This document shows positions 1 to 64,000 of a stretch of DNA of 64,000 bases, one piece after another (the stretch's first letter is position 1; the number at the start of each line of letters is the position of its first letter). This DNA is from Arsukibacterium sp. UBA3155. Lineage in GTDB: Bacteria; Pseudomonadota; Gammaproteobacteria; Enterobacterales; Alteromonadaceae. The DNA lies in the NCBI GenBank assembly GCA_002364615.1, contig DEYP01000018.1, positions 62,001 to 126,000 on the forward strand, in the 5' to 3' direction. The notes below the pieces were generated by a model that searched no databases, had not been told where the DNA came from, and was given only the letters and a program-made list of their open reading frames with translations. The position numbers and the translations under genes were made by a program.

Positions 1-1031
1 CCCAGTTCCGCTTTACGATTTGCGCCCAGGGTCGCAATTTTGGCCCGTAGCTCATTAAAGCTTTGAATACGGTTACCATTCATGCTGACAATAACATCAC
101 CTGCTTTTAAGCCGGCCTTTGCGGCGGCGGTATCTGGCAGTACTTCATTGACAAAGGCGCCCTTGCTCACGTTTAAATTCAGCGCTTCAGTGAGTTCTGA
201 ATTAACATCATTCCCCCGCACACCCAGACTGCCGCGGCGGATCTGGCCAAATTCAATGATCTGATCAACCAGATTCTTCATCATGTTAGAAGGGATAGAG
301 AACCCAATACCGACGTTACCGCCGTTGGGGCCGAGGATCGCGGTATTAATGCCAATCAGTTCGCCTCGTAAGTTTACCAGGGCACCACCTGAGTTGCCCC
401 GGTTGATGGCAGCATCGGTCTGGATAAAGTCTTCGAAGCCATCCATATTTAAACCACTGCGCCCTAGCGAGCTGACAATACCCGAGGTAACGGTTTGCTC
501 TAGCCCAAAGGGGTTACCGATAGCTATGGCGTAGTCACCTACGCGCAGTTTATCTGAATCGGCTAACGGAATTTGTACCAGGTTTTTCGCTTCAATTTGC
601 AATAGCGCTATATCACTTTGTGGATCGGCCCCGAGTTTGTTCGCGGTAAAGCTGCGGCCATCTTTTAACTTTATCTGAATTTTATCGGCGTCTTGCACCA
701 CATGGTTATTGGTAACGATATAACCTTTTTCGGCATCAATGATAACGCCTGAGCCCAGGCCACTGAATGGCTGTTCCTGACGCTGATTGCCCTCGCCTCG
801 TTGTCCGAAAAACTCACGGAACGCATCAGGAATGCGCTGGCGTACTTCACGGCTGCCCTCAACAGAGATATGAACTACCGCCGGAGTCGCTTTATCCAGC
901 ATCGGTGCCAGAGAGGGCATCTCTTGTTTATCTGAATTAAAGAAAGGTAACGCAGCCTGCACAGTGCTGGCAGGTGCGGCCAAGGTTGCTGCCAGAATAG
1001 CAGCGTGTAACACAGACAATTTCATCTTCAT
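1..1031 (-). CDS. degQ: DegQ/Do-family periplasmic serine endoprotease (3' end cut by window)
   Basis: Periplasmic HtrA-family protease that degrades misfolded envelope proteins. Translation from the ATG at 1031 gives a cleavable signal peptide (about residues 1-26, ending VQA), then a trypsin-like domain with the full triad: H110 in TNNHVV, D140 in SDIALL and S214 in GNSGGAL. The start of the first PDZ domain is visible before the window edge (KAGLKAGDVIVSMNG). A cleavable signal rather than a membrane anchor favours DegQ over DegS; degQ next to zapG/zapE is also the usual gammaproteobacterial order. A strong AAGGAGA site (1042-1048) lies 11 nt upstream of this ATG, better placed than for the ATG at 1025. 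The C-terminal part, including any second PDZ domain, lies outside the window. Confidence 0.93.
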   Translation of the reverse strand, partial: MKMKLSVLHAAILAATLAAPASTVQAALPFFNSDKQEMPSLAPMLDKATPAVVHISVEGSREVRQRIPDAFREFFGQRGEGNQRQEQPFSGLGSGVIIDAEKGYIVTNNHVVQDADKIQIKLKDGRSFTANKLGADPQSDIALLQIEAKNLVQIPLADSDKLRVGDYAIAIGNPFGLEQTVTSGIVSSLGRSGLNMDGFEDFIQTDAAINRGNSGGALVNLRGELIGINTAILGPNGGNVGIGFSIPSNMMKNLVDQIIEFGQIRRGSLGVRGNDVNSELTEALNLNVSKGAFVNEVLPDTAAAKAGLKAGDVIVSMNGNRIQSFNELRAKIATLGANRKAEL

Positions 1032-1062
1032 CGCGTAACAGTCTCCTTCACATACATGCGAC

Positions 1063-1090
1063 TAAGAACGTTATGGCATAGAAAAAGTTC
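1063..1090 (-). promoter_or_regulatory. Possible sigma-E promoter of degQ
   Basis: On the minus strand GAACTT (1090-1085) is followed after 17 bases by TCTTA (1067-1063). The known sigma-E (RpoE) consensus is GAACTT, a 16-17 base spacer and TCTGA/TCAAA. The -35 hexamer matches fully, the -10 partly. Envelope-stress control of a periplasmic protease is plausible, but this is pattern matching only. Confidence 0.4.
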
Positions 1091-1122
1091 AGCGTTTGTT
1101 TACAGCGTTATGTAACGAAGTA

Positions 1123-1569
1123 TTACTCGGATTTACTCAGTTTGCGCTCTTTAATCAAACCGCTGGCTTCGCCAGAGTAGTCGCGGGGTTGCTCGTCAAC
1201 AGCTGAATAAACCCGGCGTTTTTCATCAATCTGATGCAGCGACTGTTTAATATGGTCGGCGGCGTCGGTAGACAAGTAATTTAAATCAGAATTTTTACTG
1301 GCTGGCGGTTGCTCAACCAACTGCATTTTAGACTGCTGCACATGGCGGGCGATCCGTGAATAGTTGTCTTGTAGCTGGGTCATTAACTGGTTAGTGACAT
1401 CCAGATGTTGTGAAACATCCTGACGGTACTGATTCAGTTGCTGGCGACTGGCATCAAGCTCTTGTTGCAATTTGTGGCTGTTAAATTGCTTCAAACTGTA
1501 TAATCTGGCCAGAATCGAGCCCACAATTAAACCAACTGCCAGACCCGCCAGGGCGAACGTGAGATCCAT
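1123..1569 (-). CDS. zapG: ZapG (YhcB, DUF1043) inner-membrane cell-division/envelope protein
   Basis: Small inner-membrane protein that in enterobacteria links the division machinery and envelope synthesis. The 148-aa product starts with one transmembrane helix (about residues 5-21, Ala/Gly/Leu rich) and continues as a long cytoplasmic coiled coil rich in Gln, Leu and basic residues (residues 30-95) with a disordered, charged tail. Length and layout match the YhcB family. A TTAGGAGT ribosome site precedes the ATG at 1569. It lies between degQ (same strand) and zapE (divergent), which is its normal neighbourhood. Identification rests on topology plus synteny. Confidence 0.88.
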   Translation of the reverse strand: MDLTFALAGLAVGLIVGSILARLYSLKQFNSHKLQQELDASRQQLNQYRQDVSQHLDVTNQLMTQLQDNYSRIARHVQQSKMQLVEQPPASKNSDLNYLSTDAADHIKQSLHQIDEKRRVYSAVDEQPRDYSGEASGLIKERKLSKSE

Positions 1570-1692
1570 ATCAACTCCTAAATAGTAAATTCTGTCACCA
1601 GTGTACCTTAACTTCTTAGCTTGAGTGGTAAGGCATGTTATTATTATCGCCTGTTTTTCCAGCTAAACCAACTAAGTTTACAGCAATTGCCC

Positions 1693-2784
1693 ATGACGCC
1701 AGCAGAAAAATATCAGCAAGATTTAACCCGGCCCGATTTTCATCATGATACGGCACAGGAATATGCGGTTAAGCAACTACAGCGTCTTTACGACGATTTT
1801 GTCCAGAAACTGCCGCAACGTCAGTCATGGTGGCAAAAGCTAAGAGCAGGTACTCCACAGGCAAAGCCGCTGACAGGCTTATATTTCTGGGGCGGGGTTG
1901 GCCGCGGTAAAACCTATCTGGTCGATACGTTTTATGAATGTTTGCCAACCAAACGTAAAATGAGAATTCATTTTCATCGATTTATGCACCGGGTACATGA
2001 AGATCTTAAAGCGCTAAAGGGAGTGAAAAATCCGCTTGAGCAGGTTGCTGATAATTTTAGTAAGCAAACCGATATCATTTGCTTTGATGAATTTTTTGTC
2101 TCAGACATTACTGACGCGATGATTTTAGGCACGTTAATGCAGGGTTTATTTGCCAGAGGAATCACATTAGTGGCTACTTCCAACATTGAACCCGATGGCC
2201 TGTATCGCAATGGTTTGCAACGTGCCCGTTTTTTACCGGCCATTGATTTGATTAAACAACATTGCCAGGTTTTCAATGTGGATAGCGGAATAGATTACCG
2301 GTTGCGGACACTGGAGCAAGCTGAAATTTATCACTATCCATTAGATCAGCAGGCTGAGCAGAATTTACAACAGTACTTTATGGCCCTGTCAGTAGAGCCA
2401 CGTCAGAGTGCGTGCCAGATTGAGGTAGCCAACCGAAAGCTAAACGCGTTAGCTGAGGCCGACGGTATTGTCTGGTTTTCTTTTGGCACCTTGTGCGAAA
2501 GTGCGCGGAGCCAATACGACTATATGGAGCTCAGCAGATGTTATCACACCGTATTGCTGGCGGGTGTTAAACCAATGGGGCGTCATAATGAAGATGTCAG
2601 CCGTCGTTTTATCGCGTTGGTTGATGAGTTTTATGAGCGCCAGGTAAAACTGATCATCTCGGCAGAGGTTGCATTGGAACGCTTATATACCGAGGGCTTA
2701 CTGGAGTTTGAATTTAAGCGCTGTATCAGCCGGCTGCAGGAAATGCAGTCACGTGATTATCTGGCCGCGCCCCATTTACCCTGA
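1693..2784 (+). CDS. zapE: ZapE cell-division AFG1-like ATPase
   Basis: AFG1-type AAA+ ATPase that associates with the Z ring in E. coli. Walker A is clear (FWGGVGRGKT, about residues 69-78 from this start), followed by Walker B (IICFDEFFV) and the family motifs LVATSNIEP and SRCYHTVLLAGV. The open frame extends upstream to a TTG at 1621, but the ATG at 1693 begins with MTPAEKYQQDL, which is how family members begin, so the shorter 363-aa form was chosen. Divergent from zapG. No terminator is evident before the rplM promoter. Confidence 0.93.
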   Translation: MTPAEKYQQDLTRPDFHHDTAQEYAVKQLQRLYDDFVQKLPQRQSWWQKLRAGTPQAKPLTGLYFWGGVGRGKTYLVDTFYECLPTKRKMRIHFHRFMHRVHEDLKALKGVKNPLEQVADNFSKQTDIICFDEFFVSDITDAMILGTLMQGLFARGITLVATSNIEPDGLYRNGLQRARFLPAIDLIKQHCQVFNVDSGIDYRLRTLEQAEIYHYPLDQQAEQNLQQYFMALSVEPRQSACQIEVANRKLNALAEADGIVWFSFGTLCESARSQYDYMELSRCYHTVLLAGVKPMGRHNEDVSRRFIALVDEFYERQVKLIISAEVALERLYTEGLLEFEFKRCISRLQEMQSRDYLAAPHLP

Positions 2785-2841
2785 TTAGCGTCGGCAGTAA
2801 CGGTAAACTGCAACATTTATGATATTTTTTCATTATCAGGG

Positions 2842-2870
2842 CTGATCTTTGTAATTGTTTAATATATAAT
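2842..2870 (+). promoter_or_regulatory. Promoter of the rplM-rpsI operon, followed by a 140-nt leader
   Basis: A perfect TATAAT (2865-2870) lies 17 bases after CTGATC (2842-2847), a weak -35. The transcript would have a leader of about 135 nt (2875-3009) before rplM. In E. coli the rplM leader is bound by L13 for autogenous control; a leader of this length fits, but no conserved structure was verified. Confidence 0.45.
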
Positions 2871-3009
2871 CCGCGCCCGGCCTACGTTACAGCCTCATAC
2901 TGCCGTTAGCCCGGTAGTTTTTGTACTCGAAGGGGTGCGATTACGACATTGTTAGCAACAGCCCTGCGCAATGTTAGGTGTAACTTAAGTTTATTTGGAA
3001 TAGGTTTAG

Positions 3010-3438
3010 ATGAAAACTTTTACTGCAAAGCCAGAAAGCGTAGAACGCGACTGGTACGTTGTTGATGCAAACGGTAAAACACTGGGTCGTATCGCAACAG
3101 AAATCGCTGCTCGTTTACGTGGCAAGCATAAGCCAGAGTATACGCCTCATGTTGACACCGGTGATTACATCATCGTTATCAATGCTGAGAAAGTAACTGT
3201 TACTGGTAATAAAGCGAAAAACAAAATGTATTACTCGCATACTGGTTTCCCAGGCGGTATTAAGGAAATCAGCTTCGAGAAGCTGATCGCGAAAAAACCT
3301 GAAATGGTTCTGGAAACTGCCATCAAAGGTATGTTGCCAAAAGGCCCATTAGGCCGCGCTATGTTCCGTAAGTTAAAAGTTTACGCTGGCGCAGAGCATC
3401 AACACACTGCTCAGCAACCGCAAATTTTAGATATTTAA
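3010..3438 (+). CDS. rplM: 50S ribosomal protein L13
   Basis: Ribosomal protein L13 of the large subunit, an early assembly protein binding 23S rRNA domain II. The 142-aa product has the standard length and family motifs: [34 protein letters not shown], and [21 protein letters not shown] near the C terminus. First gene of the rplM-rpsI operon, with rpsI starting 12 nt after its stop codon. Normal in every respect. Confidence 0.99.
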
Positions 3439-3450
3439 TCGGAGCATAAC

Positions 3451-3843
3451 ATGGCACAGAATCAATACTACGGAACTGGTCGTCGTAAAAGCTCAACGGC
3501 CCGCGTCTTCTTAAAAGCTGGTTCAGGTAACATCGTTATCAACCAGCGCGTTCTGACTGAGTACTTCGGCCGCGAAACTGCCTGTATGGTAGTGAAGCAG
3601 CCTTTAGAACTGGTTGATATGGTTGAGAAATTTGACCTGTACATCACTGTTAAAGGTGGTGGTATCAGCGGTCAGGCCGGTGCTATCCGTCACGGTATCA
3701 CCCGTGCACTGATGGAATTTGACGAGTCACTACGTCCAGCGCTGCGTAAAGCAGGCTTCGTAACGCGTGATGCTCGTAAAGTTGAACGTAAGAAGGTCGG
3801 TCTGCGTAAAGCACGTAAGCGTCCACAGTACTCAAAGCGTTAA
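3451..3843 (+). CDS. rpsI: 30S ribosomal protein S9
   Basis: Ribosomal protein S9, whose basic C-terminal tail reaches the ribosomal P site. 130 aa, with the typical start ([18 protein letters not shown]), the [19 protein letters not shown] core and the canonical KRPQYSKR end. A GGAG site precedes the ATG. Second gene of the rplM operon, ended by a strong terminator 20 nt downstream. Confidence 0.99.
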
Positions 3844-3860
3844 TTCGCTTCTGGTACCAC

Positions 3861-3899
3861 AAAAACCCGGCTTATATGCCGGGTTTTTTATTTTTTTCG
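3861..3899 (+). terminator. Rho-independent terminator of rplM-rpsI
   Basis: Stem CCCGGC (3866-3871) / GCCGGG (3878-3883), extended by A/T pairing, followed by a long T tract (3884-3898). The A tract before the stem would let it work on both strands, though nothing is convergent here. Confidence 0.9.
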
Positions 3900-4048
3900 T
3901 TTTCAAATAAACCATGGCTGTAAGCCCTGAACTGTAACGCTTTGTTGCTGTTTATGCCTTTGAATGCCTGATATATTAGCTATTCATCCTACCTTAAACC
4001 TTGTGTAAAGCAGGGCTTTTCATTATGATCGGCGTTATTTTTTAAACT

Positions 4049-4096
4049 TATAATAATTGCTGGAATTCAGCCGCTTAAATTTTTTTATGTTAAGCG
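4049..4096 (+). promoter_or_regulatory. Probable petABC promoter and leader hairpin
   Basis: TATAAT (4049-4054) has no good -35 at normal spacing. Just downstream a 7-bp inverted repeat CGCTTAA (4072-4078) / TTAAGCG (4090-4096) flanks a T-rich loop, ending 19 nt before the petA ATG. It could be an operator or a leader hairpin. The rest of 3900-4115 shows no gene. Confidence 0.35.
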
Positions 4097-4115
4097 TTAA
4101 CGTGGAGATGAGTGG

Positions 4116-4706
4116 ATGAGCAATGCGCCTGTAGATCATGGTCGCCGCCGCTTCCTTACCATTGCTACCTCAGTAGTGGGAGGCGTGGGTGCTATTGGAG
4201 TGGCTGTGCCCTTTATTGCATCCTGGAATCCGAGTGAGCGGGCTAAACAAGCCGGTGCTGCAGTCACTGCAGACATAAGCAAACTCGAGCCAGGGCAGTT
4301 AATCCGGGTAGAGTGGCGGGGCAAGCCGGTGTGGATAGTAAAACGCACAGAGGAAACCCTGGCTGAGTTAGAGAAAACCGAAAATAAACTGCGTGATCCG
4401 TCATCCGATGTCGCACAGCAGCCTGCTTATGCTCAAAACCGGCACCGCTCAATCAGACCGGAAATTTTTATTGCTGTCGGAATTTGTACTCACCTCGGCT
4501 GCTCACCTTCTTATCTGCCAAATGACTTTTCAGCTCAGGTTGAAGGCATCCGGGCTGGTTTCTTTTGTCCTTGTCATGGTTCTAAGTTTGATATGGCGGG
4601 TCGGGTCTTCCAGGGCGTGCCGGCTCCTACCAATTTAGTGGTACCGCCACATATGTTTATCGATGATAACACCATTGTGGTTGGTGAAGATGCGGGGGTT
4701 GTCTGA
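4116..4706 (+). CDS. petA: Ubiquinol-cytochrome c reductase Rieske iron-sulfur subunit
   Basis: Rieske [2Fe-2S] subunit of the cytochrome bc1 complex; takes the first electron from ubiquinol and passes it to cytochrome c1. 196 aa. The N terminus has a basic stretch (RRR) before one hydrophobic helix (about 12-36), consistent with a retained Tat-type signal anchor. Cluster ligands are present: C124-T-H126-L-G-C129 and C151-P-C153-H154-G-S. First gene of petABC; its TGA shares one base with the petB ATG, so translation is coupled. Confidence 0.97.
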   Translation: MSNAPVDHGRRRFLTIATSVVGGVGAIGVAVPFIASWNPSERAKQAGAAVTADISKLEPGQLIRVEWRGKPVWIVKRTEETLAELEKTENKLRDPSSDVAQQPAYAQNRHRSIRPEIFIAVGICTHLGCSPSYLPNDFSAQVEGIRAGFFCPCHGSKFDMAGRVFQGVPAPTNLVVPPHMFIDDNTIVVGEDAGVV

Positions 4707-5980
4707 TGTTTAAAAACCTGATGAGCTGGATTGAATACCGCTTACCCTTTATGGATAAGATGAACCTGCATGTTATGCAGTATCCGGCACCAAAGAATTT
4801 TAACTTCTGGTACTTTTTTGGCTCTCTGGCCATGTTGGTGCTGGTTAACCAGATTGTTACCGGTATATGGTTAACGATGAATTACGAACCGTCTGCTGAA
4901 GGCGCGTTTGCTTCTGTTGAATACATCATGCGTGATGTTGATTACGGTTGGTTGCTACGTTATATGCACTCCACCGGTGCCTCGGCATTTTTCGTTGTAG
5001 TCTACCTGCATATGCTGCGTGGTATGATGTACGGCTCTTATCAGAAGCCACGGGAATTACTGTGGATTTTCGGTATGTTAATTTTCCTGGTACTGATGGC
5101 TGAAGCCTTTATGGGGTACTTATTACCCTGGGGCCAGATGTCGTTCTGGGGTGCGCAGGTTATTATCGGCATTTTTGGTACCATACCTTTTGTTGGTGAA
5201 GACTTAACCCTGTGGATCCGTGGCGACTATGTTATTTCCGGTGCAACCTTAAACCGTTTCTTCGCCTTGCATGTTATAGCCTTGCCATTGGTACTGGTTA
5301 TTCTGGTGTTTTTACACATTATGGCGCTGCATGAAGTCGGCTCGAATAACCCTGACGGTATCGACATTAAGAAAGATAACGACGGCAGTGTTGAACAAAC
5401 GGAAGCAGACAAGAAATTTACGTTCCATCAATACTTTACCCGCGGTGGTAAGAAGATTATCGTTGATGCGATACCTTTCCATCCATACTACACGGTGAAA
5501 GATCTGGTGGGTGTGGCTGGTTTCCTGTTAATTTTTGCCTGGGTTATTTTCTTCCTGCCAGAAGGCGGCGGCTATTTCCTTGAGCCACCAAACTTTGAAC
5601 CGGCAAACCCGTTAAAGACACCAGCACATATTGCACCAGTGTGGTATTTCACACCGTTCTACGCCATTTTAAGGGCCATTCCTCATCCGTTTATGGGTGC
5701 CGTAGCAATGTTCGCTGCAATCGTAGCACTGGCATTGTTGCCATGGCTGGACCGGGGCAAGGTGCGTTCAGTGCGTTATCGTAGTGGCTTGCACAAAGTA
5801 AACCTGATTAATTTCTGCATCAGCTTTGTGGCATTGGGTGTGCTTGGCGTATTACCCGCGGAAGGTGTTTATACCTTACTGGCCCAGATATTCTCGTTTA
5901 CGTATTTTGGATTCTTTGTGTTGCTGTTTTTCTACAGTAAGAATGAAAACACCAAGCCATTACCAGTGAGGGTTACCTGA
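4706..5980 (+). CDS. petB: Cytochrome b subunit of the bc1 complex
   Basis: Integral membrane subunit of ubiquinol-cytochrome c reductase that carries both b hemes and both quinone sites. 424 aa, full length for the undivided proteobacterial type. Seen: heme-ligand histidines in the second helix (RYMHSTGASAFF and YLHMLRG) and in the fourth (FALHVIALPLVLVILVFLHIMALH); the Qo-site PVWY motif (IAPVWYFTPFYAILRAIPH); and the expected hydrophobic helices. Overlaps petA and petC by one base at each end, a tight operon. Confidence 0.98.
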   Translation: MFKNLMSWIEYRLPFMDKMNLHVMQYPAPKNFNFWYFFGSLAMLVLVNQIVTGIWLTMNYEPSAEGAFASVEYIMRDVDYGWLLRYMHSTGASAFFVVVYLHMLRGMMYGSYQKPRELLWIFGMLIFLVLMAEAFMGYLLPWGQMSFWGAQVIIGIFGTIPFVGEDLTLWIRGDYVISGATLNRFFALHVIALPLVLVILVFLHIMALHEVGSNNPDGIDIKKDNDGSVEQTEADKKFTFHQYFTRGGKKIIVDAIPFHPYYTVKDLVGVAGFLLIFAWVIFFLPEGGGYFLEPPNFEPANPLKTPAHIAPVWYFTPFYAILRAIPHPFMGAVAMFAAIVALALLPWLDRGKVRSVRYRSGLHKVNLINFCISFVALGVLGVLPAEGVYTLLAQIFSFTYFGFFVLLFFYSKNENTKPLPVRVT

Positions 5981-6717
5981 TGATGAAAACGTTATTGTCT
6001 GCTGTCGCATTATTAGCTTCTTCTCTGGCCATGGCAGCGGGCCCTTCAGTACAACTGGATAAAGCGCCAATTGATTTGACCGATAAAGCGTCATTGCAAA
6101 ACGGCGCCCGTTTATTCCAGAACTATTGTCTGGGTTGTCATCAAATGCAATATCAGCGTTATTCGCGTACTTTTGCCGACCTGGGCATCCCGGAAGAGCT
6201 GGGTATGGAACATCTGATGTTTACCGGCGAAAAAGTGGGTGACCATATTACCAATAACATGTCGGCGAAAGATGGTGAGAAGTGGTTTGGCGCCACGCCG
6301 CCAGATTTAACCAACGTTGCAAGGGTACGTGGTCCGGATTGGTTATATACCTATCTACGCGCTTTTTATGCGGATGATAGCCGGCCTTTTGGCGTAAACA
6401 ATGAAGTTTTTCCATTGGTAGGTATGCCGCATGTTCTGCAAGAGCTGCAGGGGTTGCCAAGCAAAACTTATGAAACCCGGTTAGTTGATGGTGAGCCTAA
6501 ACAGGTTTACGTTGGCATTAAAACCGATGGTAGTGGCGAGCTAAGCGAAGAAGAATATGATCGTGCTGTGGCAGATCTGGTAAACTACATGGAATACGTA
6601 GGCGAGCCAACCAAGCTGGAAGCCCATGCTTTGGGTTACAAAGTAATGATATTCTTGTTGATTTTCTTGGTGCTGGCTTACTTACTGAAGAAAGAATACT
6701 GGAAAGATGTTCACTAA
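5980..6717 (+). CDS. petC: Cytochrome c1 subunit of the bc1 complex
   Basis: Membrane-anchored c-type cytochrome that passes electrons from the Rieske centre to soluble cytochrome c. 245 aa: signal peptide (1-20, ending AMAA), heme attachment site C50-L-G-C53-H54, a probable axial Met in FPLVGMPHVL, and a C-terminal transmembrane helix (VMIFLLIFLVLAYLL) followed by a lysine-rich tail. Last gene of petABC; a hairpin follows within 40 nt. No CcoN-type oxidase is in the window, so the electron acceptor is encoded elsewhere. Confidence 0.97.
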   Translation: MMKTLLSAVALLASSLAMAAGPSVQLDKAPIDLTDKASLQNGARLFQNYCLGCHQMQYQRYSRTFADLGIPEELGMEHLMFTGEKVGDHITNNMSAKDGEKWFGATPPDLTNVARVRGPDWLYTYLRAFYADDSRPFGVNNEVFPLVGMPHVLQELQGLPSKTYETRLVDGEPKQVYVGIKTDGSGELSEEEYDRAVADLVNYMEYVGEPTKLEAHALGYKVMIFLLIFLVLAYLLKKEYWKDVH

Positions 6718-6746
6718 TTAGTTGATTTAACTAGTATTGAGATACC

Positions 6747-6780
6747 AGGGGCCTTAGCGCCCCTTTGCCGTTTTTTATTT
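6747..6780 (+). terminator. Terminator after petABC
   Basis: Stem AGGGGC (6747-6752) / GCCCCT (6759-6764), loop of six bases, then TTGCCG before a T-rich tract (6771-6780). The gap between stem and T tract makes it weaker than ideal, so some read-through into sspAB is possible. Confidence 0.65.
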
Positions 6781-6794
6781 TACCGGAGGAATAA

Positions 6795-7433
6795 ATGGCG
6801 ATCATTGCCAATAAACGCCCTGTGATGACACTATTCACAGCCATTGATGATATGTACAGCCACCAGGTACGTATTGTCCTGGCCGAGAAAGGCGTAACTG
6901 TTGATATCCTTCAGGTAGCTCAGGATAACCTGCCAGAAGATTTATACGAAGTTAACCCGTATGGCAGCTTACCGACATTACTTGACCGAGAACTTGCGCT
7001 ATATCAGGCCGACATTATTATGGAGTACCTGGATGAGCGTTTTCCACATCCACCGCTAATGCCGGTGTATCCGGTAGCCCGCGGCCAGGCCCGGTTAATG
7101 ATGTATCGTATTAAAAACGACTGGTATAGTCTGGCAGAAAAAGTATTAAGCAATGCTGACGATGCTGAAAACGCCCGTCAGGAATTAAAAGAAGGCTTAC
7201 TATCACTGGCGCCGTTATTTAACGAAACTCCATTTTTCATGAGTGAAGAATTTGGTTTAGTTGATTGCTATATGGCAGCGCTGATGTGGCGTTTACCGAC
7301 GCTGGGTATTGAATTCCAGGGCCCGGGCAGCAAAGAGCTGAAAAACTACATGGCACGTATTTTTGAACGTGATGCGTTTCAGGCTTCATTAACTGAAGCC
7401 GAGCGGGAAATACGGCGCGGGATGCGTTTGTAA
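6795..7433 (+). CDS. sspA: Stringent starvation protein A
   Basis: RNA polymerase-associated regulator with a glutathione-S-transferase fold, needed for acid and stationary-phase survival in E. coli. 212 aa: N-terminal thioredoxin-like half (MTLFTAIDDMYSHQVRIVLAEKG), the highly conserved segment YLDERFPHPPLMPVYP that SspA uses to contact polymerase and sigma-70, and an all-helical C-terminal half. Strong CGGAGGA site before the ATG. The TAA stop shares one base with the sspB start. Confidence 0.97.
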   Translation: MAIIANKRPVMTLFTAIDDMYSHQVRIVLAEKGVTVDILQVAQDNLPEDLYEVNPYGSLPTLLDRELALYQADIIMEYLDERFPHPPLMPVYPVARGQARLMMYRIKNDWYSLAEKVLSNADDAENARQELKEGLLSLAPLFNETPFFMSEEFGLVDCYMAALMWRLPTLGIEFQGPGSKELKNYMARIFERDAFQASLTEAEREIRRGMRL

Positions 7434-7852
7434 TGGCGGCAATGTCACCAAACCGTCCGTACTTAGTGCGGGCGTTTTACGAATGGATAGTTGATAACGA
7501 CTGTACGCCGTATTTGGTGGTAGATGCCAGCTATCCGCAGGTAAAAGTACCACAGCAGTTTGTACAGAACGGCCAGATCGTTTTGAATGTTCTGCCCTCG
7601 GCGGTGGGAAACATGCAGTTGGGTAATGAAGCTATTACCTTTAGTGCCCGTTTTGGTGGTCAGCCGTTTGCGTTACATATTCCGGTAAAGGCGGTGTTAG
7701 CCATTTACGCTAAGGAAAATGGTGCAGGTACGGTATTTACCCTTGAAGAAGAAGAGGAAGATGCGGAATTGTTCTCAGAACCTTTTGAGGATGATAATAC
7801 TCCAGAGCCACCTAAGCCCAAAAAAGGCAGCCACCTGAAGGTTGTTAAGTAG
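7433..7852 (+). CDS. sspB: ClpXP adaptor SspB
   Basis: Adaptor that delivers ssrA-tagged and other substrates to ClpXP. 139 aa: a folded N-terminal substrate-binding domain (RPYLVRAFYEWIVDN, then GQIVLNVLPSAVGNMQLGN and FSARFGG), an acidic flexible linker (EEEEEDAELFSEPFEDDN) and a C-terminal LKVVK that matches the ClpX-docking tail (LRVVK in E. coli). Coupled to sspA by a one-base overlap. Confidence 0.96.
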   Translation: MAAMSPNRPYLVRAFYEWIVDNDCTPYLVVDASYPQVKVPQQFVQNGQIVLNVLPSAVGNMQLGNEAITFSARFGGQPFALHIPVKAVLAIYAKENGAGTVFTLEEEEEDAELFSEPFEDDNTPEPPKPKKGSHLKVVK

Positions 7853-7892
7853 AATTTTTGCGTATTTGCGTAAGAAAATGTTTGTAATAAAG

Positions 7893-7917
7893 CTGCCATT
7901 GGCAGTTTTATTTTTTT
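7893..7917 (+). terminator. Terminator of sspAB
   Basis: CTGCC (7893-7897) / GGCAG (7901-7905) with a 3-base loop and a T-rich tract to 7917. It overlaps the stop codon of convergent ilvY. Confidence 0.75.
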
Positions 7918-8792
7918 GTAGCGGCTAACTGCCAGAATGCTTTTAACAACGGCTGCTCTATTTTTTTACTCAGCATGCACACTCCAAGCTCAAACGGTTG
8001 AAACGAATAGCTAATATCCAATATCCGTACCCGGTCTCTCACCGGGCTATGTTGAATTACCGGCTCGGGTACCACGGCAACACCACTGCCTAATGCCACC
8101 ATCGATACCATGGCTTCGTGGCCATCTACTTTCACTGCCACTCTGGGTTTAATGTTACTGGCTGCCAGCCACTGATCTGAGCGGGAGCGGGCTGGGCCAT
8201 GGTCAGACTGAACCAGTGGGATCTCATTCCAGTTGATCGTTGCCGCTGCCAGTAAATCATTTACTCTACAGGGAATAACCGGCGCAATCAGCCAGACCGG
8301 CAACTGGGCAATGCGCTGAAAACTCATGGTGGCAGGCAAATGGGTTGGATAAGCGGCCAAAGCAATATCGACATCATCCGCTTTAATTTTCTCAAACGCC
8401 ATCGCGGCATCGCCGGTAGTTAGCTTAATTTCGGCCTTTGGACATTGCAGGCGGAACTTATCCAAAATAGCGGGTAAATGGCTATAACTGGCAGTTACGG
8501 TGCAAAAAAGCCGTATTTCGCCGGTTAGTTCAGCACTGGCCAGTTGTAAATCAAGCTGCAACTGATGCCACTCGTCCAGCCAGAGCCGGACAAACTGCTG
8601 CACTCTGATACCTTCTTTGCTCAGCAACACAGAGCGTTTATCGCGGTTGAACAGCAGGACGCCAAGTTCTTCCTCCAGCCGCTGGATCACCCGGGTCAGA
8701 GTTGAGGGGCTGACAAACATCTGTTCGCTGGTTTTAGCAAAATTCAGACTGGAGGCTAAGTGCAGGAATAGCTGGGCACTGCGAATGTCCAT
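7908..8792 (-). CDS. ilvY: LysR-type activator of ilvC (IlvY)
   Basis: LysR-family regulator that in E. coli activates ilvC when acetolactate or acetohydroxybutyrate builds up. The start was moved to the ATG at 8792 (MDIRSAQLFLHLASSLNF), giving 294 aa with the winged HTH at the very N terminus (FAKTSEQMFVSPSTLTRVIQRLEEELG, residues about 17-43), as in the family; the open frame runs 57 nt further but adds no family sequence. The rest is the periplasmic-binding-like effector domain. Divergent from ilvC with apparent operators in between, which supports the assignment. Confidence 0.93.
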   Translation of the reverse strand: MDIRSAQLFLHLASSLNFAKTSEQMFVSPSTLTRVIQRLEEELGVLLFNRDKRSVLLSKEGIRVQQFVRLWLDEWHQLQLDLQLASAELTGEIRLFCTVTASYSHLPAILDKFRLQCPKAEIKLTTGDAAMAFEKIKADDVDIALAAYPTHLPATMSFQRIAQLPVWLIAPVIPCRVNDLLAAATINWNEIPLVQSDHGPARSRSDQWLAASNIKPRVAVKVDGHEAMVSMVALGSGVAVVPEPVIQHSPVRDRVRILDISYSFQPFELGVCMLSKKIEQPLLKAFWQLAATKK

Positions 8793-8801
8793 AAATAACC
8801 C

Positions 8802-8820
8802 TATTGCATAAAATGAAATA
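8802..8820. promoter_or_regulatory. Putative IlvY operator 1
   Basis: Imperfect inverted repeat TATTGCA (8802-8808) / TGAAATA (8814-8820), one mismatch. It sits just in front of the ilvY start and about 40 bp (about four helical turns) from the second repeat, the tandem layout expected for IlvY. Confidence 0.5.
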
Positions 8821-8840
8821 CAGAGTTTTAAATATATCAC

Positions 8841-8869
8841 TTCACGCAATAGATTGCTGTGGCTATTAT
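8841..8869 (+). promoter_or_regulatory. ilvC promoter with IlvY operator 2 in the spacer
   Basis: -35 TTCACG (8841-8846), 17-bp spacer, -10 TATTAT (8864-8869). A perfect inverted repeat GCAAT-AG-ATTGC (8846-8857) overlaps the end of the -35 and the spacer, where an activator could remodel a weak promoter. The leader to ilvC would be about 135 nt; CCATCG (8895-8900) could pair with CGATGG (8941-8946). Confidence 0.55.
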
Positions 8870-9010
8870 GAATTCATTAACGCAGTCTGCCGGCCCATCG
8901 ACGTAATCTGTTTGTCATGGTGCCCCACTATCGTGAGTAGCGATGGAGAGCAAGCACAAATGCGTAAGGTAAGCCTGGCTTATCCGCTAAACTGAATTCT
9001 GAGAAATTGT

Positions 9011-10492
9011 ATGAGTAATTATTTTAATACCTTAAGTTTACGTCAGCAGCTGCAGCAGCTGGGCCAATGTCGCTTTATGGATAAAAGTGAGTTCAGCGAT
9101 GGCTGCAGTTTCATTAAAGACTGGAATATCGTTATTGTCGGCTGCGGCGCTCAGGGTTTAAACCAGGGCCTGAATATGCGCGACTCTGGCTTAAACATAA
9201 GCTATGCATTGCGTGAAGAAGCGATTAGTGAAAAACGCGCATCTTTTGAAAAAGCCAGCAGCAATGGCTTTACGGTGGGTACTTACCAGCAGCTGATCCC
9301 GCAGGCTGATTTAGTTCTAAACCTGACGCCAGACAAACAACATAGCAGTGTGGTTGATGCGGTTATGCCATTAATGAAACAGGGCGCGACCTTAGCTTAC
9401 TCGCATGGCTTTAATATTGTTGAAGAAGGTAAGCAAATCCGGCCTGATATCACGGTGGTGATGGTGGCGCCGAAGTGCCCGGGTACCGAGGTAAGGGAAG
9501 AATACAAGCGTGGCTTTGGTGTGCCAACCCTGATTGCCGTGCACCCAGAAAACGACCCGAAGGCTCAGGGTTTAGCCGTAGCGAAAGCCTATGCTTCGGC
9601 AACCGGCGGCGACCGAGCCGGCGTGTTGCAGTCGTCTTTTATTGCTGAAGTAAAATCAGATTTAATGGGTGAGCAAACTATTCTGTGCGGCATGTTGCAA
9701 ACCGGAGCTATTCTGGCGTTTGATAAACTGGTAGCAGAAGGTACGGAAGCCGGTTATGCCGCTAAGCTTATTCAGTATGGCTGGGAAACGGTCACTGAAG
9801 CGCTGAAGCACGGCGGCATCACCAATATGATGGACCGCCTAAGCAACCCGGCGAAAATTAAAGCGTATGATTTAGCAGAAGAGCTAAAAGTAACGTTACG
9901 GCCACTATTTGAAAAGCATATGGACGATATCATCAGCGGTGAGTTTTCCAGCACCATGATGGCTGACTGGGCCAATGATGATAAAAACCTGCTGACCTGG
10001 CGAGAGCAAACCCGTGATAGCGGTTTTGAACAAGCACCGGTATCAGCTGAGAAAATTACTGAACAAGACTATTTTGACCGCGGTATCTTGCTAGTCGCCA
10101 TGGTAAAGGCCGGAGTAGAACTGGCCTTCGAAACCATGGTAGATGCCGGAATTATTGCAGAATCGGCATATTATGAGTCGCTGCATGAAACACCGTTAAT
10201 TGCCAATACCATCGCCCGTAAGCGCTTGTATGAAATGAATGTGGTGATTTCCGATACCGCTGAATACGGCAACTACCTGTTCGCCCATGCTGCTGTGCCA
10301 TTGCTGCGTGATAAGGTAAACAGCTTAAGCAGTGAGTATATTGGCAAAGGGTTAAGCCACAGCCAAAACGGCGTGGACAACTTAAAGTTAATTGCGGTAA
10401 ATGATGCCATCAGGCAGCACCCGGTAGAGCAGGTTGGTAAAAAACTACGGGGTTATATGACGGCGATGAAACGAATTGTAGACGCGGGCTAA
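9011..10492 (+). CDS. ilvC: Ketol-acid reductoisomerase, long (class II) form
   Basis: Second enzyme of valine/isoleucine synthesis: Mg2+ and NADPH-dependent rearrangement and reduction of 2-acetolactate or 2-aceto-2-hydroxybutyrate. 493 aa is the class II length, with an N-terminal Rossmann domain ([17 protein letters not shown]) and a duplicated knotted C-terminal domain. Metal-binding segments are seen ([14 protein letters not shown] and the second copy [12 protein letters not shown]). Transcribed divergently from its regulator ilvY and closed by its own terminator. The other ilv genes are not in the window. Confidence 0.98.
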
Positions 10493-10596
10493 ACCGCTGC
10501 AAAAAGAATGATGTGGTTAATGGTGGTTAGCCCGGAAGCATTGCTTCAGTTAACGCCAGACCAATAACGATGTTATACGTGGACCTTGGTTGTTTT

Positions 10597-10621
10597 GCCC
10601 CGCTTGTCGGGGCTTTTTTTT
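10597..10621 (+). terminator. Terminator of ilvC
   Basis: Perfect stem GCCCCG (10597-10602) / CGGGGC (10608-10613), loop CTTGT, then eight T (10614-10621). Confidence 0.92.
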
Positions 10622-10660
10622 GAGTGTATGGTCAGCTAAATAGTTAATGCAGGTAACCTT

Positions 10661-11092
10661 ATGAAAAATATTGCTCTGGTGGCACACGATGGTAAAAAGG
10701 CCACCTTATTAGAATGGATTAGCAAACACAAAGCGTTTTTTGCCGACAAAAACCTGGTTGCGACCGGTACTACCGGCAAGCTGATTGCTGATACTTTACA
10801 GCAACCAGTGCAATGCATGGCCAGCGGCCCGATTGGCGGTGATCAGCAAATAGGGGCGTTAATTGCCGAGCAAAAAATAGATTGGCTGATTTTTTTCTGG
10901 GATCCGTTATCCTCCCAACCGCATGATCCTGATGTTAAAGCTTTAATCCGCTTAGCGGTGGTGTGGAATATTCCGGTGGCCTGTAATCGTGCCACAGCCG
11001 ATTTTATTATTCATTCCAGCCTTTACCAGCAAGATTACCAGCGGGAGGTGCCTGATTTTTCAGCACATAATCAACGCATGACTAAAGCATAA
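10661..11092 (+). CDS. mgsA: Methylglyoxal synthase
   Basis: Converts dihydroxyacetone phosphate to methylglyoxal and phosphate, a bypass of lower glycolysis used when sugar phosphates accumulate. 143 aa, slightly shorter at the N terminus than E. coli MgsA. Family motifs are all present: IALVAHDGKK, the phosphate-binding ATGTTGKL, SGPIGGDQQIGALI with the catalytic Asp, and FFWDPLSSQPHDPDVKALIRLAVVWNIPVACN. Ten bases separate it from the next gene, so the two may be co-transcribed. Confidence 0.97.
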   Translation: MKNIALVAHDGKKATLLEWISKHKAFFADKNLVATGTTGKLIADTLQQPVQCMASGPIGGDQQIGALIAEQKIDWLIFFWDPLSSQPHDPDVKALIRLAVVWNIPVACNRATADFIIHSSLYQQDYQREVPDFSAHNQRMTKA

Positions 11093-11102
11093 GAGAGGCC
11101 TG

Positions 11103-11915
11103 ATGACAGCAGTAAACCTTGGGCCGCTGGCCTTACCTTTAAGCCCCTTATTGCTATTAATCAGTGTACTGCTCGGGCTATTAGTTGCCGCACTGGTCGG
11201 CCGCAAATATAACGTCTCGGTTACCGATCCGCTGTTAACATTACTACTGGGCAGCTTACTATTTGGCCGGCTGGTGTTTGTCGCCCGGTTTGCAGACAGC
11301 TATGACAGTGTCTGGCAGATGCTGGATATCCGTGACCGTGGTTTTGATATTACAGCTACCTTGATCGGAGCGTTGATGATTTTAGTCTGGCTGCTATGGC
11401 GACGCCAACAGCAGCGGCAAGCTTTGCTGGCTGGGGTATTAACGGTAACGATGTTATTTGGTGTGTTTAGCGCTGTTATTTATGTTGGCCGCCAGCAAGC
11501 TACCTTACCCGAGCTGACTTTACAGCAGTTAAAGGGTGATAGCGTTAATTTAGCAGATCTGGGCCGCGGCCAGATCACCGTGGTTAATTTGTGGGCTACC
11601 TGGTGTCCGCCTTGCCGTCGGGAGATGCCGGTATTGCAGCAAGCTGAGCAAGCGTATCCAGATGTGCGCTTTGTTCTGCTTAATCAGCGCGAACATCCCG
11701 AGACTGTGCAGCAATACCTGCAGCAGGCGGGGTTAGCATTTCAATATTTGTTGTTGGACCGGCAAGGCCAGTTAGCCACTCAGCTTGGGACACATGGTTT
11801 ACCGGTAACCCTATATTTTGGCACAGAGGGGCAGTTGCTAAAAAGCCATATGGGTGAATTATCAGCAGCTAGTCTGGCGCAAAGCCTGCAACAACTGGGC
11901 GTAACTTCAGAATAA
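11103..11915 (+). CDS. Membrane-anchored TlpA-like thioredoxin with multi-span N-terminal domain
   Basis: Probable thiol-disulfide oxidoreductase facing the periplasm. Residues 1-130 hold about four hydrophobic helices (about 10-32, 43-61, 84-99, 108-128) whose pattern recalls part of prolipoprotein diacylglyceryl transferase (Lgt), without its catalytic signature. Residues 135-270 are a TlpA/ResA-like thioredoxin domain with active site W167-C-P-P-C171 and the cis-Pro loop GLPVTLYF. TlpA relatives keep cysteines of c-type cytochromes or other exported proteins reduced. Normally such domains have a single anchor, so the multi-span part is unusual. It follows mgsA by 10 nt. The substrate is unknown; a DsbD-like electron feed is possible but not shown. 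Confidence 0.8.
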   Translation: MTAVNLGPLALPLSPLLLLISVLLGLLVAALVGRKYNVSVTDPLLTLLLGSLLFGRLVFVARFADSYDSVWQMLDIRDRGFDITATLIGALMILVWLLWRRQQQRQALLAGVLTVTMLFGVFSAVIYVGRQQATLPELTLQQLKGDSVNLADLGRGQITVVNLWATWCPPCRREMPVLQQAEQAYPDVRFVLLNQREHPETVQQYLQQAGLAFQYLLLDRQGQLATQLGTHGLPVTLYFGTEGQLLKSHMGELSAASLAQSLQQLGVTSE

Positions 11916-11941
11916 ATATTTTAAATATAGATCGCAAACTT

Positions 11942-11974
11942 ATTGAGAATAATTCGCGTTTATGTTTATATAAT
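11942..11974 (+). promoter_or_regulatory. Fur box and -10 of the iron(III) ABC transporter operon
   Basis: The 19 bases at 11942-11960 (core TTGAGAATAATTCGC) match 16 of 19 positions of the Fur consensus form AATGAGAATAATTCTCATT. A perfect TATAAT follows at 11969-11974, so the Fur site covers the -35 region, the classic iron-repressed layout. Confidence 0.75.
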
Positions 11975-12011
11975 AACCCTGCACGTTAGCCTGAAGTTGG
12001 AGTTATTCCTT

Positions 12012-13031
12012 ATGCGTATTAAACCGACATTATTAATTGTTTCTGCCCTTGCCAGCGCCTTGTTTAGTGCCGTTTCGGCAATGGCCAGTGAAGTAAATAT
12101 TTATTCTGCCCGTCAGGAAGAGCTGATTAAACCGTTGCTGGATGACTTTACCAAGGACACCGGTATCAAGGTTAATCTGATCACCGGTAAACCCGACGAA
12201 CTCATTAGCCGATTGGCCAGTGAAGGCCGCAACAGCCCGGCCGATGTATTGATTAGTACCGACGTCGGCCGCTTATACCGGGCTAAAACTCAGGGTGTAT
12301 TGCAAAGCATAGAGTCTGAGAAACTGAACACGGCTATTCCTGCAGAACTACGTGATCCCGCTGGCCAGTGGTACGGTTTGACCATGCGAGCCAGGCCCAT
12401 TATGTATGTGCCAGGTAAGGTGAGCCCGCAAGAATTATCAACCTATGCCGATTTAGCCAGTCCAAAATGGCGTGGCCGCATTTGTATTCGTTCTTCAGAC
12501 AATATTTATAACCAATCTATGGTCGCCGGTTTAATTGCTCATGAAGGTGTAGCAGCGGCCGAGCAATGGGTAAAAGGCCTGGTCGCAAACTTTGCAAGGC
12601 CGCCACGTGGTGGTGATCGTGACCAAATTAGTGCTGCTGCCAGTGGTGTTTGCGATATTGCTATTGCCAACACCTATTATTTAGGGGGCATGCTGGCTGA
12701 CTCAGAGCAACGCGCTACCGCGGAAAAAGTAAAAGTTTTTTGGCCTGATCAAGCTGGTAACGGCGTACATGTTAATATCTCAGGTGCCGGTGTGGCTGCC
12801 TATGCGCCAAATAAAGCCAATGCGGTGCGGTTACTGGAGTATATGGTAACGGAGCAAGCGCAACAGTGGTATGCCGAGCAAAATCACGAATACCCGGTGG
12901 TACAGGGCGTGCAAGCCAGCGAGTTATTGCAAAGTTTTGGTGATTTTAAAGCCGACCAGCTAAATCTGGATAAATTGGGTGAGCTAAATGGCGAGGCCAT
13001 TCGGGTAATGGACCGGGCAGGTTGGCGTTAA
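12012..13031 (+). CDS. fbpA: Iron(III) ABC transporter periplasmic binding protein (FbpA/FutA type)
   Basis: Periplasmic ferric-iron binding protein of the ferric ABC importer family. The start was set at the ATG at 12012 because it begins a proper signal peptide (MRIKPTLLIVSALASALFSA...MAS, about residues 1-25); the open frame reaches back to 11943 but would bury the Fur box and promoter inside the gene. Family motifs: VNIYSARQEELIKPLLDDF at the mature N terminus, SPADVLISTDVGRL, and a Tyr-rich iron-binding segment (ANTYYLGGML). First gene of a three-gene operon with permease and ATPase. Confidence 0.93.
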   Translation: MRIKPTLLIVSALASALFSAVSAMASEVNIYSARQEELIKPLLDDFTKDTGIKVNLITGKPDELISRLASEGRNSPADVLISTDVGRLYRAKTQGVLQSIESEKLNTAIPAELRDPAGQWYGLTMRARPIMYVPGKVSPQELSTYADLASPKWRGRICIRSSDNIYNQSMVAGLIAHEGVAAAEQWVKGLVANFARPPRGGDRDQISAAASGVCDIAIANTYYLGGMLADSEQRATAEKVKVFWPDQAGNGVHVNISGAGVAAYAPNKANAVRLLEYMVTEQAQQWYAEQNHEYPVVQGVQASELLQSFGDFKADQLNLDKLGELNGEAIRVMDRAGWR

Positions 13032-13060
13032 CGGTCAGGTTCGATTAGCAGCGGGGTAGT

Positions 13061-14695
13061 ATGCTGCCATTTAAAGTGGATATCTGGCGTTGGTCAGTAC
13101 TAATACCGGCATTGTTGTTAGCAATGCCGGTATTAGTCGTTTTCGGCAGTGTGTTTAGCCCTGATATTGAGGTATGGCGCCATCTGCGGCAAACCGTGCT
13201 GGCCGACTACATTGTTAATTCATTAGTGCTGGCGCTTGGCACCGGCATGGGGACATTGGCTATTGGCACCGGCGCGGCATGGCTGGTTAGCCAGTACCAG
13301 TTTGTTGGCAGAAGGGTGTTACAGTGGTTGCTATTACTGCCACTGGCGATGCCCGCCTATATTATTGCCTATACCTATACCGGCATGCTTGATTTCGCCG
13401 GTCCGGTGCAAAGTGGCCTGCGTGCCTATTTTGGCTGGGCCTATGGCGATTACTGGTTCCCGGAAATTCGCTCTCTTGGCGGCGCTATTCTGATGCTGTC
13501 ACTGGTGCTGTATCCGTATGTTTATATGTTAGCCCGTAGTGCGTTTCGCGAACAGTCAGCCAGTATGCTCGAAGCCAGCCGGACCTTAGGCTTCAGCCCG
13601 CGTCAGCATTTCTGGAAAGTGGCGTTGCCTCTGGCCCGCCCGGCACTGCTTACCGGGGTCGCACTGGCAATGATGGAGGCGTTTGCTGACTATGGCACGG
13701 TACAATATTTTGGGGTTGCCACCTTTACCACCGGCATTTTTCGTACCTGGTTTGGCATGGGTAGTCAGGAGGGGGCGGCGCAACTAGCGGCTTTACTCAG
13801 TAGTTTTGTGCTGGTGTTGCTGGTGCTGGAGCAATGGTCAAGACGTAAAATTCGTTATTTTTTTCAGGGGCAACGGCAACAAATCAGTGCTTTGCGGCCG
13901 TTGACCCCGGGCCGCCAGGTGCTGGTAGCCCTGCTATGTTTACTGCCGGTACTGTTCGGTTTTATTATTCCCGCTATTCAGCTTGCCAGCTGGGCATTAC
14001 CTAACTGGTTAACCCTGCTAACCGCAGATTTTGGCCGTTTAATCTGGAATAGCTTCAGTCTGGCGGCATTGGCCGCAATAGTGTCGGTAATGCTTGCCTT
14101 GTTATTTGGCTATGCCAGCCGGCTGCGCCGCGATCCGCTGGTGCGCCTGCCAGTAAGGTTAGCGGCGCTTGGCTATGCCATCCCGGGAACCGTTATAGCC
14201 ATTGGTGTGATGCTACCGCTGGCCTGGCTTGACCGAAATATCGATTTACTTGCCGAGCAATGGTTTGATATCCGCACCGGTTTGCTGTTATCGGGTACCT
14301 TATTTGCATTATTGCTGGCTTACAGCGTGCGTTTTCTGGCGGTGTCACTGCATAGCGTAGAAGCCGGTCTTGAACGTATTAAGCCCAGCATGGATAATGC
14401 AGCACGTTCATTGGGTGCCAGCCCGTTGCAGGTATTGCGCCGGGTACATGTGCCGCTGTTACGGGGTAGTGTATTAACCGCACTGATGCTGGTGTTTGTT
14501 GACGTACTTAAAGAGCTGCCAGCTACTCTGATATTGCGTCCGTTTAATTTTAATACTCTGGCAGTACGTACCTATGAGCTTGCCTCAGATGAGCGTTTGG
14601 CCGATGCGGCCCTGCCGGCACTTGCGATCGTCTGTGTCAGTATTATTCCGGTTATTTTATTATCACGGACGCTGGATAACAGCAGAGGATCTTAA
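13061..14695 (+). CDS. fbpB: Iron(III) ABC transporter permease, fused two-domain (FbpB type)
   Basis: Inner-membrane channel of the ferric importer. 544 aa with about 12 hydrophobic helices in two homologous halves, as in FbpB/FutB/SfuB. Each half has an EAA loop that docks on the ATPase: EASRTLGFSPRQHFWKVALP (about residues 171-190) and DNAARSLGASPLQVLRRVHVP (about 445-465). It follows the binding protein by 29 nt and is separated from the ATPase by 2 nt, so all three are one operon. Confidence 0.95.
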   Translation: MLPFKVDIWRWSVLIPALLLAMPVLVVFGSVFSPDIEVWRHLRQTVLADYIVNSLVLALGTGMGTLAIGTGAAWLVSQYQFVGRRVLQWLLLLPLAMPAYIIAYTYTGMLDFAGPVQSGLRAYFGWAYGDYWFPEIRSLGGAILMLSLVLYPYVYMLARSAFREQSASMLEASRTLGFSPRQHFWKVALPLARPALLTGVALAMMEAFADYGTVQYFGVATFTTGIFRTWFGMGSQEGAAQLAALLSSFVLVLLVLEQWSRRKIRYFFQGQRQQISALRPLTPGRQVLVALLCLLPVLFGFIIPAIQLASWALPNWLTLLTADFGRLIWNSFSLAALAAIVSVMLALLFGYASRLRRDPLVRLPVRLAALGYAIPGTVIAIGVMLPLAWLDRNIDLLAEQWFDIRTGLLLSGTLFALLLAYSVRFLAVSLHSVEAGLERIKPSMDNAARSLGASPLQVLRRVHVPLLRGSVLTALMLVFVDVLKELPATLILRPFNFNTLAVRTYELASDERLADAALPALAIVCVSIIPVILLSRTLDNSRGS

Positions 14696-14697
14696 GC

Positions 14698-15735
14698 ATG
14701 TTAGTTTTGGATACGCTGGCAGTCGCCTACGGCTCGCATGTCGTGGTAAAAGACGTTAGCCTGGCATTGGCTGAAGGTCAGATTGGTTGTCTGGTCGGTC
14801 CGTCTGGATGCGGAAAAACCACATTATTGCGGGCCATTGCTGGCTTTGAGCCGGCAGCCAGTGGCAGTATCAGCCTGCAGCAGCGTCTGGTCAGTGATCA
14901 GCAGACCCAGTTAGCTACTGAGCTACGTCGGGTTGGCATGGTATTTCAGGACTTTGCCCTGTTTCCGCATTTATCGGTTGCCGATAATATTAGTTTTGGG
15001 CTGCAAGGAACAAGCAGCACGTTTAAGCAGGATAAAGTGAAACAGCTATTGCAGCTGGTGGGGTTGCCTGATTTAGCCAACCGATATCCCCATCAGTTAT
15101 CGGGCGGACAGCAGCAGCGGGTGGCGCTGGCCAGAGCATTAGCGCCAGAACCTAAAGTGTTATTGCTGGATGAACCCTTTTCCAGCCTGGATGCAGAATT
15201 ACGCGAAGCGCTGGCCCGCGACATCAGACAGATTTTGCAGCAGTTAAAAATTACCGCAGTCATGGTGACTCATGATCAGTTTGAAGCCTTTACCATGGCC
15301 GATATGGTGGGGGTAATGCAACATGGTAAGTTGCAGCAATGGGCTACCCCGTATGAGCTATACCATAAGCCCGCCAGCAGGTTTGTTGCAGACTTTGTTG
15401 GCCGGGGCGTAATGTTACCGGGTGAAATGCTGGATGCCAGGCGGGTGCAAACCTGTCTGGGCATCTTTAATCAGCGTTATCTGCAAAATGCCAATACGGG
15501 CGATAAAGTGGATGTATTGATCCGCCCGGACGATATTGTGCATGATGATGCCAGTGGCATTACCGCCAAAGTGCTGGAGAAATCTTTTCGGGGGTCGCAC
15601 ATTCTGTACACGCTGGCACTTAGCGGTGGTGAGCAGGTGTATTGTTTAGCGTTAAGCCATCACAACCATGCTATAGGTGAGCAAATCGGCATCCGACTTG
15701 ACCTTGACCACTTGGTGCTTTTCCCGCGGATCTAA
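14698..15735 (+). CDS. fbpC: Iron(III) ABC transporter ATP-binding protein (FbpC type)
   Basis: ATPase that powers the ferric importer from the cytoplasmic side. 345 aa: Walker A GPSGCGKTT, Q loop FQDFALFPHLS, signature LSGGQQQRVALARAL, Walker B VLLLDEPFSSLD and switch His in MVTHDQFEAF. The C-terminal third (after about residue 240) is a TOBE-like regulatory domain (VDVLIRPDDIVHD...). Start codon lies 2 nt after the fbpB stop. No clear terminator follows; the next gene is convergent. Confidence 0.95.
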   Translation: MLVLDTLAVAYGSHVVVKDVSLALAEGQIGCLVGPSGCGKTTLLRAIAGFEPAASGSISLQQRLVSDQQTQLATELRRVGMVFQDFALFPHLSVADNISFGLQGTSSTFKQDKVKQLLQLVGLPDLANRYPHQLSGGQQQRVALARALAPEPKVLLLDEPFSSLDAELREALARDIRQILQQLKITAVMVTHDQFEAFTMADMVGVMQHGKLQQWATPYELYHKPASRFVADFVGRGVMLPGEMLDARRVQTCLGIFNQRYLQNANTGDKVDVLIRPDDIVHDDASGITAKVLEKSFRGSHILYTLALSGGEQVYCLALSHHNHAIGEQIGIRLDLDHLVLFPRI

Positions 15736-15760
15736 CCAGGCCGGCCGGTGTCTGGCAGTG

Positions 15761-16510
15761 TTACTCTTTAACATACTGTGGTAGCAGAGTATCGATAATG
15801 TGCTGATATTGGCCTGATGCTCTGAGTTGTTGCAACCCCAGATTAAAGCGCGCAATGCGTTGCATATTGGCCGGATCTTTCTTTGATAGCACCAGATACA
15901 TTGGCCGTTGTTCCAGTTCAGGCGTTAACCAGTCCAGCTGTTGCTGATATTGCGGCAGCTTAAATTCCAGAATATATAATGCTGTCATCAAATCGACCGG
16001 AACCAAGTCAACCCGCTGCAGCGCCAGCATGGCCAGAGCCTGCTCATCAGTTGCGACACTAATGGTGTTCAGACCACTTTCAAGTAAACCTGCCGGTTGT
16101 GCATAACCCTGGACCACGCCCAGCCTGCGGTGCTGGCTTCTGAGTTCCTGATAATTCTGAAAGCGGATAGTGTCCTTTTTACGTTTAAAAAAAACAATCT
16201 TGTTGGCGTAAAGTGGCTGCGAATAATAAAAATGAGCGGTGCGCTGCTCACTGTACCAGGCTGCCGCTAAACCGGTGTAATGCCCTTGCTGACTTTCGTA
16301 CAATGCTCTGGCAAAAGGTAAAAAGTCTACTTCCAGTTGAATATCTTGCAATGCAAAAGCCTGGCGAATGATTTCAATAGTTGCACCCTGATGCGCAAGC
16401 CGCTCGCCATAATGTGGATCATAATTGCTGCTGGCTAAACGTATCACTTCGGCGCTTACCGTGCAATTGGTCAGCGCCACCAGCAATAACAGCTTAAATA
16501 ACTTCAACAT
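15761..16510 (-). CDS. Orphan periplasmic solute-binding protein (SBP_bac_3-like)
   Basis: 249-aa exported protein: signal peptide (MLKLFKLLLLVALTNCTVSA), then a two-lobe amino-acid-binding-protein fold with motifs of this type (VIRLASSNYDPHYG, GATIEIIRQAF, DFLPFARALYESQQGHYTG, LGVVQGYAQPAG). Such single proteins are common in Alteromonadales and Shewanella without a permease or ATPase; no transporter partner is next to it here. An AGGGGA site precedes the ATG. The ligand is unknown. It is convergent with fbpC (25 nt apart) and not part of the iron operon. Confidence 0.75.
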   Translation of the reverse strand: MLKLFKLLLLVALTNCTVSAEVIRLASSNYDPHYGERLAHQGATIEIIRQAFALQDIQLEVDFLPFARALYESQQGHYTGLAAAWYSEQRTAHFYYSQPLYANKIVFFKRKKDTIRFQNYQELRSQHRRLGVVQGYAQPAGLLESGLNTISVATDEQALAMLALQRVDLVPVDLMTALYILEFKLPQYQQQLDWLTPELEQRPMYLVLSKKDPANMQRIARFNLGLQQLRASGQYQHIIDTLLPQYVKE

Positions 16511-16667
16511 GACGCGGTATTTCCCCTAATAACGCTTTGATTATCAGAGTGTCACATATTTTTACAGCTAAGAGCTGGCGTCGCTGAACAAATCAACAAA
16601 ATATCAAATTTCTATCAGCTAAAGTGCAGGGATTGTCGGTGGTGTCAGGCAGTAACGTTACGGGTAT

Positions 16668-16700
16668 ATAAAAAGGGATGCCCTAACTCAGCGACATCCC
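16668..16700 (-). terminator. Terminator of the permease-hydrolase operon
   Basis: On the minus strand GGGATG (16700-16695) pairs with CATCCC (16680-16675), followed by a T tract (16674-16668). It lies 28 nt after the hydrolase stop. The rest of 16511-16667 is the upstream region of the binding protein. Confidence 0.8.
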
Positions 16701-16727
16701 AACCAGGAAAAATAATGGCGTGGGTCG

Positions 16728-17897
16728 TTATTCAGATTCCAGGAAGGTACGGATATTATCAGCAACAGCGGCTATACCAACCACACCGTCTAAATGCCCC
16801 CAAATACCAGGAATTTCAGCATATTCCACGGTTTTGCCGGCCGCGGTCATGGCTTCAGCACTGGTTTTGGCCATTGTCGGTAGCAGTAACTGGTCGCCAC
16901 TGGCGGGTAAAAATAAGGTTTTGGCCGTTACGCGGCTTAAGGCTTGCTGCCAGTTTTCACCCATACCTGCCCGATACAACTGTGAGGCGCGTATCAGATA
17001 TAAAATATGATTAGCATCCTGCATTTTCGCGCGTAAATTGGCGTGAGCCATTAATTGATCCCAGGCAGAAAAGCTGGCCAGAATATCCTGGTGGGGCGCT
17101 TTGTCGGTATAGGGTGCCGGATAACGCATATTGAAACCCGTCGGGTAAACCGCATCCTGGATAATATAAGCCAGCGCGGTTGTTAAACCCTGTTCTGGCT
17201 GGCCGTGCTGGTAATAGTCGCCGCCACGCCATGCCGGATCTTGTTTAATCGGATACGCCCAGCGCTCTAAGCGCACGGCAGCCCAGGCGTCGATATAAGC
17301 AGTACCAATAACCGGTATTAACCGTTCTACACGATCCGGATAGCGGGTTGCCCACTCAATCGCCTGAAAAGAACCCATTGAGCCACCGATCACGGCATGT
17401 AGTTTGTTAATTCCCAGGTTATCGAGCAACGCTTTTTGTACTTCAACAAAGTCACCTATAGTCACTACCGGAAAACTTAACCCATAAGGCTTGCCGGTTG
17501 CCGGGTTAACCGTAGCCGGTCCGGTGGTAATTACTGTTGGGTCGAACACATTGGCATTGACCAGGGTATCAACGCTGATAACATAATATTTATCAGTATC
17601 AATTGCTTTGCCGGGACCAATAATGGCGTCCCAGTACCCCGGCGCTGCATCAGTTTCTTTATATTTACCAGCAGCATGCGAGCTGCCTGAGAAAAAGTGA
17701 GTGATCAAAATAACATTTGATTTATCAGCATTAAGCTTACCATAGGCTTCCCAGCCTACTTTTGCCGGGCTTATCAGCGCGCCATTTTCGGTTTTAAAAT
17801 TGGCTATCTCAAAAGCTTGCTTTTCAACCAGCATGGCCTGGCTGTTGCAGCCAGTCAGTAGCAGCCCCAGCAGGAGTAAAGTACTTAAAAATTTCAT
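16728..17897 (-). CDS. MetX-like alpha/beta-hydrolase lipoprotein
   Basis: 389 aa of the homoserine O-acetyltransferase (MetX) branch of the alpha/beta-hydrolase superfamily. It has a lipoprotein signal with lipobox LTGC (Cys17, next residue Asn, so probably sorted to the outer membrane). Catalytic elements: nucleophile Ser in GGSMGSFQAIEW, Asp in LPASGDQLLLP and His in IWGHLDGV. A lipid-anchored periplasmic enzyme has no access to acetyl-CoA, so I infer an esterase or acyl hydrolase rather than a methionine-pathway enzyme. It is 10 nt downstream of a GntP-type permease (same operon) and near a divergent TonB receptor, which suggests that it releases an organic acid that the permease imports. 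The substrate cannot be read from sequence. Confidence 0.8.
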   Translation of the reverse strand: MKFLSTLLLLGLLLTGCNSQAMLVEKQAFEIANFKTENGALISPAKVGWEAYGKLNADKSNVILITHFFSGSSHAAGKYKETDAAPGYWDAIIGPGKAIDTDKYYVISVDTLVNANVFDPTVITTGPATVNPATGKPYGLSFPVVTIGDFVEVQKALLDNLGINKLHAVIGGSMGSFQAIEWATRYPDRVERLIPVIGTAYIDAWAAVRLERWAYPIKQDPAWRGGDYYQHGQPEQGLTTALAYIIQDAVYPTGFNMRYPAPYTDKAPHQDILASFSAWDQLMAHANLRAKMQDANHILYLIRASQLYRAGMGENWQQALSRVTAKTLFLPASGDQLLLPTMAKTSAEAMTAAGKTVEYAEIPGIWGHLDGVVGIAAVADNIRTFLESE

Positions 17898-17907
17898 TTA
17901 ATTATCC

Positions 17908-19209
17908 TTAAAACCACTGAAACAGGGTAATTGCCAGCACTACGCCAAGCAGCGGCATTAATACACTGACTACGGCCATGGGCCAGTAAGCGTTTTGATG
18001 CGTTTCGCCACAGATTGCACGAATAGTGGTGACCACGTAGCCATTATGCGGCAGCGAGTCGAGTGCACCGGATGAAATGGCAACCACCCGGTGCAGCTGC
18101 TCAGCATCCACTCCACGGTCAAGATAGGTGGGTGCAATCTCCGGCAAGGCAATGGCCTGGCCGCCTGAGGCAGAGCCGGTTAAACCGGCGATAGCACTGA
18201 CGGCTACGGCGGCACCGACGAGTTCAGGGCCCGGCAGGTGAGTCATGTAATCAACCACGCTGCTAAAGGCGGGCGTTAATTTGGCAACACTGCCAAAACC
18301 TACTACAGCAGCCGTGTTACCAATGGCCAGCAATGCGCCCAGTACCCCTTCGTTAGTAGCGGTGGCCGGGTTAGCCAGAAAGCGGAAATTAAGCAAGTAT
18401 AAACTGACTACACCGCCTGCCAGCGCAATAATTAATGCCGCCTGTTGCAACGCATCGTGCAGTAAAAAGGAGGTGACCAATACGACCAGTAAGGGAATAA
18501 GACCCGTTAACCAGTGGGGTAAAGGTTTGTCGGTTAAGGTCGGGTCGCTGGCACGCTGCACGAACTGCTCACCGTTTTTTACCGCATTTTTAATCATCCA
18601 CATCAGGCTGAAATAGCCGCCGACGGCCATAAACAAGGCAACGACAATACTGACTTGCCAGCCGGCATAGGGCGTAGTGCCCAGATAGGCGATGGGGATC
18701 CAGTTCTGAATTTCCGGAGAGCCGGCAGAGGTCATGGTAAAGGTAACTGAGCCCAACGCTAAGGCCGCAGGGATAAAGCGCCGGGGTAAATTGGCCCCCT
18801 TAAACAGGCTGACTGCCATCGGGTAGGCTGAAAAGGCCACCACAAATAAACTGACGCCACCGTAAGTTAACACCGCGCAGGCCAGCACGATGGCAAGCAC
18901 TGCCCGGGTATGGCCTAAGCGTTTAACAATCGCCAGCGCCACCGCATCGGCTGCGCCGGTATGCTCCATCAATTTACCGAATATTGAACCCAGTAAAAAC
19001 ATCAGAAACCAGGCGGCGACAAAACCAGCAAAACCATTCATGTAACCATGAACAAAATCTATTTTATCAGCTACTTGCCAAAATGGGATACCATTAGTCG
19101 CGGCGACAAGCAGGGCACATAATGGTGCGGTTATAAACAGATTAAAGCCGCGCATCGTAAATACAATTAACAGGCCTAAACCCAGTAGTAAGCCAAAGAT
19201 ACTTAACAT
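17908..19209 (-). CDS. GntP-family organic acid:H+ symporter
   Basis: Inner-membrane permease of the GntP (gluconate/hydroxy-acid) family, 433 aa with about 12 hydrophobic helices. Family-like segments: GFAGFVAAWFLMFLLGSIFGKLMEHTGAA, ALTYGGVSLFVVAFSAYPMA, ALGSVTFTMTSAGSPEIQNWIP, and the C-terminal DSLPHNGYVVTTIRAICGETH. Members carry gluconate and other hydroxy acids; some are encoded with 3-hydroxybutyrate genes. The ATG at 19209 was chosen over the TTG at 19215 because AAGGAT lies 6 nt upstream. First gene of an operon with the lipoprotein hydrolase; divergent from a TonB-dependent receptor. Confidence 0.85.
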   Translation of the reverse strand: MLSIFGLLLGLGLLIVFTMRGFNLFITAPLCALLVAATNGIPFWQVADKIDFVHGYMNGFAGFVAAWFLMFLLGSIFGKLMEHTGAADAVALAIVKRLGHTRAVLAIVLACAVLTYGGVSLFVVAFSAYPMAVSLFKGANLPRRFIPAALALGSVTFTMTSAGSPEIQNWIPIAYLGTTPYAGWQVSIVVALFMAVGGYFSLMWMIKNAVKNGEQFVQRASDPTLTDKPLPHWLTGLIPLLVVLVTSFLLHDALQQAALIIALAGGVVSLYLLNFRFLANPATATNEGVLGALLAIGNTAAVVGFGSVAKLTPAFSSVVDYMTHLPGPELVGAAVAVSAIAGLTGSASGGQAIALPEIAPTYLDRGVDAEQLHRVVAISSGALDSLPHNGYVVTTIRAICGETHQNAYWPMAVVSVLMPLLGVVLAITLFQWF

Positions 19210-19363
19210 CGGCAAATCCTTGTTATCATTTTCAGCTAGTCTGATACAGCTTGGCGATTGTCACCATAGTACTAAGGTACAGGTTAAAAATTCTGCGTTT
19301 AGGCCTACAGTAACAACACTGGTTAGTACCACATTTTGCAATCAATCAGCAGGAGAGCCAACG

Positions 19364-21676
19364 ATGGCCAATAACTATAAGAATGCACAGCACAAGTTTA
19401 CCCGCTCGGCCCTGAAACCCAGCCTGTTAGCGTTGGCTATCAGCAGCTGTCTGGCAATGCCGGCACTGGCGCAGGAGCAAGCAACAGCAGAATCCGAATT
19501 AAAACTGGAACGAATTGAAGTTACCGCACGGCGTACGGTTGAAAGCTTGCAGGAAGTGCCGGTTGCCGTTACCTCTATTGGCGCAACTGATATCGCAGAG
19601 CGGGGCTTATCCTCGGTCGTTGAAGTACAGCAGTTTTCACCTAATACCACTTTGCAGGCAAGTCGTGGTACCAACTCAACACTAACCGCTTTTATTCGCG
19701 GTGTGGGTCAGGAAGATCCGTTGTGGGGGTACGAGCCTGGTGTCGGTATCTATATTGACGATGTGTATGTAGCTCGGCCACAGGGCGCGGTGCTGGATAT
19801 ATTAAACGTAGAACGGATAGAAGTACTGCGTGGCCCGCAAGGCACGTTATATGGTAAGAATACCATTGGTGGTGCCCTTAAATACGTTACGCGTGAAATG
19901 ACGGGTGATACCGAGTTTTCAGTTAGCGGCACCGTTGGTACTTATAATCAGCGCGATGTTAAAGTTACCGGCCAGATCCCACTGATCGCCAATACCCTGT
20001 ATCTGGGTGTAGGTTATGCTAATTTACAGCGGGATGGCTATGGTCAGTTTCTGATCTCCGATTTACCAAATCAAGACAGAGAAAACTACAACAAAGACTT
20101 ACAGGCACTGCGTCTGACCTTAGAGTACCGGCCAGTGGACAACTTGTTTTTCCGGTTGAATTACGACAAAACTGAAGATGACTCTAATGCCAAAGGTGGT
20201 TATCGCTTATTACCAAGTCTGTTAACTGATGCGCCGGTACCGGATAGTGTCTACGACTCATACACCAGTTTGCCTACCGAGAATAAAGTTGAAACTGATG
20301 GTATCAGTTTAACCGCGTCGTGGGACATCAACGATAATTTCACCTTAAAGTCTATTACGTCACAGCGGACAAGTTATTCGCCAACAAATATCGATTTTGA
20401 CAACACCTCGTTGCGGATATTTGACGTGCCGGCCATTTATGACGATGAAAACTTTACTCAGGAACTGCAATTAAATTATCAGACTGATGGTTTTAAAATG
20501 GTATCAGGCTTGTATTACTATACTGCTGACTCCTGTGGTGTGTTCGATGCTATTCTGGAAGTTCTGGGACAAGGAGCCTTCGGCACACCTGGCTTAACCC
20601 GTGAAGTAGGAGGGTGCAGTAATACTGATAGTTCTGCTGCCTATGCTCAGGGTAGTTACGATTTAACTGATAAGTGGTCTGTAACCGCAGGCTTACGTTA
20701 TACCAAAGACGAAAAGCGCGCTACGGTTCGCAACGGTCTGGTGTTCGATACTGTGTATCCGGAATCAGGTTGGATACCAGGTTATGTTCGTCCAGATGGT
20801 TTAACCACACCTATCGTGCTGGATGACAAAGAAAGCTGGAACAAGCTTACCCCGAAAATTGGTATCGAATATCAACACAGCCGGGATATGATGTTATTTG
20901 CCAGCTTTAGCCAGGGCTTTAAATCAGGGACTTTCAACCCGCGGGCAACCGTTGCCGAGCCAGCTGCTGATCCAGAAACCGTTAACTCATTCGAAATTGG
21001 TATGAAGAGTGACTGGAATGATAGCCTGCGTTTGAACGCAACTTTGTTTATGCTGGACCATAAAGACCGGCAGTATATTTCAGTGATTCCGGATCCGGAC
21101 GATGCCACTGCCCTTAACCAGCGGTTGGGTAACATTGGCCGTTCAGAAGCAACGGGCGCCGAATTGGAAATGACCTGGATAGCCAGCCGCAACCTGAACA
21201 TTTATGCCAATATTGGTTTAATTGATGCAAAGTTTGAAGAAGCATTGACCTTTGATCCAGTTGAAGGCGCTGTTGATATTTCTGACCGTTTCACCATTAC
21301 CAATACGCCTGAAACTACCGCTACCGTGGGTTTTAGCTACGACATGATTACTGATTTCGGTGATGTTATCTTTAATGGTAACTATGCCTATCGCAGTGAC
21401 TATGACCTGGTTGAACTGGACAACCTGTTGTCGCAGGATGCCTATGGCTTGCTGAATCTGGGTGTGACCTGGTTAAGCAAAGATGGCCAGTGGCGGGTAG
21501 GCTTACATGGTAAAAACCTGACCGATGAGCAGTATTTAATTGGCAACTATGCCTTTATTGCGCCAGACCCAGCTAACCCAGGTCAGTTTATTCCTGGCTT
21601 AGGTGGCGACAATACCTTAATTGGTTATTATGGTGCTCCGCGTGAAGTCAGTTTAACCGTGGCTTATCGCTTCTGA
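19364..21676 (+). CDS. TonB-dependent outer-membrane receptor
   Basis: 770-aa outer-membrane active transporter. The start at the ATG at 19364 is fixed by AGGAGA 7 nt upstream and by the signal peptide it begins (extended basic N region, then LLALAISSCLAMPALAQ); the open frame to 19220 is non-coding. A TonB-box-like ERIEVTARR follows the signal, then the plug (SLQEVPVAVTSIGATDIAERG, IERIEVLRGPQGTLYGKNTIGGALKYVTREM) and the beta-barrel ending in the aromatic SLTVAYRF. This plug type is typical of large Alteromonadales/sphingomonad receptors for varied organic substrates, not only siderophores. No Fur box is seen upstream (19216-19363). The divergent permease and hydrolase suggest an ester or acid conjugate as cargo, an inference only. 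Confidence 0.93.
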   Translation: MANNYKNAQHKFTRSALKPSLLALAISSCLAMPALAQEQATAESELKLERIEVTARRTVESLQEVPVAVTSIGATDIAERGLSSVVEVQQFSPNTTLQASRGTNSTLTAFIRGVGQEDPLWGYEPGVGIYIDDVYVARPQGAVLDILNVERIEVLRGPQGTLYGKNTIGGALKYVTREMTGDTEFSVSGTVGTYNQRDVKVTGQIPLIANTLYLGVGYANLQRDGYGQFLISDLPNQDRENYNKDLQALRLTLEYRPVDNLFFRLNYDKTEDDSNAKGGYRLLPSLLTDAPVPDSVYDSYTSLPTENKVETDGISLTASWDINDNFTLKSITSQRTSYSPTNIDFDNTSLRIFDVPAIYDDENFTQELQLNYQTDGFKMVSGLYYYTADSCGVFDAILEVLGQGAFGTPGLTREVGGCSNTDSSAAYAQGSYDLTDKWSVTAGLRYTKDEKRATVRNGLVFDTVYPESGWIPGYVRPDGLTTPIVLDDKESWNKLTPKIGIEYQHSRDMMLFASFSQGFKSGTFNPRATVAEPAADPETVNSFEIGMKSDWNDSLRLNATLFMLDHKDRQYISVIPDPDDATALNQRLGNIGRSEATGAELEMTWIASRNLNIYANIGLIDAKFEEALTFDPVEGAVDISDRFTITNTPETTATVGFSYDMITDFGDVIFNGNYAYRSDYDLVELDNLLSQDAYGLLNLGVTWLSKDGQWRVGLHGKNLTDEQYLIGNYAFIAPDPANPGQFIPGLGGDNTLIGYYGAPREVSLTVAYRF

Positions 21677-21692
21677 TCCATTAAAAACCTTG

Positions 21693-21717
21693 CCGGGGCG
21701 TAAGCCCCGGTTCATTA
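21693..21717 (+). terminator. Hairpin after the TonB receptor gene
   Basis: Strong stem CCGGGGC (21693-21699) / GCCCCGG (21704-21710) with loop GTAA, but a poor T tract (TTCATTA). It may terminate the receptor transcript only partly. Confidence 0.6.
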
Positions 21718-21748
21718 TAGCGAGCCCATGTGCTCAGAAGTATACGTT

Positions 21749-22402
21749 ATGATAGCCATCATCGCTGATGATCATCCTTTATTCCGGGTTGCCCTTGCCC
21801 AGGCCTCCTCAGCCATTCTTGGCAACGATGCCCTGTTGCTGCAGGCGCAAACAATGGAACAAGTCTGGCCATTATTACGCCAGCATCCCGATACCCATTT
21901 TATCTTCCTCGACTTAAAAATGCCTGGCTCTGACGGTTTTACTGGTCTTAGCGCGCTTCGCACCGAATACCCCGACGTGCCGGTGATTATGGTGTCAGCG
22001 GAAGAAGATCCGGTTATTATTAAACAGGCATTAGCGCTAGGTGCTGCTGCCTATATTCCTAAGTCCGTGCCGTTAGAACTGTTATCTGACGCTATCAGCG
22101 CCGTATTAAATGGTGACAGCTGGCTACCGCCTGGCCTGGCAGAAGACGTTAAAAATGCGAAACCACTTATCGACAATGATTTTGCACAGCGGCTGGAACA
22201 GCTGACTCCGCAGCAGTTCCGGGTGCTGAAAATGATCGCCGATGGCTTGTTAAATAAGCAGATTGCTTACGAAATGAATGTGCAGGAAACCACGATCAAG
22301 CAGCATGTCTCGGCTATTTTACGCAAGTTAAACGTAAATAACCGCACGCTGGCTGGCATTATGTTTGAAAAACTGCGCCTGCCAGAGAGCTATACAGGCT
22401 AA
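21749..22402 (+). CDS. NarL/LuxR-family response regulator (CrbR-like)
   Basis: DNA-binding response regulator, 217 aa from the ATG at 21749 (MIAIIADDHPLF), preferred over the ATG at 21728 since family proteins start right before the first strand. Receiver domain: acidic pair D7-D8, phospho-acceptor D55 in FLDLKMPG and Lys in IPKSVP. A LuxR-type HTH follows (LTPQQFRVLKMIADGLLNKQIAYEMNVQETTIKQHVSAILRKLNV). Its 3' end faces that of a symporter-histidine kinase 19 nt away. The pair resembles CrbS/CrbR of Vibrio (MxtR/ErdR of Pseudomonas), which control acetyl-CoA synthetase and acetate use. The assignment to that system is inferred. Confidence 0.88.
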   Translation: MIAIIADDHPLFRVALAQASSAILGNDALLLQAQTMEQVWPLLRQHPDTHFIFLDLKMPGSDGFTGLSALRTEYPDVPVIMVSAEEDPVIIKQALALGAAAYIPKSVPLELLSDAISAVLNGDSWLPPGLAEDVKNAKPLIDNDFAQRLEQLTPQQFRVLKMIADGLLNKQIAYEMNVQETTIKQHVSAILRKLNVNNRTLAGIMFEKLRLPESYTG

Positions 22403-22421
22403 CTTACATAGACTGAGGCGC

Positions 22422-25400
22422 TTAATTTCTAAGTAAGCGCTGAAATAAGCGTTTTAAAGCCGCCGGTTTTAGTGGTTTCAGTAAGAAATAGAACCCTCCG
22501 TTCAAAGCCTGCTCCCGAATATGCTGGTCATGATCCGCTGAATGAATAATGACCGGCGCAGTCAGGGCAAAATGACTGGTCAGTTGTTCAGCGACAGCGA
22601 CCCCTGTGGCAGCATTATCCAGATGGTAATCAAACAGACATAAATCAGGTTTTAAGCCTTGTGAAATGGCGGCTAAGGCTTCGCCAGGCTGACTTACTGC
22701 GGTTACCTGGCATTGCCAGCTGCTTAGGAGTGCACTGACGGCACTAAGCAAATGGGCTTCGTTATCTAGCAATAAGATTTTTTTACCGGCAAAACTGGCA
22801 CTAATTTCATTGATTGCAGGAATCGCTGTCATTGAGCTTGGCGGCATGGTGGCACGTGGTAACGTTAAACTAAAGCAGCTGCCTTTGCCGGGTATAGAGT
22901 GCACAGTGAGTGTGTGGCCCAAGATGGCACTAATCCGGTGCGCGATAGCCAGCCCTAAGCCCAGGCCTTTTTGATCCGGCTGACTACCTTGCTGAAACTC
23001 CTCAAATATGCGCTGCTGATCTGTTTCTGCGATGCCAACACCGGTATCAATAATATGAATATGAAGCTGCTTATTCGAACGTTTTACTCCGAGAATGATT
23101 TTCCCTTCAGTAGTGTAGCGTACCGCATTGGCCAACAGGTTCTGAATAACCCGTTTTACCAGTTTACGATCCGTTGTTACCCATAACGTGCTGCTATGCA
23201 TGCTGAACTGCAAGCCTTTCTCAGCAGCAAGAACTGCGGCATCGCGGCCTATATCTTCCAATAACTGAGTTACGGCGACCGGTTGCAGGTTGGCTTTAAT
23301 GACCCCGGAGTCAAGCTTGGTTAAATCCAGAATAGCGGTTAACAGCTCTTCTGCCGAATTAAGTGAATTGGTTAAATTGGCACTGAGCTGGCGAAGTTCG
23401 GGAGTGGTGCTTTGTTGACGTAGCAAGCCGGCAAACAGCGCCGCGGCGTTAAACGGCTGCATCAGGTCATGACTGGCGGCAGCAAAAAAACGGGTTTTCG
23501 CTGCCGTACTTGTCTCCAGTTGCTGCTGAGTAAGTTGCAGCTGCTGATTTAACGATTGCAATTCAGAGGTACGCTCACTGACCCGTTGTTCAAGCAAGGT
23601 ATTGCTTTGTTCCAGCTGGGTTTGCACCTCAATAAACGAGCTGATGTCAGTATAGGTGGTAACAAAGCCACCACCGGGCAGCGGGTCGCCCTGCATTTCA
23701 AACACCCTGCCATCTTGTTGCTCACGCTGAAACTTATAGCTGCTTCCCTGGCGCAAATAGCTAAGCCGTTTGCTTATCTCTGCTTCAATATTCTCGCTGT
23801 CAATTAAACCCCGCTGCAGGTTAAAACGAATAACCTCTGCTACTGGCTTACCTACTTCGACCATGCCGGCAGGATAACTAAACATATCGATATAGCGTTG
23901 GTTCCAGGCGATGAGCCGCAGGTCAGCATCGACCACACTGATGCCCTGGCTGATGTTATCAATGGTAGATAGCAAGAGTGCCTGATTAAACTGAAACACC
24001 TGACTGGCTTCGTCTACAAAGCGTTCTACTGTTTCCATCGGTAACTGGGCATGCTTACCAGCCGCATCCATAATTAACCGCATGGAAGCCCCGCCGACAA
24101 CAGCCGCAAGACTGCGTTCTGCCGCCTGCACCAGATTAAGCGGAGCAAACTGGTTTTGCAGAGGATTGGGATCTTTTAAGTTGCGCAGTAACAAGCGCCG
24201 GGCTTCTTTCTCACCGGCGAAGCGTTTTACCAGTAAATAGCAGTCCTGAATACTCAGTTGCACACTACGGCGATTGTCATTGCTGAGCTGGGCGCGCAAA
24301 AAGCGGCCGCTTTCCAGGTACTCACTGACCCGGGTGTTGCTAAACCGGCTAACCAGCATCACCATCAGACAATTTACCGACAAGCTAAGCAGCACGCCTA
24401 AACTCAATGGGTCGGCCTGCCAGCCAAACAACTGCTGTGGTGCCAGCCATGACAAGCCAAAGGGCCCCTGGCTAAGCCAGGTTGAGCTCATCAGGCCTGC
24501 TCTGCTGATTTCGGGTAACAACAGAATATAGGCCCAGACCACAGCGCCGCTAAGCACACCGGCCATAGCGCCCTGGCGGTTGACCTTACGTGACAACAAA
24601 CCGAGAATTAACGCTGGTGCTAACTGTGCAACCAGGGCGAAAGCCATTAAGCCAAGCTGGGCCAGGCCAGTCTCGGTGCCAATAAACCGGTAGTAAATAA
24701 AGCCCAGGGCCATCACCGTCAGCATGGCCGAACGGCGCAGCGTCGCAACTTTAACTTTGTTCTGCTGCTCTTTTTGCAGTGACGTACTGCGGTAAATAAA
24801 CGGTGCCAGCAATTCGTTGGTGATCATGATCCCCAGTACCACTGTGGCAACCACGACCATACTGGTGGCTGCTGAAAACCCACCCAAGTACGCAAGTAAC
24901 GCGATGTCAGTGCGGTTCGCAGCCAGGGGTAACTGCAATACTACAACATCAATGTTGGCGTCATTGCCCAGTAACATCACGCCGGCCAGCGCCAGCGGCA
25001 GCGTAAAAATACTCATGAGTAGCAGGTAAAGTGGGAAAATCCAGCGGGCGCTGCGCAGGTGGCTTAGTTTCTGGTTTTCAACAAAACTGACATGAAACTG
25101 TCTGGGCAAGCAGAGGGTAGCAAAAAATCCCAGCAGCGCGTGCAGCCAGTATGCATGCATGGGCAGCGCTTGTTGGCGCAATTCACTAATGGCGGGATCC
25201 TTCGCTGCGTTGTCAAAAATACTGGCAAAACCGTCAAACATGCCAAATACCACAAAACAGCCTATGGCCAGCAACGCCAGCAGTTTAATCAGCGATTCAA
25301 AGGCGATTGCCGTCATCAGACCCGGGTTCGGTTGATGTGCTCTGGCACTCTTGCTGACAAACAGCAAGGCAAACACGGCCATCCATAAGCTGACATAAAA

Positions 25401-25907
25401 GCCGGTATCGGTGTACCAGTGTACGCCAACCTCTGCCTGAACCAGGGTATTGATACTGGTAGAGACTGCATGTAATTGCAGCGCGATATAAGGGATCACC
25501 GCCATGATCAAAATAAGGGTGATTAACACGGCCAACGAGCGGGAATGACCAAAACGGGTGGCGATAAAATCGGCTACCGAAGTGATACGATAACGCCGGC
25601 AGGCAATAGCAATACGGGCGATAAGCTTAAAACCAAACCAGAACAGAATAAATGAGCCGATATAGGTGGGCGGGATCCACCAGCCATTCACGGCGGCCTG
25701 GGCTGTTACACCATAAAAGGCCCAGGAGGTACAATAAATAGACAGGGCGAAGCTGAAAACCCAGGGCGCCAGGGGGTGGCGCGCCGTTATACGCCTGCCG
25801 AAGCGGCCGACGCTAAATAGAATAAGCAGGTATATCAGTGAAATGGCGGCAATGGTGGCTAAACCAATGCCGCTGCCATTTTCAATCATTTGTTGAGGAG
25901 ACGTCAT
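22422..25907 (-). CDS. Hybrid histidine kinase with sodium:solute symporter domain (CrbS-like)
   Basis: Very large sensor (1161 aa from the ATG at 25907; the frame is open to 25973, inside the upstream gene). Order of domains: an SLC5/PutP-type sodium:solute symporter module of about 13 helices (to about residue 510), a linker, a PAS domain around DNISQGISVVDADLRLIAWNQRYIDMF, a coiled coil, a HisKA domain with phosphorylated His in AAASHDLMQPFNA (residue 813 from this start), an HATPase domain (NLLANAVRYT, DTGVGI, GLGLGLAI) and a C-terminal receiver with Asp in CLFDYHLDN. This is the CrbS/MxtR architecture, in which the symporter part is thought to sense or transport a carbon source. Its likely partner is the convergent response regulator. 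It overlaps or directly follows the hydroxybutyrate dehydrogenase gene, so they are probably co-transcribed. Confidence 0.88.
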   Translation of the reverse strand: MTSPQQMIENGSGIGLATIAAISLIYLLILFSVGRFGRRITARHPLAPWVFSFALSIYCTSWAFYGVTAQAAVNGWWIPPTYIGSFILFWFGFKLIARIAIACRRYRITSVADFIATRFGHSRSLAVLITLILIMAVIPYIALQLHAVSTSINTLVQAEVGVHWYTDTGFYVSLWMAVFALLFVSKSARAHQPNPGLMTAIAFESLIKLLALLAIGCFVVFGMFDGFASIFDNAAKDPAISELRQQALPMHAYWLHALLGFFATLCLPRQFHVSFVENQKLSHLRSARWIFPLYLLLMSIFTLPLALAGVMLLGNDANIDVVVLQLPLAANRTDIALLAYLGGFSAATSMVVVATVVLGIMITNELLAPFIYRSTSLQKEQQNKVKVATLRRSAMLTVMALGFIYYRFIGTETGLAQLGLMAFALVAQLAPALILGLLSRKVNRQGAMAGVLSGAVVWAYILLLPEISRAGLMSSTWLSQGPFGLSWLAPQQLFGWQADPLSLGVLLSLSVNCLMVMLVSRFSNTRVSEYLESGRFLRAQLSNDNRRSVQLSIQDCYLLVKRFAGEKEARRLLLRNLKDPNPLQNQFAPLNLVQAAERSLAAVVGGASMRLIMDAAGKHAQLPMETVERFVDEASQVFQFNQALLLSTIDNISQGISVVDADLRLIAWNQRYIDMFSYPAGMVEVGKPVAEVIRFNLQRGLIDSENIEAEISKRLSYLRQGSSYKFQREQQDGRVFEMQGDPLPGGGFVTTYTDISSFIEVQTQLEQSNTLLEQRVSERTSELQSLNQQLQLTQQQLETSTAAKTRFFAAASHDLMQPFNAAALFAGLLRQQSTTPELRQLSANLTNSLNSAEELLTAILDLTKLDSGVIKANLQPVAVTQLLEDIGRDAAVLAAEKGLQFSMHSSTLWVTTDRKLVKRVIQNLLANAVRYTTEGKIILGVKRSNKQLHIHIIDTGVGIAETDQQRIFEEFQQGSQPDQKGLGLGLAIAHRISAILGHTLTVHSIPGKGSCFSLTLPRATMPPSSMTAIPAINEISASFAGKKILLLDNEAHLLSAVSALLSSWQCQVTAVSQPGEALAAISQGLKPDLCLFDYHLDNAATGVAVAEQLTSHFALTAPVIIHSADHDQHIREQALNGGFYFLLKPLKPAALKRLFQRLLRN

Positions 25908-25950
25908 TAAATACTCATGAGTCGATTGTGCCTCAGATACCGTCGCAGTG

Positions 25951-26700
25951 CTAGCGGGCTGTCCAGCCACCATCCAGGATTAATGCCTGCGCGGTCATAT
26001 GCCTTGCGCCATCCTGACAAAGAAATGCGGCCATTTCAGCAATTTCACTCACGTCTATAAAGGCTTTTTGCGGCATCGGCGCCAGCATAATTTGCTCAAT
26101 GACTTGCTGCTCAGTCAGATTATGCTCTTTGGCCTGGGCAGCGATTTGTTGCTCCACCAGCGGTGTTTTAACATAGGCCGGACAGATGGTATTAATGGTA
26201 AAATTTTTATCGGCGTTTTCCAGCGCGATCACTTTACTAAAACCCAGCAAACCATGTTTTGCCGCCACATAGGCAGATTTAAACGGTGAAGCGATAACCG
26301 CGTGAATAGAGCCGATATTGATCACCCGGCCAAAATTATTGTTGCGCATATAAGGCAGCATCGCCCGCGTTAGCATGGCTGGCCCGGTTAACATAACATT
26401 GATAAGCAGTGCCCACTTTTCTGGTGGAAAATCCTCCAGCCGGGCCACATGCTGAATACCGGCATTGTTTACCACAATGTCGGCGGGAAAGCGCCTGGCA
26501 CACTCTTCAATTGCCTGCTGATCGGTAACATCCAGCACACAATAGTCTGCGCTAATACCCTGCTGAGAAAGCTCCGCAGCTTTTTGCTGCAACAAGGTTT
26601 CGTTTAAATCAGCTAAAACTACCTGATAACCCGCTTTGCCAAAATGACTGGCAATAGCAAAGCCGATGCCACCGGTGCCTCCCGTAATAACTGCACGCAT
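25951..26700 (-). CDS. 3-hydroxybutyrate dehydrogenase (short-chain dehydrogenase)
   Basis: NAD-dependent SDR that interconverts 3-hydroxybutyrate and acetoacetate. 249 aa: cofactor motif TGGTGGIG (residues 6-13), DVTD, NNAG (78-81), catalytic S131, Y144 and K148 (SAYVAAKHG). Family-typical sequence FKSAYVAAKHGLLGFSKVIALE and NTICPAYVKTPLVEQQI strongly suggests the D-3-hydroxybutyrate dehydrogenase subgroup. GGAG precedes the ATG. It is upstream of the CrbS-like kinase on the same strand with almost no gap, which links acetoacetate/acetyl-CoA metabolism with that sensor. Confidence 0.88.
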   Translation of the reverse strand: MRAVITGGTGGIGFAIASHFGKAGYQVVLADLNETLLQQKAAELSQQGISADYCVLDVTDQQAIEECARRFPADIVVNNAGIQHVARLEDFPPEKWALLINVMLTGPAMLTRAMLPYMRNNNFGRVINIGSIHAVIASPFKSAYVAAKHGLLGFSKVIALENADKNFTINTICPAYVKTPLVEQQIAAQAKEHNLTEQQVIEQIMLAPMPQKAFIDVSEIAEMAAFLCQDGARHMTAQALILDGGWTAR

Positions 26701-27122
26701 AAGTTTACTCCGTTACTCGTTAATTGCTTATGCTAGGCAGCGCAGCGACAGCAAGCAACGGTACTTTAGTGTTATACCTTGCGCATGCTTTGCCACCTGG
26801 CAGAAGGATTTACAGTAAAAATAACTGCCGCGGCGTTATCCTTGCTCAGGCGACTGCTTATTTTACGGATTCCAGCTGCAATTTAACGCTATAGCCCGTG
26901 TTAACGTGGCATCAGGCTTTGCCGCCGGCCGCTCCTGTGGTAGATTTGGTCGATAAATACTATAAAAGTCAGCTTCGGGCTATTGTTAAGCCCTGCTAAG
27001 TTGCGATATATCAGGCTCTTGCGCTACTTTCTTGTTGTGAGCCTTAAAATAACTAAAAAGCTGTTAACGATTTCCAGATAATTGTCGAGATTATCTGTGC
27101 TTTGACCAAGAGGAATGCATTT
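26701..27122. other. Divergent intergenic region between hydroxybutyrate dehydrogenase and AbgT genes
   Basis: About 420 bases without a credible gene. It must hold the promoters of both flanking genes. Seen: inverted repeat GGGCT (26977-26981) / AGCCC (26989-26993) and the stronger one at 27075-27097 listed separately. No clear sigma-70 pair at normal spacing was found. Confidence 0.6.
27075..27097. promoter_or_regulatory. Perfect 8-bp inverted repeat before the AbgT gene
   Basis: CAGATAAT (27075-27082), 7-base spacer, ATTATCTG (27090-27097), ending 25 nt before the AbgT ATG. Its size suits an operator for a dimeric regulator; it could also fold in the mRNA next to the ribosome site. No cognate regulator is adjacent. 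Confidence 0.5.
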
Positions 27123-28724
27123 ATGACAAACGCTGGTAGAACACCTGCCCCGGCGGGACCGAAGCGTGGCTGGTTTACCCGCTTTCTTGATACCGTAGAA
27201 TGGCTGGGCAATTTATTACCGCACCCCGTGACGTTATTTGCCCTGTTTGCGGTGTTAGTTGTGGTAGGTAGCGGTGTCGCTGCTTATTTTGATTTTAGTG
27301 CGGTTGATCCCAGGCCAGAAGGTGCTGCCGGCCGCTCGGCCGACGGTATTATCCGGGTCGTCAGTTTATTCAGCGTTGATGGCCTGCAGCGGATTATCGC
27401 TAATCTGGTAACCAATTTTACCGGTTTCCCGCCGCTTGGTGTGGTGTTAGTGGCGTTACTGGGGGTCAGTATTGCTGAACATTCTGGCTTAATTTCAGCA
27501 GCGATGCGTGGCTTGGTGATGAATGCGTCACCGCGGATGGTAACAGTAACAGTGGTATTTGCGGGTATTGTGTCTAATACGGCTTCAGAATTAGGGTATG
27601 TGGTGCTTATTCCGATGGCCGCGGTGATTTTTCACTCTCTGGGCCGCCATCCACTGGCCGGTTTAGCTGCGGCTTTTGCCGGCGTCTCAGGTGGTTACAG
27701 TGCCAATTTATTTATCGGCACAGTAGACCCTCTGCTGGCAGGGTTTACGACCTCTGCAGCAAACCTGATTGATCCCAGTTACACGGTTGGACCTGAAGCC
27801 AACTGGTACTTTATGATTGCCAGTACCTTTGTCATCGCGACATTGGGGGCGATTGTCACGGAGAAAATTGTTGAGCCTAAATTGGGCAAATATAATGCAG
27901 ATGAGGCCTCGATTGATTTAGGTAAGCAACAGCTTGACTCGTTAACCGCCAGAGAAAAATTAGGCCTTAAAGGCGCGGGGGTTGCTTTTTTACTTATCGC
28001 TATTTTATTAGCGTTAAGTGTGGTGCCAGAATGGGGCATTTTGCGTAATCCGGAAACGGGTGGTGTACCTGACTCGCCCTTTTTAAAAGGTATTGTGGTC
28101 TTTATTTTTGTTACCTTTGCGATTCCTGGTTTTGTCTACGGCAAGATAGTTGGCACCATGCAAACTGATCGCGACGTGATTAATGCTATGTCTAAAAGCA
28201 TTGGGGCAATGGGGCTGTATATTGTGCTGGTGTTTTTTGCAGCGCAGTTTGTGGCCTTTTTTGGCTGGTCTAATATGGGCGCTATTTTTGCAGTAAAAGG
28301 GGCAACGGCCTTGCAGGAGCTAGGGTTAACCGGGCCACTATTATTTGTATTTTTTATTGCCATGTGTGGCTTTGTTAATCTGATGCTCGGATCCGCCTCC
28401 GCACAGTGGGCCATTACCGCACCTATTTTTGTGCCGATGCTGATGATTGTTGGCTACTCACCAGAAGTTATTCAGGCGGCTTACCGGATCGGTGATTCTG
28501 TTACCAATGTTATTACCCCAATGATGAGCTATTTCGGTTTAATTTTGGCCGTGGCGGCCCGCTACAAAAAAGATATGGGGCTGGGTACGTTAATTGCTAC
28601 GATGCTGCCGTACTCCATGGTGTTTTTTGTCGGCTGGACCATTTTGTTTATTTTGTGGGTGTTTGTTGCTGGCTTCCCGGTGGGGCCGGGCGCGCCAACT
28701 TATTACGAGTTTAGTGCGGGTTAG
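27123..28724 (+). CDS. AbgT-family transporter
   Basis: Inner-membrane transporter of the AbgT family (E. coli AbgT imports p-aminobenzoyl-glutamate; relatives MtrF and YdaH export sulfonamides). 533 aa from the ATG at 27123, chosen because AGAGGA lies 7 nt upstream; the TTG at 27102 overlaps that site. Family features: N-terminal FLDTVEWLGNLLPHPVTLFALF, the hairpin AGVSGGYSANLFIGTVDPLLAGFT, and MLGSASAQWAITAPIFVPML and GDSVTNVITPMMSYFGLI near the C terminus. No abgAB peptidase genes are adjacent, so the substrate is open. Confidence 0.93.
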   Translation: MTNAGRTPAPAGPKRGWFTRFLDTVEWLGNLLPHPVTLFALFAVLVVVGSGVAAYFDFSAVDPRPEGAAGRSADGIIRVVSLFSVDGLQRIIANLVTNFTGFPPLGVVLVALLGVSIAEHSGLISAAMRGLVMNASPRMVTVTVVFAGIVSNTASELGYVVLIPMAAVIFHSLGRHPLAGLAAAFAGVSGGYSANLFIGTVDPLLAGFTTSAANLIDPSYTVGPEANWYFMIASTFVIATLGAIVTEKIVEPKLGKYNADEASIDLGKQQLDSLTAREKLGLKGAGVAFLLIAILLALSVVPEWGILRNPETGGVPDSPFLKGIVVFIFVTFAIPGFVYGKIVGTMQTDRDVINAMSKSIGAMGLYIVLVFFAAQFVAFFGWSNMGAIFAVKGATALQELGLTGPLLFVFFIAMCGFVNLMLGSASAQWAITAPIFVPMLMIVGYSPEVIQAAYRIGDSVTNVITPMMSYFGLILAVAARYKKDMGLGTLIATMLPYSMVFFVGWTILFILWVFVAGFPVGPGAPTYYEFSAG

Positions 28725-28978
28725 TCGTTATCGATAAAAACCCGCTGAGTGCGTGATAGGGTAAGCGAAACTACCCGTGCTTGCCACGCTGTGTGCGTTG
28801 TCAGTTACAAGGCAATAACCGGGCTTTATCGGCATTCAGCAGTTGATTCACAGGCCAACTTCACGCAAGATAAGGCCGGTACGCCAGGGTGACAGACGGT
28901 GGCAGCAGACAAGCTTGCTGACAGTATTAACACCGCAAACCGCTGGTATTTTAAAAATCCCATAACAATGAGTTATCT

Positions 28979-29689
28979 ATGGAACAGAATAAAGTAGTAG
29001 CGCTAAGCAAAGAACAACATGCCAAAACCAAAATCAGCAACGAAAATGCATTAAGCCATGTTGCTGATCAGCACATGCTGCCCGTCGTTGTGCAGGAGTT
29101 TGTCGTTGCTGGTGCCGAATTCCCAGTCGTATTTGTCAAAGATGGTGAAAATGACAGCTATCAGCCAGTGGTATTGTTAGGGTTGGCGGCAAATCAGAAT
29201 CTGGTTATTCAGGATGGTAAATGGCAGGCACTGTACGTACCACGTGTGGCACGGAATTACCCCTTGGTATTGGTTCAGCCTGAGAAGGACAGTGACCGCT
29301 TAATTGTTGCGGTAGACGAGTCTTCTGAACGGGTCAATGAGAAGGATGGTGTGTCATTATTTAAGGATGATGGCAGCGAAACTGATTATCTGGCCGATCG
29401 TAAGAAGCAAATGGGCGAGTTTGTCGAATTTAGCCGGATGACCCGCGGCTTCAGCCAGAAGTTGAAAAGTCTGGATCTTATCAAAGAGCAGGTATTGACC
29501 ATTACGGTCGACGGAGAGCCGCGCAATATTAACGGCATTCATATGATTGACGAGAAAAAGCTGAATGCGCTGAGTGATGAGGTGTTTTTGGAGTTGCGCA
29601 AACTGGGCTTCCTGACCGCTATTTATGCCCATCTGATGTCTTTACAGCACACTCAGAAACTGGTGCAAAAGCTGGTTAAACCAGCCTGA
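28979..29689 (+). CDS. SapC-family protein
   Basis: 236-aa cytoplasmic-type protein without signal peptide or membrane helix, matching the SapC family (named after a Campylobacter S-layer protein; function unproven). Typical segments: MLPVVVQEFVVAGAEFPVVFVKD, LVIQDGKWQALYVPRVARNYPL, LFKDDGSETDYL and LFKDDG-type acidic stretches, ending with TAIYAHLMSLQHTQKL. In Alteromonadales and xanthomonads such genes often sit in carbohydrate-use loci with TonB receptors. Here it directly precedes nagA and nagP. The 254-nt upstream region shows a weak operator-like TGACA-N5-TGGCA (28890-28904) and an AACACC/GGTATT repeat (28929-28950). Function unknown. Confidence 0.82.
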   Translation: MEQNKVVALSKEQHAKTKISNENALSHVADQHMLPVVVQEFVVAGAEFPVVFVKDGENDSYQPVVLLGLAANQNLVIQDGKWQALYVPRVARNYPLVLVQPEKDSDRLIVAVDESSERVNEKDGVSLFKDDGSETDYLADRKKQMGEFVEFSRMTRGFSQKLKSLDLIKEQVLTITVDGEPRNINGIHMIDEKKLNALSDEVFLELRKLGFLTAIYAHLMSLQHTQKLVQKLVKPA

Positions 29690-29710
29690 TAGCCACCCGA
29701 TAATTAAAAA

Positions 29711-29737
29711 AACGGCACCTGTATTGGTGCCGTTTTT
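29711..29737. terminator. Terminator between sapC and nagA
   Basis: Perfect 9-bp stem AACGGCACC (29711-29719) / GGTGCCGTT (29726-29734), preceded by A7 and followed by T3. It lies only 18 nt before nagA, so nagA must depend on read-through or a promoter within about 60 nt. Confidence 0.8.
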
Positions 29738-29751
29738 GCAAGCGGAACAAC

Positions 29752-30903
29752 ATGATGAAACGCAATGCTGAAGATAGCAGCAATACCGGTAGCCTCGCTG
29801 TTTCCTCGCTGTTTGATGGCACGCACTGGCACAGCAATGTCGAGCTGCGCTGGCAACAGGGCAAGATTGTTAGCATCAAACCTGCTGTCGGTGCTGTGCT
29901 GGCCGCTACCCTGGTGCCGGGCTTTATTGATTTACAGGTAAATGGCGGCGGTGGCGTATTATTTAACAGCGCACCGACTGTGGCAACGTTGCGCACCATG
30001 CTAAAGGCGCACAGCCGCTTTGGCAGCACCGCCATCCTGCCCACCATTATTACCGACAGTATTAGTGTGATGCAGCAGGCTGCTGATGCAGTTGCCGGGG
30101 CCATTGCCTCAGCTGAGCCTGGGGTTATTGGCTTGCATTTTGAAGGGCCGCATCTGGCTGAGCCTAAAAAAGGCGTTCATCCGGCTATGCATATCCGCGA
30201 ACTTAGCCCCGCAGAGTTAGCCATTTATAGTCGAAATGATATCGGTATTAAACTGGTTACGGTGGCACCGGAAAATGTCAGCCCTGCACAGATACGACAG
30301 TTGGTCGGGCTTAATGTGATTGTCTGCCTTGGGCACTCTAATGCCGACGCCGCGACGGTGCAGGCTGCATTGGACGCAGGTGCCAGCGGTTTTACTCATT
30401 TATACAATGCCATGTCACCCATGACTTCGCGGGAGCCCGGCATGGTTGGAGTGGCGCTGGCAGATGCTGACAGCTGGTGTGGGGTGATCTTTGATGGTCA
30501 TCATATGCATCCGCTGACGGCTAAAGTCGCGCTGGCCGCCAAGCCCGCCGGAAAGTTATTGCTGGTTACCGATGCGATGGCCCCGGTGGGGACCACTGAC
30601 ACCGAGTTTGCCTTTTTTAGCGGCAAAGTGCGGCGCGAAGGCTCTAAACTCACTGACGAAGCAGGCCGGCTGGCCGGTTCCGTGCTGGATATGGCCAGCG
30701 CAGTACGTTATGCCATTGACGGGCTGGCGGTGTCTCCGGCTGAAGCACTGCGGATGGCGTCGCACTATCCGGCGCAGGCATTGGGCTGTGCAGCTAGCCG
30801 GGGTAGTTTATTCAAGGGCTATCAGGCGGATATGGTATTGCTGGATGAACACTATGAGGTGCGGCAAAACTGGATTGGCGGCTACTGTGTTTATCCAGTA
30901 TAG
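29752..30903 (+). CDS. nagA: N-acetylglucosamine-6-phosphate deacetylase
   Basis: Cytoplasmic amidohydrolase that converts GlcNAc-6-phosphate to glucosamine-6-phosphate and acetate, the first committed step of GlcNAc use. 383 aa. Motifs in order: metal-site entry PGFIDLQVNGGGG, GLHFEGPHLAEPKKGVHPA with the metal-binding Glu, CLGHSNADAATVQAALDAGASGFTHLYNAM with metal and substrate His residues, FDGHHMHP, and catalytic Asp in LLVTDAMAPVG. A GCGGAA site precedes the ATG. It is followed 44 nt later by the GlcNAc transporter gene; its product is the substrate of NagB, whose gene here is broken at 37 kb. Confidence 0.96.
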   Translation: MMKRNAEDSSNTGSLAVSSLFDGTHWHSNVELRWQQGKIVSIKPAVGAVLAATLVPGFIDLQVNGGGGVLFNSAPTVATLRTMLKAHSRFGSTAILPTIITDSISVMQQAADAVAGAIASAEPGVIGLHFEGPHLAEPKKGVHPAMHIRELSPAELAIYSRNDIGIKLVTVAPENVSPAQIRQLVGLNVIVCLGHSNADAATVQAALDAGASGFTHLYNAMSPMTSREPGMVGVALADADSWCGVIFDGHHMHPLTAKVALAAKPAGKLLLVTDAMAPVGTTDTEFAFFSGKVRREGSKLTDEAGRLAGSVLDMASAVRYAIDGLAVSPAEALRMASHYPAQALGCAASRGSLFKGYQADMVLLDEHYEVRQNWIGGYCVYPV

Positions 30904-30947
30904 CCGGGCGTAGATGCGTTAATCATGATAAAAAAGGAGTGAACAAG

Positions 30948-32273
30948 ATGGGTGCATCCGTGGCACGGCCGGTTAGCCATAGCAGTGTTTTGCCGATGAC
31001 AATAATCGGTATTTTGTTTTTTATCTTTGGTTTTGTCACCTGGCTAAACGGATCACTTATTCCATTTCTAAAAATTGTCTGCGAATTAAATGAATTCCAG
31101 GCCCTGCTGGTGACTTTCGCGTTTTATATTGCCTATGTCGTCATGGCATTGCCTATGTCGTTTGTGCTTAACAAGGTTGGCTATAAAAATGGCATGGTAC
31201 TGGGTTTACTTATTATGGCGGTGGGCGCCATTCTGTTTATTCCAGCGGCGCAAACTTCCCACTATGCGTTGTTTCTTGCCGGATTGTTTACTCTGGGGAC
31301 AGGGCTGACTATCCTGCAAACTGCGTCTAATCCTTATATCGTCTGTATTGGCCCGCGAGAAAGCGCGGCAATGCGGATCAGTGTTATGGGGCTGGTCAAC
31401 AAAGGTGCAGGCTTTGTGGTGCCGCTTATTTTTACCGCATGGGTGTTAACGGGTATGGAGCCGTTTTCCTCAGAAGCGTTGGCATTGCTAACTGAAGCCG
31501 AACGTAATGCTCAACTGGCAGCGCTGTCGAACCGATTAGTTACCCCCTATATTTATATGACAGTGGCCTTACTGTTCCTGGCCGCCTTTATTAAGTTTTC
31601 ACCGCTACCCGAGCTTGATTTAAATGACAGCGCGATTGAAAAAGCAGGCAAAGATCCCTGGACTGCGGTATTCAGCCATCCGCAGCTGGTGTTGGGTGTG
31701 GTGGCGCTGTTTGTTTATGTGGGCGTTGAGGTGATTGCCGGCGATACCATTGGTTTATACGGCCAGGGTTTAGGTGTCGCCCACTTTGGTGCGTTAACCT
31801 CCTATACCATGGCCTTTATGGTACTTGGTTATATGGTGGGCGTATTTTGTATTCCTAAATATTTGTCGCAGGAGCGTGCTCTGCAGGGATCAGCCATCTT
31901 TGGTTTGCTGTTTACCCTTGGCGTCATGTTTGGTAGTGCCGACAGCAGCTTGCTGGCTGATATTTTGTTTGGCTGGAGTGGTATTCCGGTAGTACCCAAT
32001 ACAATAATGTTCCTGGCATTACTCGGTTTTGCTAATGCGTTGGTATGGCCAGCGGTGTGGCCTCTGTCATTGCAGGGCCTGGGTAAGCTAACCAGTACCG
32101 GCTCGGCATTGTTGATTATGGGGATCGCAGGTGGTGCTATCTTACCCATGGTATATGGTTATCTTGCTCATAGTTCTGGCAACAGTCAGTTTGCCTACTG
32201 GATGATGTTGCCCTGTTACCTTTATATTTTATTCTATGCTTTTAAAGGCCATAAACTACGCCGCTGGCGTTAA
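30948..32273 (+). CDS. nagP: N-acetylglucosamine MFS permease (NagP-like)
   Basis: Sugar:H+ symporter of the FucP-like MFS branch that imports GlcNAc in Shewanella and relatives, in place of a PTS. 441 aa, about 12 helices, with family segments FFIFGFVTWLNGSLIPFLKIVCELNEFQALLVTFAFYIAYVV and LGTGLTILQTASNPYIVCIGP. The ATG at 30948 was chosen over the GTG at 30939, since AAGGAG (30934-30939) sits 8 nt before the ATG and overlaps the GTG. Downstream of nagA, probably one operon. Because uptake is not through a PTS, a GlcNAc kinase is required; it is not in the window. Confidence 0.9.
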   Translation: MGASVARPVSHSSVLPMTIIGILFFIFGFVTWLNGSLIPFLKIVCELNEFQALLVTFAFYIAYVVMALPMSFVLNKVGYKNGMVLGLLIMAVGAILFIPAAQTSHYALFLAGLFTLGTGLTILQTASNPYIVCIGPRESAAMRISVMGLVNKGAGFVVPLIFTAWVLTGMEPFSSEALALLTEAERNAQLAALSNRLVTPYIYMTVALLFLAAFIKFSPLPELDLNDSAIEKAGKDPWTAVFSHPQLVLGVVALFVYVGVEVIAGDTIGLYGQGLGVAHFGALTSYTMAFMVLGYMVGVFCIPKYLSQERALQGSAIFGLLFTLGVMFGSADSSLLADILFGWSGIPVVPNTIMFLALLGFANALVWPAVWPLSLQGLGKLTSTGSALLIMGIAGGAILPMVYGYLAHSSGNSQFAYWMMLPCYLYILFYAFKGHKLRRWR

Positions 32274-32283
32274 GTACTCTTAT

Positions 32284-32769
32284 TCAGGTTTTGCTGAATT
32301 TTGCTTTTAAAGCCCGCTCGACATGAGCGGGCACAAAACTACTGATATCGCCGCCGTGCCGGCATACTTCTTTTACCAGCGTCGAGGAAATAAAGGTATT
32401 TTTCTCTGATGGGGTCATAAATAAACTGTCCAGCTCCGGATTGAGTTGCCGGTTCATACTGGCTAGCTGAAATTCGTATTCATAATCAGCGACCGCCCGC
32501 ACTCCCCGCAGTAACACCTGGGCATGCTGCTCTTTGGCAAATTGCGCCAATAAGCCGGAAAAGCCAATCACCTGCACATTGCCACAATCAGCAAACGCCT
32601 GCTCAGCCAGCTTTACCCGCTCTTGCAGACTGAATAAGGGCTGTTTACTGGGGTTTGAGGCAACGCCTACTACCACCGAATCAAATAGCCTGGCGGCGCG
32701 GAGCACTAAGTCACTGTGGCCATTCGTTAACGGGTCGAAGGTGCCGGGGTAAATGGCTTTTACTTTCAT
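32284..32769 (-). CDS. coaD: Phosphopantetheine adenylyltransferase
   Basis: Fourth enzyme of coenzyme A synthesis: ATP + 4'-phosphopantetheine to dephospho-CoA + PPi. 161 aa from the ATG at 32769 ([18 protein letters not shown]), the standard start; the longer frame to 32805 adds non-family residues. Nucleotidyltransferase motifs are T-N-G-H near the N terminus and ISSTLVKEV near the C terminus, with [16 protein letters not shown] between. Convergent with nagP (10 nt apart) and divergent from a TetR gene. Confidence 0.97.
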
Positions 32770-32834
32770 ATTTATGATGCTTATGTTGTCGCCGCCTGAC
32801 ACCACAAAAGTGCAAGCGACTAGAGTTTTTAGTC

Positions 32835-32858
32835 AGTTTGGCGTTACTATAGCAAACT
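32835..32858. promoter_or_regulatory. Candidate operator between coaD and tetR-type gene
   Basis: AGTTTG (32835-32840) and CAAACT (32853-32858) form a 6-bp inverted repeat with a 12-base spacer, 31 nt before the regulator ATG. TetR-type proteins commonly repress themselves from such sites. A second short repeat GACTA/TAGTC lies at 32818-32834. Confidence 0.3.
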
Positions 32859-32889
32859 ACTATACCAATTAAGAAGCTTAGCTATTCAG

Positions 32890-33555
32890 ATGGAAAAAAA
32901 GCTCAGAACTAAAGATAAAATTCTGCAAGCCAGTATTGCGCTGTTTAACGACGTGGGCGAGCGCCAGGTTACCACCAACCATATTGCAGCCCATTTGGGT
33001 ATCAGCCCGGGTAATCTGTATTACCATTTTCGCAATAAAGAAGACATTGTCCGGCAAATTTTTAAGGAATATGCCAAGTTGCTGGATACCCGGATAAAAC
33101 CGCCTTCGGCGCAAACCGAGGCACTGGATGCGTTAGCAGAGTACCTGGATGTGGTATTCGAACTGATGTGGCGCTTTCATTTTTTCTATGCCAATTTGCC
33201 TGACATTCTGGCTCGTGACAGTGCATTGCAACAAGATTATGCCCGGGTACAACAAGGCGTGCTGGAGCGGGTTATTTCTGTGTTAAAGGCACTGAAGGCG
33301 AAATCGGTAATTGAAATTGCCGATGAGGATATTGCCGACTTCGCTCATAGCATTAAGTTGTTGGTGACTTTCTGGATTAGCTATCTGAAAACACAGGCAC
33401 CGGATAAGCCGATTAATCAGGCCAGCGTGTATCAGGGGGTGTTAAAAGTGTTGTTGCTGTTTAAGCCCTATGCGACCGCTCAGGCATTGCCACGCATTAC
33501 CAAGTTGCAGCAACATTACGCCCAGCTAGCCTTAGCAGAGCAGACCAGCAGCTAG
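32890..33555 (+). CDS. TetR-family transcriptional regulator
   Basis: 221-aa regulator. The N-terminal HTH is clear (KDKILQASIALFNDVGERQVTTNHIAAHLGISPGNLYYHFRNKEDIVRQIF, residues about 8-58); the C-terminal helical domain is not assignable to a known ligand class, though its aromatic stretch MWRFHFFYANLPDIL resembles a subgroup found near fatty-acid or stress genes. It stands alone between coaD (divergent) and kbl (same strand, 144 nt). The gap before kbl holds a perfect palindrome ACGCTGC-ATG-GCAGCGT (33623-33639), which this or another regulator could bind. Target unknown. Confidence 0.85.
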   Translation: MEKKLRTKDKILQASIALFNDVGERQVTTNHIAAHLGISPGNLYYHFRNKEDIVRQIFKEYAKLLDTRIKPPSAQTEALDALAEYLDVVFELMWRFHFFYANLPDILARDSALQQDYARVQQGVLERVISVLKALKAKSVIEIADEDIADFAHSIKLLVTFWISYLKTQAPDKPINQASVYQGVLKVLLLFKPYATAQALPRITKLQQHYAQLALAEQTSS

Positions 33556-33699
33556 AAAACCGCATAGCTGTAGCTGTTTATTTACAGCTGCTCAGCTGCA
33601 AGTTGCTACACTTAACCACTAAACGCTGCATGGCAGCGTCTTAACCATTACAATGTGCATCTTTTGCATCGCTCAGACCATCGCCAACCAGGAGGCCGC

Positions 33700-34896
33700 A
33701 TGCGCAACAGCGCTTTTCTGCAACACTTACAACACCAGATCGAAGATGTTACCGCTGAAGGGCTATTTAAAGCTGAACGGATTATTTCCTCGCAACAGCA
33801 GGCAGATGTAACGGTAGGCGGCTCGCAGGTGCTGAATTTCTGTGCCAACAATTACCTGGGGTTAGCCAATCATCCGGATTTAATTGCTGCGGCAAAGCAG
33901 GGGCTGGACAGCCATGGCTTTGGTGTGGCATCAGTACGTTTTATTTGTGGTACTCAGGATATACACAAAACGCTGGAAGCGAAAATCAGTGAGTTTCTGG
34001 GCACCGAAGATACCATTTTGTACTCGTCCTGCTTTGATGCCAATGCCGGTTTATTTGAAACGATTTTAAGTCCGGAAGATGCAATCATTTCTGATGCGCT
34101 GAATCATGCTTCTATTATTGATGGTGTGCGTTTGTGTAAAGCAAAGCGTTTTCGGTACGCCAATAATGATATGGCTGATCTGGAAGCCCAGTTAAAGCAA
34201 GCCGATGCGGATGGCGCCCGCTTTAAACTGATTGCCACCGACGGCGTGTTTTCAATGGACGGCATTATTGCCAATTTAAAAACCGTGTGTGACTTAGCCG
34301 ATAAGTACAACGCCATGGTGATGGTAGATGACAGCCATGCCGTCGGTTTTGTCGGTGAAAATGGTCGTGGTACCCATGAGTACTGCGATGTGTTAAACCG
34401 GGTCGATATTATTACCGGTACGCTGGGCAAAGCGCTGGGCGGTGCTTCTGGCGGTTATACTTCAGGTAAAAAAGAAGTGATCGCCTGGCTTAGACAGCGC
34501 TCACGCCCGTATTTGTTCTCCAATTCACTGGCGCCCTCTATTGTCACTGCATCTATAAAAGTACTGGAAATGCTGGCATCGGGTGATGCGCTGCGCGCCA
34601 AATTGTGGGATAACGCAAATTATTTTCGGGAACAAATGAGTGCAGCCGGTTTTACCCTGGCCGGTAAAGACCATGCCATTATTCCGGTAATGCTGGGAGA
34701 TGCCAAAATAGCAGCAGAAATGTCAAAACGTATGCTGGCCGAGGGTATCTATGTCGTGGGTTTCTCCTTTCCGGTAGTGCCAAAAGGTCAGGCCCGAATT
34801 CGTACTCAAATTTCAGCAGCACACAGTAAAGCACAGCTGGATAAGGCGATTGCGGCCTTTATCCGGATTGGTAAAGATATGGGCGTGATCGCATAA
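33700..34896 (+). CDS. kbl: 2-amino-3-ketobutyrate coenzyme A ligase
   Basis: PLP enzyme that cleaves 2-amino-3-ketobutyrate with CoA to glycine and acetyl-CoA, second step of the threonine dehydrogenase pathway. 398 aa from the ATG at 33700, which has AGGAGG just upstream and aligns with the family N terminus; the frame open to 33655 is ignored. Motifs: [30 protein letters not shown], substrate loop [30 protein letters not shown] with the PLP-contacting Asp and His, and the PLP lysine in [17 protein letters not shown]. Forms an operon with tdh 14 nt downstream. Confidence 0.97.
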
Positions 34897-34910
34897 GGGC
34901 GGGACGTAAA

Positions 34911-35936
34911 ATGAAAGCATTAGCAAAGTTAAAAGCAGAACCGGGTATTTGGCAAACAGAGGTAGATAAACCGGAAGTTGGACCGAATGACGTATTAATT
35001 AAAATTAAAAAAACCGCAATATGCGGTACCGACGTGCACATCTATAAGTGGGATGAATGGGCGCAAAAAACCATTCCTCATGGCATGGTCGTTGGCCATG
35101 AGTATGTCGGCGTGATTGAAGGGATGGGCTCGGAGGTTCGCGGCTTTAAGGTGGGTGACAGGGTATCTGGTGAAGGCCATATTACCTGCGGCCATTGCCG
35201 AAACTGCCGTGCTGGCAGGGTGCATTTATGTCGAAATACTACGGGTGTGGGTGTTAATCGTCCGGGTTCATTCGCTGAATATCTGGTGATCCCGGCATTT
35301 AATGCGTTTAAGCTAGCGGATAATATTCCGGATAACATTGCTGCTATTTTCGACCCGTTTGGTAATGCAGTGCATACCGCGTTATCGTTCGATTTAGTGG
35401 GCGAGGATGTATTAATTACCGGCGCCGGGCCTATTGGTATTATGGCGGCCGCAGTGGCGCGTCATGTTGGCGCCCGCCACGTGGTGATTACCGATGTTAA
35501 TCAGTACCGGCTCGATTTAGCACTGAAAATGGGTGCCAGCCGGGCAGTTGATGTCAGTAAGCAAAACTTAAAAGACGTTATGAAAGAACTGGGTATGACT
35601 GAAGGCTTTGACGTCGGGCTGGAAATGTCTGGCGTGCCGTCAGCTTTTCGTAGCATGCTCGATACCATGAATCATGGCGGTAAGATTGCTATGCTGGGTA
35701 TCCCGCCTTCTGATATGGCAGTAGACTGGAATAAAGTGATCTTCAAAGGCTTGATCATTAAAGGTATTTATGGCCGGGAGATGTTTGAAACCTGGTACAA
35801 AATGGCCAGCTTAATTCAGTCTGGTCTGGATCTGACCCCAATGGTAACCCATGAAATGCCGATGGAACGGTTTCAGGAAGGCTTTGACATCATGTGTTCC
35901 GGCCAGTCAGGTAAAGTGGTACTGAATTGGTCGTAA
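34911..35936 (+). CDS. tdh: L-threonine 3-dehydrogenase
   Basis: Zinc-dependent medium-chain dehydrogenase oxidising threonine to 2-amino-3-ketobutyrate with NAD. 341 aa, same length as E. coli Tdh and very close to it: catalytic zinc site [10 protein letters not shown] and GHEYVG, structural zinc cysteines [15 protein letters not shown], cofactor motif [13 protein letters not shown] and the conserved [14 protein letters not shown]. Works with Kbl to turn threonine into glycine and acetyl-CoA. A short stem GGCAAC/GTTGCC (35957-35972) follows without a T tract. Confidence 0.98.
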
Positions 35937-35974
35937 CGGATTAGCGCAAGACAACAGGCAACCTCCGTTGCCGG

Positions 35975-36928
35975 TCAAACTTCTACCTTGGGTTCAGTAA
36001 GCGCTGAGTTTAGTAAATTCAGAATATCAGCGCTTTTACTGAGTAACCTTAAATGTTGAAATAGGCTCGCGGCCTGCGGGTACTGCAGTTTCAAATAACT
36101 AAACCACTGTTTAACCCGATTAGCATAGTATTTTCCTTTATCACCGCTAATTTCAAATTCTGAATAATGCATTAGCAGTTGCAGCACCTGCGGCCAGGGC
36201 ATAACAGCCTGCTGTTGCTTAATGCTTTGCGCCAGATTGGGCATGGCGAGTGCCCCCCGGCCGAGCATAATATCCTGACACTGGCTCTGCTGCTGACATA
36301 GGGCAGCATCCGCAGCAGACCATATCTCGCCATTAGCAATTAGTGGAATATCTACATGCTGTTTTATTTTGGCAATCCAGGGCCAGTAAGCGGGCGGCCG
36401 GTAGCCATCGCTTTTGGTGCGGGCATGCACAGCCAGACTGCTGGCGCCTGCTGCGCAAATAGCTTCAGCGTTCGCCAGGGTCAGGCTGGTATCATCATAA
36501 CCCAGTCGAATTTTAGCGCTGACCGGATATTCGGCGGGCACAGCATCACGTACCGCCTTCACTATCTGATATAACTGCTCTGTTTGTTTTAGCAGTACGG
36601 CTCCGCCACGGCTTTTATTAACGGCTTTGGCCGGGCAGCCAAAGTTCAAATCAACGCCGGGTGAACCCAGCTCGACGGCTCTTACTGCATTCTCGGCTAA
36701 CCAGTTGGGCTCTTGCCCCAGCAATTGCACCCGCACGGGGGTGCCGGCAAGGGTTTTGCCGCCCTGCTGCAATTCGGGGCAAATACGATGAAATACCCGG
36801 GCGGGTAAGCGTTGGTCAACTATCCGGATAAATTCGGTGACACACAAGTCATAGCCACCTATTTGGGTTAGCATCTCCCGCATCAGGTGATCGACCACAC
36901 CTTCCATTGGCGCTAACACAATTTGCAT
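35975..36928 (-). CDS. dusC: tRNA-dihydrouridine(16) synthase DusC
   Basis: FMN enzyme that reduces U16 in the tRNA D loop. 317 aa with a TIM-barrel N-terminal domain: FMN site LAPMEGVVDHLMRE, YDLCVTEFIRI, catalytic Cys in DLNFGCPAKAVNKSRGGA, LAVHARTKSDGY and IANGEIWS, then the helical tRNA-binding domain (ARVKQWFSYLKLQYPQAASLFQHLRLL). The DusC-type wording MEGVVD..MRE separates it from DusA and DusB. Convergent with tdh. Confidence 0.96.
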   Translation of the reverse strand: MQIVLAPMEGVVDHLMREMLTQIGGYDLCVTEFIRIVDQRLPARVFHRICPELQQGGKTLAGTPVRVQLLGQEPNWLAENAVRAVELGSPGVDLNFGCPAKAVNKSRGGAVLLKQTEQLYQIVKAVRDAVPAEYPVSAKIRLGYDDTSLTLANAEAICAAGASSLAVHARTKSDGYRPPAYWPWIAKIKQHVDIPLIANGEIWSAADAALCQQQSQCQDIMLGRGALAMPNLAQSIKQQQAVMPWPQVLQLLMHYSEFEISGDKGKYYANRVKQWFSYLKLQYPQAASLFQHLRLLSKSADILNLLNSALTEPKVEV

Positions 36929-37010
36929 ATACCTTACCTACTTCAAGCTGCAGCGCCCCAGAGCGCAAAATTCAGGGCGCTATTGTAGCCCTAAGCAAGG
37001 CTATTGGGTA

Positions 37011-37804
37011 TTACTGCTGCTTTAATCGCTGGAATAAAGCCTGATTTTCCCGCTCTATATGCCGGTAAAATTCAATGTCAGCCAACTCAGATGCTGCCGC
37101 TTCATCCAGGACAATGATCGCCTGCTGATGCAATTGCAAAGCAGAAGCCGGGCAGGCTGCAGTAAGTGGGCCCTCCACCATGGCTTTTACTGCGCCGGCT
37201 TTACTCGCACCGGTCGCCATTAACACCACTTTTTGGCCTCCAGAATAGTACCTATTCCCATGGTAATGGACAGATGTGGCTGATATTCGCCGGCGTTAAA
37301 AAAACGGCTGTTGTCGGCTATGGTAGCGGGTGTTAGCGTTTTAATTCGGGTGCGGGAATACAGCCCGGATGACGGTTCGTTAAAGCCAATGTGGCCGTTA
37401 CGGCCCAACCCCAGCAGCTGCAAGTCGATGCCACCTGCGTCATTTATTTGCTGTTCGTACCGGGCACAGGCAGCTACCGGATCGGTTGTAGCACCATCGG
37501 GTACCGCGGTATTCTCTGGCGAAATATCAATATGATTAAATAAGTGTTGTTGCATAAAGTAGCGGTAGCTTTGTGGATGCTCGCCAGCTAAACCCAGATA
37601 TTCGTCCAGATTGAACGTTTTTGCGCTGGAAAAAGAGATGTGCTGTTGCTGACAAGCCACGATCAGCAATTGATACAGTGCTAAGGGGGTCGAACCCGTG
37701 GCTAAGCCGAGCACTGATTCCGGCTTTGCAGCTAGCTGCTCGATAAACAATGCCGCGCCATATTCAGCAACACAGTTTGCGCTGGGTAGAATAACAATTT
37801 GCAT
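37011..37804 (-). pseudogene. nagB: Glucosamine-6-phosphate deaminase, interrupted by a one-base frameshift
   Basis: Two adjacent reading frames together make one complete NagB. The upstream part (start ATG 37804, [17 protein letters not shown]) carries the family motifs [36 protein letters not shown] and [13 protein letters not shown], then runs [14 protein letters not shown] and stops at 37220-37222. The downstream frame begins [34 protein letters not shown], exactly what should follow [12 protein letters not shown]. One base is missing at or next to the A5 run at 37230-37234 (minus strand GCC AAA AAG TGG TGT TAA). Options: sequencing error in a homopolymer, a true mutation, or -1 recoding at C-AAA-AAG. 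The enzyme normally turns glucosamine-6-phosphate into fructose-6-phosphate and ammonia, following NagA. Confidence 0.9.
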
Positions 37805-37828
37805 CTGGGCCGCCCTGCAAAAAGTAAT

Positions 37829-37842
37829 GCGCAACGTTGCGC
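37829..37842. promoter_or_regulatory. Perfect 14-bp palindrome upstream of nagB
   Basis: GCGCAACGTTGCGC lies 24 nt before the nagB ATG. Palindromes with a central CG of this kind are typical LacI-family operators (NagR in Shewanella is LacI-family). No such regulator gene is in the window, and no copy was found in front of sapC-nagA-nagP. Confidence 0.5.
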
Positions 37843-37943
37843 GATAACTTATCGGTTAAAGGTAACAGATAGCGCCTTGTGTAACAAAGCTGTCATGTTG
37901 CCTTGGCAGGGGTTTTAATCTCAGGCATGCAGGGTTGAGACGC

Positions 37944-38087
37944 TTAACCTTCTGATTTTGTGCGGCGGCAACGTTCAGAGCAATAAATAACGTGCTCCCA
38001 GTCCCGTTGCCATTTTTTGCGCCAGTTAAACGGACGCTGGCAGCTCGGGCAAATTTTTTGAGGTAAAAAAGGTTTGCGGTGAACCAC
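37944..38087 (-). CDS. DUF2256 mini zinc-ribbon-like protein
   Basis: 47-aa protein starting at the GTG at 38087 (only in-frame start after an upstream stop). Sequence shows the whole DUF2256 signature: [20 protein letters not shown] followed by RKKW, a Trp-rich middle and [10 protein letters not shown]. The four cysteines in two CxxC-like pairs (C13, C16 and C36, C40) should bind one zinc ion. The family has no proven role; in other bacteria it is often near photolyase or cryptochrome genes, none of which is here. It sits 19 nt downstream of the HDOD gene on the same strand. Confidence 0.85.
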
Positions 38088-38106
38088 AGCTAAAGCTCAG
38101 ATTAGT

Positions 38107-38982
38107 TTAGTTGAGGCTATATACGGTTTGAATATCCTGCTGGTGCAGTAGCTCGGCAAAATCTGGCAGGCTAAGACTGTCAAGCTCCAGCACATCCAGG
38201 ATAGCACCGCTATAATTTTGCCACTCAGGATCAACATTAATGCTATACAACAACCTGCTTTCGCCACTGAAAAACTCCGCCAGCTTCAGCAAGGCAAATA
38301 GTTGCTGTTCATAGTCATTGTCTGACTGCAGAATAATCGCCGGACTATGATGGTACGCAATGACATTACACAATTCCGGCGTTAAGCCCCAGGACTGTGC
38401 AATAAGATACCCCAGCACTTCATGACATGTCTGAAAATGCTGCTCTTCAATTTCGCTATGTCCCCGGCCTGTTTGCAGCCCTTGTTGCATTAACGTGGCA
38501 TAAAGCGGAGCCTGTCCGCTGATCAGCGCGATTCCGGCATTGTGGAATAAGCCAAGACTATAGCAATCGTCCTGAGCCGCCTGACTAAGATTAAACTGTT
38601 TAGCCAGCGCCATAGCAATAGTACCGGTATGTAAGGCACTGCTCCATAAACGTTGACTAAACGGGTCTTGCCGGCCTTCAGCCAGAGTAAAACGCAACAA
38701 AATACTACGAACCAGCGCCAGAACCCGGCTCATGCCAAGATATTTACAGGCATGTTCAATAGAGGTGATTTTCTGACGTAAGCCAAAAAATGCAGAGTTC
38801 ACCACTTTCAATGTAAACCCGGCAATACCAACATCCAGATTAATTAAGGCGGCTATCCGGCTGATACTGGGATCACTTTTTGCCAGCTGCTGTTGAATAT
38901 GCTGCAAAATTTCAGGTCGTGGTGGAATAGTGAAACCGTTTAAAGCCCGCTCAATTAAGGCCATATCAAGGGCTGTAGTCAT
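38107..38982 (-). CDS. HDOD-domain signalling protein
   Basis: 291-aa cytoplasmic protein made mostly of one HDOD domain (residues about 17-215), a catalytically inactive relative of HD phosphohydrolases used in bacterial signalling. Seen: TIPPRPEILQHIQQQLAKSDPSISRIAALINLDVGIAGFTLKVVNSAFFGL (typical start), IEHACKYLGMSRVLALV, and SLGLFHNAGIALI with HN in place of the HD metal pair, which supports lack of catalysis. The C-terminal 75 residues are helical and unassigned. It lies upstream of the DUF2256 gene; partner unknown. Confidence 0.88.
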   Translation of the reverse strand: MTTALDMALIERALNGFTIPPRPEILQHIQQQLAKSDPSISRIAALINLDVGIAGFTLKVVNSAFFGLRQKITSIEHACKYLGMSRVLALVRSILLRFTLAEGRQDPFSQRLWSSALHTGTIAMALAKQFNLSQAAQDDCYSLGLFHNAGIALISGQAPLYATLMQQGLQTGRGHSEIEEQHFQTCHEVLGYLIAQSWGLTPELCNVIAYHHSPAIILQSDNDYEQQLFALLKLAEFFSGESRLLYSINVDPEWQNYSGAILDVLELDSLSLPDFAELLHQQDIQTVYSLN

Positions 38983-39087
38983 TACGGTTGCTCCGTGTGC
39001 TGGCCTGTTAGTTTACCGATCGTCGATATAGTAAAAGAATAAAGTGAAAAAGCAATCTGTGATAGTGGGGTTAACGCAGCTGGTTCT

Positions 39088-39564
39088 CTAAGAATCCAGA
39101 TAGGGCCGGCCCACCATCAGCTGCTGGGCTAATAACAGCTCACTTTGCTTATCTTTCAGTTGCAAATCATTGAACTGAACATCAAACTGGATAAGATCTT
39201 CATCGGGCAGGCTGAGTGCTACTAATTTGTCAGGTACCTGGCTGACCTGCCGATAGGCATTAATGGCAACCTGCGCTGCCTGCTCCATCAGCGTTAAAAA
39301 CTGACCCAACGGATAGTGTTGAAAAATTTCAGCGTCTAAATGTGCCCAGCCCAGCAAGTCGCCGCTGATACTGCCGTCGGCATGATCGGTAAAAAGCATT
39401 GAGACAGCCGGGCAAGCCGGGTTTTCGCCAGCAGTAAACTGATTAACATCAGCTTCATTAAACAACAAAACGAAGCCAAAGCCCGGGCAACCTTCCGCAT
39501 CCATATCGTCGAACGAAGCATCGTATAACAGAAATAAGCGATTATCTGACAGATTATCGGACAC
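39088..39564 (-). CDS. Conserved-looking hypothetical protein, acidic
   Basis: I do not recognise this family. The 158-aa product has no signal peptide or membrane segment and is acidic (many Asp and Glu), with motifs FLLYDASFDDMDAEGCPGFGFVLLFNE, GDLLGWAHLDAEIFQHYPLG and DLIQFDVQFNDLQL. The GTG at 39564 was preferred to the TTG at 39585 because GGAGG lies directly upstream. Codon use and long undisturbed frame look like a real gene. It sits between HDOD and M48-protease genes, all on the minus strand, but with gaps near 100 nt, so an operon is not certain. Confidence 0.7.
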   Translation of the reverse strand: MSDNLSDNRLFLLYDASFDDMDAEGCPGFGFVLLFNEADVNQFTAGENPACPAVSMLFTDHADGSISGDLLGWAHLDAEIFQHYPLGQFLTLMEQAAQVAINAYRQVSQVPDKLVALSLPDEDLIQFDVQFNDLQLKDKQSELLLAQQLMVGRPYLDS

Positions 39565-39664
39565 ACAGCCTCCGGAATTAAACAAGAACCGGCTATTTTA
39601 CCTTAGCTGGCAGCTTCGCTAAACCCCTAAAACACATTTTTCTGAAAAGGTTAAACCGCGCGGC

Positions 39665-41554
39665 TTAATTTACCGCTGCAGCAGGTTGCCAGGGCATCTC
39701 CAGTAGTAACGCCAGGGCAAGCAATAAAGCTTGCTCATTATCCGTTTCCAGTTTGTCTGCGGTAACCGCGGCCAGGATAGCCTGCCAGATCTGCTGCTTT
39801 ACTAGCGGTGCCGCACTGAGCAAGTCGTTCAGATGACCGGTTAATGCAGCTAACGGGCTGTCAGGCCTTGGGGTGTCAACGGTAAGCCCCATGCTTGCTA
39901 ATCCGGCCAGCCAGGCCTGTTTGCTCGCCGTTGCACCGTCGGGAGCATCGCCGGCGGCGTTCGCCACTGCGCTAAGCAATGCTAAAACCGGGCCTTGTAA
40001 AGCGAGCATATCCGTTTTTCTGGAGCCTCTGAGCTGTGGTTTTGGTTGAAAGTGGCTGGCTACCGTATGCTCAATAAACTGAGTCACTATCCACTGTGGT
40101 AATGACACCTGTTGATCGGCAGCGATAAGCGCCTGGATAAGTTGCTCAAACTGGGCAAACTGCTGTTGGCTAAGCTGTTTTAGTGCCGGTACGGTGCGCT
40201 GCAGTAATTGTACTTGTAGCGGCAGGCGCAACTTCTGCACTGCATCGATAATCTGGTCAACATTTTGCAACAGCTCCAGTGAGCCTTGCGTTTTAATCAG
40301 TTGCAGTTGTGCAGCTTCAACATGAGCATTCTGCAGCAGTAACGCACAAACAATGGCCTGAGCCTGCAGGGGCTGGCGGCTATTTTGCACTAATAATAAA
40401 GGCAGAGCAGCAATAGCCTGCAGCATTTTATGGCTATCGGGTGCGGCATTATCTGAGCGGGCGCTGCTGGTGGGGGGCGGGGGGCTTTGCTCAACCGCCG
40501 GGTCTACCTGATTTATCGGACTGGGAAACTTGCCATTCCAATGCGGTTCCAGGCGTTTTATCCGCTTTGCCAGAGGCGGGTGTGTTGCAAAAATGCTGGC
40601 CCAACGGGAGATAGCTTCGCCAAAAAATAAATGACTGTTTTCATCGGCATTACTATTACGGATACGGGTACCGGCACTGTGTGCGCCAATCCGCTTTAAT
40701 GCACCGGCAATTCCTCTGGGGTTGCGGCTGAACTGCACCGCTGAGGCATCGGCCAGGTATTCGCGTTGCCTGCTCACTGCTGCTTTGATCAGGTTGCCAA
40801 AAAAAGAGCCTAAATAGCCAATGACCACCAGGCCAAGTGCAATCGCCAGCAGGCCGCCAGCATTTTTATTTTTATTGCTACCGCTGCTGCGACCAATACG
40901 TCCTCTGGACGTGCTGCCGGAGCGCAGCATAAAGTAGCCGATATGCCCTAAAAATAAAATGCCGTTTAAAATGGCTATCATCCGGATATTCATCCGCATA
41001 TCGCCATTTAAAATGTGGCTGAATTCGTGCGCCATTACGCCTTGCAACTCGTCCCGATTTAGCTGTTCAACACAGCCACGGGTTACCCCGATTACGGCAT
41101 CACCCGGACTGTAACCTGCAGCAAAAGCGTTAATCCCTTTCTCGGGCAATAAGTAAACAGGTGGTACCGGCACATTAGCGGCGATGGCCATTTCTTCAAC
41201 AACATTTAGCAGACGCCGTTCCAGCGGATCATTGCTGGCGGCATCAATGCGGTTGCCACCGAGGCTGGTTGCAACGACTTTACCGCCGCCCTTCAGCTGC
41301 TGCCATTTTACCAGCACAGCGATACCGACCGCGATAATGACGCTGATACTGGTAATAAACACCATAGTCCATGGCAGATTATGGCTTAAAGGTTGCTGAT
41401 TATTAACTTGCTGCAAGTCAACCAGGCCAAGACCAACCAACACCAGGGCGTTAGTTAAAAGCAGCAGTAGCACAACAGCAAGGGTAAATAGCGATATCAG
41501 GATCCGGGTGTTCCGTCTTGCTAAATCTTGCTGGCTGAAAAAGTTAGTGGCCAT
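39665..41554 (-). CDS. M48-family membrane metalloprotease with long C-terminal extension
   Basis: HtpX/Ste24-like zinc protease of the inner membrane, 629 aa. Two N-terminal helices (about 18-42 and 62-82), zinc motif H176-E-F-S-H180, third ligand E265 in REYLADASAVQFSRNP, and two more helices (about 195-211, 236-256). After about residue 340 follows a 290-residue Gln/Ala/Leu-rich helical region not found in HtpX itself. It is preceded by lemA 6 nt away; M48-LemA pairs are widespread. Likely membrane-protein quality control, target unknown. Confidence 0.88.
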   Translation of the reverse strand: MATNFFSQQDLARRNTRILISLFTLAVVLLLLLTNALVLVGLGLVDLQQVNNQQPLSHNLPWTMVFITSISVIIAVGIAVLVKWQQLKGGGKVVATSLGGNRIDAASNDPLERRLLNVVEEMAIAANVPVPPVYLLPEKGINAFAAGYSPGDAVIGVTRGCVEQLNRDELQGVMAHEFSHILNGDMRMNIRMIAILNGILFLGHIGYFMLRSGSTSRGRIGRSSGSNKNKNAGGLLAIALGLVVIGYLGSFFGNLIKAAVSRQREYLADASAVQFSRNPRGIAGALKRIGAHSAGTRIRNSNADENSHLFFGEAISRWASIFATHPPLAKRIKRLEPHWNGKFPSPINQVDPAVEQSPPPPTSSARSDNAAPDSHKMLQAIAALPLLLVQNSRQPLQAQAIVCALLLQNAHVEAAQLQLIKTQGSLELLQNVDQIIDAVQKLRLPLQVQLLQRTVPALKQLSQQQFAQFEQLIQALIAADQQVSLPQWIVTQFIEHTVASHFQPKPQLRGSRKTDMLALQGPVLALLSAVANAAGDAPDGATASKQAWLAGLASMGLTVDTPRPDSPLAALTGHLNDLLSAAPLVKQQIWQAILAAVTADKLETDNEQALLLALALLLEMPWQPAAAVN

Positions 41555-41560
41555 GCGTTA

Positions 41561-42151
41561 TCAGAAACTGACTTTCGGTGCTGCCTGAATTAACTGACTG
41601 TCTTCAAACTCCAGCAAGGTCGCATCGTTAGCGTGGCCGAAGGTGGCCGCAACCAGCACCGGCGGAAAGCTTTGTTTGTATGTATTGTATTCAGTCACCG
41701 CATCATTAAATGCCTGGCGCGCAAAAGCGACCCGGTTTTCGGTGCTGGTCAGTTCTTCAGATAGTTGCATCATATTCTGATTAGCTTTCAGGTCGGGGTA
41801 AGCTTCCATCACCATATTCAGCCGGCCCATCGCACTTTGCAACGCGCCTTCTGCACCGGCAAGCTGGCTGATAGCGCCAGCGTCACCGGGATTGTTGGCG
41901 GCGACTTTTAATCCTGCCATAGCGGCGTTGCGGGCACTTATCACGGCTTCGAGAGTTTCACGCTCATGTGACATATAGGCTTTGGCCGTTTCAACCAGAT
42001 TGGGAATTAAATCGTATCGGCGCTTTAATTGCACTTCGATCTGAGCAAAAGCGTTTTGAAAACGATTTTTGAGTTTAACCAGTTGATTAAAAATACTGAT
42101 GACATAGAAAATAATGACTGCAAGAATGACAAGTATAATTAGTAAATTCAT
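41561..42151 (-). CDS. lemA: LemA family protein
   Basis: 196-aa protein with one N-terminal membrane helix (about residues 2-19) and an all-helical body outside the membrane. Family sequence: LVKLKNRFQNAFAQIEVQLKRRYDLIPNLVETAKAYMSHERETLEAVISARNAA, and ENRVAFARQAFNDAVTEYNTYKQSFPPVLVA. Function is not established; it is regularly co-encoded with M48 proteases, as here, and may present or protect their substrates (inference). Confidence 0.95.
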   Translation of the reverse strand: MNLLIILVILAVIIFYVISIFNQLVKLKNRFQNAFAQIEVQLKRRYDLIPNLVETAKAYMSHERETLEAVISARNAAMAGLKVAANNPGDAGAISQLAGAEGALQSAMGRLNMVMEAYPDLKANQNMMQLSEELTSTENRVAFARQAFNDAVTEYNTYKQSFPPVLVAATFGHANDATLLEFEDSQLIQAAPKVSF

Positions 42152-42368
42152 GATGGATCCCTGGCACGCTATTTCGATGCCAACATTGTTAACAATAGTT
42201 TAATCGAATGTCCAGCCTTTCTTGTTCAGTAACGGCTAAAACACCTGTGACACAGACGTTGCTACAGGTTGCCAAAGCGACACGGGCTGCTATTTACTGA
42301 TCAGTGCGTTATGATAACGCCACAATTATATGACCACTTTTTTCTTACCACTTTGCCTGGGAGCAGTA

Positions 42369-42695
42369 ATGACCGACTTTCACCATATTTCCGTTGCAGA
42401 TACCGCGGCCATGCTATTACAGCAGGAGGTGATCATTGCCGATATTCGTGATGATCAAAGCTTCGCCAATGGCCATATTCCCGGCGCCTATCATTTGAAT
42501 AATGGCAGTCTGAGCCAGTTTATGCAGCAGGTTGAATTTGACCAGCCGGTCATTGTCGTTTGCTACCATGGCAACTCGAGTCAGGGCGCCGCTCAATATC
42601 TGGCTCAGCAAGGTTTTGAAAAGGTATATAGTATGGATGGCGGTTTCAGCCAATGGCAGCAATCACAGCCCTTTGAGCGCAGTAACGATGCATAA
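42369..42695 (+). CDS. glpE: Thiosulfate sulfurtransferase GlpE
   Basis: Single-domain rhodanese that transfers sulfane sulfur from thiosulfate to cyanide or thiols. 108 aa from the ATG at 42369, matching GlpE length; the frame open to 42330 is not used. Active-site Cys in [20 protein letters not shown], with [21 protein letters not shown] upstream and [11 protein letters not shown] at the end, all GlpE-like. The last codons overlap the start of glpG by 8 nt. Confidence 0.95.
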
Positions 42696-43506
42696 ACTGG
42701 CTGAAATCAATAATCTGTCAGCGGCGTTGCTGTTTACAGACTATTGCCAGAGTGAAGGGCTGCACGTTGTCGCGCAGCCGGTAAGCAATGGCCCCACCCA
42801 GTTGTATTGCGACGAGAACTGCGCGGAGCAAGTAGCTGACTTACTAAAAGAATTTGTAGAGGATCCTCATCATCCTCGCTACCAGGCAGCAGCATGGCAG
42901 CGTAGCCAGCCTGTCGCTCAAGCTGGCCAGCGCCGCATCGTGGTGCCATGGCAAAAGGTGCTTAGCCGCCCCATCACGGTGTTGATGTTAGGAATATGCC
43001 TACTGGTTTACGCCTGGTTACAGCTCGACTTTCGGGGCGCGACCAACAGTTTGCAACTGACTGTGCCACAGCAGCTCTGGCGCTGGTTTACCCCGGCACT
43101 ATTGCATTTTTCCGCCACGCATCTGGTGTTTAACTTGCTGTGGTGGTTACTGCTCGGTTCAGCCCTGGAGCGCCAATTTGGCAGTATTAGGCTACTTAAT
43201 TTTACTGTGCTCACTGCGGTCATTTCCAACGCCGCACAGTTTTTTCTGGTCGGCACTAATTTCGGGGGATTGTCGGGCGTGGTGTATGCACTTTTTGGTT
43301 TTTGCTGGCTTAGTCAGAAACGTTACCCCCGGCCCCGGCCACTGATCAGCGACGCTTTGGCCATGTTTATGGTGGTGTGGCTATTACTGGGCTTTGCTGA
43401 CGTGCTATGGATTAGCATGGCAAACTGGGCTCATCTGGCAGGACTTTTGGCTGGGTTAATGCTGGCGTTGCTGATTAAACCGCCACGCCATGCTGCAACG
43501 AGTTGA
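42688..43506 (+). CDS. glpG: Rhomboid intramembrane serine protease GlpG
   Basis: Intramembrane protease that cleaves transmembrane helices. 272 aa from the ATG at 42688, which lies within the last codons of glpE (translational coupling). An N-terminal cytoplasmic domain (1-90) is followed by six helices. Catalytic Ser196 in [13 protein letters not shown] and His249 in [11 protein letters not shown] form the dyad; [22 protein letters not shown] is the conserved helix 2 region. Normal glpEG arrangement, but without glpR after it. Confidence 0.95.
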
Positions 43507-43524
43507 TTTGCTAGCGGTGTCTGT

Positions 43525-43923
43525 TTACTGATACAAATATTTAGTAAAGAGTAAGTCTTTGATGATGGTGTCACCGGTTTCTTTTTTCAGCACTTCCTGC
43601 AGTCGGGTCAGAATCGATGTCCGGATTTCTTCCCTTCCGGTAAGCGATTTCACTTTATCTTCAGTTTGTTTGCTCAGAATGCCAATAATGGTGTCGAGAA
43701 TAAGCGGTTCATGATGTTCAATGGCTGTAAGAAAACGTTTGTCGGTTACCATTAATTCAACAGTCACCCTTACATAACCCAGACTGCGCCGGTTTCCTGA
43801 AACATAATTGGTGACAATATCCGGGTCAAAGCCATAATAAACAAATTCGGCTTCCTGCTGTCTGGCACTCGCTGCTGACGGCACCATAAGTAAAGCAGTG
43901 AGTATAAAAACGAAAAATTTCAT
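43525..43923 (-). CDS. FliL-like exported protein
   Basis: 132-aa protein with a probable cleavable signal peptide (MKFFVFILTALLMVPSAASA) and a body that resembles the periplasmic domain of FliL, the stator-associated flagellar protein (YVSGNRRSLGYVRVTVELMVTD, LDTIIGILSKQTEDKVKSLTGREEIRTSILTRLQEVL). True FliL is anchored by an uncleaved helix and encoded in the fli operon; this copy stands alone beside glpG and ubiC, an arrangement I recall from relatives. Whether it serves the flagellar motor is not known. Confidence 0.78.
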   Translation of the reverse strand: MKFFVFILTALLMVPSAASARQQEAEFVYYGFDPDIVTNYVSGNRRSLGYVRVTVELMVTDKRFLTAIEHHEPLILDTIIGILSKQTEDKVKSLTGREEIRTSILTRLQEVLKKETGDTIIKDLLFTKYLYQ

Positions 43924-44084
43924 GTTGCCCTACCTTAGGTTGTCTCGGGGAATTCTTTGTTAACCTTAGTGTTTTACCGCATGCTTTACCAGTTTAATTA
44001 TGCTGTCGCGAACGTTTTTTTCAGCTGAAAAGGTGGGCCGAACTTGCTATCATTTGGCCATATTATCGCAATTTGAGTATTTGA

Positions 44085-44606
44085 GTGACCAAGCCCGCTA
44101 TTTCATTAGCTTCTGACTGGCAATTGGCCAGTGCTGTCACGTTACCACCTGTGCTTGAAGCCTGGTTGCTGGAGCCCGCCTCCCTTACTGCACGGCTGAA
44201 AAGTCGTACCCGCCATTTTCAGCTGCAGGTGCTGCAGCAGCTAGAGTATGCCTTACCCGAATTTATCACGCCGTTGTTACCTGGTATTAAGCAGGCGCAA
44301 TGTCGGGAAGTATTAATGTCGTGTAATCAGTTGCCTTGCATCTATGCACAAAGCTGGCTGCCATTAGCAACCTTAGCTGCGCTGCAGCCGCTGGCTCAAC
44401 TTGGCAACCAGCCTTTGGGAGAAGTCATTTTTCAGCAGCAACATGTCAGCCGCGGTGAAATAGAGGTGGCAAGGGTACGGTTATCGCATCCTTTGACAGC
44501 AGCTGTCGCATCCGGTGAGTACTGGGCCCGACGTTCTGTTTTTACCCTATCGGGTCAGCCACTGCTGGTCGCTGAAGTGTTTCTGGATGGTGTTTTAACA
44601 TTATGA
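44085..44606 (+). CDS. ubiC: Chorismate pyruvate-lyase
   Basis: Removes pyruvate from chorismate to give 4-hydroxybenzoate, first step of ubiquinone synthesis. 173 aa, GTG start at 44085. Motifs: PPVLEAWLLEPASLTARLKS, REVLMSCNQLPCIYAQSWLP, and LGEVIFQQQHVSRGEIEVARV, which supply the product-binding residues. Its stop overlaps the ubiA ATG by 4 nt (ATGA), so UbiC product passes straight to the next enzyme of the operon. Confidence 0.95.
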   Translation: MTKPAISLASDWQLASAVTLPPVLEAWLLEPASLTARLKSRTRHFQLQVLQQLEYALPEFITPLLPGIKQAQCREVLMSCNQLPCIYAQSWLPLATLAALQPLAQLGNQPLGEVIFQQQHVSRGEIEVARVRLSHPLTAAVASGEYWARRSVFTLSGQPLLVAEVFLDGVLTL

Positions 44607-45478
44607 AATGGCAGCTTAGCTGGCAGCGCTGGTCAGAATATCGACTGCTAATGCGTCTGGATAAACCAATTGGCATTTATTTATTATTATGGCCCACCTG
44701 GTGGGCTCTCTGGCTTGCCAGCGGCGGATTCCCGGCTATCAGTATGTTGCTAGTTTTCAGCATGGGAGTCGTACTGATGCGCTCCGCTGGCTGCGTAATA
44801 AATGATTATGCTGATCGCAACGTTGATGGACAGGTAGCTCGCACTGCGATGCGCCCGTTGGCCCGAGGTAGCGTTAGCGCCGCAGAAGCATTGCAGTTAT
44901 TTGCCGTGCTTGTTGCACTAAGTGCCAGCTTATTATTGTGGCTAAACTGGCAAACGATGCTGCTGTCGTTGGTCGCGTTATTGTTGGCAGCTATTTATCC
45001 GTTTATGAAGCGCTACACCCATTTACCGCAAGTCGTGCTGGGGGCCGCCTTCAGCTGGGGCATGCCCATGGCGTTTATGGCAATTCAGGAGCAGTTGCCA
45101 GCCTTGGTCTGGTGCCTGTATCTGGCCAACTTATGTTGGACAGTAGCTTACGATACTTACTATGCCATGGTGGATAAACCGGACGATGTAAAGGCAGGAA
45201 TCAAATCAACCGCTATTTTGTTTGGTAACCACGTACTTACCATCATTGTGCTGTTGCAGCTTTCAACCCTGCTGTTACTGGGTTATGTTGGAGTTTTGGC
45301 GCAATTAAGCCTGGTGTATTACGTAGCGCTGGTATGCAGCAGCCTGGTTTTTCTATATCAGTTCAGGTTAGCTGTACAAAGCCGGGCCGGTTGCTTTCAG
45401 GCGTTTTTAAATAATCATTATGTTGGATTACTGGTGTTCAGCGGTATTGCCTTGCATTACTATAGTAGTGGCGGTTAA
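44603..45478 (+). CDS. ubiA: 4-hydroxybenzoate octaprenyltransferase
   Basis: Inner-membrane prenyltransferase that attaches the polyprenyl tail to 4-hydroxybenzoate. 291 aa with about eight helices. Both Asp-rich metal sites are present: NDYADRNVDGQVARTAMRPLARG and YDTYYAMVDKPDDVKAGIKSTAILFG. Start overlaps ubiC. Ubiquinol made by this pathway is the substrate of the bc1 complex encoded at 4-6.7 kb. Confidence 0.97.
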   Translation: MKWQLSWQRWSEYRLLMRLDKPIGIYLLLWPTWWALWLASGGFPAISMLLVFSMGVVLMRSAGCVINDYADRNVDGQVARTAMRPLARGSVSAAEALQLFAVLVALSASLLLWLNWQTMLLSLVALLLAAIYPFMKRYTHLPQVVLGAAFSWGMPMAFMAIQEQLPALVWCLYLANLCWTVAYDTYYAMVDKPDDVKAGIKSTAILFGNHVLTIIVLLQLSTLLLLGYVGVLAQLSLVYYVALVCSSLVFLYQFRLAVQSRAGCFQAFLNNHYVGLLVFSGIALHYYSSGG

Positions 45479-45516
45479 CCGCGCGTTTGCTCTATAACTT
45501 ATTACAGGTATCCAGG

Positions 45517-45951
45517 ATGAAGCACCCCATTTTTGCTGTTTTATTATCACTATTCACCGTAAATGCCTGTGCTGAACCCGAGCCTATCCAACGGATTAGT
45601 TTTCCAATAGCTAATATTCAGATTGCTGATATCAAACGTCAGGTACAGCTGGCGGATACGCCTGAGCTTCGCGAACGTGGCCTTATGTTTCAGCAAAGTG
45701 CCGAGCCAGGCATGTTATTGTTGTACCCTGAGCCGAGGTTTATCAGCCTGTGGATGCGCAATACCGATTTAGCCCTGGACGTGGCGTTTATTGATCCGCA
45801 ATGGCGAATTATAGCGATAAAACCGCTTCATCCACTGGACGAGACACCTGTATCCACCCCGGCTGCAGCGCTGGCCGCGCTGGAAATGCCACGAGGCTGG
45901 TTTGCGAAGCACAATATTGAGGTCGGGCATACGCTAACAGTGATCCGCTAA
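45517..45951 (+). CDS. DUF192 exported protein
   Basis: 144 aa from the ATG at 45517 (the frame is open to 45487), starting with a signal peptide (MKHPIFAVLLSLFTVNACA). The body is the DUF192 domain: VQLADTPELRERGLMFQQSAEPGMLLLYPEPRFISLWMRNTDLALDVAFID and ALEMPRGWFAKHNIEVGHTL. Members are small beta-barrel-like periplasmic or membrane-attached proteins with no known role. It follows ubiA by 38 nt and may share its transcript. Confidence 0.88.
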   Translation: MKHPIFAVLLSLFTVNACAEPEPIQRISFPIANIQIADIKRQVQLADTPELRERGLMFQQSAEPGMLLLYPEPRFISLWMRNTDLALDVAFIDPQWRIIAIKPLHPLDETPVSTPAAALAALEMPRGWFAKHNIEVGHTLTVIR

Positions 45952-45994
45952 ACTAATTAGCCGTTAGGCGAATAAGCCACTTCACCGCTTTAAC

Positions 45995-46648
45995 TTAGCG
46001 GCTGGGATCAATAAATCCGTTAATACTATTATTATGACGGAACCAGCCGGCAATACTGTAGCGCTCATCAATTGCAGGCAGTACCTCATGAGCAAACCGC
46101 TCACTTTCAAATAGTACCAGGGTACCTGCCTGTGGCGTAATACGCGTCAATATGGCGTCATCTGGCCCATACAGGACTAACTCTCCGCCAACCGCAATAT
46201 TATTTAAATAGCTTACCGTCGTCAGCACTCTATTGGAGCGGCCGCTGAAGGCATCAAAATGCTTTTGATAAAAGTCACCGTGCTGATAGCGGGAAAAATG
46301 ACATTCAAAATCAAATAAACCCAAAAAGTACTGTCGATTCAATTGCAACTGTAATTGGCGCATTATCTGCAAGTAGTCTTGCTGGGCATTGCTTTTGGCG
46401 TCAAACCAATGCGTTTTATCACGGCGGATCTGCCGGTTTACCATAAAATCATTTGCCCGCCCGACACCGGCTGGCGTTAGATCGGCGTCAAAACATGCTT
46501 CATCCAGTAGCAACTGATTTAGGACGCAGGGTAAAAACGCCGGCATAACGACCCAGCCATGCTGGTAAAAGTGGCTCAGAATCTCTTCGTTATTAATCAC
46601 GTTAACAGTCGGGTCTCTCTCATCATAAGACACCATCAGATCTGGCAT
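45995..46648 (-). CDS. 2-oxoglutarate/Fe(II)-dependent oxygenase
   Basis: 217-aa prolyl-4-hydroxylase-like oxygenase. Iron ligands H and D in YQKHFDAFSGR and distal H in SERFAHEVLPA; the 2-oxoglutarate-binding Arg is in RYSIAGWFRHN. RVLTTVSYLNNIAVGGELVLYGPDD is the typical barrel segment. GGGGAG precedes the ATG by 6 nt. Such proteins hydroxylate proteins or small molecules; here the target is unknown. Convergent with DUF192, alone in its transcription unit. Confidence 0.85.
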   Translation of the reverse strand: MPDLMVSYDERDPTVNVINNEEILSHFYQHGWVVMPAFLPCVLNQLLLDEACFDADLTPAGVGRANDFMVNRQIRRDKTHWFDAKSNAQQDYLQIMRQLQLQLNRQYFLGLFDFECHFSRYQHGDFYQKHFDAFSGRSNRVLTTVSYLNNIAVGGELVLYGPDDAILTRITPQAGTLVLFESERFAHEVLPAIDERYSIAGWFRHNNSINGFIDPSR

Positions 46649-46823
46649 AGTAAACTCCCCGTGACACAGGGTTGCGTTTTAAGCGGTTGCTGGTCGTCTG
46701 TCTAACAAAAAAATCTTGTCTTCAGGATAAGTAATTCAGCTTAGCAAGGTAACCACCATACTGAGCTAAAGCAACGCTATCTGCGTAACGTCTGCTAAAG
46801 TTGAATAAAACAAGGAGATCGTG

Positions 46824-47414
46824 ATGAAAAAGTTTTTCTGGCACAAAGCCGTGCTTGCAGCGAGCCTGTCAATACTGACGGGATGCAGCCAGTCTATTTC
46901 TGATTACCAACAACTGACACCAGAGCTGGCGCTTGACCAGTTTTTTCTGGGTTCTGGCCGGGCATACGGCGTTATGCACAATTGGCGAGGTCAGCAAAGC
47001 GTGCGTTTTGTTGCCGATCTCTGTGGCGAGTGGCAGCAGGGGCAGGGCGATTTGTATGAAGTTTTCTACTTTAGCGATGGCCGGGTGGAACAGCGCCACT
47101 GGCAGTTAAGCCAAAGTGCCGAAGGCGAGATAACTGGCACTGCCGGTGATGTAGTGGGTGAAGCGACCGGTCAATTGGCTGGCAATAGTTTGTATTGGCA
47201 GTATGTGTTACGCCTGCCTTATGATGGCGATACCCTGGACGTTACAGTGAAAGACTGGTTGCATCTGGTTGATGAAAAAAACCTGATAAACCGCACAACA
47301 TTGCACAAGTTTGGCTTTAAAGTCGCCGAACTTACGTTGTCGATTCAGCAACTTGATGCCAAAGCTGATTGCTCAGCCTTGAAGCAGCAAGTTGCTGAAA
47401 TCGCAGCAAACTAA
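46824..47414 (+). CDS. DUF3833 lipoprotein
   Basis: 196 aa from the ATG at 46824, with AAGGAG 6 nt upstream. Lipoprotein signal with lipobox LTGC (Cys about residue 21). The remainder matches DUF3833: LDQFFLGSGRAYGVMHNWRGQQSVRFVADLCGEW, then GDVVGEATGQLAGNSLYWQYVLRLP and LVDEKNLINRTTLHKFGFKVAELTLSI, a lipocalin-like beta-rich protein of the cell envelope. In other bacteria it is often near genes for lipid or fatty-acid modification; here the only neighbour is a convergent DUF4136 gene overlapping by 4 nt. Confidence 0.87.
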   Translation: MKKFFWHKAVLAASLSILTGCSQSISDYQQLTPELALDQFFLGSGRAYGVMHNWRGQQSVRFVADLCGEWQQGQGDLYEVFYFSDGRVEQRHWQLSQSAEGEITGTAGDVVGEATGQLAGNSLYWQYVLRLPYDGDTLDVTVKDWLHLVDEKNLINRTTLHKFGFKVAELTLSIQQLDAKADCSALKQQVAEIAAN

Positions 47415-48004
47415 TTTTGTTGTGTTGGGAGCTTCTCGAAAATAAGAGCAACGGTGCGGGCTGCGGCGTCCCGCGGTTGCTCCAGGTCATTCTGCTTTAA
47501 CGTCCCCTCAGCAATGCCTTCCCAGATTAACCTGCGCTTGGCGGCATCAACTAAATCAATATTTACGGTGCCTACCTTATAATGCACCGTGCTAACGTCG
47601 TTGCTGTAAACCGGAAAACCAGCATAGACGATGCCACGACGATAATGATAATAACCATAATGGTAACTTGCGGTTGGCGTGCTGCGCGTTTCGGAACGGT
47701 TTGCCACATTAGAATTAAAATTAACCAATAATTGCGGGTCCGATTCTACATAACGTAACCCCCGGGCAGCCAGTTCATTACTTATGGCATCTTTAAAATG
47801 CTGGGTAACTAAAGTGGTATAGCCCGCACGATCGGTAGCTAACTCTTCAACAAAAGAGAAAGTCTGGTACTGACTAAAATTAACATCAGTGGCTTGATCA
47901 GAGCGGACGGTAGGATTGCTGCTGCAAGCTGTCAATGTCAGTGCCAGCAAAGTGGCAGTCAAAAAATTACGGTTTAGCAGTACTTTTGTACGTATGGTGG
48001 TCAT
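47411..48004 (-). CDS. DUF4136 lipoprotein
   Basis: 197-aa envelope lipoprotein. The ATG at 48004 is preferred to the GTG at 48007 given GAGGA 7 nt upstream. Lipobox LTAC (Cys about residue 27). DUF4136 sequence: VNFSQYQTFSFVEE near the start, ISNELAARGLRYVESDPQLLVNFNSNV, a Tyr-rich segment (YHYGYYHYRRG) and VDAAKRRLIWEGIAEG. Function unknown. Its 3' end overlaps the DUF3833 gene by 4 nt. Confidence 0.87.
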   Translation of the reverse strand: MTTIRTKVLLNRNFLTATLLALTLTACSSNPTVRSDQATDVNFSQYQTFSFVEELATDRAGYTTLVTQHFKDAISNELAARGLRYVESDPQLLVNFNSNVANRSETRSTPTASYHYGYYHYRRGIVYAGFPVYSNDVSTVHYKVGTVNIDLVDAAKRRLIWEGIAEGTLKQNDLEQPRDAAARTVALIFEKLPTQQN

Positions 48005-48007
48005 CAC

Positions 48008-48304
48008 GGATTCCTCTGATTACAGCCTGAAACATAAGACATGTATTACGTTATTAAGTTGCGTTGAGTTTAGTATGGTTTTAGCGGGGTAAAGTAAGTA
48101 AACTTTCCAGCCCCGACAATAATTTGCCCACTCTGATATTTATTAAGGCATGCAAAGTGTGTTAAAACGATTGAGGACAAAATATACAATAGCGTTAGCT
48201 ATCATTCTCAACTCATATTACACTCATTGATAACGTGCGGCAGGGATCTCGGCACAACATTGATAGTATACAGCCGGGGCGGCTGTTTAATTCGAGACCA
48301 GAAC
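48008..48304. other. Upstream region of the coiled-coil gene
   Basis: About 300 bases without a credible gene, serving as divergent promoter region. The segment 48200-48211 (TATCATTCTCAA) resembles one half of a Fur box, but the second half is poor. A short open frame leading into the coiled-coil gene from 48227 has no family support. Confidence 0.4.
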
Positions 48305-49543
48305 ATGAATGCAGTGAAAAAAAATAATAATAACAACGAGCAACAGCTCGCAGCAGAACTGGAAAATCAAGCGCAGCAGCAGCTTGCAGCAAGTCTGGCA
48401 GACTTCGGTAAACAGCTGATGAATGAGCAGCAGCAGTTATTGCAAGGCTATAGCGCGCAGATTCTGGCGAAATCGCAAAGCCAGTGGCAGCAGCGGTTAA
48501 TCGAACAGGAACAAGCCTACCAGAAATTATTTAAAGACTGGCAGCAAACGAAACAGCAACTTGATTTGGCGGCGCCAGTAGCCACTACCGACAATCAGGA
48601 ATTGGCTGATTTGCAGCAGAAATCCGCTGAAACTACCAGGCAAATGGCGTCCCTGGCTGCCGAGCTGAAAAAAGCACAGCAACATAATGCCTCGCTAAGT
48701 GAACGTGAAATAAGTCTTGAGCAGCAGCTGGCCGAATTAACCAAAGAGCTGGATGTTGAGCAACGCAAGACGCAGCAGGCTGAACAGGCATTGCAAAGTG
48801 CGCAGCAAAACGCCGCCGATCCTGAAGAGCTTACTCAGCTGCATTCAGAGCTCGAGCAAGCTCGTGCTCAGGCGCATGAAAGTAAGCTGGCGTTGCAACA
48901 TATGAAAACCAGCTTGCAGCAACAACAGCATGAAGCGCAGCATAACGCCGAGCAATTGGCCGAGCTGACAGCAAGCTATCAGGCCTTGCAACAAACTGCA
49001 GAAGAACAAACCCAGGCACAACAGGATAAACTGCAAGCGCTGGCAATAAGTCAGCAGCAAGTCCGTGATCTAGAGCAGCAACTGGCAGAACGTAATCAAC
49101 TTCTTGAAGAGCAGCAACAACAGCATGATGAGTTAAAAGCGCAACTTGCGGAACTGGAAGCTCATAGCGAAACCCTGCAAGCTCAAATCAGTGAGTTTGA
49201 ACAGCATCGCAACGAGCTGGCAGATAGCAGTGCTGAGCTTGGTTCTGAGTTAACCCGTTTGCAGGCTGAGTTTGTCAATATCAACGAGATGTTGACGCAC
49301 AGCCAAAGCCGCACTAAGAAATTGGAAGGTCAGTTAGACCATGCGGTAAACCGGCAGCAAGCGGCCGAGCAAAAGCAGCAATACGAAGCCGATCAAAGCC
49401 GGGAAATGATTCGGCAGCTGCGCTCGCAACTTGCTGAGCAGGATGAAGTGAATCAGCAGCATACCAGCGAGTTGGAACAGAAAATTATGGAATACAAGCT
49501 TAAGTTTGAATACGCCCAGAAACAACTGGCCGTATCGGGTTAA
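48305..49543 (+). CDS. Gln-rich long coiled-coil protein
   Basis: 412-aa soluble protein of unknown function, starting at the ATG at 48305 (MNAVKKNNNNNEQQLAAELEN). After a short Asn-rich start it is one continuous heptad-patterned coiled coil to the C terminus, with very high Gln, Glu, Ala and Leu and no Cys; about residues 30-105 form a first block, 115-400 a second. No signal peptide, membrane helix or enzyme motif is seen. Similar Alteromonadales proteins are sometimes labelled chromosome-segregation or SMC-like only because of the coiled coil. It is 29 nt upstream of the DUF416 gene, so probably co-transcribed. Confidence 0.75.
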   Translation: MNAVKKNNNNNEQQLAAELENQAQQQLAASLADFGKQLMNEQQQLLQGYSAQILAKSQSQWQQRLIEQEQAYQKLFKDWQQTKQQLDLAAPVATTDNQELADLQQKSAETTRQMASLAAELKKAQQHNASLSEREISLEQQLAELTKELDVEQRKTQQAEQALQSAQQNAADPEELTQLHSELEQARAQAHESKLALQHMKTSLQQQQHEAQHNAEQLAELTASYQALQQTAEEQTQAQQDKLQALAISQQQVRDLEQQLAERNQLLEEQQQQHDELKAQLAELEAHSETLQAQISEFEQHRNELADSSAELGSELTRLQAEFVNINEMLTHSQSRTKKLEGQLDHAVNRQQAAEQKQQYEADQSREMIRQLRSQLAEQDEVNQQHTSELEQKIMEYKLKFEYAQKQLAVSG

Positions 49544-49572
49544 GGCTAGCCTTTAATCCGCTCAGGAGTGGT

Positions 49573-50178
49573 ATGAAACAAAAAGCAAATAACTTCCAGT
49601 TGATGCGTGATCTGGGGTTTTATCAACAGGCTGCCATTGCAGCCTGTTTGCTTGAGCGCATGTTACCGAATTATCAGTTGTTTAGTGAAGTCAGTGAGTT
49701 TGGCGACGCTGCAGCGCTCAGACATATGTTGGAGTTAAGCTGGGAGTGGTTAACCGTTAAAAAAGCTAAAATTAACTTTCCCCGGCTGGCAGAGGAACTA
49801 GAGCCACTGATCCCGGAAGTTAATCATTTTCAAATGTTTGGAGTATATCCGGCAGTAGATTGTGCCACTGCGCTGGATGCGATGTTCAACGGTATCAGTC
49901 AGCAAGACAGCGGCGAATTTATTAATGTAGCCAAAATATCTCAGGCTACCGTGGCACGGCTGATTGAGCATCAAGCTGAAGATGAAGATATTACCAGTGA
50001 AAATGAGCTGAAAAAACATGTACGGGATCATCCGCTGATGGCGTATGAAATGGAGTGTCTGGCTGAACTTATTGAGCTGGTCAGCCCAATGAAGCAGATA
50101 GAGCGTGAGCAAATGCTGCTGTTAAAAGCCTGGGTGCAAGAACAGGGTCTGACTAATTTGGGTATGGAGCTAGTCTAA
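49573..50178 (+). CDS. DUF416 (YjaG-like) protein
   Basis: 201-aa cytoplasmic protein of the DUF416/YjaG family. Recognised by AACLLERMLPNYQLFSEVSEFGD, LELSWEWLTVKKAKINF, PEVNHFQMFGVYPAVDCATALDAM and the ending EQGLTNLGMELV, which align with E. coli YjaG. Mostly helical. No proven function; in enterobacteria it is near hupA. AGGAG lies 5 nt before the ATG. Its end overlaps rsmD (opposite strand) by 4 nt. Confidence 0.9.
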   Translation: MKQKANNFQLMRDLGFYQQAAIAACLLERMLPNYQLFSEVSEFGDAAALRHMLELSWEWLTVKKAKINFPRLAEELEPLIPEVNHFQMFGVYPAVDCATALDAMFNGISQQDSGEFINVAKISQATVARLIEHQAEDEDITSENELKKHVRDHPLMAYEMECLAELIELVSPMKQIEREQMLLLKAWVQEQGLTNLGMELV

Positions 50179-50768
50179 GACGTTTTAACCCAAAGTCGGT
50201 ATGCCAGCTGCCCAGCGATCTTTTCTTTTAAAAGTTGCCAGTTAGCGGGAATGTCGGTCATCGATAATTCCTTTTCAGTTTCCAGATAAATTAAGGCATT
50301 GGCGCTAAGCCAGCCTTGCTGTTGCAACAACTGGCAACAGGGAATTGCCAGATTTTGGCGAAAAGGAGGGTCGACCAGTACTATCTGGTATTGACGGCTT
50401 GCCGGCTGTGTCAGAAAACGTAAGCAATCGTTGTTTATTACCTCGGCCTGGCTGGCATTTAAACTTGCAAGCAACCCCTGAAGCCGTTTGGCCTGAGCGG
50501 AGTCTTTTTCAATAAGAGTGGCAAAAGCGGCGTAGCGCGACAGCGCTTCAAATGCCAGGGCGCCTGAGCCGCTGAAGCAGTCAAGCACCATACTGGCAGT
50601 GATATCATGCATCAACCAGTTAAATAAGGTTTCTTTTACCCGATCAGTGGTCGGACGAAGGCCGGTAACGTCGGCGACGGGTAAACGGCGACCCCGCCAC
50701 TGACCGCTGATTATCCTGACAAAGCCAGGCTGGCCAACTTTACTTTTAGCGGTTTTAGCTTGTTTCAT
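50175..50768 (-). CDS. rsmD: 16S rRNA (guanine(966)-N2)-methyltransferase
   Basis: SAM-dependent methyltransferase acting on G966 of 16S rRNA in the assembled small subunit. 197 aa: VRIISGQWRGRRLPV, the TTDRVKETLFNWL segment that contacts RNA, SAM motif VLDCFSGSGALAFEALSRYA and catalytic DPPF in IVLVDPPFRQNL (the family has N/D-P-P-F/Y). Divergent from ftsY, the normal arrangement in gammaproteobacteria. Confidence 0.96.
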   Translation of the reverse strand: MKQAKTAKSKVGQPGFVRIISGQWRGRRLPVADVTGLRPTTDRVKETLFNWLMHDITASMVLDCFSGSGALAFEALSRYAAFATLIEKDSAQAKRLQGLLASLNASQAEVINNDCLRFLTQPASRQYQIVLVDPPFRQNLAIPCCQLLQQQGWLSANALIYLETEKELSMTDIPANWQLLKEKIAGQLAYRLWVKTS

Positions 50769-50849
50769 CGTTTCCGTTTTGCCTGCGAGTTAAAGGTGAT
50801 AGTATTAGCAGCAATTTTATCCTGAATACTGCCTTCGACACAAAAGCTT

Positions 50850-52091
50850 ATGACAAAACAGAAAAATCTTTTCTCCTGGCTTGGCCTGGGTAAAAAAACA
50901 CCACCAGCAGAAGCCGAACCTGCCAAAGAGTCTGCTAAATCAACACAAGATGCTCAGGCTTCCCCTGAACATACTGACCCTGAGCACGCTGCACCAGAGC
51001 AGGGTATTGCTGAACCAGCGCCAGTGCCGGTGCAGACTGAGCTCACCGCAGAGCCGTCACCAGAGCCGCCACTTGAGCACGCTGCTGAACAACCTATGGC
51101 GTCGTCTGCGAATACGTTGCTGCCGTCTGATGCCAGTAACAAGCCGCTGCCGGAATCACCGGCTAAAAAAGCCGGTTTTTTTAGCCGGTTAAAGCAAGGA
51201 CTTGCTAAAACCAGTCAAAACCTGGGAGACGGTCTTGCCGGGTTATTTAGTGGCAAAAAAATAGATGATGAGCTTTACGAAGAACTGGAAACCCAGTTGC
51301 TGATGGCCGATGTTGGTATGGATACCACTCAGCAATTGATCACTCAGCTAACTCAGCATGCAAACCGTAAAGCATTAAAAGATGCCGGACTGCTATTTAA
51401 CCAGTTACAACTGGACATGGCAGCACTCCTTAGTAAGGTTGAGCAACCTTTAGTCGCTAACAATGCTGCGGGTCCGTTTGTGATTTTAATGGTTGGGGTC
51501 AACGGCGTGGGTAAAACCACCACCATTGGTAAAATGGCACAACAGTTCCGGCAGCAGGGCAAGTCAGTGATGCTGGCCGCCGGCGATACGTTCCGGGCTG
51601 CGGCAGTAGAGCAACTGCAGGTCTGGGGCGAGCGTAATGCTATTCCGGTGATTGCTCAGCATACCGGTGCTGACAGTGCTTCAGTAATTTTTGATGCCTA
51701 TCAGGCTGCAAAAGCCCGCAAGGTTGATATTTTGATCGCGGATACGGCCGGTCGCCTGCAAAACAAAGCCCATCTGATGGATGAGTTGAAGAAAATTGTC
51801 CGGGTACTGCAAAAAATTGATGGTGCCGCACCGCACGAAGTGATGCTGACACTTGATGCAGGTACCGGGCAGAATGCGTTAAGTCAGGCAAAGTTATTTA
51901 ATGAAGCGGTACCGTTGACGGGGATCACCCTGACTAAGCTGGACGGCACTGCAAAAGGCGGTGTTATTTTTGCCATTGCCAACCAATTTACGGTACCTAT
52001 TCGTTATATTGGTGTTGGTGAGGCTATCGACGATTTACGCCAGTTCAACAGCCAGGATTTTATCAAAGCCTTATTTAGTAAGGAACACTAA
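50850..52091 (+). CDS. ftsY: Signal recognition particle receptor FtsY
   Basis: GTPase that receives the SRP-ribosome complex at the membrane. 413 aa: an acidic, Pro/Glu/Ala-rich A domain (about 15-105) starting with an amphipathic membrane-targeting segment (FSWLGLGKK), then the N domain and the G domain with GVNGVGKTTTIGKMA (G1), DTFRAAAVEQL, DTAGRLQNKAHLMDEL (G3), TKLDGTAKGG (G4) and the closing GVGEAIDDLRQFN. First gene of ftsYEX, 2 nt before ftsE. Confidence 0.98.
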   Translation: MTKQKNLFSWLGLGKKTPPAEAEPAKESAKSTQDAQASPEHTDPEHAAPEQGIAEPAPVPVQTELTAEPSPEPPLEHAAEQPMASSANTLLPSDASNKPLPESPAKKAGFFSRLKQGLAKTSQNLGDGLAGLFSGKKIDDELYEELETQLLMADVGMDTTQQLITQLTQHANRKALKDAGLLFNQLQLDMAALLSKVEQPLVANNAAGPFVILMVGVNGVGKTTTIGKMAQQFRQQGKSVMLAAGDTFRAAAVEQLQVWGERNAIPVIAQHTGADSASVIFDAYQAAKARKVDILIADTAGRLQNKAHLMDELKKIVRVLQKIDGAAPHEVMLTLDAGTGQNALSQAKLFNEAVPLTGITLTKLDGTAKGGVIFAIANQFTVPIRYIGVGEAIDDLRQFNSQDFIKALFSKEH

Positions 52092-52093
52092 CC

Positions 52094-52777
52094 ATGCTGC
52101 AGTTTGATCAGGTCAGTAAAAGCTATCCGGGTGGTTTCGTCGCGTTGGACAGAATCAGTTTTCGGTTAGAGAAAGGTGAAATGGCGTTTTTGACCGGCCA
52201 TTCTGGTGCCGGAAAAAGCACCTTGTTAAAACTGATTAGCCTGATCGAACGACCCAGTGCTGGCAGGGTATTAATTAACGATATTGAGTTAAGCCGGATT
52301 AAACGCAGCCAAATCCCTTATGTAAGACGTGACGTTGGCATTATCTTTCAGAACCACCGTTTGCTGATGAATCATACTGTTTTTGACAATGTCGCATTGC
52401 CTCTGGTGATAGAAGGCTTCACCGGCAAAGAGATGGTAAAACGGGTGCATGCAGCGCTGGATAAAGTGGGGTTACTGGATAAAGTACGATGTTTACCCGC
52501 CACCTTATCAGGTGGTGAGCAACAGCGGGTTGGTATTGCCAGAGCTGTGGTAAATAAGCCGCCATTATTGCTGGCAGATGAGCCGACCGGAAACCTGGAC
52601 CCGGATTTGTCAAAAGACACCATGCGGGTATTTGAGGCATTTAATCAGGTTGGCGTATCGGTATTGGTGGCCACCCATGACCTGGGGTTGGTGGCACGAA
52701 TGAAATATCGCACCCTGACCTTAAAACAAGGTCGAATGATTAACGATGGCTTGTTGCAATATCAGGAGCCGGTATGA
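52094..52777 (+). CDS. ftsE: Cell division ATP-binding protein FtsE
   Basis: ABC-type ATPase that with FtsX forms a divisome complex controlling cell-wall hydrolysis. 227 aa: Walker A GHSGAGKST, signature LSGGEQQRVGIARA, Walker B LLLADEPTGNLD, switch ATHD. Together with FtsX it activates EnvC, whose gene is at 55.7 kb in this same window. The stop overlaps the ftsX start (ATGA). Confidence 0.97.
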   Translation: MLQFDQVSKSYPGGFVALDRISFRLEKGEMAFLTGHSGAGKSTLLKLISLIERPSAGRVLINDIELSRIKRSQIPYVRRDVGIIFQNHRLLMNHTVFDNVALPLVIEGFTGKEMVKRVHAALDKVGLLDKVRCLPATLSGGEQQRVGIARAVVNKPPLLLADEPTGNLDPDLSKDTMRVFEAFNQVGVSVLVATHDLGLVARMKYRTLTLKQGRMINDGLLQYQEPV

Positions 52778-53754
52778 GTATTCTGTTTACCGGACGGGCA
52801 ACCGGCGCGGCAGCTAAGAAAATAGGGTTATTACGACGTTTTATCATGTTCTGGCTTAATCATGCTCGCCAGGCAGTAGCAAGCCTGGGTGAATTATGGC
52901 GAACACCGTCGGCATCTATTTTAACCATTGCCGTGCTGGGTGTTAGCTTAACACTTCCGGCCACCTTGCACCTGCTGGTGAAGAATATGCAGCAAATTAG
53001 CAGCAGTTTTACCCAGGCAGCGGAAATAAGTTTGTATATTCGAGATCAAACCCCGGCGAATCAGGTGCAAAGTCTGGTTACGATTTTACAGGCTGATCGC
53101 GATATCGCACAGGTGATTTTCGTCAGCAAGCAACAAGCGATGACGGAATTTCAGGCAATATCAGGTTTTGGCGCGGCACTGAATTATCTGGATAGTAACC
53201 CACTGCCCGATCTTATCCGGGTATTACCGAAGAATACTGCTCCTCAGGCAGCGGAAACGCTGCTCGAACGATTGAGTGCTGAACGGGTGGTTGAGTTTGC
53301 CAAGTTGGATATTGACTGGCTTACCCGGTTAAATGCGATTGTCAGCATGTTGCAACAAGCGGTGGCTATTATCGCCTTACTGTTGTTAAGCGCTGTGTTA
53401 CTGATTGTCGGTAACACTATCCGCTTGTCTATCATGAATAAAAAAGACGAAATTGAAGTAATGAAACTGGTTGGTGCAACAGATGCTTTTATCCAACGCC
53501 CTTTTTTGTACACGGGGGTTTGGTTTGGTATTTTTGGTGGTTTGCTTGCGTTTCTGGTAGTAGAGCTAATGTTATGGTGGCTGCAGAGTGCGATCAGCAA
53601 TGTTACTGCGCTCTACCAAAGTGATTTCAGCCTGAAGGCAATGAGTTTCAGTGAGTTTCTGGCCTTACTGCTGATTGCGGTACTGCTTGGGCTGGCAGGG
53701 TCCTATCTGTCAGTGCGCCGACATATCAGTGCCATTGAACCTACCGGTCCTTAA
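52774..53754 (+). CDS. ftsX: Cell division protein FtsX
   Basis: Membrane partner of FtsE with four helices (about 50-69, 195-222, 244-270, 293-313) and a large periplasmic loop (about 70-190) that recruits EnvC. 326 aa. Family wording: TPSASILTIAVLGVSLTLPATLHLLVKN, MNKKDEIEVMKLVGATDAFIQRPFLYTG and the C-terminal GSYLSVRRHISAIEP. Third gene of the operon. No hairpin terminator follows; the rpoH promoter region begins within 65 nt. Confidence 0.96.
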   Translation: MSILFTGRATGAAAKKIGLLRRFIMFWLNHARQAVASLGELWRTPSASILTIAVLGVSLTLPATLHLLVKNMQQISSSFTQAAEISLYIRDQTPANQVQSLVTILQADRDIAQVIFVSKQQAMTEFQAISGFGAALNYLDSNPLPDLIRVLPKNTAPQAAETLLERLSAERVVEFAKLDIDWLTRLNAIVSMLQQAVAIIALLLLSAVLLIVGNTIRLSIMNKKDEIEVMKLVGATDAFIQRPFLYTGVWFGIFGGLLAFLVVELMLWWLQSAISNVTALYQSDFSLKAMSFSEFLALLLIAVLLGLAGSYLSVRRHISAIEPTGP

Positions 53755-53818
53755 TAATAAATAATTATTAAAGAAATACTTTTAGAATAACCAAATCTCA
53801 AAAACTTATGATCGACAA

Positions 53819-53848
53819 TTAGCACTCTTGCGTAAAGAGTGCTAATAT
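53819..53848 (+). promoter_or_regulatory. Perfect CIRCE element overlapping the rpoH promoter
   Basis: TTAGCACTC (53819-53827), N9 (53828-53836), GAGTGCTAA (53837-53845): an exact match to the CIRCE operator bound by the heat-shock repressor HrcA. TTAGCA (53819-53824) and TAATAT (53843-53848), 18 bp apart, could be the -35 and -10 of a promoter built into the element. The rpoH ATG lies 36 nt after the repeat. There is no T tract, so it is not a terminator of ftsX. Confidence 0.85.
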
Positions 53849-53881
53849 CCATCTATTCGATTGAAACAGGATTGGCAAAAC

Positions 53882-54742
53882 ATGACAACCATAGCAGATA
53901 AAGCAGAATTCATGCCGCTTACCGTCGCAGCCAGTGGCAGTCTTGAGGCATACACTCATGCTGTAAGTACAATACCGATGTTAACAGCTGAGCAAGAGCG
54001 TAATTTAGCTGAACGTCTGCAGCAAGATGGTGATTTGAAAGCAGCCCGTCAATTGGTGATGTCTCATTTAAGGTTTGTAGTACACATTGCCCGCAGCTAT
54101 TCAGGCTACGGTTTACCCATTAGTGATTTGGTGCAAGAAGGCAATATCGGTTTGATGAAGGCTGTTAAGCGCTTCGACCCCACTGTTGGTGTGCGCCTGG
54201 TATCTTTTGCTGTGCATTGGATCAAAGCCGAAATACATGAGTTTGTATTGAAGAACTGGCGCATTGTTAAAATTGCCACGACTAAAGCACAGCGAAAGTT
54301 ATTTTTTAATTTGCGAAAAGCAAAAAAGCACCTGGGCTGGTTCAACCAGGACGAAGTGAAGCATGTTGCCGAGTCGCTCGGTGTGGCAGAACATGAAGTT
54401 CGGGAAATGGAATCCCGGATGAGTAACTACGATATGCCGTACGACGCGCCGGACGAGGACGATGATTCTGCCTATACCGCGCCGGTTTACTATTTGCAGG
54501 ATAAGGCATCTGACCTGGCTGTTCAGGTTGAAGACGAGCAATGGGACACTGCTGCAGCGGATCGGTTGCAAGCGGCAATGCGCACGCTGGACGATCGCAG
54601 TCAGGATATTGTTCGGGCGCGTTGGCTGGATAATAACAAACTTACGTTGCAGGAGCTGGCAGAGCGTTATCAGGTGTCTGCTGAGCGTGTACGCCAGCTT
54701 GAAAAAAATGCCATGAAAAAACTGCATTCTGCGCTGAGTTAA
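53882..54742 (+). CDS. rpoH: Heat-shock sigma factor RpoH (sigma-32)
   Basis: Alternative sigma factor for heat-shock genes. 286 aa from the ATG at 53882; the frame is open to a TTG at 53861. Region 1.2/2 ([67 protein letters not shown], shown as consecutive family blocks) is followed by the RpoH box around [13 protein letters not shown], which distinguishes sigma-32 from RpoD, and region 4 ([28 protein letters not shown]). Downstream of ftsYEX as in E. coli. The CIRCE repeat upstream suggests repression by HrcA, unlike the E. coli gene. Confidence 0.97.
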
Positions 54743-54780
54743 CGCCTTTGTCGTTAGCGTACTGACGCTAACAGCATAAA

Positions 54781-54807
54781 AAAAACCTGCCGCGGCAGGT
54801 TTTTTTA
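54781..54807. terminator. Terminator after rpoH
   Basis: Perfect palindrome ACCTGCCG/CGGCAGGT (54785-54800) flanked by an A tract before and T7 after, so it can act on both rpoH and convergent yibQ. A second stem GTTAGCGT (54753-54760) / ACGCTAAC (54765-54772) lies just upstream. Confidence 0.9.
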
Positions 54808-54825
54808 TTCAGGCATAGCAATGGC

Positions 54826-55599
54826 TTATTGCGGTGCTGAAATAGCTGGAGCGGTAAAACCGGCCGCTACCACGTCATGTTCCCGTGGTAATAATGCAGA
54901 TATTTTAACTAAGTCAATACCATGCTTATTTAGCAATGGCAGATTTTTTTTCAGAAACTCATAGGTTTGTGGGTAAGGGTGGCCAATAGCAATAGCTACT
55001 TTATGGCGCTGTGCTATTTGCAATAACTGGTTAAACTGGCGCTGTAAGGCAGCCTCTGACAAATCATTATCCAGAAAAACATGGCGGCTTAAGCTGGCGA
55101 CACCATACTGGCGGGCATATAAGCGCGCTTTACTTTGTGGGGTCGTCAGACTGTCAACAAAAAACAGCTGGCGTTGTCGCAGATACTCCATGGTCCAGGC
55201 CATCGGCTGGTCCAGTTCGGTATATAAACTTCCCATATGGTTATTAACACCAATCGCATAGGGAATATCAGCCAACGCCTGTTGCAGGGCGTCACGCACT
55301 TGCTGGCGGCTCATATCGCGGGTTAGCGCGCCGGGACCCAGTCTCTTACTATTATTGGCTTCCATCGGCATATGCAGCATTACATCTTTTTGCTGAGCAA
55401 AAGCCAGTTGTGCTGATTTTGGACCGTACGGTGTATGGGGTAATACCGATAACGTCAGGGGATAGGGTAGGGCTACCATTTTTAAGTCGGCTTTCTGATA
55501 ACCGATATCGTCAATAATAATGGCGATACGCGGTTTTTCTGCCATGACGTCTACACTAAGTAGTGCCGTCAGTGCCAGCCCAAAAAAAATTATACGCAC
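54826..55599 (-). CDS. yibQ: Divergent polysaccharide deacetylase family protein (YibQ)
   Basis: Periplasmic protein of the divergent polysaccharide deacetylase family. The GTG at 55599 (257 aa) is chosen since it begins a clean signal peptide (RIIFFGLALTALLSVDVMA) and has AGGAA upstream; the frame is open to a GTG at 55638. Family blocks: PRIAIIIDDIGYQKADL, SVLPHTPYG, DVMLHMPMEANNSKRLGPGALT, IGVNNHMGSLYT, FFVDSLTTPQSKA and IAIGHPYPQT. Enzymatic activity is unproven. Third gene of gpmI-envC-yibQ. Confidence 0.92.
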   Translation of the reverse strand: MRIIFFGLALTALLSVDVMAEKPRIAIIIDDIGYQKADLKMVALPYPLTLSVLPHTPYGPKSAQLAFAQQKDVMLHMPMEANNSKRLGPGALTRDMSRQQVRDALQQALADIPYAIGVNNHMGSLYTELDQPMAWTMEYLRQRQLFFVDSLTTPQSKARLYARQYGVASLSRHVFLDNDLSEAALQRQFNQLLQIAQRHKVAIAIGHPYPQTYEFLKKNLPLLNKHGIDLVKISALLPREHDVVAAGFTAPAISAPQ

Positions 55600-55705
55600 G
55601 CGGATATTATTCCTGTTTTCCCGTTCTGCTGCCAACACATAGTGGCCAGATCATCCTGCTTTTGCCTCTATATTGGCGTATGCTACCCCTGCCCGCAAGA
55701 CATTT

Positions 55706-56869
55706 TTAACCCTTGTTTTTGCTCAGCCAGGACAGGGGGTTAACGGCATCGCCTCTCTCTCTTATCTCAAAATACAGGCCAGCATTGGCCTGGCCGCCAC
55801 TCATACCCACCAGCGCAATAGCTTCACCAGCGATAATTTGCTCGCCCGGCTGCTTCAAAATATTCTGATTATGGCCGTAAAGACTCATAAAACCCTCACC
55901 ATGGTCCAGCACGATGACCCAGCCATAGCCTTTTAACCAGTCAGCATAGATTACCCTGCCATCCGCAATTGCCTGTACGGTTTTACCTTCCTGACCCTGA
56001 ATTAAAATACCGCGAGATTGCATCCCGCCCTGCCGGTTTTCACCAAAACCTTGTAGTAAAGCGCCGTTAAGCGGCCAGCGTAATTTGCCTTTATTCGCTG
56101 TTAATCCCAGCAGTTCCAGGCTCCGCTGTGCTAAAGCCCGCAGCTGGTCGATGGTGTTTTGCAAACTTGTCTCGTTCTGGCGCAGGTAACTTAACTGATT
56201 ACCTTGCTCCTTCAATACCTGCTGCAGTTGGCTAACCGCCTGTTGCTGCTCTGACTTGACGGCCAGCAACTGTTGCTGCTGCTGTTGCTGTTCACTGAGA
56301 ACACTCACTAATTGCTGCTGCTGTTCAACCAGTTGCGTTTTAACGCTTTCGAGCTCCAGCACGGTTTTATTTATTGCTGCAAGTTGGTTTACCCGTGCCC
56401 GGTTGAAATACTGATAATACGTCAACGCCCGTTCCAGTTTCCCTGCATCCTGCTGATTTAACAGCATTCTGGTGTAGTCATGCTGGCCTAAGCTATATGC
56501 GCTTTTTAATTGTGCTGCCAACTGGCTTTGTTGCTGTTGCAGTTCAACCTGAAGCTGTTGTTGCTCGGCATTGAGCTCGCTACCACGTTGTTCCAGGCGA
56601 TCAAGTTGCTGCTCCGTCTGCTGCAGTTGGCCTGAGGCTTTAGCTAAAGCCCGATCTGACTGTTGTAATTGTTGCTCTGCCTTATTAAGCTGTTTTTGCT
56701 GTTGCTTTAGCTGGCGCTCGGTTACTTTTATCTGTTGCTGAACCTGCTCAAGCTCTTGCTGCTGCTCAGCCTGCTGAAGGCCTTGCACCGGCAAACTGCC
56801 GATAAAGCAGCAGATTAGCAGCAGCCAACATGGCTGCTGGCTTGTGGGAGCTAAAAAACGTAAATTCAT
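55706..56869 (-). CDS. envC: Murein hydrolase activator EnvC
   Basis: Periplasmic activator of the amidases AmiA/AmiB at the division site, recruited by FtsEX. 387 aa: signal peptide, a long Gln-rich coiled coil (about 30-255, with pure Gln runs up to seven) and a C-terminal LytM/M23 domain (about 265-385). The domain is degenerate as in E. coli EnvC: the final metal His of the HxH motif is replaced in AGLYFEIRERG, though YGHN keeps one His, so it should activate rather than cut. The ATG shares one base with the gpmI stop. Confidence 0.95.
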   Translation of the reverse strand: MNLRFLAPTSQQPCWLLLICCFIGSLPVQGLQQAEQQQELEQVQQQIKVTERQLKQQQKQLNKAEQQLQQSDRALAKASGQLQQTEQQLDRLEQRGSELNAEQQQLQVELQQQQSQLAAQLKSAYSLGQHDYTRMLLNQQDAGKLERALTYYQYFNRARVNQLAAINKTVLELESVKTQLVEQQQQLVSVLSEQQQQQQQLLAVKSEQQQAVSQLQQVLKEQGNQLSYLRQNETSLQNTIDQLRALAQRSLELLGLTANKGKLRWPLNGALLQGFGENRQGGMQSRGILIQGQEGKTVQAIADGRVIYADWLKGYGWVIVLDHGEGFMSLYGHNQNILKQPGEQIIAGEAIALVGMSGGQANAGLYFEIRERGDAVNPLSWLSKNKG

Positions 56870-58431
56870 CAGTTGCCAGACGAGTTTTGGTTAAGTTTCA
56901 TTAATACTTTACCGGTCATCTCTGCAGGTTTAGGTAGTCCCAGCAGTTGCAACATCGTCGGAGCGATATCACTTAAAATGCCGCCCTCTGTTGCTGTGGC
57001 AGGGCGACCTACATAGATCAGAGGAACAGGGCCGCTGGTATGAGCCGTATGAGCCTGGCCTGAACTGGGGTCTTGCATCATTTCTGCATTACCATGATCA
57101 GCGGTAATTAAACATTCACCGCCAACCTGCTGCAGCGCAGCCACAACCCGGCCAATACACTGGTCTACTGCTTCCACGGCTTGAATAGCCGCGGCCATTA
57201 CGCCGGTATGACCCACCATATCGCCATTAGGGTAGTTGCAAATAATGACGTCGAACTCACCGCTGTGAATGGCCGCAACCAGTTTATCTGTCAGTTCAGC
57301 CGAGCTCATTTCAGGTTGCAGATCATAGGTCGCGACCGAAGGCGAGGGCACTAAAATCCGCTTTTCGCCCACAAACTCCTGTTCGCACCCACCGCTGAAG
57401 AAAAACGTCACATGCGCATATTTTTCCGTTTCAGAAATCCGTAGCTGGGTTTTGTTATGTTTAGCCAGCCATTCGCCGAGTACGTTGTTTAATGGCTCTG
57501 GTGGATACGCACAAGGCGCTTTAATGTCGGCAGCGTATTCGGTAAGCATCACAAAGCTGCTGAGTTCAGGCTGGCGCGCTCGCTGAAAACCGTCAAAGTC
57601 AGGGTCGGTAAAGGCACGGCTGAATTGCCGGGCCCGATCTGCACGGAAATTCATAAATATCAGGGCATCACCGTCGGCCATTTGTATTGGCTGGTTGTCG
57701 CCGCTAACGATGGCGGTAGCCTGCACAAACTCATCATTCTCGTCTCGCTGATACGCATCCTGCAGCGCGGCAACGGCGTTGCTGGCTTTATACTTAGCCT
57801 TACCCTGGGTCAGCAAATCATAAGCTTGCTGTACTCTGTCCCAGCGCTTATCCCGGTCCATTGCATAATAGCGGCCAATGACGGAGGCGATCTGGCCACT
57901 GCCAGTACTGGCAAAATGCTGTTCAATTTTTTCTAATGACGCTTTTGCACTGCGTGGTGGCGTATCACGGCCATCCAGAAAAGCATGCAGATAAATCGGG
58001 CCAGCACCTTGTTGTTCTGCCAGCTTAATCATTGCCAATATATGATCTTCATGGCTATGCACACCGCCTTCTGACAGCAATCCCATGATATGAAATGCTT
58101 TATTATTAGATTTGGCCGCATTAACTGAATCGACTAAAATTGGGTTATGAAAAAAGTCGCCATCCTTTATCGCTTTGGTGATTCGGGTGAAGTCCTGATA
58201 CACCACCCGGCCCGAGCCAAGGTTAACATGGCCAACCTCTGAGTTTCCCATCTGGCCATCAGGCAAACCAACATCAAGACCTGAGCCGGAAATAAGGCTA
58301 TGCGGATAATCTTGCCACAGCTTGTCCATTACCGGCGTACTGGCCTGGGCAATGGCATTATTATCTGTTTGTTCGCGGTGTCCCCAACCATCAAGAATTA
58401 ATAATACCAGGGGCTTGTTGGGGTGATTCAT
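56869..58431 (-). CDS. gpmI: 2,3-bisphosphoglycerate-independent phosphoglycerate mutase
   Basis: Mn-dependent enzyme of lower glycolysis interconverting 3- and 2-phosphoglycerate. 520 aa, standard length. Metal site and nucleophile: [21 protein letters not shown] at the start and Ser in [18 protein letters not shown]; other metal ligands in [29 protein letters not shown] and [13 protein letters not shown]. First gene of gpmI-envC-yibQ, a common gammaproteobacterial operon. Divergent from the rhodanese-grxC-secB-gpsA set. Confidence 0.98.
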
Positions 58432-58594
58432 ACGGACTCCGGTTTTGTTTTAGCTGAACATTTAAGCAAGGCTAGTATCTTACCGCTTTTTCTAACTTTC
58501 TCCAGTCCGGATTGACCGTTTAAGGGCTGCTTTCTTACAACAAAATCGTTATACTCTGGCCACTTTAATTGGTTCAGAGTAAGAATATAACGCT

Positions 58595-59029
58595 ATGGCG
58601 CAGTTTATCGAGTTTGTGACGAATCACCCTTTGCTGAGTTTAGCCTGGGTAGTTATTTTTCTGATAATAGTAGGCGGCTGGATAAAAGCGCGGTTTTCGG
58701 CAATCCGCCAGGTGTCCCCGACCGAACTGACCATGCTGGTAAATCGACAGGATGGCGTAGTGCTGGATATTCGCGGTGAAGAGGAGTTTAAAAAAGGCCA
58801 TATCGCCGGCGCCAGGCATATTACTGCCAGTCAAATCAGCGAGCAAAAACTCAATGGGCTTGAAAAACAAAAAGATGCTCCCATTATTGTGGTATGTCAG
58901 TCAGGAATGAGTGCACCGAAAAGTGCTGCAGAGCTGACAAAACAAGGTTTTAGTAACGTCTCTGTACTGCAGGGTGGAATGGGAGCCTGGTCTGGCGCCA
59001 GCTTGCCCGTTGTTAAATTAAAGAGGTAA
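58595..59029 (+). CDS. Membrane-anchored rhodanese (YibN-like)
   Basis: 144 aa: one N-terminal membrane helix (about residues 14-30) followed by a rhodanese domain. Active-site Cys in IIVVCQSGMSAPKSAAELTKQGF; VVLDIRGEEEFKKGHIAGARHI is the usual first block and VLQGGMGAWSGASLPV the end. Matches E. coli YibN, also upstream of grxC-secB-gpsA. Sulfur-transfer role likely but the substrate is unknown. Two nt separate it from grxC. Confidence 0.92.
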   Translation: MAQFIEFVTNHPLLSLAWVVIFLIIVGGWIKARFSAIRQVSPTELTMLVNRQDGVVLDIRGEEEFKKGHIAGARHITASQISEQKLNGLEKQKDAPIIVVCQSGMSAPKSAAELTKQGFSNVSVLQGGMGAWSGASLPVVKLKR

Positions 59030-59031
59030 AC

Positions 59032-59289
59032 ATGGCAGAAGTGATTATTTACACCAAGGCATATTGCCCTTATTGTGTTCGTGCCAAAGCTTTACTTGAT
59101 GAAAAACGCGTTGCTTATCATGAAGTGAAAATTGATGAGCAACCAGAGCGGCGTGCTGAAATGATTGAAAAAGCGGGCGGCCGCTCAACGGTGCCACAAA
59201 TTTTTATCGGTACAACTCATATTGGTGGATGCGATGAAATGTTCGCGCTGCATGCAGTCGACAAACTCGAACCACTGTTAAACGCATAA
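59032..59289 (+). CDS. grxC: Glutaredoxin 3
   Basis: 85-aa glutathione-dependent disulfide reductase. Active site CPYC (AYCPYCVRAKALLDEK), cis-Pro loop STVPQIFIGTTHIGGCDEM. AGAGG precedes the ATG. Second gene of the rhodanese-grxC-secB-gpsA operon, 18 nt before secB. Confidence 0.97.
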   Translation: MAEVIIYTKAYCPYCVRAKALLDEKRVAYHEVKIDEQPERRAEMIEKAGGRSTVPQIFIGTTHIGGCDEMFALHAVDKLEPLLNA

Positions 59290-59307
59290 CTTAATTTAGG
59301 AATTATC

Positions 59308-59802
59308 ATGGCCGAACAACAGGCAAACGGCGTTGCAAACGATCAGCAGGCACAGGGTTTACAATTCGCTATCCAGCGGATTTTTGTAAAGGATATTTCA
59401 TTTGAAGCGCCTAACGCACCGGCGATTTTCCGTAAAGAATGGAAACCTGAAGTTAAACTGGATTTAGATACCCGCAGTGAGAAAGTGGAAGATGGTGTAT
59501 ATCAGGTGATTTTGTCCCTGACCGTGACCACGATGGTGGGTGAGGAAACCGCGTTTCTGTGTGAAGTACAACAAGCAGGTATTTTCTCTATAGGGGAACT
59601 AGAGGAAGCTCAGCTGGCACATATGTTAGCGGCATTTTGCCCTAATATTCTGTTCCCGTATGCCCGTGAAGCAGTATCAAGTCTGGTTAATCGCGGGACT
59701 TTCCCGCAGCTAAATCTGGCCCCGGTGAATTTTGACGCCTTATTTGCTCAATACCTGCAAAAGCGTCAAGCCGATGGCCAGGACGTTAAAGCTGACGCTT
59801 GA
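59308..59802 (+). CDS. secB: Protein-export chaperone SecB
   Basis: Tetrameric cytosolic chaperone that keeps pre-proteins unfolded and hands them to SecA. 164 aa: [49 protein letters not shown] and [36 protein letters not shown] are the family hallmarks; the tail is polar and flexible. TAGGA lies 6 nt before the ATG. The stop is 4 nt before gpsA. Confidence 0.97.
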
Positions 59803-59806
59803 TAAT

Positions 59807-60814
59807 ATGGACAGCGCAGCAATTGCGGTGCTTGGGGCGGGATCATATGGTACCGCCTTAGCTATTTGTCTGGCCCGTAACGGCAACGCTATTACATTGT
59901 GGGGACGTAACCATAATGATATTGCGCAGATGCAACAGCAGCGCTGTAATGAAAAATATCTGCCAGGTATTTCATTACCCGCCAGTTTAGCCGTCAGTGC
60001 TGACTTACAGGCCGTGGTGAAAAGTACCCGTGATATCCTGGTTGTCGTGCCCAGTCATGCGTTTGCTGATACTTTAAAGCAGATAAAGCCGTTAATTCCA
60101 GCGAATGCCAGAGTGGCCTGGGCTACAAAAGGTCTGGAACCTGAGACGGGGCGGCTGTTACAAGATGTCGCACGTGAAATTCTCGGCGAGCAGGTTGCCC
60201 TGGCGGTGTTATCCGGGCCTACCTTTGCTAAAGAAATGGCAGCAGGCATGCCTACGGCCATTACCTTGTCATCGGTAGATCAGGCTTTTATCAGCCGGCT
60301 GTCTGACTTATTACACTGTGCAAAAAGTTTCCGGGTATACACTAACCCTGATTTTATCGGCGTTCAGCTTGGCGGTGCGATTAAAAACGTAATCGCTATT
60401 GGTGCTGGTATGGCAGACGGCATTGGTTTTGGTGCCAATGCCAGGACAGCGCTGATCACTCGTGGACTGGCGGAAATGAGTCGGTTAGGCTGTGCTTTAG
60501 GTGCCCAGAAAGATACCTTTATGGGGATGGCAGGGTTAGGTGATTTAGTGCTTACTTGTACCGATAACCAGTCGCGTAACCGTCGTTTTGGCTTGCTATT
60601 GGGCCAGGGAAAAACGGTTGACGATGCAATGGCATCTATAGGGCAGGTAGTAGAAGGGTATCGTAACGCTAAAGAGGTCTTTAATCTGGCGCAGCGGGTA
60701 GGTATTGAAATGCCTATATCAGAGCAAATCTATCAGGTGCTATACCAGAATAAAGATGTGAAGCTGGCAGCAGTCGATTTGCTTGGCCGGGAAAAACGTG
60801 ACGAAGTTAACTAG
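59807..60814 (+). CDS. gpsA: NAD(P)-dependent glycerol-3-phosphate dehydrogenase
   Basis: Makes sn-glycerol-3-phosphate from dihydroxyacetone phosphate for phospholipid synthesis. 335 aa from the ATG at 59807 ([19 protein letters not shown]), the family start; the frame extends to 59732 inside secB. Cofactor motif GAGSYGTA, catalytic Lys region [17 protein letters not shown] and the block [20 protein letters not shown]. No own ribosome site is obvious, so translation may be coupled to secB. The last 8 nt overlap the convergent GGDEF-EAL gene. Confidence 0.96.
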
Positions 60815-62672
60815 CCGCTTTTTTTATTAATTTACTTTCTTTTAGCAGCAATGCCGGAATTTCGCTTGCGGGCACGGCTTTGCTGAACAAATTTCCCTGC
60901 AACTTATCGCAACCCATTACATGCAAAAGGTAGGCTTGCATTTCATTGTCAATACCACTTGCAGTGACTTCAAGCTGCAGGTAGCCGGCCAAGCGGATCA
61001 AACTGGCGGCTATGTTGCGTTGTTGTTCTTTTTGTTCCATTTGCTGGATCAGGCTGCGGGCAATTTTAACGCCATGCAGCGGTAGCTGACGCAAAGAGGT
61101 CAGCGAAGAGACACCATCACCAAAGTTATCCAACACTAAATCAAATCCTAAATCATTTAATGTTTTCATTTGCTGCTGCAGGTTTGCCAAGGGTTGCTGA
61201 AAAATCCGTTCGTCCAGTTCCAATGTAAAGTAGCTGGCCTGGAGTTTATGTTGCTGTAGCGTTTCACTGAAAAACGCGACAAAATTGGTCTGCTCAAAGT
61301 GCTGTACGGAAATATTTAACGCTATCCTGCCCCGAAGCTGATTTGTCTGCAGCCAGTGCTTCACTTGCTGGCAACATTGACGAAATACTAACCTGTCTAA
61401 GGCGACAATCATGCCGCTTTGCTCTGCCAGTGCCAGAAAGCTATGCGGTTGCATGATGCCCCGTTTCGGATTATGCCAGCGAAGCAATGCTTCATAGCCA
61501 ACAACCCGGTTACTACTGATACTTAGCTGGGGCTGAAAGTACACTGTGAAGTCATCCTGCTGCAGACTTTTGCTAAGTTCAGATTGCAGCGTCAGGTATT
61601 CAGTAGCGTGCTGTTGCAGGCGATTGTCAGCAAAATAAAACTGGCTGGTTCCACTTCTGGCTGCAATTTGCACTGCACGCTCTGCGCTGTGAATAAGGGC
61701 GCTTGCATCTGCGCCGTCTTCCGGGAATCGACTGATACCGATACTGGCATATACCTGATGCAGATTACGGCTGAAATTAAACTGGTTTATTTGGACCAGT
61801 ATCTGGTGTGCCAGCTGGTTAAGGGGCAGTTCAACCGGCAACGCGCACAGGTGCGGTGCAGCTAAAATGGCAAAGCTATCACTACTGTAGCGACCCAGGG
61901 TAAACTGGGGGGCAATCGCCTGGCGTAATCCCTTTGCGGCTTCTGCTATCAGGTTAGCACTGCTTTGTCCGCTTGCCATAGGCTCAGAGCCCAGTATCTG
62001 ATTAAACTTTATCAGCAGTAATGCCGTTGTCGGGTGCTGATTATTGCAACAGGCAATATTGGTAGCGAGTTGCTCTTCCAGCATAATACGGTTTGGCAGG
62101 CTGGTAAGAGGATCGCGTGTCAGGTTGTTAAGTTGTTGCTGATCGGCTCTCTTTCGTTCAGTAATATCCTGAGCGACCAGCAGGTAGCGGGCCGCTGGCC
62201 ATGCCTTATTATCGCTTTGAGCAATGGTCAGGCTTACCGCAAGCAAATCGTTTTTCAACTGCCACCACACTTCTCCTTGCCAGCTTCGCTGCTGTTGTAA
62301 CACTTGCTGAATATCCTGCCAGGCTTTTTTCTTGGCTGGCGCATCGAAATACATGCTATGACAGAGATTTTGTCGTTCAGTGAGATTCTCAAGTGCACTA
62401 CTGGCAATAAGCAGTTGGCAGTCCTGATCAAGCACTGCAACTAAAGCACGGGTATCGTTCAACAGTTGGCGTATTACCTGTTGTTGCGCCTTCTGTCGGT
62501 GCCGCAGTTGGTGTAAACGCCAGCCAGCTGCAGCGCCAGCAATAATAACGCCGGTAATAAAGCTTAACAACAGAATAGAAACAGGGGTAGCTGAGAGCCC
62601 GGCAGCAATACGTGCCTGGGCCGGGAGGGCCAGCAACAGGGCGAAAACACACAGCCAACCTGACAGTGGCAT
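60807..62672 (-). CDS. GGDEF-EAL protein with degenerate catalytic sites
   Basis: Membrane-bound protein built like a cyclic-di-GMP enzyme, 621 aa from the ATG at 62672 ([23 protein letters not shown], a signal or first helix; the frame is open to 62768). Order: signal/helix, second helix (about 26-47), PAS-like region, GGDEF domain, EAL domain. The GGDEF signature is SSDSF ([10 protein letters not shown]), so no cyclase activity is expected. The EAL domain keeps YEALLRW, the Asn of NISVQHF and the Gln of LQGN, but the metal pair DDFG reads DNFG and the catalytic Glu of AEGVE is Ser (ASGID). It may bind c-di-GMP without cleaving it, or act through protein contacts as LapD- or CsrD-like proteins do. 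Convergent with gpsA; no partner gene adjacent. Confidence 0.88.
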
Positions 62673-62840
62673 AACAAATACGTCCTTGTAATGTACACAA
62701 TACGGCTTAAATATAGCTGGCATAACTGCTTTTAAGCAAATTATATGACGATATTTTCGCCGGCGCATACTGATTAACGTCTTTTAATAAGACGGCGCAG
62801 CGTGTAAATTAAGCCCCTTTGTGACATGGGTGCCAGCATT

Positions 62841-63305
62841 ATGTTTCATATTGCCTTGTTTGAACCGAAAATAGCACCTAATACCGGAAACATTATCCGC
62901 TTAGCGGCTAATACGGGGTGTCGGTTGCATATTATCGAGCCAATGGGGTTCGATTTCGAAGAAAAAAAGCTGCGACGAGCCGGGCTTGATTATCATGACC
63001 TTGCGAATGTTATTCGTTACCCAGATTATCAGGCATTTGCCAGGGCAATGGCTGACAAGCGGATCCTGGCACTGACCACTAAGGGCAGCCAGCCTTATCA
63101 ACAGCAGCGTTTTCTGGCTGATGATGTGTTGCTTTTTGGCTCAGAGACGGCAGGGTTATCAGATGCCGTACGCGATACTATTCCACCAGAGCATCGGATC
63201 CGGGTGCCGATGCAGCCGGGAGCCCGCAGCCTGAATTTGGCAAACACCGTGGCGATTGTTTGCTATGAAGCCTGGCGACAACATGATTTTGCTGGTGGGA
63301 TTTAA
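62841..63305 (+). CDS. trmL: tRNA (cytidine(34)/5-carboxymethylaminomethyluridine(34)-2'-O)-methyltransferase TrmL
   Basis: SPOUT methyltransferase that 2'-O-methylates the wobble base of certain tRNA-Leu. 154 aa from the ATG at 62841 ([20 protein letters not shown]), the family start; the frame opens at 62826. Knot motifs: [37 protein letters not shown] and [24 protein letters not shown]. Its stop is 4 nt from the end of the convergent hydrolase gene. Confidence 0.97.
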
Positions 63306-63309
63306 CGTG

Positions 63310-64000
63310 CTACTTTTGAGTAATGCTATGCTCAGTAAGCCCTTCAAGAAACTGGTTGATGGCAGCAATGGCGAGCTGACGGATCTGATCCTGCTCCATC
63401 CAGATTTCATGATGCGCGCCCGAAACTATGGTTTTTTGCTTGTATAGCGCCCTGGGTAAACGAGCAAACCAGCTATTTTGAGCGCTGTTACTCACAATTT
63501 GGTCGTCAGCTGCCTGAAGCAGTAACACTGGCAAGCTAAACGTTGGCGCCTGAACGTGTATTCTGGTCATAGCGCTGATTGCCTGAGTAAGCCAGGCCCA
63601 GCTGACGCCTCCTAACTGACTCTCGGGGTACTGCTGGTAAAGCTGTTGCAGCCAATGATACCTGGTTTGGCTATGCGTCAAACGGTTGCCCGAAAAGGGC
63701 TTGCTCAGATAAGCCGTTTGCCCGGGGAAATAGTGTTCGTTCTGCCATTTTAACTTTGCCCTTAGCCAGCTAAAACCGGCAACCAGCCGGGTTGCCAGGG
63801 GAGATGGCACCGGCCCGGCATCCAAACCAAACATGGGTGAGCCAAAAATGGCGGCGAGAAAGGGGTGTGAATACTGCTGTAAATAACAACAAGCGATGGC
63901 GGCACCCATTGAGTGTGCCAGCAGCAAATGCTGGTGATGTCCTGTCGGCTGAACTATCTCGGTAACAAACTGGTTGAAGTCACTTACATAATCCTGAAAA
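63310..64000 (-). CDS. PldB-like lysophospholipase / alpha-beta hydrolase (5' end cut by window)
   Basis: The frame is open to the window edge, so the true start lies beyond 64000. The visible part of about 229 residues has the serine-hydrolase triad: Ser in LLLAHSMGAAIACC (a GxSxG-like elbow with Ala in first place), Asp in LLQAADDQIVSNSAQ and His in VSGAHHEIWME. The segment DYVSDFNQFVTEIV before the elbow and the cap region (YLSKPFSGNRLTHSQTRYHWLQQLYQQYPESQLGGVSWAW, seen as family blocks) resemble E. coli PldB (lysophospholipase L2). Probably an inner-membrane-associated lipid hydrolase; exact substrate not shown. Confidence 0.85.
   Translation of the reverse strand, partial: FQDYVSDFNQFVTEIVQPTGHHQHLLLAHSMGAAIACCYLQQYSHPFLAAIFGSPMFGLDAGPVPSPLATRLVAGFSWLRAKLKWQNEHYFPGQTAYLSKPFSGNRLTHSQTRYHWLQQLYQQYPESQLGGVSWAWLTQAISAMTRIHVQAPTFSLPVLLLQAADDQIVSNSAQNSWFARLPRALYKQKTIVSGAHHEIWMEQDQIRQLAIAAINQFLEGLTEHSITQK

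Follow-up and report, generated by a model that had tools for sequence, protein, structure and literature searches.

The window, that is, the whole 64-kb stretch of DNA that was analysed, carried rpoH, the gene for the heat-shock sigma factor sigma-32, on the forward strand (53882..54742), and its product was assigned to RpoH by the curated equivalog model TIGR02392 (413.6 bits; cut-off 323.1). The upstream neighbour on the same strand was ftsX (52774..53754; TIGR00439, 358.6 bits), and a terminator-like hairpin, recognised by eye, followed rpoH (54780..54806, forward strand; CCTGCCGCGGCAGG then TTTTTTT). The 127-nt gap between ftsX and rpoH contained a perfect inverted repeat of the CIRCE pattern TTAGCACTC-N9-GAGTGCTAA, the predicted operator of HrcA, which read TTAGCACTC-TTGCGTAAA-GAGTGCTAA on the forward strand (53819..53845; 0 mismatches). 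An exact CIRCE repeat 36 nt before the rpoH ATG (53882), as claimed in the initial annotation, was confirmed by the pattern search of the window; the end given there (53848) also covered the last three bases of TAATAT. CIRCE was the sole match in the window at ≤3 mismatches (mean of 0.04 in 100 shuffles). From base composition, a perfect CIRCE was expected 6e-5 times per 3.89-Mb genome, yet it was present in 31/31 genomes of the genus, 24 to 36 nt before rpoH; the probability of a chance match is negligible, and this reading was rejected as refuted by the conservation of the element.

Both hexamers of the promoter proposed in the initial annotation were present at the predicted spacing of 18 nt: TTAGCA, a weak −35-like hexamer within the left CIRCE arm (53819..53824, forward strand; 4/6 to TTGACA), and TAATAT (53843..53848). 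A consensus scan of 53740 to 53900, however, returned no sigma-70 promoter; the limit of the scan was 9/12, and TTAGCA and TAATAT, at 4/6 each, fell under it. The case for a promoter came from the TG one base before TAATAT and from conservation. Read together, GAGTGCTAA and the following TAT gave TG-C-TAATAT, presumably an extended −10 motif, and TGCTAATAT, the right CIRCE arm plus TAT, is predicted to serve rpoH as an extended −10 (53840..53848, forward strand). At the −10 place, TAnnnT occurred in 105/109 rpoH sites vs. 8/47 groES sites (rpoH sites: genus 31/31, other Alteromonadaceae 25/29, order 18/18, class 31/31). As the −10 was completed at rpoH sites and rarely at groES sites, the rpoH operator appears to overlap its predicted promoter. 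In g42 (a genus of the family) and f20 (another family of the order), the sequence before CIRCE also read by eye as a sigma-70 promoter, so that an operator on the promoter was not the sole arrangement. Column counts for the 31 loci of the genus showed a further conserved block before CIRCE (53779..53803, forward strand; genus consensus TTTTTAGAATAAGCAGATCTAAAAA); it may represent a second promoter, whose −10 would be TAGAAT, or else a different binding site. A sigma-32 promoter of rpoH itself was rejected (best 5/13 mismatches). Tandem copies of CIRCE, mostly ~31-34 nt apart and a possible cooperative operator, were observed before rpoH at L062, L063, L064, L069 and L108, and at twelve loci of f7 and f14 among L272-L300.

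The initial annotation had proposed a check of the genome for hrcA and for other copies of CIRCE before groES and dnaK. The host genome (3.89 Mb; 99.79% complete) had one hrcA (PF01628, E 3.6e-38), followed by grpE and divergent from an NAD kinase gene. The protein combined a winged-helix part, with the SATVRN / SPHTSAGR stretch, and the PF01628 domain, and its residues 7-157 matched the solved HrcA 1STZ (E 2.7e-19), which we take to be a Thermotoga-type HrcA. Its closest named relatives were seven Arsukibacterium records (90-96% identity), and beyond Arsukibacterium the relatives were from Alishewanella, Rheinheimera and Alkalimonas, in fair agreement with the initial annotation, which had pointed to Rheinheimera and its relatives. 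The other copies of CIRCE were absent at ≤2 mismatches from both groES and dnaK, and the site before rpoH was the only one at ≤2 mismatches in the whole genome. At 3 mismatches there was one further match (C22:62386), and a reversed-pattern control gave as many. CIRCE was also absent from groES in 30/30 fetched genus loci (best 6-9 mismatches of 18). A classical HrcA regulon, in which groES, the hrcA-dnaK operon or both are targets, was not found; with groES and dnaK lacking CIRCE, rpoH was the sole recognisable HrcA target in this genome, and HrcA seems to be left with one predicted target, rpoH, in the host and its relatives.

Conservation of the region upstream of rpoH, which the initial annotation had suggested comparing among relatives, was complete in the genus: hrcA was present in 31/31 genomes, as was the perfect CIRCE, and the CIRCE arms were invariant across the 31 loci while the spacer took 12 forms. 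In the family, hrcA was above the cut-off in 52/246 genomes (a 53rd hrcA, that of G092, fell under it), and the family genera with hrcA were nine of 52 (g1, g42, g46, g59, g60, g66, g69, g73 and g74). CIRCE at ≤1 mismatch occurred in 54/246 family genomes, 52/52 with hrcA vs. 2/194 without it, site and regulator being gained and lost together in these kin-related genomes; this kinship makes the Fisher p for the co-occurrence (2e-51) much too low. One genome with CIRCE and no hrcA, G161 (95% complete), had the site before rpoH, and its genus-mates had hrcA. The surroundings of the site were read in 42 of the 54 genomes (12 were not fetched), and in 41 of the 42 it lay before rpoH. The exception, G174, which also had no hrcA, carried a CIRCE-like perfect palindrome (L061:1501-1527) elsewhere than before rpoH, and its inner bases extended the stem. 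In genomes without hrcA, seven fetched matches at 2 mismatches had no rpoH alongside, and CIRCE was absent from the 250 nt before rpoH in 30 genomes of 30 genera (best 5-9 mismatches of 18). Three family genomes with hrcA, G021 (of the genus), G248 and G275, had one further 2-mismatch match each, with surroundings unread. In nine genera of the family and two genera of another family, rpoH was the only recognisable target.

Promoters of the sigma-32 type were scored against the consensus CTTGAAA-N11-16-CCCCAT (13 positions), as given in the available part of PMC545781; random 150-nt stretches of the window reached ≤2 mismatches in 0.7%. A promoter of this pattern preceded hrcA at ≤2/13 mismatches in 18/18 genus loci, and its use by sigma-32 is predicted. 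Outside the genus the same promoter was unevenly distributed (6/7 in g42, 14/20 in f7-f14, 3/4 in f20, 2/6 in g66/g69, 4/15 in g74/59/73/60/46 and 1/30 in class loci), start codons of hrcA being approximate in all of these counts. The groES gene carried CTTGG...CCCCATATA, 1-3/13 mismatches from the consensus, in 30/30 fetched genus loci (31 were found), and dnaK of the host had a sigma-32-type promoter at 2 mismatches. The initial annotation had placed HrcA and sigma-32 in series; the presence of hrcA, the conserved operator and the missing site where hrcA is missing made this connection the best reading, but the sigma-32-type promoter at hrcA turned the one-way series into a loop. In the genus, sigma-32 seems to raise HrcA and HrcA to repress rpoH, which would make the loop self-limiting.

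In the order, sites at both groES and rpoH were present in 14/14 examined genomes of f7 and f14 (12 with tandem sites at rpoH), and sites at rpoH only in 4/4 genomes of f20 (two genera), two of which, G671 and G722, had one further 2-mismatch match each, unread. In a class-wide sample, hrcA was present in 268/369 genomes and CIRCE at ≤1 mismatch in 269/369. Sites were classified for 38 of these 269 genomes, among the matches listed (75 sites) and not as a random draw, and CIRCE preceded rpoH in 31 of the 38, in most cases along with a groES site, groES in 33 and hrcA in 9; sites L193 and L194 stayed unclassified, and groES of L160 was assigned by visual inspection of the translated sequence. 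Given this frequency before rpoH (31/38 among the matches listed) and a prediction for Geobacter (PMC545781, available part), the wiring was not peculiar to the host organism, for which the initial annotation had proposed it. Control of rpoH by HrcA is probably old in Gammaproteobacteria, as judged from the distribution of sites. The class and order distribution also indicates that the rpoH-only lineages probably shed the groES site, and the unusual feature is that groES lost its CIRCE site.

At the start of the rpoH mRNA, a stretch of 256 nt beginning at 53855 was not more structured than expected (z +1.32), and no Rfam match was obtained in 53700-54200. An RNA thermosensor at the rpoH start was rejected, as z was +1.32 here and ranged from −0.45 to +2.39 at nine loci of the family; the E. 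coli rpoH start, taken as a yardstick, had z −1.55. Mean z was +0.15 in 23 family loci with hrcA vs. −0.58 in 30 loci without it; loci with hrcA were slightly less structured (p = 0.04, uncorrected for kinship), a weak lead.

For all 100 of 100 HrcA proteins, identity to 30 HrcA of the class was averaged by group. Outside the winged helix, the mean was 44% in f7-f14, which have groES and rpoH sites, 36% in f20, 31% in g74/59/73/60/46, 23% in g1, 22% in g66/69 and 16% in g42. Within the winged helix, identity was 61, 53, 48, 51, 53 and 46%, respectively. The identity of RpoH to the class was 55-57% in every group, and that of GrpE to f7-f14 was 40-44% in every other group; with RpoH and GrpE steady, the faster change lay in HrcA, mostly outside the DNA-binding part, in the rpoH-only lineages. 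In a quick HrcA tree, g42 and g1/g66/g69 stood apart, with long branches. The divergence is compatible with relaxed constraint as well as with re-tuning, and with HrcA so divergent outside the DNA-binding domain, its sensing of heat and GroEL may differ. The AlphaFold model of HrcA had a mean pLDDT of 52.5, the N-terminal part alone being confident. In g42 (L303-L308, L268), HrcA matched PF01628 only at E 1e-7 to 1e-12, and the CIRCE sites at rpoH were still perfect.

The element is, by its sequence, an HrcA operator in an rpoH-only HrcA regulon, its function being predicted. The favoured reading, with a probability of about 0.75, is that of an HrcA operator lying on a sigma-70 promoter of rpoH, in an HrcA/sigma-32 loop with rpoH as the sole recognisable target. 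Binding and repression by HrcA, with relief on heating, would then operate as follows, the dependence of HrcA on GroEL being assumed by analogy with other bacteria. In the unstressed cell, an HrcA dimer would cover the extended −10 and keep rpoH transcription low. With GroEL occupied by unfolded proteins, or HrcA inactivated by heat, HrcA would leave the operator and rpoH would be transcribed. Sigma-32 would then turn on groESL, dnaK and hrcA-grpE, all three of which have a sigma-32-type promoter and no CIRCE, and fresh HrcA, matured by fresh GroEL, would turn rpoH off again. As HrcA has no other recognisable target, its entire effect would run via sigma-32.

Three other readings were weighed against this loop. 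The inverted repeat might act in the mRNA, as a hairpin affecting stability or sensing temperature, and not as an HrcA operator. It is indeed a perfect inverted repeat, and a second promoter in the block at 53779..53803 would give a transcript that includes it; transcripts of the predicted promoter, however, would start past the repeat, its distribution followed hrcA in the family (52/52 vs. 2/194 genomes), its arm letters were invariant where a hairpin would permit paired changes, and the Rfam match was absent, all of which make an mRNA hairpin highly improbable. A less remote, still improbable reading is that the regulon is the usual one, with groES and dnaK also bound by HrcA through over-degenerate sites and rpoH as one more member. 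The classified class genomes, with a groES site in 33/38 and an rpoH site in 31/38 among the matches listed, are in line with it, but the host genome had no other site at ≤2 mismatches, and groES was at best 6-9/18 mismatches from CIRCE and carried a sigma-32-type promoter in 30/30 fetched genus loci.

The most serious competitor, although itself doubtful, accepts that HrcA binds CIRCE at rpoH and supposes that it senses a signal other than heat or GroEL, so that the loop would set the resting level of sigma-32 and not its response to heat. The fall in HrcA identity outside the winged helix from 44% in f7-f14 to 36-16% in the rpoH-only groups, with RpoH and GrpE steady, speaks for such a change, but relaxed constraint after the loss of a target would look alike, and the presence of grpE within the stretch fetched for hrcA (97/100 loci), together with the sigma-32-type hrcA promoter of the genus, fits a role in protein folding. 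A bolder version of the favoured loop makes HrcA of Alteromonadaceae a dedicated rpoH repressor in a closed sigma-32/HrcA circuit, with a sensing part re-tuned away from the GroEL-titrated type and with the loop doing some of the work of an mRNA thermosensor of rpoH; this final element was prompted by the weak lead from mRNA structure (z +0.15 with hrcA vs. −0.58 without), and the proposal as a whole is speculative and rather unlikely.

Among known systems, the closest likeness was to Geobacter sulfurreducens, for which a CIRCE before rpoH was predicted in 2004; by the available part of that paper, a perfect CIRCE lies close before rpoH there too and the genome has both hrcA and sigma-32, but groESL and hrcA-grpE-dnaK-dnaJ also carry CIRCE, whereas in the host only rpoH does (PMC545781). 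The operator sequence and the HrcA family were the same as in the regulon of Helicobacter and Bacillus, in which, according to the accessible portion of PMC6032397, a GroE-dependent HrcA acts on the groES and hrcA operons; in contrast, the host target was a sigma factor gene, no chaperone gene had a site, and hrcA was under a sigma-32-type promoter. The host shared with E. coli the gene order ftsE-ftsX-rpoH and sigma-32-type promoters at groES, dnaK and hrcA-grpE, and differed from it in that E. coli had no PF01628 match (control) and no CIRCE in the ftsX-rpoH gap (best 8 mismatches). In E. coli, RpoH is controlled by translation and stability. No HrcA with rpoH as sole target was found among the titles and abstracts listed from the open-licence literature. 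The HrcA regulons of beta- and gamma-proteobacteria were reportedly treated by Permina and Gelfand in 2003, a study that may already list rpoH, and the HrcA-rpoH wiring in gamma-proteobacteria may already be in print.

HrcA, the negative heat-shock system, and sigma-32, the positive one, are usually presented as parallel systems, and here they are apparently joined via a single operator, so that two mutations, a deletion of hrcA and a change of the operator, would show what share of a sigma-32 response can be achieved by controlling rpoH at the level of transcription. Across the lineages there was a series, with sites at groES and rpoH, then at rpoH only, then with neither hrcA nor site, which suggests a possible origin of the E. 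coli arrangement, the order of events being a conjecture.

The hrcA gene of one class relative (G603:C30:12559-13224) had one in-frame TAG, from a pseudogene or a sequencing error. At L270 (G048:C1:3030089-3030175), a second HrcA-like fragment, in a 109-aa frame and under the cut-off, was located ~3 kb from a full hrcA.
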